Below are positions 1-36,489 of a stretch of DNA of 36,489 nt, one piece after another. The notes under the pieces are model-generated. The model was given only the letters and a program-made list of their open reading frames with translations, was not told where the DNA came from and ran no database searches. This DNA is from a virus, in the IMG/VR virus record IMGVR_UViG_3300021185_001537, positions 1 to 36,489 of that record, one strand, 5' to 3'. Each line of letters begins with the position of its first letter. Position 1 is the stretch's first letter. The position numbers were made by a program, and so were the translations under genes.

Positions 1-1
1 A

Positions 2-130
2 TCAGGTAGTGATGGAGATTTCCAGTTCACTCAGGATATGACTACAACTTGTACTAGTGCTTGTAATGGCGTAATCAATGTGGAGTTAGACAGCGAAAAT
101 GCATCAGTTAGTATTAAACAAACCGACTAA
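2..130 (+). CDS. Curlin-repeat-like secreted protein, C-terminal fragment
   Basis: The reading frame is open from the window edge and ends at TAA 128-130, giving the last 42 residues of a protein whose start lies outside. The tail holds two cysteines in a TCTSAC stretch and ends in VSIKQTD. This resembles the C-terminus of the gene at 1280-2170, which has FDLNQN, two Cys clusters and a terminal CSVTVNQNN. Alternating beta-strand residues with a conserved Gln are typical of curlin (CsgA/CsgB-type) repeats, so I read it as a paralogue of that protein. The next gene starts inside it at 99, a 32-nt overlap. Only the C-terminus is visible, so the family call is tentative. Confidence 0.55.
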   Translation, partial: SGSDGDFQFTQDMTTTCTSACNGVINVELDSENASVSIKQTD

Positions 131-1271
131 ATTATTAGTCGCAGTTTTACTGATTGCAATAGGAAATATATATGCCGCTGATTCACAGGCAATTGGCGGC
201 GTGTTTGAGCAAAGTGGTAAGCCTGGTAGTATTGTTAGGACCACAGGCGAAGAATTAACAGCAAACATAGATACAGGCATACAGAGTTACGATAACGTAG
301 AAACAGAAAACGGCAGACTTAAAATAAAGTTTGTAGACGAAACACAAATTAGTTTAACAGAGCATACACTAGTAGAAATTACTGAATATGTGTATGACCC
401 AAATCCAAGCAATAGTAAAATGGCAATGAATTTTGTGCAAGGGACTGCAAGATTTGCCACAGGAGGATTGGGATTAGTACCAAGAGAAAATATACAGATA
501 CAAACTCCTACTGCAAGTATAGGCATTAGGGGAACTGACTTTACTACCACAGTTGACGAACTGGGTAGAAGTTTAGTTATTTTGTTACCAGATGCCAACT
601 GTACGGATACGGTTAAATTAGAACAAGGATGTAGGCCATCTGGTAGTATATCAGTCAGTAATGATGGCGGAACAGTTATACTTGAAGAAGCCTTTCAGGC
701 TGTAATGGTAAGTACATTTGAACAATCACCAACACAACCTGTAACATTAGTTGATTTGGATTTAAATCAAATAGACAATATGTTTATTGTCAGTAAGCCT
801 GAAGAAATTGTACAGGCAGAAGAAGAACAAGCAGACCAATTAAAAGGCGACGGTGGTTTATTGGACTTTAACGGATTAGACATAGACCTTTTAGAAATTG
901 AAGGTTTAGATGAACAAGCAGAACGAGAATTACAATTCACAGAATTAGACATAAACTTTTTAGATGTGGATTTTTTGAGAGACCTTTTAGAGGTTATAGA
1001 AGATGCAGATGCTTTAGGAGAGAAGGACGAAGGCGGTTCTGGAGACAGACTAGTAGATAGGGGATTTGGATTACAAGCAGATAACCAATTTAATATTATA
1101 CCGGACTTAAATGGAAGTGTATTCTTTTTAAGACAAGGTACTAACTATGTTAGTTTAAAAATTAAAAGAGGTCAAGCAGGACAAATAGAAATAAGTGATA
1201 AAGATTTAGGAGATACTGTAATGTGCCTTAATGAATGCGAAGGCATTTTTATAAGTATTACACAGGAATAA
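99..1271 (+). CDS. FecR-domain periplasmic protein
   Basis: A 390-residue protein with an N-terminal signal peptide: Lys near residue 11, a hydrophobic LLVAVLLIAIGNIYA core, and likely cleavage near residue 26. Residues about 40-165 match the FecR family: GSIVRTTGEEL, then ETENGRLKIKFVDETQISL, then TPTASIGIRGTDFTTTV, the classic end of the domain. In bacteria such proteins bind peptidoglycan or sense envelope signals, and are often encoded beside CHASE2 adenylate cyclases. The rest is acidic, rich in Leu-Asp (about 225-315), with a small beta-rich C-terminus containing CLNEC. It overlaps the preceding curlin-like gene by 32 nt and is followed 8 nt later by a second one. It is unusual cargo for a T4-like phage. 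The domain call is firm; the role is inferred. Confidence 0.8.
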   Translation: MHQLVLNKPTKLLVAVLLIAIGNIYAADSQAIGGVFEQSGKPGSIVRTTGEELTANIDTGIQSYDNVETENGRLKIKFVDETQISLTEHTLVEITEYVYDPNPSNSKMAMNFVQGTARFATGGLGLVPRENIQIQTPTASIGIRGTDFTTTVDELGRSLVILLPDANCTDTVKLEQGCRPSGSISVSNDGGTVILEEAFQAVMVSTFEQSPTQPVTLVDLDLNQIDNMFIVSKPEEIVQAEEEQADQLKGDGGLLDFNGLDIDLLEIEGLDEQAERELQFTELDINFLDVDFLRDLLEVIEDADALGEKDEGGSGDRLVDRGFGLQADNQFNIIPDLNGSVFFLRQGTNYVSLKIKRGQAGQIEISDKDLGDTVMCLNECEGIFISITQE

Positions 1272-1279
1272 ATAGTATT

Positions 1280-2170
1280 ATGAATATAGACAAAAGATTA
1301 AATGAGATGAAACCAAAAGATACACCATTATTAGTTCTGGGTTATATCATATTGGGTATGTTTTTATTAATACCTATGTCGGCACAGGCACAAGATAATG
1401 AAGTATTTTTAGGTAACATAAGTGGCGACAATTTAGAACTAGACATATTACAAGATGGTACTGATAACACAGTCACAGGTATAACAGAGTCTAGCCAATT
1501 TGTAGGTGACGACAATACCTTACACATTATGCAAATAGGTACTGGAAATTTGTTTGAAGGTAATTGGACTAGTGGTGGTACTAATCTTTTAAAAGTATTC
1601 CAAGGTGGCGGCGGTAATGATAATTTTGTTAGGTTAACAGGTTTTGGAACAAACAACACAGGAATTGTACTACAAGGTATGCATTGGGACGGAACTATTG
1701 ACGTAGATGAATACGGCGAACACGAAGCATATTGGACAGTAACAGGTGACTATAATGAGTTTTCTAGTTTTCAAACAGACACCAACCGAGGTAGTGGAAA
1801 TGGTGATAGTCATCACTTGGCAAATATAATTGATGGCGACTACAATGATGTTTGGCATAGGCAAAGAGGCAAAGCAGGGCACGACGGTTTTATAGAAATC
1901 ACAGGCGATTACAACGATGTAATTTTAGACCAAAAAGGCAGTGGTGGTAAAAAATGGGCAGATGTCGTTTTAGATGGCAATGGACATACTGTTGATATCA
2001 ATCAACGTGGTACAAATTATGCATCAGCAACAGTTGATTTGACATATGGTATAGGTGCTTACACATTTGATTTAAATCAAAATGTTTCATCATCAGCAGT
2101 AACTTATAGTCTTACAGGTATATGTAATAATGGAGGAGGCTGTTCAGTAACAGTAAACCAAAACAACTAA
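1280..2170 (+). CDS. Curlin-repeat-like secreted protein
   Basis: A 296-residue protein with a signal peptide: a hydrophobic LLVLGYIILGMFLLIPMSAQAQ stretch, cleavage likely after AQA. The mature part repeats a strand-turn pattern with Gln and Asn/Gly: LDILQDGTDNTV, LHIMQIGTGNLF, LKVFQGGGGNDNFV, VDINQRGTNYASATV, FDLNQN and CSVTVNQNN. This follows the Q-x-G-x-x-N signature of curlin repeats that stack into amyloid-like beta solenoids. I chose ATG 1280 over the in-frame ATG 1235 because it follows the FecR stop and puts the signal sequence near the start. The stop overlaps the next ATG as TAATG. The likely product is a secreted fibre subunit; a phage role (exit, superinfection exclusion, host surface change) is unknown. 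Confidence 0.65.
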   Translation: MNIDKRLNEMKPKDTPLLVLGYIILGMFLLIPMSAQAQDNEVFLGNISGDNLELDILQDGTDNTVTGITESSQFVGDDNTLHIMQIGTGNLFEGNWTSGGTNLLKVFQGGGGNDNFVRLTGFGTNNTGIVLQGMHWDGTIDVDEYGEHEAYWTVTGDYNEFSSFQTDTNRGSGNGDSHHLANIIDGDYNDVWHRQRGKAGHDGFIEITGDYNDVILDQKGSGGKKWADVVLDGNGHTVDINQRGTNYASATVDLTYGIGAYTFDLNQNVSSSAVTYSLTGICNNGGGCSVTVNQNN

Positions 2171-2325
2171 TGAAAGACTTCCAATGGTTACTAAAACCGA
2201 TAAGTAATAAGAGTAAACAAATACGTGAAGAAGGCAAAAAGAAAGATGCCTTAAGAGCAGGAGCAAAAATAAGATGGAATACGGCGGCGACGGAAATTGT
2301 CCAGAAGAATTTGAAATCTGTTTAG
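2170..2325 (+). CDS. Small basic protein, unknown
   Basis: A 51-codon reading frame whose ATG overlaps the stop of the curlin-like gene as TAATG, a junction used repeatedly in this genome (3834, 16437, 22681, 27793). The product begins MKDFQWLLKP and has a Lys/Arg-rich middle (KQIREEGKKKDALRAGAKIRW). It has no signal peptide and no recognised domain. Its last 52 nt overlap the gene at 2274 in a different frame. The coupled start argues for translation. Alternatively it is the N-terminus of the next protein, separated by a frameshift. It is too short for the codon pattern to be decisive. Confidence 0.45.
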   Translation: MKDFQWLLKPISNKSKQIREEGKKKDALRAGAKIRWNTAATEIVQKNLKSV

Positions 2326-2561
2326 ATACAGAATCATACGATGAACTTATCGATATGATGGACGAAGCGGGTGTAGAAATGACCGGCGAATTAGACTTGC
2401 AACCATTAGGCGATGCTGAAGCAGTTGCAAACTTTACCTGGGAAATACTATTTTTAACTCCATGGGAATTGGCCTACATAGCACTTCCAATGAGTGTGTT
2501 AGCATTTTACGGCTTATCCATATATGCCGTGTTCAAATGGCTCCAAAAAAAGTTTTCTTAA
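2274..2561 (+). CDS. Small acidic protein with a C-terminal membrane helix
   Basis: A 95-residue product. The N-terminal two thirds are acidic (EEFEICLDTESYDELIDMMDEAG), with Cys at 9 and 16. The C-terminus has a hydrophobic stretch (LAYIALPMSVLAFYGLSIYAVF, about 67-88) followed by KWLQKKFS, so it is probably a tail-anchored inner-membrane protein with the acidic part outside and the Lys-rich end in the cytoplasm. It lies at the end of the FecR/curlin gene string, just upstream of a strong promoter. No family is recognised. The ATG lies inside the preceding small frame, with no good Shine-Dalgarno. Confidence 0.5.
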   Translation: MEYGGDGNCPEEFEICLDTESYDELIDMMDEAGVEMTGELDLQPLGDAEAVANFTWEILFLTPWELAYIALPMSVLAFYGLSIYAVFKWLQKKFS

Positions 2562-2565
2562 TAGG

Positions 2566-2594
2566 TTGACAAACCTTTAAATATCTACTATAAT
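2566..2594 (+). promoter_or_regulatory. Sigma70-type promoter
   Basis: TTGACA at 2566-2571, exactly 17 nt, then TATAAT at 2589-2594: both hexamers are consensus. It sits directly after the stop at 2561. A start about 7 nt downstream would be near 2601, one base before the ATG at 2602. The -35 is preceded by AGG, as in the promoters at 31869, 34807 and 35967. Confidence 0.85.
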
Positions 2595-2601
2595 ATTCGT
2601 A

Positions 2602-2784
2602 ATGAAACATATGATCAAGTGGCTGAAGATAACAGCCGGCATAAATTTATACTTGTCTGTAGTTATGACATTTGTGTTCTTAACACTTTTGTTTGCAATA
2701 GTATCTGACTATAATTTAACTAATGCAGATGAGTATGTAAGGTTCTTAATAAAAGAAGAACTTAATAATCCAGGTGATCAGTAA
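2602..2784 (+). CDS. Small membrane protein, unknown
   Basis: A 60-residue protein with one strong membrane helix (about 12-34: AGINLYLSVVMTFVFLTLLFAIV) between a basic N-terminus (MKHMIKWLK) and an acidic C-terminus (NADEYVRFLIKEELNNPGD), so probably N-in. It starts within a base or two of the start site predicted from the consensus promoter at 2566-2594, and there is no Shine-Dalgarno, so its mRNA may be leaderless. It overlaps the next gene by 11 nt. The size and fold would suit an early host-takeover or superinfection-immunity membrane protein, but nothing identifies it. Confidence 0.6.
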   Translation: MKHMIKWLKITAGINLYLSVVMTFVFLTLLFAIVSDYNLTNADEYVRFLIKEELNNPGDQ

Positions 2785-3076
2785 GTATACGAATAGCCTT
2801 AGGCTATACGCAAGTGTTATTATATCAGCACATATACTTGCATTCTTTATATACTTTCCAATAATATCCTTTGTACTTTTTGTGACATGTTGGCCAGTCT
2901 TATATGTAACAATGCTATATGCAATGGTGTATAATTATTGCAAACAAGAAGGCATAGACTTTCCTTACGAAAAAGGACTACCATTATGTGAAGCAGACAT
3001 ACATATGACACCATTCTATTACCTAAACGATTACGACCCATTTATTGATTATCTAGATTATGACCCACGTTACTAA
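2774..3076 (+). CDS. Small two-helix membrane protein (paralogue 1)
   Basis: A GTG-started 100-residue frame beginning VISKYTNSLRLYASVIISAH. Two hydrophobic stretches (about 12-35 and 38-56) make it a two-helix membrane protein, followed by a polar tail rich in Tyr and Asp (NDYDPFIDYLDYDPRY). Its N-terminus closely matches that of the next gene (VTKYTNSLRTYAIAIVSVH), so the pair is a tandem duplication. It overlaps both neighbours (11 and 17 nt), suggesting translational coupling. GTG is the only start compatible with the conserved KYTNSLR block. Function unknown. Confidence 0.6.
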   Translation: MISKYTNSLRLYASVIISAHILAFFIYFPIISFVLFVTCWPVLYVTMLYAMVYNYCKQEGIDFPYEKGLPLCEADIHMTPFYYLNDYDPFIDYLDYDPRY

Positions 3077-3368
3077 GTACACAAACAGTTTGAGAACGTA
3101 TGCTATTGCTATAGTAAGTGTTCATCTTGTAGCACTAGGGTGGTTGTTTCCAGACATACTAATATTGATAGTTTGTCCTCCAGCAATGTTTTATTTGCTT
3201 TTCTTATATTGTGAATTGATGTACACAATAGAAGTTGGATATAGAGAAACACTCTTGAAAAAAATACGTGAAACAGATGACGATATTACAAAAGATATTT
3301 TAAATTGGGAATTGCTATTACATGAAGAACATAGTTTATTTGGAAGTTCGCCAAGCGATCGGTTTTAA
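3060..3368 (+). CDS. Small two-helix membrane protein (paralogue 2)
   Basis: A 102-residue protein, MTHVTKYTNSLRTYAIAIVSVHLV, homologous over its N-terminal half to the gene before it. Two hydrophobic segments (about 13-32 and 34-54) are followed by a charged, probably cytoplasmic C-terminus (RETLLKKIRETDDDITKDILNWELLLHEEH). The ATG lies inside the 3' end of paralogue 1 (17-nt overlap). The tails of the paralogues have diverged completely while the helix region is kept, so the membrane part probably carries the shared function, which I cannot name. Confidence 0.6.
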   Translation: MTHVTKYTNSLRTYAIAIVSVHLVALGWLFPDILILIVCPPAMFYLLFLYCELMYTIEVGYRETLLKKIRETDDDITKDILNWELLLHEEHSLFGSSPSDRF

Positions 3369-3381
3369 ATTAAGTAAAAAC

Positions 3382-3389
3382 GATAAATA
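3382..3389 (+). promoter_or_regulatory. T4-type late promoter box GATAAATA
   Basis: GATAAATA fits the NATAAATA late-promoter consensus of T4-like cyanophages (TATAAATA in T4), read by the gp55 late sigma factor. It lies 52 nt upstream of the lipoprotein ATG at 3442, giving a leader with AAGGAG. Confidence 0.6.
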
Positions 3390-3441
3390 TATATGTTATA
3401 ATAACAGATGGTTTTATAACACTTATATATAAGGAGACGAT

Positions 3442-3726
3442 ATGAAAAATCTAATTTCGTTCTTCGTAGTAGTATTCAGTTTTGGAATTACTAGTTGTGC
3501 CTCAGTTGGGGGTGCCTGGAATGCCGGAACAGAAATTGTCACAGGAACAGTAGACTCAGTAGTTGGCGGAGCCGCTACAATGGCAGTCGCTATTACTGAC
3601 GATGCAAGAAACATTGCAGACGTAACTATTGATACAGCACAAGGTGTTGTTAAAACAGTTGCAGAAAACGTTGACAAACAAACTGACGAACTTCAAGAAG
3701 AAAAAGAAGCACCAAAAAAGGACTAA
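3442..3726 (+). CDS. Lipoprotein with a candidate -1 frameshift extension
   Basis: The zero-frame product is 94 residues: a type II signal peptide (MKNLISFFVVVFSFGITSC, lipobox ITSC with Cys19), then a Gly/Ala/Val-rich region of amphipathic strands or helices (VTGTVDSVVGGAATMAVAI), then an acidic/Lys C-terminus EEKEAPKKD. AAGGAG lies just upstream of ATG 3442, and a late box lies at 3382. Near its end the gene carries A AAA AAG, a spacer and a stem-loop, so part of the translation may pass into the -1 frame and give about 131 residues (see 3714-3758 and 3720-3836). It is probably anchored in the outer membrane or inner-membrane periplasmic face. It is small and glycine-rich like entericidin-type lipoproteins, but not clearly of that family. 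Confidence 0.75.
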   Translation: MKNLISFFVVVFSFGITSCASVGGAWNAGTEIVTGTVDSVVGGAATMAVAITDDARNIADVTIDTAQGVVKTVAENVDKQTDELQEEKEAPKKD

Positions 3727-3758
3727 GCCTTTTCTCTGGTCGCAAAGAGGAAAAGGCT
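3714..3758 (+). promoter_or_regulatory. Candidate programmed -1 ribosomal frameshift signal
   Basis: A AAA AAG (3714-3720) is in the correct phase of the lipoprotein gene (codons CCA AAA AAG GAC TAA). A 5-nt spacer, GACTA, is followed by a stem: 3726-3734 pairs with 3750-3758 (9 bp), plus 3 bp beyond a bulged G3749, closing an 8-nt loop (GGTCGCAA). This is the same heptamer and geometry as the E. coli dnaX frameshift site. The stem lacks a downstream T-run, so it is not an obvious intrinsic terminator. Confidence 0.65.
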
Positions 3759-3836
3759 AGTAAGGACAGTGATATAAAACTTTTAATTGATCAAATTAAA
3801 AGATACTGCTCTGAAAATCCTAAGGAGTGCGAATAA
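3720..3836 (+). other. -1 frame extension of the lipoprotein gene
   Basis: After slippage on A AAA AAG, reading continues GGA CTA AGC for 38 codons to TAA 3834-3836: GLSLFSGRKEEKASKDSDIK, then LLIDQIKRYC and SENPKECE. Two features suggest real coding. First, the stop overlaps the next ATG as TAATG, the junction this genome uses between true neighbours. Second, its end RYCSENPKEC resembles YYCDNNPEIC near the mature N-terminus of the next protein. The extension has no plausible start of its own upstream of its own Shine-Dalgarno-less beginning. An alternative is a sequencing or mutational frameshift in a formerly single gene. Confidence 0.6.
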
Positions 3837-4303
3837 TGAACAAAGCGGCGTTTTTAATAATGTCGCTTTTTTCTTTGAAAATATCATCTTTAGATCTCAC
3901 ATATAATCCCCCACTAGATCCGTATTACTGCGATAACAATCCTGAAATTTGTAAAAAGATAGAAACTAGTAACATGCCAATGTTTACTATAACTCCACGT
4001 GCCACTAATGGACAATGGGTAGCATTTTGGACATTTCAATTATTAGATATCTATTCAACATCACGAGCATTAAAGTACGATTGTATAAAAGAAATAAATC
4101 CAATATTTACAGAATCGCCTAGTGATGCTAGATTGGTACTTACAAAAACACTTTTACTGGTACCTGGCTTAGTATACGACGATTACTGGAAAGAAGTCAC
4201 ACCCGACGAACTCAATGATACTAATATGGTATACTCAGTAGTTGTTGCAAATAACTTTAGATTACTAAAAGATGCCAAGCAAGAATGCAATAAAATACGA
4301 TAA
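3836..4303 (+). CDS. Secreted or membrane protein, unknown
   Basis: A 155-residue protein. I use ATG 3836 rather than in-frame GTG 3827 because AAGGAG (in CCTAAGGAGTGC) is correctly placed for it and the ATG overlaps the extension stop (TAATG). Residues 1-19 (MNKAAFLIMSLFSLKISSL) look like a signal peptide. Then comes YYCDNNPEICKKIE, sharing the YC-x2-NP-x2-C motif with the frameshift extension upstream. The segment WTFQLLDIYSTSRALKYDCIKEINPIF, followed by a hydrophobic TKTLLLVPGLVY, resembles small membrane proteins with an LxDxxST...E-x-NP pattern. It is probably exported or membrane-associated, and a partner of the upstream lipoprotein. Function unknown. Confidence 0.6.
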   Translation: MNKAAFLIMSLFSLKISSLDLTYNPPLDPYYCDNNPEICKKIETSNMPMFTITPRATNGQWVAFWTFQLLDIYSTSRALKYDCIKEINPIFTESPSDARLVLTKTLLLVPGLVYDDYWKEVTPDELNDTNMVYSVVVANNFRLLKDAKQECNKIR

Positions 4304-4306
4304 ATA
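4299..4306 (+). promoter_or_regulatory. T4-type late promoter box GATAAATA (leaderless geometry)
   Basis: GATAAATA followed by 5 nt (ATACT) and then ATG 4312. In T4 late promoters transcription starts about 6 nt after the box, which is the A of this ATG. No Shine-Dalgarno is present. The box overlaps the 3' end of the previous gene. Confidence 0.65.
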
Positions 4307-4311
4307 ATACT

Positions 4312-6342
4312 ATGAAATGGCTTTACAGCGGATGGGCGGTCGCCATCACTATAGTTTTATTAGCGGCTCTCAAGGTTGCCGATCCCATACCACTTCAAAG
4401 TCTGCGTTCGCAGACATTCGACTATTTACAACAACTTGATGAAGTAAAGCAAAGCAACGAAGTTGTTATTGTAAACATAGGCGAAAAGAGTTTACAACAA
4501 TGGGGACAATGGCCTTGGCCAAGGCAAAACTTTGCCCAACTAATTCATGACCTAAGGCAAAAGAATGCCGGAATGATAGGGTTGAATGTTATGTTTCCAG
4601 AAGCAGATCGATTTGGAGGTGACGAAACATTAGCCAGTTGGATAAAAGGCAACGGCATAGTTTTATCACAGACACCAAGTACAAGAGGAATCAAAACGTC
4701 AGGTCCACATATTGGAACAGCAACAATAGGCCCAGTACCTGCTACCAATTACTTGCTAACATGGCCAAATTTGGTAACAAATATTACTGAGTTAGAATCA
4801 TTTGCTGAAGGCATAGGTGTTATAGCATCAGCACCACAACCGGACAACCAAACAAGAACATATCCATTAGCAATCGGAGTTGAAGGCAAAATATATCCTA
4901 GTTTTGCTATAGAAATGTTGCGTACATATACGCAGAAACCTAGTTATGTTTTAAAAACAAGTGAGATAGGTGTACAAGAATTTGCAGTACCTCCGTTTGA
5001 TCCAATCATTACACAACCAAATGGAACGGCATATATTAGATTTAATAACACATTCGAAGAAGTTGAATATGTTGATATAAACAGTTTACCAGATTTAGCA
5101 GGTAAGTTTGTTATTGTTGGTGTCACAGCAGAAGGTATAACAAACCCAGTACCAACACCTAAAGGTAACCTCTATCCACAGCACATACAGGGTCATATGC
5201 TACAGAATTTTGTAGATGGGTCCAATATAACCAGATCAGAATTATCTGCTGTTACAGAGCTTCTGTGTGCGTTGTTAGGCATGATTTTCATAGCCATAGC
5301 AGTTTATAACTCACCTGTATGGTTAAGTGGGCTAATTTTTGTGTTTTCTTTTGGCTGGGTAATAGGATGGAGCATTACAAGTTACCAAGAAAACCTCAAA
5401 TTATTCGACGCAACTTTTCCTGCTATAGCATTTTTATTAGTGTTTACACAATCGAGTTTTAATAACTTTTGGATACAATTTAAATTACGTGAACAAATTA
5501 AGAAACAATTTGAACATTATCTTGCTCCAGCAATGGTTAAAAAGTTACAAAAGAATCCAGAACTGTTACAGTTAGGTGGTGACACAAAAACTATGACATA
5601 TTTATTTTCGGACATACGTGGCTTTACACCAATATCAGAGCAGTTTAAAACAGATCCACAAGGGTTAGGAAAACTTATAAACAGATACATGACGCCAATG
5701 ACAGATTTAGTTATGCGTAAAGAAGGTACAATAGACAAGTATATAGGTGACGCCTTAATGGCAATTTGGGGAGCACCACTTGATATCGACAACCATGCTC
5801 AATTGGCAGTAGAAACAGCACAAGAAATGGAAGTAGAACTTGCTAGATTAAATAAAGAACTTAAAGCAGATGGCTTAATGGAATTAGGTGTTGGCATAGG
5901 CATCAACACAGGCGATGCAGTTGTAGGTAATATGGGTAGTAACCAACGTTTTGATTATACAGTATTAGGTGATAGTGTAAACTTAGCGGCAAGACTAGAA
6001 GCACAAACAAAAGAGTATGGCGTGTTTTTTATGTTTACAGAGCATACATTAAAACAAATCACAATACCAGAAAATTTAACTATGCTAGATAAGATTGCAG
6101 TTAAAGGACAAACAGCACCAGTAACAATTTATACTATACTAAATGATCACAAGTATGCAAGAGTTGTAAACAGAATGGTAGATGCATATCAAAACAGAGA
6201 ATGGGCAACTTGCTCAAATCAAATAGAGATTATAAAAGATCATAAATGGAATGATACACTTGCAGATCTGTATGCAGAAAGAATTAAACAGCCTATGCCT
6301 ATAGGTGATTGGGACGGAGTAGAACGAAAGACTTCTAAATAA
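4312..6342 (+). CDS. CHASE2-domain class III adenylate cyclase
   Basis: A 676-residue membrane cyclase predicted to make cAMP from ATP. An N-terminal helix (about 8-22) is followed by a periplasmic CHASE2 sensor (about 30-300: LRSQTFDYLQQL, GQWPWPRQNFAQLI, then VGVTAEG), three membrane helices (about 312-385) and a cytoplasmic cyclase domain (about 420-615). Catalytic residues are present: metal-binding D434 (FSDIRGFT) and D480 (KYIGDALMAIWG), purine-site K476 and T550/D554 (YTVLGD), and N557 and R561 (NLAAR). The domain therefore looks active and adenine-type, although cyclase specificity from motifs alone is imperfect. A late box 5 nt before the ATG suggests late, leaderless expression. FecR proteins often accompany CHASE2 cyclases in bacteria, as here. 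I know of no well-studied phage equivalent. Confidence 0.9.
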   Translation: MKWLYSGWAVAITIVLLAALKVADPIPLQSLRSQTFDYLQQLDEVKQSNEVVIVNIGEKSLQQWGQWPWPRQNFAQLIHDLRQKNAGMIGLNVMFPEADRFGGDETLASWIKGNGIVLSQTPSTRGIKTSGPHIGTATIGPVPATNYLLTWPNLVTNITELESFAEGIGVIASAPQPDNQTRTYPLAIGVEGKIYPSFAIEMLRTYTQKPSYVLKTSEIGVQEFAVPPFDPIITQPNGTAYIRFNNTFEEVEYVDINSLPDLAGKFVIVGVTAEGITNPVPTPKGNLYPQHIQGHMLQNFVDGSNITRSELSAVTELLCALLGMIFIAIAVYNSPVWLSGLIFVFSFGWVIGWSITSYQENLKLFDATFPAIAFLLVFTQSSFNNFWIQFKLREQIKKQFEHYLAPAMVKKLQKNPELLQLGGDTKTMTYLFSDIRGFTPISEQFKTDPQGLGKLINRYMTPMTDLVMRKEGTIDKYIGDALMAIWGAPLDIDNHAQLAVETAQEMEVELARLNKELKADGLMELGVGIGINTGDAVVGNMGSNQRFDYTVLGDSVNLAARLEAQTKEYGVFFMFTEHTLKQITIPENLTMLDKIAVKGQTAPVTIYTILNDHKYARVVNRMVDAYQNREWATCSNQIEIIKDHKWNDTLADLYAERIKQPMPIGDWDGVERKTSK

Positions 6343-6969
6343 TTAGTCGTCACCTTGCCAAGTTCTTAGCCTTGTAAATAGATTTGCATACTCCAATAAA
6401 TCAGTTCTCAAAGTTCTTAAGTGTCTAATTTCTATTGGATGATCAAAGTCACCAGCATCATATAAAGGTATATAATAATTTAAAATTTTATCTACTTTCT
6501 CTCTATCTTTTACAATATCGGTAACTATACGATGATAAAATTCTGGAGTAGTAACTAAGGATTGAATCCAAGCATGATGCTCATTATGATGATTGTAAGT
6601 ATACAAAACTTCTCTACATTCATATACTAATGCCCTAACTGGATTTATATTTTTTCTATATTTTTTTAATACAGCAGGATACTCCCAACGTTCATTTCTA
6701 GTATGTTGGTTATTTAAAAATGATGTATATTCATTTATTAAACTTTTATATAAGCCTTCTTCACTCTCTTTAATATCAACTTTGTATTGCTCTACTAAAT
6801 TTAATGCAAGTTGCTGATGTCTTTTAGATAGTACTGGTAGTAAATCTAAAACTTGTGGTATAGTGAATGTGCCGTTAAAAAACGCATTAGGTATAGATTC
6901 AAACTTTTTAAATTTGTCTAACTCAGTTGCCAAACGAATAGCATCGAAATTTATAATATCTCTTGCCAT
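6343..6969 (-). CDS. Unknown protein, late-expressed
   Basis: A 208-residue soluble protein, MARDIINFDAIRLATELDKF, helical and rich in charged and aromatic residues. It has a His-rich patch (TYNHHNEHHAW, about 124-134) that might bind metal or simply be surface. There is no signal peptide and no recognised family. The stop abuts the cyclase stop with no intergenic space, so the two genes converge without an obvious terminator. AATAAATA lies 5 nt upstream of its ATG on the minus strand, a leaderless-type late promoter, so it is likely made with the virion proteins. Confidence 0.65.
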   Translation of the reverse strand: MARDIINFDAIRLATELDKFKKFESIPNAFFNGTFTIPQVLDLLPVLSKRHQQLALNLVEQYKVDIKESEEGLYKSLINEYTSFLNNQHTRNERWEYPAVLKKYRKNINPVRALVYECREVLYTYNHHNEHHAWIQSLVTTPEFYHRIVTDIVKDREKVDKILNYYIPLYDAGDFDHPIEIRHLRTLRTDLLEYANLFTRLRTWQGDD

Positions 6970-6974
6970 GCATG

Positions 6975-6982
6975 TATTTATT
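6975..6982 (-). promoter_or_regulatory. Late promoter box AATAAATA, minus strand
   Basis: Reads AATAAATA-CATGC-ATG on the minus strand, so the gap to the start codon is 5 nt. It overlaps the 3' end of the Nudix gene. There is no Shine-Dalgarno for the downstream gene. Confidence 0.55.
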
Positions 6983-7427
6983 TAGAATGTATGGATAGTA
7001 GTGTTAGTAGTTTATCACTGCCTTTATTACGACCTAATGTGCTTCTTGCACCATCATGTAATGGTTTAGGCCATTGCCCAATGTTGACCCAGGCGTACCC
7101 GGCACTCTCGTCATTAAGGGTTGGAATAAATTCATTATTTACTATTGCTACAAAACTATAGTACATAAAGTTTTTATTTTTACTTTGAAAAGTATCTATT
7201 GGATTTAATTTAGATATGTCTGGAAAGAAGCCAAGTTCTTCTGCAAGTTCTCTTTGAATACATTCGTATGGTGTTTCGGTACCTTCCATAAGTCCACCCC
7301 AAAATCCCCATGTATTCTTTTGTTTTTTATCTGAGTTTCTTAATTGAAATAAGCACCTACCTGTGTCTCTTGCTAAGAATAAAACACCTGCGGCACTTAT
7401 GCCTTTGTGTTTCTTTAAGTTAGTCAT
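6978..7427 (-). CDS. Nudix hydrolase
   Basis: A 149-residue protein with a complete Nudix box at residues 45-67: G-x5-E (GLMEGTE), x7, then REL-A-EE-L-GF. Nudix enzymes cleave nucleoside diphosphates linked to another moiety, such as damaged dNTPs, NAD, ADP-ribose or mRNA caps; the substrate is not evident. T4-like phages commonly carry one (NudE in T4). I start at ATG 7427 (MTNLKKHKGISAAGVLF) because the longer frame from 7523 would overlap gp15 by 73 nt, and because a degenerate late box GATAAATT (7435-7442) lies 7 nt upstream of it. There is no Shine-Dalgarno, consistent with the leaderless pattern elsewhere. It sits downstream of gp15. Confidence 0.85.
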   Translation of the reverse strand: MTNLKKHKGISAAGVLFLARDTGRCLFQLRNSDKKQKNTWGFWGGLMEGTETPYECIQRELAEELGFFPDISKLNPIDTFQSKNKNFMYYSFVAIVNNEFIPTLNDESAGYAWVNIGQWPKPLHDGARSTLGRNKGSDKLLTLLSIHSK

Positions 7428-7450
7428 TGGATTTAATTTATCAATGATAC

Positions 7451-8833
7451 TTAAATGTTTATTCTCCAAAATCCTGGGTTGTACACCCCTTCGTAACTGC
7501 TTGTCCATTGTTGGTCTGCCCATTTATATTGTTTGTTTGTGTAACTATTTAAGACGTATTGAACAGTACCGTCGGAAGTACTGGCATCAAATACTATACT
7601 CCAAATGCTACCATTGTACTCTATGATGTCATTAGCACTTGCTGATATACCCCAATTATCTCCTTGGATTTCTGTAGTAAGTAAATATCTTTGTCCAGTG
7701 GTTGAAGCATCTAACGTGCCATCACCTGGATAGTTTACACTGGCATCTACTATTCTTGTAATATTGCTAAAGGTATTGCTTGGCAATGTGTCAGTATCTA
7801 ATGTAAAAATAAGTTTACCTGGATCAGTATCATTCCTTGCAATTATACCAGTAATTAAATTATCTGTTGAATCTACGTCATTAGATAAATTTAATTGTAG
7901 TGTACTACCAACTGTTAAAGGTATATCATCTATTTGTTGAGCACCTGCTGTTCCTGTTGAACCTTGGGGCGAAATAACTTCTAATAAGTCATTCCAATTT
8001 GCTTTTACTGTAACGTCTTTATATAATGTTGCTTCTGTGCCTACAACTTCAACATTGTAATTGTTTGGTGATACAGTATGTAATTCAAACTCTTCGTCTA
8101 TGCTTCTAAAAAAGTCGTATACGTCTGCATCGTACCCTACATCATCTAAATTATCAATGTTGAATACATTAGTAACGATTGTATTGATAATTTTTTGCCT
8201 TTTAACTTTTGCTGGAGGACTTATCCATATTGGTAAAGTGAATGTAAGTGTAGCAACATCAATTGTTTCATCAACACCTGCCGGTATACTTCTATTACTC
8301 CATTGTAAATCTGTAAGTTCTACTTCAAATAAACTAGTCCAATCAATTGGATTAGAAGTATGTTGTAATACAACAGATGGATTAAACAATATAAGAATTT
8401 GTTCAAGTACTTGCATTTTTTGATCTGTGTTACCGGTCCATATATCAACATTCATAGTTAAGTTATATGGTACTGGCATGTATCTATCAGTGCTATATAA
8501 ATTTCCTTGGCCTGACTCGTATTGTCCTGCGGTAGCATCATAATTTCTTTCTGCTACTTGCAGTTTGTCAACTAACATTGGATCTTGTGTTCTATCTCTT
8601 GCTATTAGTAAACTTTGAATATTACATGCTATGAATGGTGTACTGTTCACCATATTCTCACTACCTTTCTTTAGTATGTGAGCAACCATTCTACTCATGT
8701 CTGCATATCTAACTGGTATTCTATTATAGTAAGTAGCACCGTTTCTTTTACCTTCGCTGACTTTCATGCCAGAGAATATTCTCATGAACTGAGCCAAGTA
8801 CCTTCTTAATTGTGCGTCATACCAGTAATCCAT
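7451..8833 (-). CDS. 15: Tail sheath stabiliser / tail terminator, gp15-like
   Basis: A 460-residue protein starting MDYWYDAQLRRYLAQFMRIF. The first about 220 residues follow the gp15 family of T4-like phages: YYNRIPVRYADMSRMVAHIL, ACNIQSLLIARDRTQDP, VPYNLTMNVDIWTGNTDQKMQVLEQILILFNP, then PIWISPPAKVKRQKII. gp15 caps the tail at the sheath end and joins it to the neck. T4 gp15 is 272 residues, so this one has about 200 extra C-terminal residues of beta-rich sequence (TLYKDVTVKANWNDLL, then TEIQGDNWGISASANDIIEY), which look like an added surface domain. Its ATG follows the gp14 stop by 2 nt, so the two are an operon on the minus strand. Confidence 0.75.
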   Translation of the reverse strand: MDYWYDAQLRRYLAQFMRIFSGMKVSEGKRNGATYYNRIPVRYADMSRMVAHILKKGSENMVNSTPFIACNIQSLLIARDRTQDPMLVDKLQVAERNYDATAGQYESGQGNLYSTDRYMPVPYNLTMNVDIWTGNTDQKMQVLEQILILFNPSVVLQHTSNPIDWTSLFEVELTDLQWSNRSIPAGVDETIDVATLTFTLPIWISPPAKVKRQKIINTIVTNVFNIDNLDDVGYDADVYDFFRSIDEEFELHTVSPNNYNVEVVGTEATLYKDVTVKANWNDLLEVISPQGSTGTAGAQQIDDIPLTVGSTLQLNLSNDVDSTDNLITGIIARNDTDPGKLIFTLDTDTLPSNTFSNITRIVDASVNYPGDGTLDASTTGQRYLLTTEIQGDNWGISASANDIIEYNGSIWSIVFDASTSDGTVQYVLNSYTNKQYKWADQQWTSSYEGVYNPGFWRINI

Positions 8834-8835
8834 AT

Positions 8836-9867
8836 TTAATCTGCCTTCGGTTTAACTGCTTTACTGAGATTTGTTTTCTCACCACCAGTAGTACCGTCTG
8901 TGTTTGTTCTAGTTGCATCATTATTGACAAATGATGTAAGTAATTTATTAGCCGCCGACCAAGCCTTCTTGTTGTCGTCTGTAATTTTCATCCAAGTACT
9001 TCCTGATTTTTTAAATAATCTATGTGGACTAAAGTCCGTTCTTAAGAAATAATCATTGTTGTTTGCATCAACTGGAAACGAACTACCACTACCCACAATG
9101 CTTACACCATTTGGTGGAGTACCATCTCCAGGAAAATACACTCCTGGTTTATTATCTGGATCTTCAGGATCACTGTAAAGATGACCACCGTCAAAGTATC
9201 CAGGTGCATAAGGCATATCCTCATTTGCAATTTCAACTACTTTATCTGATATTGCTAGTTCAGTACTGTATGTACTTAATATATTTCTTAAATCGTCTGA
9301 TTGATCACCTGTGCCAAGAATATCTCTGTATTCTGGACTATCAGTAATGTTAGTTAGTTTAACTTTCCATAAGTGAGGCCACCATCTTGCATCATATCCT
9401 TCTGCTGGTCTACCTGAATCACTTACTACAAAGTATCTATTTACTGCATCACCGCCACCTAATAATAAATCATCTCTTAGATGTGGCAACTCAATAACAT
9501 CACCTGCCATCAAACGTCTGCCAAGCAAACTTGCACATGTATTCATGTGGAAGGTCATTGATAGTGAATCGTTATTCACAAACAAACCAAACTGTGTTAA
9601 GTCAAAGTCAGGATCATTTACAGTATATGAACCTCTTAGTTCATAAATGTTTTCATCATATTTTCTATCTCTGTTCTCTAAAAATAGAACATCTTGAATA
9701 TATAATTCATCACTGCCGACACTATCACTAGTGTCATCTTGGTAAGTGCCTATGTATTTGTGTACATACACACCAGTACCACCAGCATTTACATGCTCTG
9801 CAACAATACTGTCAATGAAATCATAATCATTGGTTTTGTTTTTGTTCCATAAACTTAATCTTGGCAT
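8836..9867 (-). CDS. 14: Neck protein gp14-like
   Basis: A 343-residue protein beginning MPRLSLWNKNKTNDYDFIDS, a start shared by gp14 neck proteins of T4-like cyanophages. It is followed by GGTGVYVHKYIGTYQ, IQDVLFLENRDRKYDENIYELRGSY, then FGLFVNNDSLSMTFHMN, and WWPHLWKVKLTNITDSPEY. gp14 joins gp13 at the head-tail connector and gates DNA exit. T4 gp14 is 256 residues; the extra length lies in a Gly/Pro/Asp-rich C-terminal half ending in a Lys-rich tail. GATAAATA is 7 nt upstream of the ATG, giving a very short or absent leader. Here gp14 and gp15 are divergent from gp13 and about 6 kb away from it, which is not the T4 arrangement. Confidence 0.75.
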   Translation of the reverse strand: MPRLSLWNKNKTNDYDFIDSIVAEHVNAGGTGVYVHKYIGTYQDDTSDSVGSDELYIQDVLFLENRDRKYDENIYELRGSYTVNDPDFDLTQFGLFVNNDSLSMTFHMNTCASLLGRRLMAGDVIELPHLRDDLLLGGGDAVNRYFVVSDSGRPAEGYDARWWPHLWKVKLTNITDSPEYRDILGTGDQSDDLRNILSTYSTELAISDKVVEIANEDMPYAPGYFDGGHLYSDPEDPDNKPGVYFPGDGTPPNGVSIVGSGSSFPVDANNNDYFLRTDFSPHRLFKKSGSTWMKITDDNKKAWSAANKLLTSFVNNDATRTNTDGTTGGEKTNLSKAVKPKAD

Positions 9868-9874
9868 AATGTAC

Positions 9875-9882
9875 TATTTATC
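9875..9882 (-). promoter_or_regulatory. Late promoter box GATAAATA, minus strand
   Basis: GATAAATA-GTACATT-ATG on the minus strand, 7 nt from the gp14 start codon. It lies back to back with the plus-strand tRNA promoter at 9898-9926. Confidence 0.65.
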
Positions 9883-9897
9883 ACTTATTGAAAAGAC

Positions 9898-9926
9898 TTG
9901 ACAAGTTACTCGATAACTAGTATAAT
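9898..9926 (+). promoter_or_regulatory. Sigma70-type promoter of the tRNA cluster
   Basis: TTGACA (9898-9903), 17 nt, TATAAT (9921-9926). The predicted start is near 9933, just before the tRNA-Ser 5' end at 9936. Both hexamers are consensus, suggesting host-polymerase expression from early infection. Confidence 0.85.
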
Positions 9927-9935
9927 GCATTCATA

Positions 9936-10025
9936 GGAAAGGTGGCTGAGCGGCTTAAAGCACTTCCCTGCTAAGGAAGAGTACGGGTAACTGTACCGAG
10001 AGTTCGAATCTCTCCCTTTCCGCCA
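9936..10025 (+). tRNA. tRNA-Ser (GCU)
   Basis: A 90-nt class II tRNA with a long variable arm. The acceptor GGAAAGG pairs with CCTTTCC, the discriminator is G and CCA is encoded. The anticodon stem CTTCC/GGAAG encloses loop CTGCTAA, anticodon GCT, reading AGC/AGU. The T-arm is GAGAGTTCGAATCTCTC. It is the first gene after the 9898 promoter. Confidence 0.95.
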
Positions 10026-10077
10026 AATGAGTCAACAGCACTTGGACTCTCAAAATAGTGCATTAGTGTTGATAACC

Positions 10078-10152
10078 GGTCCGGTAGTTAAACGGTTATA
10101 ATTCCGCCCTGTCACGGCGGTGTTCGGGGTTCGATTCCCCGTCGGACCGCCA
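10078..10152 (+). tRNA. tRNA-Asp (GUC)
   Basis: A 75-nt tRNA. Acceptor GGTCCG pairs with CGGACC, CCA is encoded, and the anticodon stem CCGCC/GGCGG has loop CTGTCAC, anticodon GTC. The T-arm is CGGGGTTCGATTCCCCG. The 52-nt spacer before it contains a GCACT...AGTGC inverted repeat that may help processing. Confidence 0.95.
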
Positions 10153-10156
10153 GTTT

Positions 10157-10233
10157 AGGCGATTAGCTCAGTTGGCTAGAGCACCTCGTTTACACCGAGG
10201 GGGTCGGCGGTTCGAATCCGTCATCGCCTACCA
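10157..10233 (+). tRNA. tRNA-Val (UAC)
   Basis: A 77-nt tRNA. Acceptor AGGCGAT pairs with ATCGCCT, discriminator A, CCA encoded. The anticodon stem CCTCG/CGAGG has loop TTTACAC, anticodon TAC. It lies only 4 nt after tRNA-Asp, so they are processed from one transcript. Confidence 0.95.
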
Positions 10234-10243
10234 GAGTTTAATT

Positions 10244-10492
10244 ATGCATTTACCTTACGCAAAATTTCGTTTACCAACTGGAGGAGCCGGCCTTCCTGCT
10301 TCTATGCATAAAAATAAAATAGCAAAAAGTGTTAGAGAATGGGCAGAACCTAAGGATATTGAAGTAGAATTTGAAACAGAAGGCTATACATTAAACGTTA
10401 GGTTTGAATCAAAAGACGATTTAATGATGTTCAAACTGTCCTACAATACCGAAACGGCACCATTTTGTTCATATGAAATCTTTTACTACTAA
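10244..10492 (+). CDS. Small protein between tRNAs, unknown
   Basis: An 82-residue protein starting at ATG 10244 (MHLPYAKFRLPTGGAGLPAS); the frame is open further upstream, but that would run through tRNA-Val. It is a mixed alpha/beta sequence (VEFETEGYTLNVRFESKDDLMMFKLSYN, then FCSYEIFYY) with no signal or membrane helix and no recognised domain. It is probably co-transcribed with the tRNAs from 9898. Its stop overlaps an AATAAATA box at 10491. Confidence 0.6.
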   Translation: MHLPYAKFRLPTGGAGLPASMHKNKIAKSVREWAEPKDIEVEFETEGYTLNVRFESKDDLMMFKLSYNTETAPFCSYEIFYY

Positions 10493-10498
10493 TAAATA
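10491..10498 (+). promoter_or_regulatory. Possible late promoter box AATAAATA before tRNA-Gly
   Basis: Matches NATAAATA and lies 9 nt before the 5' end of tRNA-Gly. The A/T-rich match could be chance because it overlaps a TAA stop, but it could give the downstream tRNAs and the Lys-rich protein a second, late promoter. Confidence 0.35.
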
Positions 10499-10507
10499 TA
10501 CAACGAT

Positions 10508-10582
10508 GCGAGTGTCGTATAACGGTTATTACAAGACGTTGCCAACGTTTAGATGACGGTTCGATTCCGTCCACCCGCTCCA
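10508..10582 (+). tRNA. tRNA-Gly (GCC)
   Basis: A 75-nt tRNA. Acceptor GCGAGTG pairs with CACCCGC with one A-C mismatch at position 4-69, then T and encoded CCA. The anticodon stem AGACG/CGTTT encloses loop TTGCCAA, anticodon GCC. The T-arm is GACGGTTCGATTCCGTC. The acceptor mismatch and the G-T pair in the anticodon stem make it slightly degenerate. Confidence 0.9.
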
Positions 10583-10613
10583 AAACGATACAAAGTATCA
10601 GGAAAAGATTAAA

Positions 10614-10844
10614 ATGGTAAAAACAAAAACAACCAAGAAAGCAGTTGCAAAAAAAGTAACTAAAAAAGCACCAGCAAATAAGTTTTGGTTCGAAGACGTT
10701 GGTGACAACGTAATGAGAAATGCAGAACAAATTAGTGCAAACATTCAAAAGAATGCAGAAGAAATAAGTGCAAACATTAGGGCAAATGCTGATAGAATTG
10801 GTGACAATATGAAAGCATACCTAAATAGAAATTTAAGTAAGTAA
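10614..10844 (+). CDS. Lys-rich protein with 11-residue repeats
   Basis: A 76-residue protein. Residues 1-22 are a basic, Lys/Ala/Thr tail (KTKTTKKAVAKKVTKKAP) resembling histone H1 or HU-tail sequences. Residues 36-68 hold three 11-residue repeats (NAEQISANIQK, NAEEISANIRA, NADRIGDNMKA), each a three-turn amphipathic helix, as in lipid-binding or coiled-coil proteins. It could be a nucleic-acid- or membrane-associated accessory protein, and I cannot choose between these. It sits between tRNA-Gly and tRNA-Ala, probably in the same transcript, with GGAAAAG as a weak Shine-Dalgarno. Confidence 0.65.
   Translation: MVKTKTTKKAVAKKVTKKAPANKFWFEDVGDNVMRNAEQISANIQKNAEEISANIRANADRIGDNMKAYLNRNLSK
10719..10817 (+). 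repeat. Three in-frame 33-bp repeats
   Basis: Units at 10719-10751, 10752-10784 and 10785-10817 encode the 11-residue repeats. The first two are close in sequence (AATGCAGAA...AGTGCAAACATT) and the third is more diverged. Confidence 0.75.
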
Positions 10845-10851
10845 ATTCAAA

Positions 10852-10927
10852 GGGGGTATAGCTCAGTTGGGAGAGCGACTGGTTTGCAACCAGTAGGTCG
10901 TAGGTTCGATCCCTATTACCTCCACCA
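10852..10927 (+). tRNA. tRNA-Ala (UGC)
   Basis: A 76-nt tRNA. Acceptor GGGGGTA pairs with TACCTCC (one G-T), discriminator A, CCA encoded. The anticodon stem ACTGG/CCAGT has loop TTTGCAA, anticodon TGC. It is the last of the five tRNAs. Confidence 0.95.
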
Positions 10928-10932
10928 GATGT

Positions 10933-11184
10933 ATGAGTGATGATTTAGAAGATAAAATTACTAGTGCTATTTTGCAACTACTTTTAGAAGCAAACAAGCA
11001 AGGTAAAGCAATTTTAAGTTACGAAGAAATTGTAACAGCACTCGGTATGGATGACGCAAGTCTACTTACCGAGTTTGAACAGAATGCTTCAGTAACATTA
11101 AATACTGCTCTTCTAGATCAAATCTCAGACAATCCTGATTTAGCACAATCGATAATAGAATCAATGGGAGCAACTAAACATTGA
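10933..11184 (+). CDS. Small acidic protein, unknown
   Basis: An 83-residue helical acidic protein (MSDDLEDKITSAILQLLLEANKQGKAILSYEEIVTALGMDDASLL) beginning 6 nt after tRNA-Ala. The segment SYEEIVTALGMDDASL has a helix-turn-helix look but is too short to call. Its stop overlaps the TTG start of the ferredoxin reductase gene (TTGA), so the two are probably translationally coupled. Confidence 0.6.
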   Translation: MSDDLEDKITSAILQLLLEANKQGKAILSYEEIVTALGMDDASLLTEFEQNASVTLNTALLDQISDNPDLAQSIIESMGATKH

Positions 11185-11903
11185 ACACCGAAACAGTTAC
11201 CTGGGTCCATCATTGGACAGACAAAACTTTTAGTTTTAAAACCACTCGCAGTAAAAGTTTTCGTTTTATAAACGGAGAATTTGCCATGATTGGATTGCCT
11301 GCAGAAGAAGACGGCAGACCATTGCTTAGAGCATACAGTATTGCTAGTGCAAATTATGATGACAACTTAGAGTTTTTAAGTATTAAAGTACCAGACGGAC
11401 CTCTTACAAGCCGTTTACAGCATTTAAAAGTTGGAGATGAAGTAGTATGTATGCCTAAAACAACAGGCACTTTGACTATTGATAATCTAACGCCAGCAGA
11501 TAATTTATATTTGTTAGCAACTGGAACAGGACTTGCTCCATTTATGAGTATTATCAGAGATCCAGCAACATATGAAAAGTTTAAAAGTGTCATACTCTGT
11601 CATACTACAAGAACACACGAAGAACATGCATATAGTAATGTAATAAAGGAAATTGCAACACACTTTCCTTTGAAATATTATGACACATGCACACAAGAAG
11701 AGTATGCAAGAAAAGGACGTATTTGGGAACACATTTATAATATAACCGATAACGGTTTTAATAAAGACACAGACAGAATTATGGTTTGTGGAGGCCCAGA
11801 CATGAATTATCAAGCAAGAGAATACTTTGAAGAATTAAAATTTGCAGAAGGCAATCTTGGTGAAGCCGGAGATTTTGTTTTAGAACGTGCATTTGTAGAC
11901 TGA
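11181..11903 (+). CDS. fpr: Ferredoxin/flavodoxin-NADP+ reductase (Fpr type)
   Basis: A 240-residue flavoenzyme that moves electrons between NADPH and ferredoxin or flavodoxin. The FAD motif RAYS is at residues 50-53, the NADP loop GTGLAP at 116-121, CGGP near 212, and the C-terminus is the family type VLERAFVD. Length is close to bacterial Fpr (about 250). The start is TTG 11181, overlapping the previous stop, with GGGAG about 10 nt upstream; no ATG lies early enough to include the N-terminal beta barrel. It lies 11 nt before a radical SAM gene. Since Fpr and flavodoxin reduce radical SAM clusters in bacteria, a functional link is plausible. Confidence 0.85.
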   Translation: MNTETVTWVHHWTDKTFSFKTTRSKSFRFINGEFAMIGLPAEEDGRPLLRAYSIASANYDDNLEFLSIKVPDGPLTSRLQHLKVGDEVVCMPKTTGTLTIDNLTPADNLYLLATGTGLAPFMSIIRDPATYEKFKSVILCHTTRTHEEHAYSNVIKEIATHFPLKYYDTCTQEEYARKGRIWEHIYNITDNGFNKDTDRIMVCGGPDMNYQAREYFEELKFAEGNLGEAGDFVLERAFVD

Positions 11904-11909
11904 TAAATA
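11902..11909 (+). promoter_or_regulatory. T4-type late promoter box GATAAATA (leaderless geometry)
   Basis: GATAAATA, then 5 nt (ATACG), then ATG 11915. The box overlaps the stop of the reductase gene. No Shine-Dalgarno is present. Confidence 0.65.
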
Positions 11910-11914
11910 ATACG

Positions 11915-13741
11915 ATGCAAAGTAGAGAAAATCATTATAAGTTTGACCATTCTTTATATAAAGAACACCATCATCAGAAGGATTTAATCAATCCTTTTAA
12001 AAATTTTCCTATACAGCATACTCCTGTAAATTTTTTATTGTTTGCTGATTCCCCACAATGGGGTACTACCTTCACATCTATGATGGAAAGAGAGGCATGG
12101 AAGACCGGCGATTTAGATCCTATTCAATACTCATCAAGTAGGTACATGGGTGCATATAAGGTGGCACATGAGGCTAGACAGCATGGATTTAGTGTACAAG
12201 TAGTAGACTTTCACAGTTATTTAGATAGAAAAACACTAAAACAGATTATAAAAAAATTTGTTGGTAATGAGACATTACTAATTGGTGTTAGTAACACGTT
12301 TAGAAACTTTCCTTTATTAAATTATAAATCATCTATTTGTAATTTTGATCCATTTGAGGATTATACACAAGAAGAGTTTGACGAATGGCATCAATATCAA
12401 AATTATAATAGATTTTTTAGCCTAGGCGGTCCAACAGATAGAGATATTAAACAATTAGTACAAAAAATAAATCCTAAGATTAAATTTATAATGGGTGGTG
12501 CTAATACAAGTCCTAATCAAGAAAAGGTTGAAGGCGAAGAACTTATAGATTATATAAATTTAGGATTTGGTGATGTAACGGTCCCTGAATTATTACTACA
12601 ATTAAAAGAAGATAGTGTAGATGCTACACATTATCCTACTAATAGCAGTGAAATTTTTACATTGATGGATGCAAAAAGTCGCTTGGATATAGAAAACTCT
12701 ACTATGACATGGCAACCAGAAGATCATGTGATTGATGGAGAGTTATTACCGTTAGAAGTTGCACGTGGTTGTATTTTTAAATGTAAATTTTGTAGTTTTG
12801 CACTTAACGGTAAGCAAAAAAACGAGTCATTGCGTAGTATATATTGCATAGAAAAAGAAATCCTAGACAATTATGAGAAATATGGTGTAACTGATTATTG
12901 GTTGACAGATGATACATTTAACGATGACCATGATAAAGTTATTGCATGGTATGAAATGAGTCAACGACTACCTTTTAAATTAAAATGGAGTGCATTTATT
13001 AGATGGGATTTAGTTTTTGCTAATAGAAAACATGATATACCACAGGCCAAACTTTTAGCAGACAGTGGTGCTACATTATTACATATAGGTATAGAATCAA
13101 CTAACCATGAAAGTGCAAAAGATGTTGGTAAGGGGTGGGATCCAATGCAACAATTTGAGTTTTTGAAGGAAATGAAACAAACTTATATGAAAGATGTACA
13201 TTTTTTAAGTGGATTTATTGCAGGTCTACCGAGTGACACACCTAAAACATTAAAGGATATGTCAAACTACTTATCTTCAAAACAAGATGTTCTTGTAACT
13301 GCTTTAATGAGTCCCTTATTCATTAGAAAAATTGGAGATAATACAGACCACTTTACAGAATTAAGCGAAAGTGATTTTAGTAAGAACTGGAAAGAGTGGG
13401 GGTACGAACCAACTACTATAGATATGAGAGGACAACCTATTCCAGAAGACTTCATTGAAATGACTCAGAGTGTTCTTCTTTGGAAAAACAAATCTGGTCT
13501 AACAATGTATGATGCTTGGAAGTTCACACAAAAATATGAATCAAGAATGGTATCTTTAGGAAAGCATAAGGTTGGTGCTTTGTTTTATGCACACGGTTTG
13601 CCATATAAAGATTCTAGATTACATGCAAAACAAACAGATTATAATTTACAAAATCAAAATATTTGGAATTTTAAAGAGTATGCAAAAATAAATCAGTATT
13701 TTTACAAACTCTTTACCTTTAATCAACCACACTACAAGTAA
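11915..13741 (+). CDS. Radical SAM protein (paralogue 1)
   Basis: A 608-residue radical SAM enzyme. The cluster motif CxxxCxxC is at C286, C290 and C293 (RGCIFKCKFCSF). Upstream lies a Rossmann-like region (about 45-245: MGAYKVAHEARQHGFSVQVVDF, LLIGVSNTFRN, KFIMGGANTSPN, INLGFGDVTVPELL), arranged like the B12-binding domain of cobalamin-dependent radical SAM enzymes, but without a clear DxHxxG cobalamin motif. After the cluster come WLTDDTFNDDHDKV, HIGIESTNHESAKDVGKG and GFIAGLPSD, typical of the radical SAM barrel. It has a full-length paralogue at 24776. The substrate is unknown; methylation, methylthiolation or carbon-carbon chemistry are possible. It lies between an Fpr reductase and a FabZ-like gene. 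Confidence 0.85.
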   Translation: MQSRENHYKFDHSLYKEHHHQKDLINPFKNFPIQHTPVNFLLFADSPQWGTTFTSMMEREAWKTGDLDPIQYSSSRYMGAYKVAHEARQHGFSVQVVDFHSYLDRKTLKQIIKKFVGNETLLIGVSNTFRNFPLLNYKSSICNFDPFEDYTQEEFDEWHQYQNYNRFFSLGGPTDRDIKQLVQKINPKIKFIMGGANTSPNQEKVEGEELIDYINLGFGDVTVPELLLQLKEDSVDATHYPTNSSEIFTLMDAKSRLDIENSTMTWQPEDHVIDGELLPLEVARGCIFKCKFCSFALNGKQKNESLRSIYCIEKEILDNYEKYGVTDYWLTDDTFNDDHDKVIAWYEMSQRLPFKLKWSAFIRWDLVFANRKHDIPQAKLLADSGATLLHIGIESTNHESAKDVGKGWDPMQQFEFLKEMKQTYMKDVHFLSGFIAGLPSDTPKTLKDMSNYLSSKQDVLVTALMSPLFIRKIGDNTDHFTELSESDFSKNWKEWGYEPTTIDMRGQPIPEDFIEMTQSVLLWKNKSGLTMYDAWKFTQKYESRMVSLGKHKVGALFYAHGLPYKDSRLHAKQTDYNLQNQNIWNFKEYAKINQYFYKLFTFNQPHYK

Positions 13742-13746
13742 ATTAA

Positions 13747-13754
13747 GTTAAATA
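13747..13754 (+). promoter_or_regulatory. Degenerate late promoter box GTTAAATA
   Basis: One mismatch from GATAAATA, with the same 5-nt gap (TCAGC) to ATG 13760 seen at other late genes. There is no Shine-Dalgarno for that gene. Confidence 0.4.
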
Positions 13755-13759
13755 TCAGC

Positions 13760-14182
13760 ATGGAACTACCACATCAAGAACCAATTAAACTGTTAGGCAA
13801 CGTACAATACTTTGATTCAGAAACTATTGAGTCAGAGTATGTCATTCGTGAAGACCATCCAGTACTAGAAGGTCACTTCCCCCACATTAAAATATGGCCA
13901 GGAGTATATCTCATTGAAGGCATGAATCAGTGTGCTGGTCAACATGCTCTTAAAATGGCTATGGAAGATGTAGGCAAAGTAAATCATGAGGATTATGTTA
14001 CCTTTGTTACCACAGTTGATAAATGCAAATTCAGAACACCTGTATTCCCAGGTGACACAATTAGATATAGTGCAAAATTGCTTAAAAAGAAAGCAAACCA
14101 TGTTATATACGAGTGTATTGTAACAAAAAACACAGTAAAATGTGCATCAGCCACTATAGGCCTTACCGCAAAGCAACTTTAG
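13760..14182 (+). CDS. FabZ-like 3-hydroxyacyl-ACP dehydratase (hot-dog fold)
   Basis: A 140-residue hot-dog protein of the FabZ/FabA type. The active-site block GHFPHIKIWPGVYLIEGMNQ carries the catalytic His39 and Glu53 in the FabZ pattern HFP-x5-PG-x4-E-x2-Q. Later comes VDKCKFRTPVFPGDTIRYSAKL, matching the FabZ K-x-RxPVxPGD segment. Length agrees with FabZ (about 150). FabZ dehydrates 3-hydroxyacyl-ACP in fatty-acid elongation. A single FabZ-like gene in a phage could alter host lipids or act on a specialised acyl chain, perhaps with the radical SAM protein and reductase upstream. This pathway link rests on gene order only. Confidence 0.8.
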   Translation: MELPHQEPIKLLGNVQYFDSETIESEYVIREDHPVLEGHFPHIKIWPGVYLIEGMNQCAGQHALKMAMEDVGKVNHEDYVTFVTTVDKCKFRTPVFPGDTIRYSAKLLKKKANHVIYECIVTKNTVKCASATIGLTAKQL

Positions 14183-14218
14183 ACCCAAAAACAACCGTTT
14201 GACGTTCAAAATTAGCCG

Positions 14219-14247
14219 TTGACATTAGATTTTTTATATGTTACTAT
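14219..14247 (+). promoter_or_regulatory. Sigma70-type promoter
   Basis: TTGACA (14219-14224), 17 nt, TACTAT (14242-14247), in a 91-nt intergenic gap before ATG 14274, which has GGAGA as Shine-Dalgarno. A second TTGACG lies at 14199 without a good -10. Confidence 0.6.
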
Positions 14248-14273
14248 AACTACAAATTATCACGGAGACAAAA

Positions 14274-14507
14274 ATGAGCATAGAATGGATGGCGGTTTTT
14301 TTAATCTTTGTTGCGGCTAATACAATTTGGTCTTACAGAGCAGGGCGTAGAGAAGGTCAGTTTTTAGGAATGGTAGATTTGGCCATTTTTTTACAGGACA
14401 AATCTTTACTAAAAGATAAAAACAATATTATAGAATATGACTCTCTGCCGACTATGGTGAAGATGTTATTGGAAAATCCAAGACAAAGTAAAGAAGAAGC
14501 ACACTAA
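14274..14507 (+). CDS. Small membrane-anchored protein, unknown
   Basis: A 77-residue protein with an N-terminal membrane helix (WMAVFLIFVAANTIWSY, about 5-21), then a charged cytoplasmic part (RAGRREGQFLGMVDLAIFLQDKSLLKDK). CGGAGAC precedes the ATG. It is driven by the promoter at 14219 and directly followed by the next gene (TAA then ATG with no gap). No family recognised. Confidence 0.6.
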   Translation: MSIEWMAVFLIFVAANTIWSYRAGRREGQFLGMVDLAIFLQDKSLLKDKNNIIEYDSLPTMVKMLLENPRQSKEEAH

Positions 14508-15647
14508 ATGGCTAGACGGAAACGCAATAAAGAAATATACTTGATGCCAGAACCAAATTGGTTAAGTATCAACAACCTCAAAACCGAAGAAGAGAAATTA
14601 AAACTCTGCAGAAATTTTGAGTATTTCGTTCATTATGAGATTCCTGATAAAAAAGCCGGAGCCACAATTTTTACTTGGCTAGAAAAAGACAGTGGGCTAG
14701 ATAAAAATTTAATTAAAAAGTTAAAAAAAGTACCTGATGTTTGGTTTTCTTCGTTTGCTAAACATACATTTATATGGGTTAAAACTCAAGGATACATGCA
14801 TCCTGATGTTAGGGCACACTTGTTAAGTAAGATTCCTGCATTGGAACACAAAGCAGAAACAATTATAGAAGAAAAAGAAATTAAACAGGCTGATGCTAAA
14901 CCTAAAATTAGTATACAACAACGTATGCGTGAACAAGTATCAACATTGTGTGGAACTTGGGACGGCATACTTGATGAAACTTTAGAACGTGCTGGTGATT
15001 TTAAATCATTTGACCCTTACACCGAAATGAGAGTTTACGCAGGTGGTGTTATAAAACCTAACCATGCAAAAATTATTAAAGACATGTATGAGAATGAATA
15101 TGCAGAGGCACAAGAAGTTATTGAATGGAAAGATCCAGACATTAAAGAAGCATATGGTCATTTTTCTCCAAAGCAACGTAAACTAATATTAGAATTTTAT
15201 GAGAAAATCAATAAAGCATGTGATACATTTATTGAGACAGGCAAAGCAACTCGTAAACCTCGTAAACCAAAAGCAGTAAGTAGAGAAAAACAAGTTGCAA
15301 AACTAAAATACCAGCAAAATTGTCCTGAACTAGGCATTGCAAGTATCAACCCAACAGAAATTATTGATGCTACAGAAGTTTGGGTATACAACACTAAAAC
15401 TAGAAAACTTGGTTTGTATAAAGTTGAAAGCCTACAATCAGGTATGTCAGTAAAAGGTACTACTATACAACACTTCGAAGTATCAGGAAGTGTACAAAAA
15501 ACATTGCGTAAGCCAGTAGAACAACTCAAACTGTTCAAGGGTACAGCAAAAACAAAATATCAAAAAGCATTTAATGACATCAATGCAGTTGAAATCAAAT
15601 TAAACGGACGATTAAACGACACTACTATCATACTTAAAGCCTTTTAA
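14508..15647 (+). CDS. Conserved-type phage protein, unknown
   Basis: A 379-residue soluble protein beginning MARRKRNKEIYLMPEPNWL. It has a helical N-terminal half (KKVPDVWFSSFAKHTFIWVKTQGYMHPD), a central GTWDGILDETLERAGDFKSFDPY segment, a Lys/Arg-rich linker (ATRKPRKPKAVSREKQVAKLKY, about 248-269) and a beta-rich C-terminal domain (IDATEVWVYNTKTRKLGLYKVESLQSG). I believe similar proteins occur in T4-like marine phages near the neck genes, but cannot name a function. The basic linker suggests contact with DNA or with an acidic partner. The start abuts the previous stop. Confidence 0.65.
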   Translation: MARRKRNKEIYLMPEPNWLSINNLKTEEEKLKLCRNFEYFVHYEIPDKKAGATIFTWLEKDSGLDKNLIKKLKKVPDVWFSSFAKHTFIWVKTQGYMHPDVRAHLLSKIPALEHKAETIIEEKEIKQADAKPKISIQQRMREQVSTLCGTWDGILDETLERAGDFKSFDPYTEMRVYAGGVIKPNHAKIIKDMYENEYAEAQEVIEWKDPDIKEAYGHFSPKQRKLILEFYEKINKACDTFIETGKATRKPRKPKAVSREKQVAKLKYQQNCPELGIASINPTEIIDATEVWVYNTKTRKLGLYKVESLQSGMSVKGTTIQHFEVSGSVQKTLRKPVEQLKLFKGTAKTKYQKAFNDINAVEIKLNGRLNDTTIILKAF

Positions 15648-15658
15648 AGGCAAAAAGT

Positions 15659-15666
15659 GATAAATA
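15659..15666 (+). promoter_or_regulatory. T4-type late promoter box GATAAATA (leaderless geometry)
   Basis: GATAAATA, 5 nt (GTAGT), ATG 15672. It decides the gp13 start: the in-frame GTG at 15657 would lie inside the promoter. Confidence 0.7.
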
Positions 15667-15671
15667 GTAGT

Positions 15672-16439
15672 ATGGCAACAAGAATAGATCAAGTAGGTTA
15701 CAATAGCAGAAACGAAATAATTGACGAAATTTCGTTACGTCTTGCAGACGGAATGGTTGATGTTGAACTAGACAGAGACCATTATGACATCGCTATAAAC
15801 AAATCTATACAAAAATATCGTCAGTTAAGTTCAGGTGCAGTTGAAGAAGCAGTTATTTTTATTCAAACACAACCTGCTGTTACAAAATATACTTTACCAG
15901 ATGAAGTTATAGATGTAAAACGTTTATACAGAAGAGGTATTGGTACAAATAGTGGCGGCGGTACTAACTTTGATCCATTTGATGTTGCGTTCAACAATAT
16001 GTATATGCTACAAGCAGGACAAGTAGGTGGTTTAGCAGTATTTGATGCATTTGCACAATACAAAGAAACTATAGGTCGTGTATTTGGTAGTGAATATAAC
16101 TTTACATTCAATAGAAATTCAAAAGAACTAACAATACTTCGTAATGTCAATCATGGCGAAGATATTGCTGTAGGAGTTTTTAACTTTATACCTGAAAGTG
16201 TACTTATAAAAGATGTATATGCCGCTGAATGGCTCAGTGCTTATGCATTAGCACAATCTAAACTTATGCTAGGTGAAGCAAGAAGTAAGTTTGGTAGTGG
16301 CTTACCAGGTCCAGGTGGAGCAGTTACTCTTAACGGCGATGCCCTTAAGGCAGAAGCACTAAACGAAATCGAACAACTAGTTACTGGCATTCATAATATG
16401 GAAGAAGGTAACTCACCGTTAGGCTTTGTAATGGGCTAA
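15672..16439 (+). CDS. 13: Neck protein gp13-like
   Basis: A 255-residue protein, MATRIDQVGYNSRNEIIDEI, followed by LADGMVDVELDRDHYDIAINKSIQKYRQLSSGAVEEAVIFI, YTLPDEVIDVKRLYRRGIG, FDPFDVAFNNMYMLQAGQVGGLAVFDAFAQY, and LMLGEARSKFGS. This pattern is typical of gp13 of T4-like marine phages, which forms the neck collar with gp14 after DNA packaging. T4 gp13 is 309 residues. ATG 15672 is used because it follows a late box at the standard 5-nt spacing. Its stop overlaps the next ATG (TAATG). Confidence 0.8.
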   Translation: MATRIDQVGYNSRNEIIDEISLRLADGMVDVELDRDHYDIAINKSIQKYRQLSSGAVEEAVIFIQTQPAVTKYTLPDEVIDVKRLYRRGIGTNSGGGTNFDPFDVAFNNMYMLQAGQVGGLAVFDAFAQYKETIGRVFGSEYNFTFNRNSKELTILRNVNHGEDIAVGVFNFIPESVLIKDVYAAEWLSAYALAQSKLMLGEARSKFGSGLPGPGGAVTLNGDALKAEALNEIEQLVTGIHNMEEGNSPLGFVMG

Positions 16440-17194
16440 TGAATTTTTATAGGCTACCTGAAAAAATACCTCTACAAGATCCAATAGATCTTTCTAAAGA
16501 ACTGTTTATGAAAAGTTTTGAAAGGTTTGACGGTGACGTTGCTAGATTTAATGGTGACCCAACAAACAACTTTACAATGTATGCTCACAATGGTGGGTTT
16601 ATACATGTTTGGAAATCTGGAGTTACTAGAAAATTAGTAAAAGAATTTACCAAAGCACTCAACTTACCCGTATACCAATTTGGCATAGTATATACTCCTG
16701 CTAATGGTACTTACACATGGCACAGTGAACATAGTGAACATGTAGATACTGCACCAGAAGAATTCCAAGATATTGTTTTAGTACGTGGACAACTTAGACG
16801 TAATGTTGCAATAAATTTTAAATTACTAGATCATGATTTATCTGAAAGTAAAATCATGTGGGCAAAGACAGATCCAAGAGTAACAGATATTTTAAAAAGA
16901 CATTACCCTAAAGTAAGTGGTATAGGTAATACCCATGATTTAATTGCTAATACTTACGATACTAAAGAAGGTATCAAGATAAGATTAAGCCACAGTTACA
17001 TCGATGATGAATCTTTAATAGAAGTTGAAGATGAGTTGTATGATATGGAAGTACCTACATTAGTAAATACTGCTAAGTTTCATAAAATAGATAATACAAA
17101 ATGTCCACATGATAGAATAATGGCTTCTGTGTGTTTGCACCCAGAACATAGATTTGCATATATTCAAAAATTATTACAGTACAACACACAATAG
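16439..17194 (+). CDS. Unknown protein, possible 2OG-oxygenase-like
   Basis: A 251-residue soluble protein coupled to gp13 by TAATG. It contains a His-rich stretch, TWHSEHSEHVDTAPEE (about 97-112), where HVD fits the HxD metal motif of 2-oxoglutarate/Fe(II) oxygenases, and a later KIRLSHSYID (about 181-190). The strands FGIVYTPANGTYTWHSEHSEHVD and LRRNVAINFKLLDHD would suit a jelly roll. The motif evidence is thin, and a distal His plus Arg cannot be assigned with confidence. No other family recognised. It ends in a region with a sigma70-type promoter. Confidence 0.55.
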   Translation: MNFYRLPEKIPLQDPIDLSKELFMKSFERFDGDVARFNGDPTNNFTMYAHNGGFIHVWKSGVTRKLVKEFTKALNLPVYQFGIVYTPANGTYTWHSEHSEHVDTAPEEFQDIVLVRGQLRRNVAINFKLLDHDLSESKIMWAKTDPRVTDILKRHYPKVSGIGNTHDLIANTYDTKEGIKIRLSHSYIDDESLIEVEDELYDMEVPTLVNTAKFHKIDNTKCPHDRIMASVCLHPEHRFAYIQKLLQYNTQ

Positions 17195-17205
17195 AAATAA
17201 GTAAG

Positions 17206-17234
17206 TTGACATGTACAAATAAATACTGTACAAT
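17206..17234 (+). promoter_or_regulatory. Sigma70-type promoter upstream of dNMP kinase
   Basis: TTGACA (17206-17211), 17 nt, TACAAT (17229-17234). Two AATAAATA boxes overlap or follow it (17218-17225 and 17242-17249), so the kinase may be expressed both early and late. No Shine-Dalgarno precedes ATG 17259. Confidence 0.7.
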
Positions 17235-17258
17235 ACATAAAAATAAATAGATATACAC

Positions 17259-17909
17259 ATGATTATAGGTTTAACAGGATTCATAGGCTCAGGCAAAGAC
17301 ACAGTTGCAAACATGCTCTGTGAATTAGGAGCCACACAAGAAAGTTTTGCATCTCCAGTAAAAGATGTATGTGCAAGTGTATTTGGATGGGACAGAGAAC
17401 ATCTAGAAGGCGATACAGTAGAGAGCAGAGACTTTAGAGAAACGCCTGATATGTTTTGGACCCGTAAACTTGGTATAGATAATTTTACACCTCGCCTAGC
17501 ACTACAACTTATAGGCACAGATATCATGCGTAATCATTTCAATTCAGATATTTGGATAAGCAGTTTAGAATATAGACTAAGAAAAAGTACTAATGACATT
17601 ATAGTTGTTAGCGATGCTAGATTTCAAAATGAATTAAATTTAATTAAAAGCATGGGCGGTAAAGTCTTAACAGTAGTTAGAGATGAATTACCAGAATGGC
17701 ACAACATTGCAGTAAAGGCTAACAAAGGTGATGTACCAGCAAGGCACACAATGAACACTCGTTTTAAGTCGGTACATGCTAGTGAATGGAGTTGGGTAGG
17801 TTTTGATTTTGATCAAGTATTAGACAACACCGGTTCATTAGAAGATTTAAAAAAACAAGTACAATCCTTCCACAATTCTTTAGTGGATAAAGAACTCCAA
17901 GTAATTTAA
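17259..17909 (+). CDS. 1: Deoxynucleoside monophosphate kinase, gp1-like
   Basis: A 216-residue P-loop kinase. Walker A GFIGSGKDT is at residues 7-15, followed by ANMLCELGATQESFASPVKDVCASVFGW, a typical dNMP-kinase lid and substrate region, LALQLIGTDIMRNHFNSDIW, and VVSDARFQNE (the second phosphate-binding motif). T4 gp1 (241 residues) phosphorylates dTMP, dGMP and hydroxymethyl-dCMP for DNA synthesis. Here it lies between neck and sheath genes, as in some marine T4-like phages. A hairpin at 17936-17955 follows it. Confidence 0.85.
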   Translation: MIIGLTGFIGSGKDTVANMLCELGATQESFASPVKDVCASVFGWDREHLEGDTVESRDFRETPDMFWTRKLGIDNFTPRLALQLIGTDIMRNHFNSDIWISSLEYRLRKSTNDIIVVSDARFQNELNLIKSMGGKVLTVVRDELPEWHNIAVKANKGDVPARHTMNTRFKSVHASEWSWVGFDFDQVLDNTGSLEDLKKQVQSFHNSLVDKELQVI

Positions 17910-17935
17910 AATTTCCGTATTTATCAAAAAAGATA

Positions 17936-17955
17936 AAAAGTAGAAGTCTACTTTT
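17936..17955 (+). terminator. Hairpin terminator after gp1
   Basis: An inverted repeat AAAAGTAGA-AG-TCTACTTTT with A-rich and T-rich flanks, in the 126-nt gap between gp1 and the sheath gene. The low-GC stem makes it a modest terminator; it could act on both strands. Confidence 0.45.
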
Positions 17956-17982
17956 CTAATAATACCTTTTATAGCATTTTTT

Positions 17983-17990
17983 GATAAATA
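17983..17990 (+). promoter_or_regulatory. T4-type late promoter box GATAAATA for the sheath gene
   Basis: It is 45 nt upstream of ATG 18036, giving a leader of about 40 nt with a strong AAGGAGA Shine-Dalgarno. This is the leadered class, suited to the most abundant tail protein. Confidence 0.7.
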
Positions 17991-18035
17991 GATGTACAGA
18001 ATTATTAGAAATAGTTCATATCAAGGAGAAAGACT

Positions 18036-20825
18036 ATGGTAAATTTAGTATCACCTGGCGTAAGCATTAGTGTAAGCGATGAATCGTTTTATGCGTCAGC
18101 CGGTACCGGTACAGTTCCTTTAATCGTTATTGCAACGGCTGAAGACAAGACTGCACCAGACGGTACAGGTACTGCATCAAATACAGTTAAAGCAGAATCA
18201 GGTAAATTAAAACTTATAACTAGTCAACGTGAATTACTCCAAACATTTGGTAACCCATTATTTTATAGCAGTGGCAGTAACCAATTAAATGGATATGATC
18301 TCAACGAATACGGCTTACTAGCGGCCCACAGTTTCTTAGGTTTGGCAAACAGAGCATACGTTCTTAGAGCAGACGTTGACTTAGGTCAATTATCAGCATC
18401 TAGCACAGCACCTACTGGAACAATAGCAGACGGATCTTACTGGTTTGATACAGCAAGTTCTTTGTTTGGTCTCAGAGAATGGGATGGTAGCAAATGGGTT
18501 AAGAAAGACGTAAGTGTTGTAGATTCAAACAACGTTGACAGTGGTACAGGCGGACCTAAGAGAGCATTTGGCTTAAACGGCGATTATGCTGTTGTGGCTA
18601 ATACGGCTACAGGCACAGCCTCAGATGTAAAGTACTACGAAAAATTTAGTGACAACTGGTATCAAGTTGGTTCAACAAGTTGGGCATCTACTACAAGTAG
18701 TGATTTCCAATTCGGTAACCACCTTGCTGTACCAAGTGTACAATCAGACGGCGTTAGCTCATTAAGTAGCGGCGACGTTTTTATTCAAACAAGCACACCT
18801 AATCAGGGTGTAAGTTTAAGTGTTAAACTTTATAGTTCTAGCACAAAAGCATTTAGTTCAGTAAGTGCTCCATTATATGCAAACACAGATGCGGCTTATA
18901 ACACAATAGGCTTAGCAAATGTTTCAGTTGGAAACTTAATTGCTGAATTCGAAAATGCAGACAACGATGGCGAAGTTGTATTAAAAAGACACAATGGTAA
19001 CAGCACAGTTGTTGCTACTGGTTCTTCATTATCATCTACAATAGATGCTTCTGGTAATGCAAACGTACAAGTTGTTTATAACGGTACTACAGTAAACGTA
19101 GCCATTAGTGCTACAATTAGTGGTAACGCCAGTGCCGCAACTGCAGAAGATATTGTTTTTGATATCAACAGTGGTTTAGCAGGCGCAAGTATAACAGAAC
19201 TAAGTGCATCTTTAGGTACTGACGATAATGTTGTTTTAACATCTTCAGTTGGTAGAGATATCGAAATTAAAAGTCTACATGCAGACTTCGGACCAAGTAC
19301 AGTAGGATTTGGTGATGGAGCCGCAAGTGCAGACAAAGTATATTCAAACTTCGAAGCATTAAGTTATGAAGCAAGTAAAACTCAAATCACAGGCGTATTA
19401 GCAGAAGGTACATACTGGTATGATAGTTCAGTTGTTAAAACTAACGTTGACATACTAGAAAATGATGCCACAAATGGTTGGCAGACTTTTAGTAAAGACC
19501 TCCAAGTTGCTAGTTCGGCTCCAAGCACACAATCAGATTCAACTGCATTAGTGGCTGGTGATTTATGGTTAGATTCAGACGATACTGAAAACTATCCTGC
19601 ACTTTATAAGTGGAGTGGTAGTGCTTGGGCAACTGTTGATAGCAAAGACCAAGTAACAGCAGACGGTGTAATTTTTGCAGACTTTAGACAGTCAAGTTCA
19701 TCTAGTTTAGATGCTGACGCACCTGCAAATACAAGTTACCCTCAAGGTATTATTGGATTTAACAAACGTGCTAGTGCTGGTAACGTTAAAGAGTGGAAAA
19801 TCAATTACACTCCAAGCGGAACTAACATTGGTAATGTCTGGGTAGACGCAAGTATGAACAAGAACGATGGTAGCATGTATGGTTTAAGAAAAGCCACACA
19901 CAATTTAGTTAAAACTAAAATGCAAGGCGCCATTACTGCAAATGATGACATTAGAGCTGAAACAAACTCATTTAACATCATTGCCGCTCCTGGTTTCCCA
20001 GAAATGTTAGACGAGATGATAGCCTTGTCCGCAGATAGAAGAAATACCGCTTTCGTAGTTGGCGATACTCCATTTAGACTTAAAGCAGATGCAACAAGTT
20101 TAACTAATTGGGCTACCAATGCCGGCAATGCTAGTGAAAACGGTGAAGATGGACTTGTATCAAGTTCACCTTATGCGGCAGTTTATTATCCAAGTGGACA
20201 GTCAACTAACTTAGACGGAACTAACGTAGTTGTTCCTTCTTCACACATTGCATTAAGAACACTTGCATTTAATGACCAAGTGGCATTCCCATGGTTCGCA
20301 CCAGCAGGATTCCAAAGAGGTTTAGTAAGTAATGCAACTAGTGTAGGTTACGTTGATCCAACTTCAGGTGAATTTACACCAGTAACATTAAACGAAGGTC
20401 AAAGAGATACATTGTATCAAAATAAAGTCAATCCGATCGCTCAATTCCCAGGAAGAGGGTTATCAGTATTTGGACAGAAAACTTTGAACCCAAGTGCTTC
20501 TGCATTAGACAGAATCAATGTTGCTAGATTGGTTACATACCTAAGAGAAAGACTTGACGATATGGTTAAGCCATTCATCTTTGAACCAAACGATGAAGTT
20601 ACTAGAGCAAATGCTAAGTCCACAGTTGATGGATTCTTAGAGCAGTTGATTATTCAAAGAGGTTTATTTGACTACATTACAGTATGTGATGGTACAAATA
20701 ACACTCCTGCTAGAATCGATAGAAACGAATTATACATTGACATCGCTATACAGCCTGTCAAAGCAGTAGAGTTCATTTATATTCCGATTAGAATTCAAAA
20801 CACTTTGGGTCAAACAGCAGAGTAA
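18036..20825 (+). CDS. 18: Tail sheath protein gp18-like, enlarged
   Basis: A 929-residue contractile sheath subunit. The N-terminus (MVNLVSPGVSISVSDESFYA...GTVPLIVIATAEDKTAPDG) and C-terminus (INVARLVTYLRERLDDMVKPFIFEPNDEVTRA, then FLEQLIIQRGLFDYITVCD, NELYIDIAIQPVKAVEFIYIPIRI) are the conserved gp18 core. T4 gp18 is 659 residues. Here the middle (about 120-560) is expanded by Ser/Ala/Thr/Gly-rich beta sequence with repeated phrases such as GTIADGSYWFDTASSLFGLREWDGSKW, LAEGTYWYDSSVV and LVAGDLWLDSDDTENYPALYKWSGSAW. These look like repeated surface domains. It is preceded by AAGGAGA and followed by a strong terminator. Confidence 0.9.
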   Translation: MVNLVSPGVSISVSDESFYASAGTGTVPLIVIATAEDKTAPDGTGTASNTVKAESGKLKLITSQRELLQTFGNPLFYSSGSNQLNGYDLNEYGLLAAHSFLGLANRAYVLRADVDLGQLSASSTAPTGTIADGSYWFDTASSLFGLREWDGSKWVKKDVSVVDSNNVDSGTGGPKRAFGLNGDYAVVANTATGTASDVKYYEKFSDNWYQVGSTSWASTTSSDFQFGNHLAVPSVQSDGVSSLSSGDVFIQTSTPNQGVSLSVKLYSSSTKAFSSVSAPLYANTDAAYNTIGLANVSVGNLIAEFENADNDGEVVLKRHNGNSTVVATGSSLSSTIDASGNANVQVVYNGTTVNVAISATISGNASAATAEDIVFDINSGLAGASITELSASLGTDDNVVLTSSVGRDIEIKSLHADFGPSTVGFGDGAASADKVYSNFEALSYEASKTQITGVLAEGTYWYDSSVVKTNVDILENDATNGWQTFSKDLQVASSAPSTQSDSTALVAGDLWLDSDDTENYPALYKWSGSAWATVDSKDQVTADGVIFADFRQSSSSSLDADAPANTSYPQGIIGFNKRASAGNVKEWKINYTPSGTNIGNVWVDASMNKNDGSMYGLRKATHNLVKTKMQGAITANDDIRAETNSFNIIAAPGFPEMLDEMIALSADRRNTAFVVGDTPFRLKADATSLTNWATNAGNASENGEDGLVSSSPYAAVYYPSGQSTNLDGTNVVVPSSHIALRTLAFNDQVAFPWFAPAGFQRGLVSNATSVGYVDPTSGEFTPVTLNEGQRDTLYQNKVNPIAQFPGRGLSVFGQKTLNPSASALDRINVARLVTYLRERLDDMVKPFIFEPNDEVTRANAKSTVDGFLEQLIIQRGLFDYITVCDGTNNTPARIDRNELYIDIAIQPVKAVEFIYIPIRIQNTLGQTAE

Positions 20826-20841
20826 TATAACTCACAACTAT

Positions 20842-20871
20842 AAAAAGGCGTCTTTTAGGCGCCTTTTTTTT
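20842..20871 (+). terminator. Rho-independent terminator after sheath gene
   Basis: AAAAAGGCG (20842-20850) pairs with CGCCTTTTT (20860-20868) around a 9-nt loop, and the T-run continues to 20871. It isolates the sheath transcript from the tube gene, which has its own late promoter. Confidence 0.9.
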
Positions 20872-20911
20872 GTCTGATTAAAGTATCTTTTAATTATTTG
20901 CCAGACTTTTT

Positions 20912-20919
20912 GATAAATA
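20912..20919 (+). promoter_or_regulatory. T4-type late promoter box GATAAATA for the tube gene
   Basis: It is 56 nt upstream of ATG 20976, with TTAGGAGAAATT as Shine-Dalgarno. Leadered class. Confidence 0.7.
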
Positions 20920-20975
20920 AGTATAACGATAAGTCATGAATAACATGTGACTTACGGGTAATTAGGAGAAATTAC

Positions 20976-21620
20976 ATGGCAAGCGAAAACACTATTAAAA
21001 CTAAGAGTAAATTTGGTGTTCCAGTTACAGGTACTGAATCCGGCATTTTAATGCCTAAACTGAAATTCAGATTTAGGGTATCATTATTAGACGGCTTCGG
21101 TGGTTCAACTGAAACTAAAAAGTTCACTCAGAACGTTATGAATGTTACTCGTCCTAAAATCAATTATGAAGAAGTTGTAATTGATAGTTATAACTCTAAA
21201 GTATATGTTCAAGGTAAACATGCTTGGGATCCAATCACAGTAGTAGTCAGGGATGATATTACTAATAGTGTCTCAAGAATTGTTGGTGCTCAAAACCAGA
21301 AACAGTTAAACCATTTCGAACAAACATCACCAGTTGCTGGAACAGACTATAAATTCAATATGCAAATTGAAATCTTAGATGGTCAAAGTTCAGCCGCTAC
21401 AGAAGTTTGGGAACTAGAAGGTTGTTTCTTAACTAACGTAGACTATAGTGATACTGACTATGCTACTAACGAACCAGTTACTGTTTCAATGACAGTTAGA
21501 TACGATAATGCTATCCACCTTAAAGGTACAAGTAGTATTATTGGCTCACTTGAAGACGGTAACCCATTTGGTGATGCCACTGGACAAAATCCAGGCTCAA
21601 GTGATTCAGTTGGTGCTTAA
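20976..21620 (+). CDS. 19: Tail tube protein gp19-like
   Basis: A 214-residue protein with the gp19 pattern: KFRFRVSLLDGFGG, FTQNVMNVTRPKINYEEVVIDSYNSKVYVQGKHAWDPITVVVRDDITNSVSRIV, and VWELEGCFLTNVDYSDTDYATNEPVTVSMTVRYDNA. It polymerises into the inner tube within the sheath. T4 gp19 is 163 residues; the extra residues lie at the N-terminus and in a Gly/Ser/Asn-rich C-terminal tail. Placement directly after gp18 matches the T4 order. Confidence 0.9.
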   Translation: MASENTIKTKSKFGVPVTGTESGILMPKLKFRFRVSLLDGFGGSTETKKFTQNVMNVTRPKINYEEVVIDSYNSKVYVQGKHAWDPITVVVRDDITNSVSRIVGAQNQKQLNHFEQTSPVAGTDYKFNMQIEILDGQSSAATEVWELEGCFLTNVDYSDTDYATNEPVTVSMTVRYDNAIHLKGTSSIIGSLEDGNPFGDATGQNPGSSDSVGA

Positions 21621-21663
21621 TTAGTTTTTATGACAGAGTAAACATTAAAGGGAAGAATAAATA

Positions 21664-22683
21664 ATGCCGACATTTTTAGACAGACTTATAAATTCAGGTA
21701 TGTATAACGGTGCGGCAAACAGTACTTTAAGTCAAGCAGAAAAAGATGGATTAGTTCCAGATCAATACTACTTGGCTAATTATAAAAATGCTGATAGATT
21801 CAAACCTAGGAATACTCCCGTACGTCAAAAATTCAATGGATATGTCAACTTTACCTTTAACAGTGAAGTTGACATCGCCAAAGACTTTAACTCAAACTCA
21901 GAATTTAGAAATACTCTAAGCAGTTTAGTTAAAGCCGCGGATTTCCCATCTGCAGAATTTAGCACAGACGTAAAGAATCAGTATAACAGGAAAAGAATCA
22001 CAGTAAACGGAGTACAGTTTAAGCCGATCAGTATTACAGCCTATGACACAGTGGATTCACTGTGGGTAATAATGTTGATGAAAATGTATGCACATTTATT
22101 TCAAGACCCTTTAAACAAATACAAAGGCAATGAACCAGAAAGAATACCATATGATGTAATACCAGAAAGTGTTAAATCTGGCTCAGCAGATGAAAGTGCC
22201 GCTGGAGGGTTTAATCGACCTTTCGATAGTAATAGAGCTGGATTAAATCTATTACCAGGTAACGAACGTAACTTTATAACTTCAATGGACATAGTCCAAG
22301 TTCATGGACAGAAGGCAACAAAGTTCACACTATTTAATCCAATGATTACAGGTTTTGAAATTGAAAGTGTAGATCATGCAGATTCGGCCGTAAGCCAAAT
22401 CACTATTGCAGTAGACTATGAAAACTTCACAATGAACCCAAATGTAAATGCATATATTTCAGAAGATGAAATGAGTCGATATAGTGACTTTAGTAAGGGC
22501 GAGTGGAATCTAAAACAAAACGGTAATCCAGAACAAGCAAATACACCAGGTGGGTATCAAGGTCACAAAGAAACATTAAGTACTACAGAACGTAATCTTT
22601 CTTTCTTAAATGGCGATGGCTCAACAGACGTTGGTAGAAAAGAACAAGTTCAATTTTTAGATTCTTTTAGTAATAACGAATAA
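21664..22683 (+). CDS. Tail-tube-like protein, possibly baseplate gp54-like
   Basis: A 339-residue virion-type protein. The core (FNGYVNFTFNSEVDIAKDFNS, LVKAADFPSAEFSTDVKNQYNRKRITVNGVQFKPISITAYDTVDSLWVIMLMKMYAHLF, then FNPMITGFEIESVDHADSAVSQITIAVDYENFTM) has the strand order of tail-tube folds: a peptide-binding loop, RKR-ITVNGVQFKPISI, and a final SQITIAVDYE strand. Length matches T4 gp54 (320), the tube initiator on the baseplate, but I cannot distinguish that from another tube-fold protein. AAAGGGA precedes the ATG. The stop overlaps the next ATG (TAATG). Confidence 0.65.
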   Translation: MPTFLDRLINSGMYNGAANSTLSQAEKDGLVPDQYYLANYKNADRFKPRNTPVRQKFNGYVNFTFNSEVDIAKDFNSNSEFRNTLSSLVKAADFPSAEFSTDVKNQYNRKRITVNGVQFKPISITAYDTVDSLWVIMLMKMYAHLFQDPLNKYKGNEPERIPYDVIPESVKSGSADESAAGGFNRPFDSNRAGLNLLPGNERNFITSMDIVQVHGQKATKFTLFNPMITGFEIESVDHADSAVSQITIAVDYENFTMNPNVNAYISEDEMSRYSDFSKGEWNLKQNGNPEQANTPGGYQGHKETLSTTERNLSFLNGDGSTDVGRKEQVQFLDSFSNNE

Positions 22684-23114
22684 TGAAAAGTTTATACGAA
22701 ACATTCGGTAATGAAGTTGATTACGAAATTAGAAAATCCAAAATTGTAAAGTTTTTAGAAGACAGTACAATAAACTTTCCACTACCTGAAGCAAGTGTAG
22801 AAATACTTACACAGATGTTATCAGAAGATACTAGTGGTATAAACTCCGATACATATAATATTGTTTACAATAGACTCACAGATATCGGATTCAATGATAA
22901 AACAGGAAAAACACTTGCAGTAGCACTTATAAAAATTGCTAAACAGCAAGGTGTACATCCTATAACATACTTCGAACTTAATGAAGACAGCATTAAGTTA
23001 GCAGAAAATACCTATAAAGCAATAAATAAATTAAGACCAAAGGGCAATTTAGTTGGTGTAACTGTTAGTAAAACTAACAAGCAAAGCAAGATTGCAAATG
23101 TAATAAGACCCTAA
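22683..23114 (+). CDS. Unknown protein, probably structural
   Basis: A 143-residue mainly helical protein (MKSLYETFGNEVDYEIRKSKIVKFLEDS) ending in a basic tail (KTNKQSKIANVIRP). It is coupled by TAATG to the tube-like gene, and 9 nt separate it from gp4, so it is probably a virion assembly component such as a baseplate or tail-completion factor. No domain recognised. The repeated Leu/Ile spacing in residues 25-60 suggests helices that pack on a partner. Confidence 0.55.
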   Translation: MKSLYETFGNEVDYEIRKSKIVKFLEDSTINFPLPEASVEILTQMLSEDTSGINSDTYNIVYNRLTDIGFNDKTGKTLAVALIKIAKQQGVHPITYFELNEDSIKLAENTYKAINKLRPKGNLVGVTVSKTNKQSKIANVIRP

Positions 23115-23123
23115 GGAGTAATT

Positions 23124-23585
23124 ATGCCTAACAGGTATCATCAAGGCACATATACACCGCAGAATCCACAAAAGTTTATTGGTGGTAAAGCACCTATGGC
23201 TCGTAGTAGTTGGGAACTAGCATTTATGAGATTTTGTGATCAACATCCTAACATACTAAAATGGGCAAGTGAAAACGTAAAGATACCTTACAGACATCCT
23301 TTTACAGGAAAAATCACAAACTATGTACCCGACTTTATGGTGCAATATCAAGATAAAGGTGGAAAAACTTTTGTTGAACTTGTAGAAATAAAACCTAAAA
23401 GTCAAAGCCTTATGGAAAGTGCTAGAGGCAAACATGATAAAGCCGCACTAGCCGTAAATGCTTCTAAGTGGGAAGCCGCTACAGAATGGTGCAAAGCAAA
23501 AGGTATTAAGTTTAAAGTAATTACAGAAGATCAAATATTCCGTAAGCCAGCCAGAACTACTAAACAACGTAAAAAAACTAGATAA
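23124..23585 (+). CDS. 4: Head completion protein gp4-like (TnsA-type nuclease fold)
   Basis: A 153-residue protein closely following T4 gp4 (150 residues): QGTYTPQNPQKFIGGKAPMARSSWELAFMRFCDQHPNILKWASENVKIPYRHPFTGK, then YVPDFMVQY and FVELVEIKPKSQ. The E of SSWE, the D of PDF and the E-x-K of VEIKPK form the PD-(D/E)xK nuclease signature. gp4 works with gp2 and gp50-class factors at head completion. AAGGAG lies 7 nt before the ATG. The C-terminus is very basic (RTTKQRKKTR), consistent with DNA contact. Confidence 0.85.
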   Translation: MPNRYHQGTYTPQNPQKFIGGKAPMARSSWELAFMRFCDQHPNILKWASENVKIPYRHPFTGKITNYVPDFMVQYQDKGGKTFVELVEIKPKSQSLMESARGKHDKAALAVNASKWEAATEWCKAKGIKFKVITEDQIFRKPARTTKQRKKTR

Positions 23586-23601
23586 CGGACAAGCAATTAG
23601 C

Positions 23602-24258
23602 ATGTTAGGAATAATTTCAGGCTACAGGACGGGGTCTACTACACTTATTCAAGAGTTAAGTACAACATTAAATATAACTTACAATCGAGAGTTTACTGGA
23701 GAGTTAGACTTTGTTCATAATGAGTTCAGTTACCCAGAGCCTATAAATCAAATATACAAAATAATGCCAACTGACAATAATCTCCTAGGAGAGACAAGAG
23801 ATTTATTTTATAAACATTGGCTAGACAATACTTTTAAATTATTTTACACAGTAAGAAATGATATTACTGCCCAAATAAAAAGTTGGGCATTGGCTAGTAA
23901 AACACATCGCTTTCACCCGTTTGAATTATCTGAGGTTTATGGTAGACATCTTGATACTGATTCAATTCATGTTAGTAGGTATAACAATGCAAACAATACT
24001 GAATTTGAAACTATCAAAGAATGCCAATCTCATATAAACGACACATTTGATGAATCATTTTTACTTACAAAAAAAGATAATATTATAAGCACTATGCAGA
24101 ATCAATACGAAATATATCAAAAGTATAAAGGCACAGTTTATTGGTTAGAAACTAGAGCAAAAACTAATAATAAAAGATATCCAAAAGTTTTTTCGTTACC
24201 ACCTTGCTATGACTCTTGGCATTGTGGTTCTGTTGGCGAACAATATTTTAAAGATTAA
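23602..24258 (+). CDS. Sulfotransferase-like P-loop protein (1)
   Basis: A 218-residue protein with a P-loop at residues 6-15 (SGYRTGSTTL), the form used for PAPS binding in sulfotransferases. FYTVRNDITAQIKSWALAS resembles their second motif (R-N-D-x3-Q-x-KSW). The C-terminal region has LPPCYDSWHCG with two Cys. It would transfer sulfate to a glycan, lipid or protein, with no substrate evident. It sits as cargo between gp4 and gp16, without its own clear promoter and with no Shine-Dalgarno. Sequence similarity to the second sulfotransferase at 29817 is limited to the motifs. Confidence 0.65.
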   Translation: MLGIISGYRTGSTTLIQELSTTLNITYNREFTGELDFVHNEFSYPEPINQIYKIMPTDNNLLGETRDLFYKHWLDNTFKLFYTVRNDITAQIKSWALASKTHRFHPFELSEVYGRHLDTDSIHVSRYNNANNTEFETIKECQSHINDTFDESFLLTKKDNIISTMQNQYEIYQKYKGTVYWLETRAKTNNKRYPKVFSLPPCYDSWHCGSVGEQYFKD

Positions 24259-24269
24259 AAAATTATACA

Positions 24270-24277
24270 GATAAATA
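24270..24277 (+). promoter_or_regulatory. T4-type late promoter box GATAAATA (leaderless geometry)
   Basis: GATAAATA, 5 nt (CAAGT), ATG 24283 of the small terminase gene. No Shine-Dalgarno. Confidence 0.7.
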
Positions 24278-24282
24278 CAAGT

Positions 24283-24774
24283 ATGACTAAGAAATTAGAA
24301 GAAGAATTCAATTTACCGCCTATTGACGAAACAAATGATAGCAACCAATCAGATCAAAACGCAAAAGAGTTACAAGAGTTTGATGTTGAGATAAAAGATG
24401 TTGAACAAGCATTAAGTGTTGCAGAAAAAATTGACCATGCATTAAAAAATGTGCAAGGTCTAGACGAGCACGATACTAACATGGACGATATTGCTCAACA
24501 GGCAGTAGACAGTTACCAACAACTTATGAATTTAGGCATGAATGTTAGCGATAGAGATGCCGGAAGTATTTTTGATAGTGCGGCCAAGATGTTAAAAACA
24601 GCCTTAGAAGCCAAAGACAGTAAAGTAAATTCTAAATTAAAGCAAATTGACATGATGATTAAAAAAGCAAGGCTTGATGCTACTGCTGGAAGTTATGAAT
24701 CAGGTAATTCTGCAGAAACTAAAGTTGTTGACCGTAACGAACTCTTAAAAATTATAAATTCAAAACCGGAGTAA
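24283..24774 (+). CDS. 16: Terminase small subunit gp16-like
   Basis: A 163-residue acidic helical protein (T4 gp16: 164). An acidic N-terminus (KKLEEEFNLPPIDETNDSNQ) is followed by two long coiled helices (KDVEQALSVAEKIDHAL; DAGSIFDSAAKMLKTALEAKDSKVNSKLKQIDMMIKKARLD), as in the gp16 oligomerisation core, and a KVVDRNELLKIINS tail. It recognises DNA and stimulates gp17. A radical SAM gene starts 1 nt after its stop, splitting gp16 from gp17 by about 3.4 kb, whereas in T4 they are adjacent. Confidence 0.8.
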   Translation: MTKKLEEEFNLPPIDETNDSNQSDQNAKELQEFDVEIKDVEQALSVAEKIDHALKNVQGLDEHDTNMDDIAQQAVDSYQQLMNLGMNVSDRDAGSIFDSAAKMLKTALEAKDSKVNSKLKQIDMMIKKARLDATAGSYESGNSAETKVVDRNELLKIINSKPE

Positions 24775-24775
24775 C

Positions 24776-26443
24776 ATGCACACACCCGTTGATTTTTTAA
24801 TCTTTAATGGTAGAAGTCATGTGACCGAAACCACTAAAAATAAGGAAACCGAAAAGGCTGGATCAGTTCAAGTATCTCAACGAACAATGGGAGCCTATAA
24901 AGTTGCATATCATTGTAGATTGCAAGGCTTTAAAGTGCAAGTAGTAGAATTTATTGAACAACTAACGTATCAAGAATATATAGACATTATAGATAAATTT
25001 GTTGGACCTAACACATTGGCTGTGGGTACTAGTGCAACATTTTTGCATCTACCCCTATCAAAAAACAAAACAGTAAACATAATGGGCGAGTATTCTTTTC
25101 TTTCTGCAAAATGGATTCCCACAGAAACACAGGAAGAAGAAGATAAGATTACACAATACATAAAAAATATAAACCCTGATTGTAAAATTATTGTTGGTGG
25201 TGCTATGGTAAACAAAAAGAGTTTAGAACATAGTAATATAGATATTATTTCAAGTGGTTACGGTGAAGTAAATGTGCCTGATATTTTAATGTCTTTACAA
25301 AAGAAAGAAGAAATTAAAAAACACTTTGAAGATATATGGAGTATGCATGAGATACAAACATCTTCAATGACATGGACTCACGAAGATTTACTAGAACCTG
25401 GGGAAATTATACCGTTTGAAATAGCAAGAGGTTGTATATTTAAATGTAATTTTTGTAATTTTAGAATGATTGGTAAAGAAAAAGGTACTTATGTTAGAGC
25501 AAGTGAACTTATCAGAGATGAGTTTGTGAGAAACTACGAAAAATTTGGAATCAGTAGATACTGGATAACAGACGATACATTTAATGATGACAATGACCGT
25601 CTAGAGGAGTTGCGAGATATAGTTCAGTCGTTACCGTTTAAAATAGAATTGATAGCATTTATACGTTTTGATCTAGTTGTAATAAAAGATCAAGCACAAT
25701 TATTAAAAGATTGTGGATTTAAAATGGGTCATGCTGGATTTGAAACAACAAATCCTGAATCTGCAAAAGATATAGGTAAAGGAATGCCTCCATTGAAACA
25801 AATGGATTATCTACGTGAACTTAAAAAAGATGTATGGAAAGATATTTACATACATTCAGGTTTTATGATGGGTTTACCGAGTGATACAAAAAAATCTATA
25901 AGGGATATGTTAAACTTTTTGAGAAGTAATGATAATCCTTTAGACAGTTATTTTGTATTTCCATTGAATATATCATTACCTGATCCTCATGCTAGTGCTC
26001 CACCAAGTAATTTTGCAAAAAATCCTGAAGAGTATGGATATGAATGGATACCTTTTGAAAATAAGCAAACGGAAGAATATATGAAAGATGGAAATTTTGC
26101 AAATTATAAAAATAAACACGGTATTACATATGAAGACATGTGGAATTATAGATCTAAGTTTTTAGTAAATAACCTTGGACACCCAAATGAATACAAACGT
26201 AAACTAATGTCACAGTTTCAATGCTTTGGATTGATTGGCTCAGATCTAACACCTGAAGAATTACTACAGCAAGTTAAAGATGATGAGTTCACATCTGCAG
26301 ATTGTGAACGGCTAGATAAACAAAACAAAGAAAAGTACTTCAATAGGCTTATGTCTATCAAAGAGCATACTACATTTGAAACATTAGAATTAGTAGATGC
26401 TGATAACCTTAAAAGAATATCTATTGCCAGGGAACAAGTTTAA
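24776..26443 (+). CDS. Radical SAM protein (paralogue 2)
   Basis: A 555-residue enzyme collinear with the one at 11915. It has the N-terminal HTPVDFLIF, TMGAYKVAYHCRLQGFKVQVVEF, KFVGPNTLAVGTSATF, VGGAMVNKK and SSGYGEVNVPDIL; the cluster motif at C220, C224 and C227 (RGCIFKCNFCNF); YWITDDTFNDDNDRL; GFETTNPESAKDIGKG; and HSGFMMGLPSD. No DxHxxG cobalamin motif is visible, so the N-terminal Rossmann-like part may bind something else. It begins 1 nt after gp16, so it depends on the gp16 late promoter or coupling. Its 3' end overlaps the converging gene by 23 nt. Substrate unknown; paralogy suggests two related modification steps. Confidence 0.85.
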   Translation: MHTPVDFLIFNGRSHVTETTKNKETEKAGSVQVSQRTMGAYKVAYHCRLQGFKVQVVEFIEQLTYQEYIDIIDKFVGPNTLAVGTSATFLHLPLSKNKTVNIMGEYSFLSAKWIPTETQEEEDKITQYIKNINPDCKIIVGGAMVNKKSLEHSNIDIISSGYGEVNVPDILMSLQKKEEIKKHFEDIWSMHEIQTSSMTWTHEDLLEPGEIIPFEIARGCIFKCNFCNFRMIGKEKGTYVRASELIRDEFVRNYEKFGISRYWITDDTFNDDNDRLEELRDIVQSLPFKIELIAFIRFDLVVIKDQAQLLKDCGFKMGHAGFETTNPESAKDIGKGMPPLKQMDYLRELKKDVWKDIYIHSGFMMGLPSDTKKSIRDMLNFLRSNDNPLDSYFVFPLNISLPDPHASAPPSNFAKNPEEYGYEWIPFENKQTEEYMKDGNFANYKNKHGITYEDMWNYRSKFLVNNLGHPNEYKRKLMSQFQCFGLIGSDLTPEELLQQVKDDEFTSADCERLDKQNKEKYFNRLMSIKEHTTFETLELVDADNLKRISIAREQV

Positions 26444-27053
26444 ATCTTTCTTTAGGTAATCCTAAAAAGTTAGTAGTCCACTCGCTTTGTCCTACAAAAT
26501 CTAGATGATGCCACTCATGTTTTCTTTCTAATTTTTGTTTTCCTAAAAAATCCCAATCTCGGTCGAGCAATATTTCTTCTATGTAACCTTTCATGGTTAC
26601 TACTTCATCAAAGTCATGTGAATCCCATTCAAAATGAAACAATTCAAATACATTATGGCTATTGTCTGCATAGTCTATGCTGATATCTATACCCCATTTA
26701 GGCTTTAACATAGATAACTTGTATATCCAAGGTGCTCCATCGGCCCAATGATTAAGTTGTTCTAATGCATATCCATGATAACCTTTACGTTCATATAAGT
26801 CTGCATGGTTTACATGAGCATTTGTATAGATATCAATTGGCTCTAACCAATCTTTTCTAATACATCTTCTGTATTTGTTAAATGCAACCTCTGTCATATT
26901 TGCTTTTGCATACTCTTGTTCTAATGGACATAAATCATAACCACTTTGATCGAAGCGATCTAGCATAGAATATGGCGGACATGCCATTTCTTCTATTGCA
27001 CAACCCCATGTTCGTCTAGGGTCTAATTCGTTTTTGCTGATAATAAAGTTCAT
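26421..27053 (-). CDS. Unknown protein, late-expressed
   Basis: A 210-residue soluble protein, MNFIISKNELDPRRTWGCAIEEMACPPYSMLDRFD, rich in Trp, His, Asp and Cys (C18, C25, C42, C63). It has LFHFEWDSHDFDE and KHEWHHLDF, a set of His/Asp residues that might bind metal. It faces against the local direction of transcription between two structural genes, with its own minus-strand late box AATAAATA 6 nt upstream, and ends 23 nt inside the radical SAM gene. It looks like independently acquired cargo. No family recognised. Confidence 0.65.
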   Translation of the reverse strand: MNFIISKNELDPRRTWGCAIEEMACPPYSMLDRFDQSGYDLCPLEQEYAKANMTEVAFNKYRRCIRKDWLEPIDIYTNAHVNHADLYERKGYHGYALEQLNHWADGAPWIYKLSMLKPKWGIDISIDYADNSHNVFELFHFEWDSHDFDEVVTMKGYIEEILLDRDWDFLGKQKLERKHEWHHLDFVGQSEWTTNFLGLPKERFKLVPWQ

Positions 27054-27059
27054 ATATTG

Positions 27060-27076
27060 TATTTATTTGATAAATA
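27060..27076. promoter_or_regulatory. Divergent pair of late promoter boxes
   Basis: The minus strand reads AATAAATA at 27060-27067, firing toward the gene starting at 27053. The plus strand reads GATAAATA at 27069-27076, firing toward ATG 27100. They are separated by 1 nt, forming a near-palindrome (TTATTTGATAAATAA). Only one polymerase could occupy the site at a time. Confidence 0.65.
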
Positions 27077-27099
27077 AGTGTAACAGGAGTTTTATTGTT

Positions 27100-27795
27100 A
27101 TGAGAGAACTAAAAGATATTATAAATGAATCCTTTAGCAAGGAATACGGCTATAGAGTTAAAATAGCCGCTGACTGTACTGCTGACCATATGTCAAAACT
27201 AGAAAGTGCATTACAGAAATATAACCTAGTAAGTGCTACACCATGGAAAAGATTACCTATTCAGGAAAATCCATTAGAGTTTCAAAGACACAAAGGCGCA
27301 AACTTTACAAGTGAAGTATGCAGTACTGATGTTATTGTTAAGTACCCAGTCAACTCAAGAATACTTGAAGTGTTTATTGCGGTAAACTTAGGGTTAGATC
27401 ATGAAAGAGTTCTCTGTATGGGTGTCAAAGAGCCAAAACGTATCGAAAGTGAAATGGCTGAAGAAAGACATGCTAATGATAAAGACAGAACTGTAACAGA
27501 AGAAGATTCCGAACTTGCAAAAGAAGAAATGGCTCATTATGAAAATGAAAATTCTGATTTAGACTTTAACGAAACATTGTTTGGTGAAGAACATAACCAA
27601 AAATTCCTAGCAGAGTTAGAAAAAATCAAAGCAGAAAAGGGTGCAGACTATTTTAGAAACTACCCAACTAAAGATGAGATCATGGGCGACAACTTAAAGC
27701 CAATGTATGATACAATTACTGGTACAGCACACGGCGGTTTGGCTCCAGAAGCCAAAGAAGTTGACGTTATTAGTCAAAGTGCAAGAAGAAACTAA
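27100..27795 (+). CDS. Conserved-type late protein, unknown
   Basis: A 231-residue protein, MRELKDIINESFSKEYGYRVKIAADCT, started at ATG 27100 with AGGAG 10 nt upstream, after a late box at 27069. Its frame is open further upstream, but that would run through the promoter. The first about 110 residues look like a compact alpha/beta domain (RVKIAADCTADHMSKLESALQKYNLVSATPWKRLP, then ILEVFIAVNLG). The remainder is acidic and helical (EMAEERHANDKDRTVTEEDSELAKEEMAHYENEN), ending GGLAPEAKEVDVISQSARRN. It is coupled to the next gene by TAATG. Position between terminase subunits suggests a head-assembly or virion protein. Confidence 0.6.
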   Translation: MRELKDIINESFSKEYGYRVKIAADCTADHMSKLESALQKYNLVSATPWKRLPIQENPLEFQRHKGANFTSEVCSTDVIVKYPVNSRILEVFIAVNLGLDHERVLCMGVKEPKRIESEMAEERHANDKDRTVTEEDSELAKEEMAHYENENSDLDFNETLFGEEHNQKFLAELEKIKAEKGADYFRNYPTKDEIMGDNLKPMYDTITGTAHGGLAPEAKEVDVISQSARRN

Positions 27796-28190
27796 TGAAC
27801 GATTTAGATTACAATAAAAAACTTATTTCTTTAATGGAAGGTGCATTTGTAATGCCCGGCCAAGCAGAAGAAAATGAGAATGTTACATATTCTAAGACTA
27901 AAACACAGGGCGATGCAACTGTAACAGTAAGTGCTAATGCAAAAAGCATGGAAGAGTTACATGATGTACTTAAATTAGCAGGTATTACTTTACCTAATTC
28001 GGATCACAACCACGAAGAGCCAGAAGCAGAAGAGCCAGAAGCAGAAGAGCCTGAAGTAGAAGTATCAGGTGACGAAGATTGTGATTCTTGTGCTAGTGAT
28101 GATCCATCATACAGCACTGACAAAGCAGTTTTAACAAGTGTTATCAAAGACAGACTGCTAAGTTACTTAAAAAATAGCCAAAACTCATAG
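27795..28190 (+). CDS. Small acidic protein with EPEAE repeats, probably virion
   Basis: A 131-residue protein: MNDLDYNKKLISLMEGAF, then a short beta segment (VTYSKTKTQGDATVTVSANAKSMEELHDVLKLAGI), an acidic repeat (EEPEAEEPEAEEPEVEV), CDSC and a helical C-terminus (SVIKDRLLSYLKNS). The acidic linker is encoded by a 15-bp tandem repeat. Marine T4-like phages have small proteins with a similar ANAxSMxELxxxLKLAGI segment near head genes, in my recollection. TAATG junction upstream. Confidence 0.55.
   Translation: MNDLDYNKKLISLMEGAFVMPGQAEENENVTYSKTKTQGDATVTVSANAKSMEELHDVLKLAGITLPNSDHNHEEPEAEEPEAEEPEVEVSGDEDCDSCASDDPSYSTDKAVLTSVIKDRLLSYLKNSQNS
28014..28058 (+). repeat. Three 15-bp tandem repeats
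   Basis: GAAGAGCCAGAAGCA occurs exactly at 28014-28028 and 28029-28043, then with changes at 28044-28058. It encodes EEPEA units and could vary in copy number by slippage. Confidence 0.8.
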
Positions 28191-28197
28191 ATTGTAG

Positions 28198-28205
28198 CAT
28201 AAATA
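28198..28205 (+). promoter_or_regulatory. Late promoter box CATAAATA before gp17
   Basis: CATAAATA, 6 nt (TATATT), ATG 28212. No Shine-Dalgarno. Near-leaderless class. Confidence 0.6.
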
Positions 28206-28211
28206 TATATT

Positions 28212-29810
28212 ATGCCTAAAGGAACAGTCACGACTGAGCTGGTCAAACCAGCCTATTCAAAAATTCAATACACATCTGAGATGTTGCAAGACTTTCAAAA
28301 GTGTTGTGATCCTATTACTGGCCCAATGTTCTTTATGAAAAAGTATGTTAAAATACAACATCCTACAAAGGGTGGTATTTCATTTGAACCTTTTGATTAT
28401 CAAGAAGACTTAATTATAAACTATAACGAACATAGGTACAGCATCAACATGCTGGGCAGACAGATGGGTAAAACCACTGTAGCCGCAGGATACTTACTTT
28501 GGTTTGCTATGTTTAAACCAGACAGTACAATACTAGTAGCGGCTCATAAATCAGCAGGTGCAATGGAGATTATGCAACGTATACGATATGCATATGAAAG
28601 TGTACCAGATCACATTAGAGCTGGTGTAAGTGAATACAATAAAATGAGTATTACATTTGATAATGGTAGCAGAATAGTAGCCGCCACAACAACAGAAAAT
28701 ACCGGTAGGGGTATGTCGCTTACGTTAGTATACTTAGACGAGTTTGCATTCGTACCACCTAGAATTGCTAGTGAGTTTTGGACTTCACTATCACCAACAT
28801 TAAGTACAGGTGGTAAGTGTATTGTAACAAGTACACCTAACAGTGATGAAGATACCTTTGCTATGATCTGGAATCAAGCAATAAAGACTGTTGATGAATA
28901 TGGTAACACCCAAGAAGTTGGTATAAACGGATTCAAAGGCTACTTAGCCACGTGGGACCAACACCCAGATAGATCTGATGTATGGGCCGAAGAAGAAAAA
29001 GGTAGAATTGGTGAAGAACGTTTTAGAAGAGAACACGAATGTGAATTTATCATTTATAACGAAACACTTATTGATCCTTTAAAGTTAGCAAATATGAAAG
29101 CAACAGAACCATTGTATAAAATGGGTCAAACACGTTGGTTTAAAAGACCTACACAAGACAGTATGTATGTAGTAAGTTTAGATCCTAGTGCAGGAACAGG
29201 CGGAGACAATGCCGCAATACAAGTAGTAGAATTACCCTCAATGGTGCAAGTAGCAGAATGGTGTCATAATAAAACACCTATTGAAGGCCAAATTAGAACC
29301 ATGATGGAGATTCTTAAAGAGATACAAAACTACGGTGCTAGAGAAATTTATTGGACAATAGAGAATAACACAATAGGTGAAGCGGCTTTAGTAGTTATTA
29401 GAGATACCGGAGAAGAAAGTTTCCCAGGTACATTTTTACATGATCCAGTAAAAATTCAAGGAAAAAAAGGACGTAAAGGCTTCCATATGAGCAGTAAAAC
29501 AAAAATGGAAGGTTGTATTCTATTAAAGAGATTTATAGAAAACGAAAAGATACATATTAAAAGTAAAGCCTTTGTTAGTGAACTAAAAAACTTTGTTGCA
29601 CGTGGCAACAGTTTTGCTGGGCAACCAGGCGAAACAGATGATTTAGTAACATCAATGTTAGTTAGTGTAAGAATGATCAGTTATATCAGTACCTTTGAAG
29701 ATGATGTATTTGAAGTAATAAATGCTAGTTTAGGTGATAGAAATCGCGATGATGATCTAGATGAGTTTAGAGATGAGTACGATGATCCGATGCCAATCGG
29801 TTTGTTATGA
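28212..29810 (+). CDS. 17: Terminase large subunit gp17-like
   Basis: The 532-residue packaging motor. Walker A GRQMGKTT is at 82-89, Walker B LVYLDE at 172-177 with catalytic Glu, and the coupling motif TSTPNS at 206-211. The C-terminal RNase H-like nuclease has its first Asp in VSLDPSAGTGGDN and its last in ETDDLVTSML. T4 gp17 is 610 residues, so this is slightly short, mainly at the termini. It ends in an acidic tail. The gene has a near-leaderless late promoter, and its stop lies in a duplicated 10-bp sequence shared with the next start. Confidence 0.95.
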   Translation: MPKGTVTTELVKPAYSKIQYTSEMLQDFQKCCDPITGPMFFMKKYVKIQHPTKGGISFEPFDYQEDLIINYNEHRYSINMLGRQMGKTTVAAGYLLWFAMFKPDSTILVAAHKSAGAMEIMQRIRYAYESVPDHIRAGVSEYNKMSITFDNGSRIVAATTTENTGRGMSLTLVYLDEFAFVPPRIASEFWTSLSPTLSTGGKCIVTSTPNSDEDTFAMIWNQAIKTVDEYGNTQEVGINGFKGYLATWDQHPDRSDVWAEEEKGRIGEERFRREHECEFIIYNETLIDPLKLANMKATEPLYKMGQTRWFKRPTQDSMYVVSLDPSAGTGGDNAAIQVVELPSMVQVAEWCHNKTPIEGQIRTMMEILKEIQNYGAREIYWTIENNTIGEAALVVIRDTGEESFPGTFLHDPVKIQGKKGRKGFHMSSKTKMEGCILLKRFIENEKIHIKSKAFVSELKNFVARGNSFAGQPGETDDLVTSMLVSVRMISYISTFEDDVFEVINASLGDRNRDDDLDEFRDEYDDPMPIGLL

Positions 29811-29820
29811 TTTGTTATGA
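29801..29820 (+). repeat. 10-bp tandem duplication at the gp17/sulfotransferase junction
   Basis: TTTGTTATGA occurs twice in direct tandem (29801-29810 and 29811-29820). The first copy supplies the gp17 TGA stop, the second the ATG of the following gene. Confidence 0.8.
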
Positions 29821-30482
29821 AACCAGAAGTACATATTTGCCTAGGACCTTTTAAAACTGGTACTACTTGGATTTGGGAAAATTTAAAACAAGATTCTAAA
29901 TATTCAACATTTAATAATTTAAAAGAACCGTTTTTATGGACAACTAACTTGCCCCCAGATCGTACTAGTATCTATATTAGAAAGGAATGGTTTAATTTCG
30001 CAGAAAAAACAGAAAAGATATTACTAGATTTTTCTCCTGGATATGAAGAAATTATACAACACCCAGATAACGTTTTAAATCTTATATCTAAATTTGATAT
30101 TAAATTTTTTGTTATTTTAAAAGACCCTATAGACATATTTGTGTCTAGTTGTAATTTTACTGGAAAACCAATAATTACTAGTACAACAAAACCTGAGAAA
30201 GCAAAACAAGTTTTAAACAAAACACATATTGTAAAGTATTCTGAGTGGTTACCAGTTTGGAAAAATAATTGTAATGTAACATGTATAGATTTTAACAAAA
30301 TAAATAACCCTGATTATATGAATGAAAAATTTGAAACAGACTTACCATGGAATAAAAAGCTCATAGGTAAGTCATTAGTTAAGTTTAATGTTCGATCTCA
30401 GTGGTCTCAAGAACTAGAAAACTACATGTCAGAGTACTTTTATGATGATGTAGAATATGTAAGGCAATTGATAAATGAATAA
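29817..30482 (+). CDS. Sulfotransferase-like protein (2)
   Basis: A 221-residue protein with the canonical sulfotransferase 5'-phosphosulfate loop KTGTTW at residues 13-18 (GPFKTGTTWIWENL) and a 3'-phosphate-type motif KDPIDIFVSS at 102-111. It is short for the family (often 250-350), and lacks an obvious C-terminal GxxGxxK loop. The predicted activity is PAPS-dependent sulfation of an unknown acceptor. The gene appears more AT-rich than gp17. Its ATG lies in the second copy of the 10-bp duplication that also holds the gp17 stop, as if inserted there. No Shine-Dalgarno. Confidence 0.75.
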   Translation: MKPEVHICLGPFKTGTTWIWENLKQDSKYSTFNNLKEPFLWTTNLPPDRTSIYIRKEWFNFAEKTEKILLDFSPGYEEIIQHPDNVLNLISKFDIKFFVILKDPIDIFVSSCNFTGKPIITSTTKPEKAKQVLNKTHIVKYSEWLPVWKNNCNVTCIDFNKINNPDYMNEKFETDLPWNKKLIGKSLVKFNVRSQWSQELENYMSEYFYDDVEYVRQLINE

Positions 30483-30497
30483 TAAATTACTATTATT

Positions 30498-30522
30498 GAT
30501 AAATACAAGTAGGAGATAAATA
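30498..30522 (+). promoter_or_regulatory. Two late promoter boxes before 30527
   Basis: GATAAATA occurs at 30498-30505 and again at 30515-30522. The first gives a 21-nt gap that includes AGGAG (30511-30515). The second lies only 4 nt from ATG 30527, so it may be chance, or a second start for a leaderless form. Confidence 0.6.
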
Positions 30523-30526
30523 TATA

Positions 30527-31831
30527 ATGGCTATTAGTGTAAAAACAGTTGCAGACAAAGTGTTTAATTTATTAAAAGGCTACGGTTATGCAGTTGACAA
30601 ATTTGATAAGAATGGCAACATAGTTGGCGATCCAGCAGAAGCAACTAGATTTTTTGTTGAAGATCCAAACTTACTTGTTACACTTAATGTTCCCACAGAA
30701 GAGATAAAATTAAGTGTTAGTGAAAATTCAGAAGATATTGACACTTTAAGAAAACAACTAGATCATGTTGCAAGAGACTTCTTAATGAATTTAGATTTTA
30801 GAGTATTCGGTAAAACACTAAAGCCACAAAGTGAAACAGTAAATGTTGCAAAGACAAAAGAGAAAGATATGGCAGTAGTACAAGAAGCAAGTTTAGGTTC
30901 AGCATTTGGATCTACAAAAACAAGTTATCAACCATTAGATAGTGTTAAAATTGTTGTTAAACACAGCAAGCCTGTAAATGAAGAAGTACGTGGTTCACGT
31001 AGTAGAAACATTAGCAAAATTTTTATACAAGCAAATGAAGAACGAATTGCTTTTCCAAGTAAAAATTTAGCAGGTGCTAGAGCAATGGCAAGACACATAT
31101 ATAACGGTGGTGTTATGCACGACACAATTGGCGAAAGCATTGTAAAAATGTGCGAAGATCTTAAAACATTGCGAGGCTTTGTAGGTTATGTAAACAAACA
31201 AGGTTTAGTAAATGAAGAAAATGAAACATTTGTAGTACTAGCAAAAGAACATATCAATGATATAAAAAGTTCATTTAAGAAATTAAGTGGAGTAAAAACT
31301 TATGCAACAGCAGTTGAAAGTATAAGCGAATACAGTAATGTAGAAATATTGGAAGACGATATAGATTTAGAAAGCAAGTTTACTGAAACACATTTTGATG
31401 ACAAGATTGCAAATGCAGTTGAAACATTAAAACAACTTTCCAGTAAGCAAACAGCATTTGAAAGTTATATTGTTAAAGCAATTGAATCAGAGACATTTGA
31501 CGGTGTTAAAGATCAGTTAGCAGAAAGTGACGTAATAGACTTTGCAGATGCAAATGCTAAATTAGGTTACCAAGTTTCACAATTAAGTAATACAGCAAAA
31601 GATCATAAATTAGCAAGTTATTTGGACAGCATAGGTTCCAAACTTAACGCAGGTGGTGGATTAGATCCATTTGAATACCGAGCAGTTAAGGCAAGTCTTT
31701 TATCAGCAGGAAACAGTAAGCCTGTTTATGCAGAAAGTTTTAACGAACTTGACAAGTATGAAGACTTTATTGGTAGTTTTGTAGAAGACGGCCAGAATTT
31801 TACTAGCAGTATAAACACAACGACTAATTAA
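30527..31831 (+). CDS. Late-expressed conserved-type protein, unknown
   Basis: A 434-residue soluble protein: MAISVKTVADKVFNLLKGYGYAVDKFDKNGNIV, then FLMNLDFRVFGKTLKPQ, RGSRSRNISKIFIQANEERIAFPSKNLAGARAMARHIYNGG, and a long helical second half (DDKIANAVETLKQLSSKQTAFESYIVKAIE). Its late promoter with Shine-Dalgarno places it with well-expressed virion or morphogenesis proteins. Marine T4-like phages carry comparable hypothetical proteins near the terminase, in my recollection. No catalytic motif or signal sequence is visible. Confidence 0.6.
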   Translation: MAISVKTVADKVFNLLKGYGYAVDKFDKNGNIVGDPAEATRFFVEDPNLLVTLNVPTEEIKLSVSENSEDIDTLRKQLDHVARDFLMNLDFRVFGKTLKPQSETVNVAKTKEKDMAVVQEASLGSAFGSTKTSYQPLDSVKIVVKHSKPVNEEVRGSRSRNISKIFIQANEERIAFPSKNLAGARAMARHIYNGGVMHDTIGESIVKMCEDLKTLRGFVGYVNKQGLVNEENETFVVLAKEHINDIKSSFKKLSGVKTYATAVESISEYSNVEILEDDIDLESKFTETHFDDKIANAVETLKQLSSKQTAFESYIVKAIESETFDGVKDQLAESDVIDFADANAKLGYQVSQLSNTAKDHKLASYLDSIGSKLNAGGGLDPFEYRAVKASLLSAGNSKPVYAESFNELDKYEDFIGSFVEDGQNFTSSINTTTN

Positions 31832-31868
31832 ACTATGTAAAGTATTTGTCAGCAATACTATAAAAAGG

Positions 31869-31897
31869 TTGACAACATGGCACAAAGAATATAAAAT
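31869..31897 (+). promoter_or_regulatory. Sigma70-type promoter of gp32
   Basis: TTGACA (31869-31874), 17 nt, TAAAAT (31892-31897), preceded by AAAAAGG as in the promoters at 34807 and 35967. Upstream, AGTATT (31841-31846) and AATACT (31854-31859) can form a small hairpin. The leader to ATG 31955 is about 50 nt and includes AAGGAG. Confidence 0.75.
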
Positions 31898-31954
31898 AAG
31901 GCACAGTAGCAGAAATGTTACGAACATGGCAAAAACATATAAGGAGAAATTATT

Positions 31955-32977
31955 ATGGCATCTTTGGCAGAAATAAGGGCTAAATTGGCAAGCATGGAGA
32001 ACAACAAAAGTTCTAGCCAATCATCAACAGGCGGCGACAACGCCATTTATCCACACTGGAATATCGACGAAGGCACTTCAGCAACATTGAGGTTCTTGCC
32101 TGACGCAGATACTAACAACACTTTTTTCTGGGTAGAAAGACAAATGATTCGTTTGACTTTCCCAGGCGTAAAAGGTGGGGATATGAAACCTGTAACAGTA
32201 CAAGTACCATGTGCAGAAATGTATGGCGATACTTGTCCAGTACTAACTGAGGTTAGACCTTGGTTTAAAGATCCTTCTTTAGAAGATATGGGTCGTAAGT
32301 ATTGGAAAAAAAGAAGTTACATTTTTAATGGATTTGTAACTGAAAACCCACTTAACGAAACATCACCTGAGAATCCAATCAGACGTTTTGTTATTTCACC
32401 TCAAATCTTTAACATTATTAAATCAGCATTGATGGACCCAGATATGGAAAATCTACCAACTGACTACATGAATGGTACAGATTTTAGAGTAACTAAAACA
32501 ACCAAAGGTCAATACGCAGACTACAGTACATCTAAATGGGCTCGTAAAGAGAGAGCATTAAATGAAACTGAACTTGCGGCGGTTGATCAAAACGGTCTGT
32601 ACACATTGTCTGAGTTCTTACCTAAGAGACCAGGTCAAGAGGAATTACAAGCGATTGCTGAAATGTTCCAAGCAAGTGTAGACGGTGAGTTGTATGATGT
32701 TGAAAAATGGGGTAACTTCTATAAGCCTTATGGTGTTGAAGTTCCTGCATCAGCAGTTAAAATACAAACACCTGCACCTTCAGTACAGGCAGAATCAAAT
32801 GCCCCTCTGGCAGAAGCAGTTGTACCATCTTCAACTGCACCGGCAACTGAGGCTCCAGCAACAGCACCTGCACCAGCAGAGCCTGTAGCAACAGCACCAG
32901 CACCTGCACCAGCGGCAGAAAGCGGAGAGAAACCAAGTGCGGATGATATCCTCAATATGATCAGAAATAGAACATAA
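31955..32977 (+). CDS. 32: Single-stranded DNA-binding protein gp32-like
   Basis: A 340-residue replication protein (T4: 301) that coats ssDNA and loads partners. The N-terminus MASLAEIRAKLASME resembles the cooperative LAST region. The OB-fold core runs from about 30 to 255 (YPHWNIDEGTSATLRFLPDAD, FFWVERQMIRLTFPG, RKYWKKRSYIFNGFV, FVISPQIFNIIKSAL, TDFRVTKTTKGQYADYSTSKWARK). Only two Cys (CAEMYGDTC) occur where T4 has a His-Cys3 zinc site. The C-terminus has a Pro/Ala-rich linker (about 275-320) and a conserved ADDILNMIRNRT end instead of the very acidic T4 tail. Confidence 0.85.
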   Translation: MASLAEIRAKLASMENNKSSSQSSTGGDNAIYPHWNIDEGTSATLRFLPDADTNNTFFWVERQMIRLTFPGVKGGDMKPVTVQVPCAEMYGDTCPVLTEVRPWFKDPSLEDMGRKYWKKRSYIFNGFVTENPLNETSPENPIRRFVISPQIFNIIKSALMDPDMENLPTDYMNGTDFRVTKTTKGQYADYSTSKWARKERALNETELAAVDQNGLYTLSEFLPKRPGQEELQAIAEMFQASVDGELYDVEKWGNFYKPYGVEVPASAVKIQTPAPSVQAESNAPLAEAVVPSSTAPATEAPATAPAPAEPVATAPAPAPAAESGEKPSADDILNMIRNRT

Positions 32978-32987
32978 GGAGAATATT

Positions 32988-34100
32988 ATGCAGAAACCAT
33001 TTGATTTAACAAAGTTCAGAACGGGTATAACAAAAGGAATATCTGGCATTAGTGCCGGATTCCATGATCCACAGGATTGGATATCAACTGGTAACTACAC
33101 ACTAAATTACTTAATCAGTGGGGACTTCCATAAAGGAGTCCCTCTTGGTAAAGTGAGTGTATTTGCTGGAGAATCCGGTTCAGGTAAAAGTTTTATTTGT
33201 TCTGGTAACCTTGTGAAAAACGCACAAGACCACGGCTGTCAGGTTGTATTGTTTGACAGTGAAAACGCACTAGACGAAGATTGGCTACAAGCATTAGATG
33301 TAGACACTACACCTGAGAAACTTCTCAAAATTAGTGTTAGCATGATTGATGATGTTGCTAAAACAATCAGTGAGTTTGTGAAAGACTATAAAACTAACTA
33401 TGGTGATTTACCATACGATGAACAACCTAAAATGCTGTTTGTTATAGACAGTTTAGGTATGTTACTTACACCAACTGATGTTGCACAATTTGAAAAAGGC
33501 GACATGAAAGGTGATATGGGTAGAAAGCCAAAGGCACTAACAGCCTTAGTTAGAAATACAGTAAACCAATTAGCACCACATCCAATTGGGCTAGTTGCAA
33601 CTAACCACACATACGCATCACAAGATATGTTTGACCCTGATGATAAAATCAGTGGAGGACAAGGCTTTGTGTATGCAAGTAGTATTGTTGTTGCAATGAA
33701 GAAACTTAAACTCAAAGAAGATGAGGATGGTAATAAAACTAGTACTGTACAAGGTATTAGAGCGGCATGTAAAGTAATGAAAACTCGTTACAGCAAACCG
33801 TTTGAAAGTGTACAGGTTAAAATACCATATGAAACAGGAATGAATCCTTACAGTGGTATTTTAGAATTGTTAGAAGCAAAAGGCATTGTTACAAAAACTG
33901 GTAATAAACTTGAATATACATCACCTGTTACAGGCGAGATTATTAAAGAGTTTAGAAAGCAGTGGACTGAAGAAAGACTACAAGTGGTAATGGACGAATG
34001 GAATCAGATTCCAGAAATAGCAGAGGATGAAGATCTAAGCGATTTAGTAGATGATGAAACACTCGTTGATGAACCAGAGGAGTTAAAAGATGAATCCTGA
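32988..34100 (+). CDS. uvsX: Recombinase UvsX (RecA family)
   Basis: A 370-residue RecA-type recombinase (T4 UvsX: about 390). Walker A GESGSGKS is at 61-68, the catalytic-Glu region SENALDED near 94, and Walker B MLFVIDSLGML near 146-156. ATNHTYASQDMFDPDDKISGGQGFVYASSIVVAMKK is the loop L2/beta region of UvsX. It promotes strand exchange with gp32 and UvsY for recombination-dependent replication. AAGGAG precedes the ATG. The acidic C-terminus overlaps the next gene by 11 nt. Confidence 0.95.
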   Translation: MQKPFDLTKFRTGITKGISGISAGFHDPQDWISTGNYTLNYLISGDFHKGVPLGKVSVFAGESGSGKSFICSGNLVKNAQDHGCQVVLFDSENALDEDWLQALDVDTTPEKLLKISVSMIDDVAKTISEFVKDYKTNYGDLPYDEQPKMLFVIDSLGMLLTPTDVAQFEKGDMKGDMGRKPKALTALVRNTVNQLAPHPIGLVATNHTYASQDMFDPDDKISGGQGFVYASSIVVAMKKLKLKEDEDGNKTSTVQGIRAACKVMKTRYSKPFESVQVKIPYETGMNPYSGILELLEAKGIVTKTGNKLEYTSPVTGEIIKEFRKQWTEERLQVVMDEWNQIPEIAEDEDLSDLVDDETLVDEPEELKDES

Positions 34101-34320
34101 TATTAGTTTACTATTAGAATTATGGGACGGTATGAAAACATACATTCCTGTAAAAGATAGAATTCAGGCCGCAGAACATTTAGTTAGTTTAACTGATGAG
34201 CATTTAGACTTAGCAGAATTAGAAGACTATCTAGAAATGTTTGATGCAGTAATGAAAGCCGCAATTAAGAGTCATTATGGTTATGAAGATGACGATGATG
34301 AATCGGATGACTGGGATTAA
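34090..34320 (+). CDS. Small acidic protein between UvsX and UvsY
   Basis: A 76-residue protein (MNPDISLLLELWDGMKTYIPVKDRIQAAEHLVSL) with helices and a very acidic C-terminus (YEDDDDESDDWD). It overlaps uvsX by 11 nt and is 2 nt before uvsY, so it is translated with the recombination genes. The acidic tail might mimic DNA or contact gp32 or UvsY; no function is established from sequence. Confidence 0.65.
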   Translation: MNPDISLLLELWDGMKTYIPVKDRIQAAEHLVSLTDEHLDLAELEDYLEMFDAVMKAAIKSHYGYEDDDDESDDWD

Positions 34321-34322
34321 GT

Positions 34323-34784
34323 ATGGCAGGTTGGTATAATTCAGTAGTAAGTGACTTAGGAAAGATTGTTGAATCAATTGAGTACTTTGAAAATGAACTA
34401 GAAGAAGCCAAGTACGAATGCGGAATTAAAGGCAGTCTAGAGAAATCTAGTTCTGCCTTACCTGGCATTACAGAACATCGCTTTAACCAGTTACAAGAAA
34501 TAGAAGCAATACTAGAACACTTAAATATAGAACTTCGCAGAGAACGTTCTAAAATATTTAGGAAATACCTAGAAAACTACAACAGAACACTTAGCAGTAG
34601 AGATGCTGAAAAGTTTGTTGATAGTGAGGATAGTGTTATTACTCTAACACACCTTTGCAACCAATATGCTCTTTTGAGAAACAAGTACTTGGGTATTATG
34701 AAAGGACTTGACACCAAGCAGTGGCAAATAGGACACATTACACGTCTTAGAACTGCTGGTATGGAAGACATAGTTATCCAATAA
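34323..34784 (+). CDS. uvsY: Recombination mediator UvsY-like
   Basis: A 153-residue helical protein (T4 UvsY: 137) located two genes after uvsX. Its C-terminal half fits UvsY: EIEAILEHLNIELRRERSKIFRKYLENYNRTLSSRDAEKFVDSED, then NQYALLRNKYLGIMKGLDTKQWQIGHITRLRTAGMEDIVI, matching T4's Y-x-GILL...I-x-HI-x-x-MR region. UvsY loads UvsX onto gp32-coated ssDNA as an oligomer. The N-terminal 40 residues are not obviously conserved. Confidence 0.75.
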   Translation: MAGWYNSVVSDLGKIVESIEYFENELEEAKYECGIKGSLEKSSSALPGITEHRFNQLQEIEAILEHLNIELRRERSKIFRKYLENYNRTLSSRDAEKFVDSEDSVITLTHLCNQYALLRNKYLGIMKGLDTKQWQIGHITRLRTAGMEDIVIQ

Positions 34785-34787
34785 AAT

Positions 34788-34800
34788 CAACGACTTACAA
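34788..34800 (+). repeat. 13-bp motif CAACGACTTACAA (copy 1)
   Basis: An exact second copy is at 35920-35932. Each copy lies upstream of an AGGTTGACC promoter, 6 nt before the -35 here and 34 nt before it at copy 2. It is a possible regulator binding site for this promoter class. Confidence 0.6.
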
Positions 34801-34806
34801 AAAAGG

Positions 34807-34835
34807 TTGACCATGACAGTAAATGATGCTAATAT
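34807..34835 (+). promoter_or_regulatory. Sigma70-type promoter of the metallopeptidase gene
   Basis: TTGACC (34807-34812), 17 nt, TAATAT (34830-34835), preceded by AAAAGG. The predicted start is near 34842, downstream of the first in-frame ATG (34813). This favours ATG 34870 with its AGGAG at 34858-34862 as the real start. Confidence 0.6.
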
Positions 34836-34869
34836 ACACACTCTCAAAGATTGGTGTAGGAGCCAAGAT

Positions 34870-35295
34870 ATGGTTCATATCGAACTGCATGGACAAATTG
34901 CTAATAAGAATATGGTTCAAAAAATTAGCGAATTGTTGGTAGAAAACCTTTGCCCTAAGTTACGCAGAGTAGTAAAAGTAGATGTACATTTTGTTACTGC
35001 TTGTGAAGATCAAGTTGGCGGATTTTGTTGGGGTGATAAAAGCAACATAGAGATTGAAGTTGCAAGGACTTCAAACGGACACAGATATTCTTATGAGGAT
35101 ATCTTAATAAATCTTACACATGAACTTATTCATGCAAAGCAATTTATACTAGGTGAGATTAAGCCATCTTTGACCACGTGGAAAAAGAAAGATTATTCTA
35201 AAACACCTTACAGTCATCAACCTTGGGAACGTGAAGCCTATTATTGGGAAGAACGTTTGTACCAAAAATACTTCAAAAAATTACTTGACCTTTAA
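34870..35295 (+). CDS. SprT-like zinc metallopeptidase
   Basis: A 141-residue protein from ATG 34870. The zinc motif HELIH is at residues 84-88 (ILINLTHELIHAKQFILGEI), and a downstream PWEREAYYWEE (about 118-127) supplies a candidate third ligand Glu. Short proteins with this arrangement resemble the SprT/M48-like minimal gluzincins. A role in DNA repair, like SprT/Spartan proteases that remove protein crosslinks, would fit its place among recombination genes, but this is inference. The longer frame from ATG 34813 (160 residues) cannot be excluded, but a promoter start near 34842 and AGGAG 7 nt before 34870 favour the shorter one. Confidence 0.75.
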   Translation: MVHIELHGQIANKNMVQKISELLVENLCPKLRRVVKVDVHFVTACEDQVGGFCWGDKSNIEIEVARTSNGHRYSYEDILINLTHELIHAKQFILGEIKPSLTTWKKKDYSKTPYSHQPWEREAYYWEERLYQKYFKKLLDL

Positions 35296-35313
35296 GTGGT
35301 TATTGTTTATAAT
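35285..35313 (+). promoter_or_regulatory. Sigma70-type promoter of the exonuclease gene
   Basis: TTGACC (35285-35290), 17 nt, TATAAT (35308-35313). The -35 lies inside the 3' end of the metallopeptidase gene. The predicted start is near 35320, then GGAG before ATG 35336. Confidence 0.8.
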
Positions 35314-35335
35314 AAACTTTTAATGGAGTAATCTT

Positions 35336-35875
35336 ATGGCCACTCATGCAATGATAGATATAGAAACACTGGGCACAGAGCCTGATTGTGTTGTGCTATC
35401 TGTTGGTGCCTGTAAGTTTAATCCATACAATATTGAAGATCCACATACCAGGACATTATGGCGTCCTAGTGCAGACACACAAATTGACTCAGGTAGAAGT
35501 GTATTAGAAAGCACACTTGAATGGTGGGCAAAATTGCCACAGCATATTCAAGACGAAGCATTTAGTGAAGAAGGCAGAATACCACTTGATCAATTCTTTA
35601 AGGAACTAAACAAGTACCTTGTAGGTTGTGATAAAATATGGTGCCAAGGACCTCAGTTTGATATGGTAATCCTAGAGAACCTTTACAAGCAATTTGACCA
35701 TCATAGTAACTGGGCATTTTGGCAAGTACAGGATTGTAGAACTATATTTAATATGATGCCTTCAGACCCTCGTAAAGCAATACAGCAAGATCTACATGAT
35801 GCTAGTGCTGATGCCTACTTTCAAGCGGTATGTGTACAGCAAACTTTCCAACATTTTACTGTTTTAGAGAGGTAA
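35336..35875 (+). CDS. dexA: DexA-like 3'-5' exonuclease (DEDDh family)
   Basis: A 179-residue nuclease. The first motif is AMIDIETLG (D8, E10), then WCQGPQFDMVILENLY with the second Asp, and finally DLHDASADAYFQA with the His and the last Asp of the DEDDh set. The sequence follows the T4 DexA/RNase H-like phage exonucleases (T4 DexA: 227 residues), so it is somewhat short. The likely role is 3'-5' degradation of ssDNA or host DNA. GGAG lies 8-9 nt before ATG. Confidence 0.8.
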   Translation: MATHAMIDIETLGTEPDCVVLSVGACKFNPYNIEDPHTRTLWRPSADTQIDSGRSVLESTLEWWAKLPQHIQDEAFSEEGRIPLDQFFKELNKYLVGCDKIWCQGPQFDMVILENLYKQFDHHSNWAFWQVQDCRTIFNMMPSDPRKAIQQDLHDASADAYFQAVCVQQTFQHFTVLER

Positions 35876-35919
35876 AAATTGCCAGAAAAACTGGTATATT
35901 TTATAAAACGTAGTAAAAA

Positions 35920-35932
35920 CAACGACTTACAA
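35920..35932 (+). repeat. 13-bp motif CAACGACTTACAA (copy 2)
   Basis: Exact copy of 34788-34800. Here it overlaps a small hairpin CTTAC-AACC-GTAAG (35926-35939). A weak CCAG-AAAAA-CTGG hairpin lies at 35882-35894, just after the exonuclease stop. Confidence 0.6.
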
Positions 35933-35966
35933 CCGTAAGAAAAACCAAAAAAAGTGGTATAAAAGG

Positions 35967-35994
35967 TTGACCTTTTGCCAAAAATCCGTATAAT
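35967..35994 (+). promoter_or_regulatory. Sigma70-type promoter of the AAA ATPase gene
   Basis: TTGACC (35967-35972), 16 nt, TATAAT (35989-35994), preceded by AAAAGG. The leader to ATG 36057 is about 55 nt. Confidence 0.75.
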
Positions 35995-36056
35995 AGTATA
36001 TAAGAGTTAGGGAAAAGGGTTCCTTAATCAACAACATAAACGTCGGGGATGACATT

Positions 36057-36489
36057 ATGACAAAAGCAATAAACTATGTAAAAATTAAGACTGGTACTTA
36101 CCGTAAAAACGAAGTCGTTGATACAGTATTTCCAATCATTAAGCCACTTAATATTGGCAAAAAGGGTGCTTTTATTACCGTTGATGGTAGTGAAGCAATG
36201 GGGGATAAATTCGCAAGTATTAGGGTTCTTATTGAAGATCCTACAAAAGACTTAGAGTATGTTACTGCTGGTGTTTATGCAGATCAACCTAAGATTGATA
36301 ATACTCCAAAAGAAACAGAATCAGATGAAGATGCAATTGAACGCATCAGAGAACGTTTTGATATTTTGGATCGTATGACTCATGCTGTAGCAGAAGGTAC
36401 AGTACGTGGTATGATAGTAAGTGGCCCTCCAGGTGTTGGTAAGTCATTTGGTGTTGAAACTGTATTAGAAGATTATGACATGCTAACAG
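36057..36489 (+). CDS. AAA-type ATPase, N-terminal part (runs off the window)
   Basis: 144 codons are visible. An N-terminal domain (about 1-85: MTKAINYVKIKTGTYRKNEVVDTVFPIIKPLNIGKKGAFITVDG) precedes an acidic linker and an ATPase domain starting near 95 (AIERIRERFDILDRMTHAVAEGTVRGMIVSGPPGVGKSFGVE) with Walker A GPPGVGKS at 123-130. Marine T4-like phages carry a similar ATPase in the replication region; its exact job is unsettled. GGGGAT about 8 nt before the ATG is the likely ribosome site. The C-terminus is outside the window. Confidence 0.75.
   Translation, partial: MTKAINYVKIKTGTYRKNEVVDTVFPIIKPLNIGKKGAFITVDGSEAMGDKFASIRVLIEDPTKDLEYVTAGVYADQPKIDNTPKETESDEDAIERIRERFDILDRMTHAVAEGTVRGMIVSGPPGVGKSFGVETVLEDYDMLT

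Follow-up and report, generated by a model that had tools for sequence, protein, structure and literature searches.

This locus raises the question of whether one small phage gene is decoded into two proteins, a short lipoprotein and a longer form with an added tail. The window, meaning the whole stretch of 36,489 nucleotides that was analysed, carries on its plus strand (the strand of every feature given below from 99 to 6342) a lipoprotein gene of 94 codons at 3442..3726, preceded by the Shine-Dalgarno sequence AAGGAG at 3431..3436 and ending CCA AAA AAG GAC TAA. A first-pass annotation, made from the letters of the window, had read this ending as a programmed -1 ribosomal frameshift site.

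The lipoprotein gene and its 3' end

The predicted product fits a bacterial lipoprotein. It has a signal peptide with the lipobox SCAS at residues 18-21, and Cys19 (3496-3498) is invariant in the 44 aligned members of the family. AlphaFold gave an all-helix model of the short form at low confidence (pLDDT 60). The lipoprotein has no usable match in Pfam, PHROG or NCBIfam, with none in PHROG better than E 0.01, and a PDB sequence search with it returned nothing credible. An entericidin-like small lipoprotein was rejected, as 0 of the 44 members match the Pfam entericidin model. A u-spanin was rejected too, the zero-frame tail and the extension both being free of hydrophobic stretches of transmembrane length, and so was a tail assembly chaperone of the lambda G/GT type, the product being a secreted lipoprotein encoded outside the tail block.

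The slippery heptamer A_AAA_AAG is at 3714-3720, in the phase of the zero frame, and the zero-frame stop (3724-3726) comes 3 nt after it. The -1 frame is open for 38 codons (3720-3833; 3720..3836 with its stop), and its stop at 3834-3836 overlaps the ATG of the next gene (3836) as TAATG. The coordinates that the first-pass annotation had given all hold, and the four places where it had pointed out the same TAATG junction (2168, 16437, 22681 and 27793) all exist. The longer form that it had proposed would have 93 + 38 = 131 residues, with a junction peptide such as the one that spans ...APKKGLSLFSGR, and would end in a tail with two cysteines (YCSENPKEC, Cys codons 3807-3809 and 3828-3830); a Cys-pair extension of this kind is predicted in 91 relatives.

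The stem claimed to follow the heptamer was also recovered: when nt 3721-3800 were folded, a hairpin at 3726-3758, starting 5-6 nt past the heptamer, was predicted at -19.1 kcal/mol with a z-score of -2.7. In ten close relatives 96.3% of the cells of the helix are paired, with compensatory changes, which is better than all slid controls, and the covariation is 0.279 vs 0.145 in shuffled alignments. Across 56 distinct downstream regions, whose stem sequences are quite different, the mean z-score is -2.1 against codon-shuffled controls, and it is uneven, being near zero in some clades. Stimulatory structures usually begin 5-8 nt downstream of the heptamer (PMC4066793), and the predicted, covarying stem is placed accordingly. 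A match to the Rfam family mycoplasma_FSE at 3702-3786 was discarded as far under threshold (29.6 vs 88 bits, E 0.2).

Slip sites and extensions among relatives

IMG/VR was searched with the lipoprotein, a profile of the fused product, the extension alone and two further zero-frame profiles, and when all the loci so fetched were scanned with an HMM, 109 distinct members of the family were obtained. Of these, 91 combine a -1 extension that holds two cysteines with a heptamer that is in phase and ends 0 or 3 nt short of the zero-frame stop; 14 (here called PRF-minus) lack both features, and no member has just one. The other four members (L149, L152, L154 and L155) carry the extension in the +1/-2 frame, with GAA AAG AAG TAA, or the same with TAG, in place of the heptamer; -2 or +1 frameshifting, or another mode of expression, is possible in these. 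A single uninterrupted frame, which would have counted against the first-pass annotation, was found in none of the 109, and even the search with the extension alone found no extension fused in the zero frame. The heptamer, stem and -1 frame are kept while the zero-frame stop stays, which is the outcome that the first-pass annotation had set as its own check.

Since the 109 rows are related, the Fisher value for this co-occurrence is not a probability, and the tree, built on only 85 columns and with many unresolved forks, is the better guide. It needs four changes to account for the PRF-minus state, and the 14 PRF-minus members sit in several places, which suggests that the two features are gained or lost as a pair. 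Both features differ, for example, between the close relatives L130/L131, which have AAAAAAG, and L245/L248, which have AAACAGG and no extension.

The heptamer itself is A_AAA_AAG in 73 of the 91 members, G_GGA_AAG in 16 and C_CCA_AAA in 2. By parsimony the AAAAAAG group underwent 13 changes, at least 6 of them forced by starred branches, and phase and position hold throughout. As a background, 14 of 706 other ORFs of the fetched loci have any in-phase X_XXY_YYZ at one of these two distances (0 or 3 nt) from their stop, and the heptamer types used by the lipoprotein family were found at the same positions in 4 of those 706. The position of the heptamer in the lipoprotein family (91/109 vs 14/706) thus exceeds chance. 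The motifs on which -1 slippage is most efficient in E. coli are A_AAA_AAG, G_GGA_AAG and C_CCA_AAG (PMC4066793). An upstream SD-like stimulator is not conserved, any SD-like tetramer being found in 17 of 64 distinct loci, and the -1 frame is closed by a stop directly ahead of the heptamer in 21 of the 64.

The extension evolves, as judged from its substitutions, as a protein under purifying selection: pN/pS in the -1 frame is 0.26 for the main extension type, which includes that of the window, and 0.22 for the second, and the changes cluster at the third codon positions of this frame. These values contradict the absence of coding constraint that would have told against the frameshift. The extension, which has no transmembrane stretch and no family match, combines a basic and aromatic linker with a segment predicted to be amphipathic and, at the C terminus, the Cys pair YC-x2-NP-x-EC. 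The C, P, E and C of this motif do not vary within the main type; in other clades the tail differs (CSEFPQKC and CNETVQC are examples) and the Cys pair is kept. One claim of the first-pass annotation did not survive. It had likened RYCSENPKEC to YYCDNNPEIC in the next protein, and the resemblance is not conserved across relatives: the next protein of the closest relative (L001) reads YFCDNNLELC, and the next gene of L020, which has a similar start and position, is without any such motif.

Beyond IMG/VR, tblastn with three members against cultured phages gave no match, and a search of genome contigs gave no relatives. Profile A1 has no credible homologue in HTVC008M or Melnitz; its match in HTVC008M (57 residues, E 1.7e-4) falls within a frame of 687 codons where a putative tail tape measure is annotated, and was rejected.

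Neighbouring genes and the leader RNA

Upstream of the lipoprotein gene in the window are genes for a FecR-domain protein of the phage curli cluster (99..1271, PF04773) and a curlin-repeat protein (1277..2170, PF07012), both with a C-terminal Cys pair. Downstream are the gene that shares the TAATG (3836..4303, 155 aa, with a weak sub-threshold match to DUF5658) and a CHASE2-adenylate/guanylate cyclase (4312..6342), identified by a CHASE2 match and by tblastn to the annotated HTVC008M and Melnitz cyclases. Among the first 24 contigs tested, CsgG is present on 12 and CHASE2 on 16, and in L073 CsgF is followed by CsgG, curlin, FecR, a second curlin-like protein and then the lipoprotein. Most often the gene is found near a phage curli / type VIII secretion and CHASE2-cyclase cluster. 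Such curli clusters are known from pelagimyophages and the methylophage Melnitz, and neither the lipoprotein nor frameshifting is mentioned in the papers that describe them (PMC7029224, PMC9004378, PMC9599517). The link to curli is a loose one: a contig of 110 kb, maybe a fragment (G009), has the putative frameshift gene at 84 kb and no CsgG or CHASE2.

Several further features of these loci were recorded. A Cys pair often ends the FecR and curlin-repeat proteins, as in CLNECEGIFISITQE and GICNNGGGCSVTVNQ (window 1190-1271 and 2080-2170; also L073, L058, L067 and L068), and it is possible that the C-terminal Cys pairs of FecR, curlin-repeat protein and extension are a shared disulfide feature. 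Two large, apparently secreted proteins are encoded downstream of the lipoprotein in several relatives; those of L073 (6583-8034 and 8016-11240) have 483 and 1074 aa and no Pfam match. Five tRNA genes are clustered at 9936-10924 of the window.

The leader of the lipoprotein gene contains a predicted RNA hairpin at 3395..3420, in which a 7-bp stem and a 3-bp upper stem, separated by a single bulged nucleotide, carry the loop AG[AU]UG. Among the 88 members with heptamer and extension whose leaders are long enough, 70 have it, for the most part 30-60 nt ahead of the start codon (further examples are L083 5926-5951 and L027 2931-2956), and the motif is absent from all 14 PRF-minus members. In an alignment of 35 hairpins 97.1% of cells are paired, 9 of 10 pairs have two-sided changes (110 cells vs 31 in shuffles), covariation is 0.88 vs 0.19 shuffled, and the bulged nucleotide is T in at least 90%; members were picked by the loop motif, so that the conservation of the loop is partly circular and the covariation of the stem is not. 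A covariance model (R1) matches once per genome, at the lipoprotein gene only, with a marginal match in G020 (E 0.4) as the exception; its sole match in the window is 3395-3420. No Rfam family exceeds its gathering threshold on the hairpin, which may serve as an operator in translation or stabilise the 5' end.

Just ahead of the hairpin, at 3382..3389, is the motif GATAAATA. It occurs 12 times in the window vs 3.6 expected, and 0 of 100 shuffles had as many. The sites lie mostly ahead of genes, at 3382, 4299, 11902, 15659, 17983, 20912, 24270, 27069, 30498 and 30515 on the plus strand and at 9882 and 17925 on the minus strand. Its resemblance to the T4 late promoter TATAAATA suggests a promoter role, and the hairpin starts where the +1 of a T4-like late promoter at 3382-3389 would be expected, near 3395. 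At four sites an ATG comes exactly 13 nt past the start of the motif; if GATAAATA is a T4-like late promoter, these would give leaderless late mRNAs.

Two proposed forms of the lipoprotein, rival readings and known systems

Comparison among the relatives strongly supports the frameshift reading of the first-pass annotation, and we put the probability that the lipoprotein gene makes two forms by -1 frameshifting on the heptamer at about 0.93. Heptamer, frame, stem and coding constraint are each borne out by the aligned sequences; that slippage occurs, and in what ratio, we infer. The product would be a small lipoprotein of the outer-membrane type. Most ribosomes would stop at 3724 and release the 94-aa form. 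The stem-loop 5-6 nt downstream would slow the ribosome on A_AAA_AAG, and in a fraction of cases the tRNA-Lys in the P and A sites would re-pair one base back, so that 38 further residues would be added to give the 131-aa form with its Cys-pair tail.

What the two forms do is far less certain. Both may be in the outer membrane, where the minority long form might dock by its disulfide-prone tail on a partner in the curli-like apparatus, a suggestion that we make tentatively. CsgG and CHASE2 are also found on contigs of PRF-minus members, so that the cluster does not depend on frameshifting, and for this reason the assignment of the long form to curli is one that we only infer. About equally plausible is that the frameshift is real and that both forms act at the outer membrane in lysis or superinfection exclusion and not in the curli apparatus. 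Phage lipoproteins are known in such roles, as spanins (PMC6139136) and Ltp-type exclusion proteins (PMC3952083), and the gene is also found away from CsgG (L106); on the other hand, the extension lacks a transmembrane stretch or family match that would point there, and many copies are in the CsgG-CHASE2 interval. More doubtful still is a doubly RNA-controlled switch, in which the leader hairpin, bound by a phage or host protein, would set the total amount of lipoprotein and the frameshift would set the share with a Cys-pair tail, anchoring the curli-like apparatus to the host outer membrane.

The remaining alternatives do without ribosomal frameshifting. The -1 region could be a separate small ORF with its own start, or be translated by coupling at the lipoprotein stop, and ATG, GTG or TTG codons do occur inside the extension of some members. 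These start-like codons, however, have no conserved place and are often near the Cys pair, while the open -1 frame of the window and of L036, L163, L040, L050, L054, L076, L077, L130 and L131 contains none. In L050 the -1 frame is moreover closed just before the heptamer, which on its sequence excludes independent initiation there; outside such loci it is unlikely. A separate ORF would also leave the in-phase heptamer of all 91 extension-bearing members unexplained, and overall we consider this reading very improbable. We think just as little of transcriptional slippage, by which RNA polymerase would slip on the run of six A within A_AAA_AAG and produce a mixed mRNA: GGGAAAG (16/91) and CCCAAAA (2/91) contain no long homopolymer, and the conserved phase and the downstream stem speak against it. 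For a record that is a single metagenomic contig, a frameshift from assembly or point mutation, or a pseudogene tail in decay, was worth considering. Assembly error is excluded by the 91 distinct sequences, drawn from many contigs and samples, that share the architecture, and purifying selection on the tail is contrary to decay; we give this account the lowest probability, next to nil.

The mechanism of the preferred reading, -1 frameshifting on the heptamer, would be canonical; what appears to be new, as far as we are aware, is the class of product and the leader RNA paired with it. In the papers searched, tail assembly chaperones are the main case of frameshifting in tailed dsDNA phages (PMC5009743, PMC10885494), and no earlier report of a frameshift in a phage lipoprotein was found among the open-access papers covered. 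A -1 site conserved in the gene of a secreted lipoprotein across many marine phages would add a product class. The family is also a natural comparative set, in which the slip sequence varies and phase and position hold, and it gives a starting point for work on the unexplained curli clusters of phages; a gene caller blind to frameshifts would truncate every member.

As in E. coli dnaX, A_AAA_AAG is followed at short spacing by a stem-loop and a stop codon is nearby. In dnaX the product of frameshifting is a truncated form, and an SD-like stimulator upstream takes part, whereas here frameshifting would lengthen a secreted lipoprotein and such a stimulator is not conserved. As in phage lambda G/GT, a gene of a dsDNA phage has a slip site near its 3' end and would yield short and extended forms, and G_GGA_AAG is the lambda heptamer. 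That motif is highly shift-prone in E. coli (PMC5009743). Unlike lambda G/GT, the gene described here has a lipoprotein signal and is outside the tail module, usually by curli and cyclase genes. Its surroundings are closest to the curli clusters of pelagimyophages and Melnitz, with CsgF, CsgG, curlin repeats, FecR and a cyclase around many copies.
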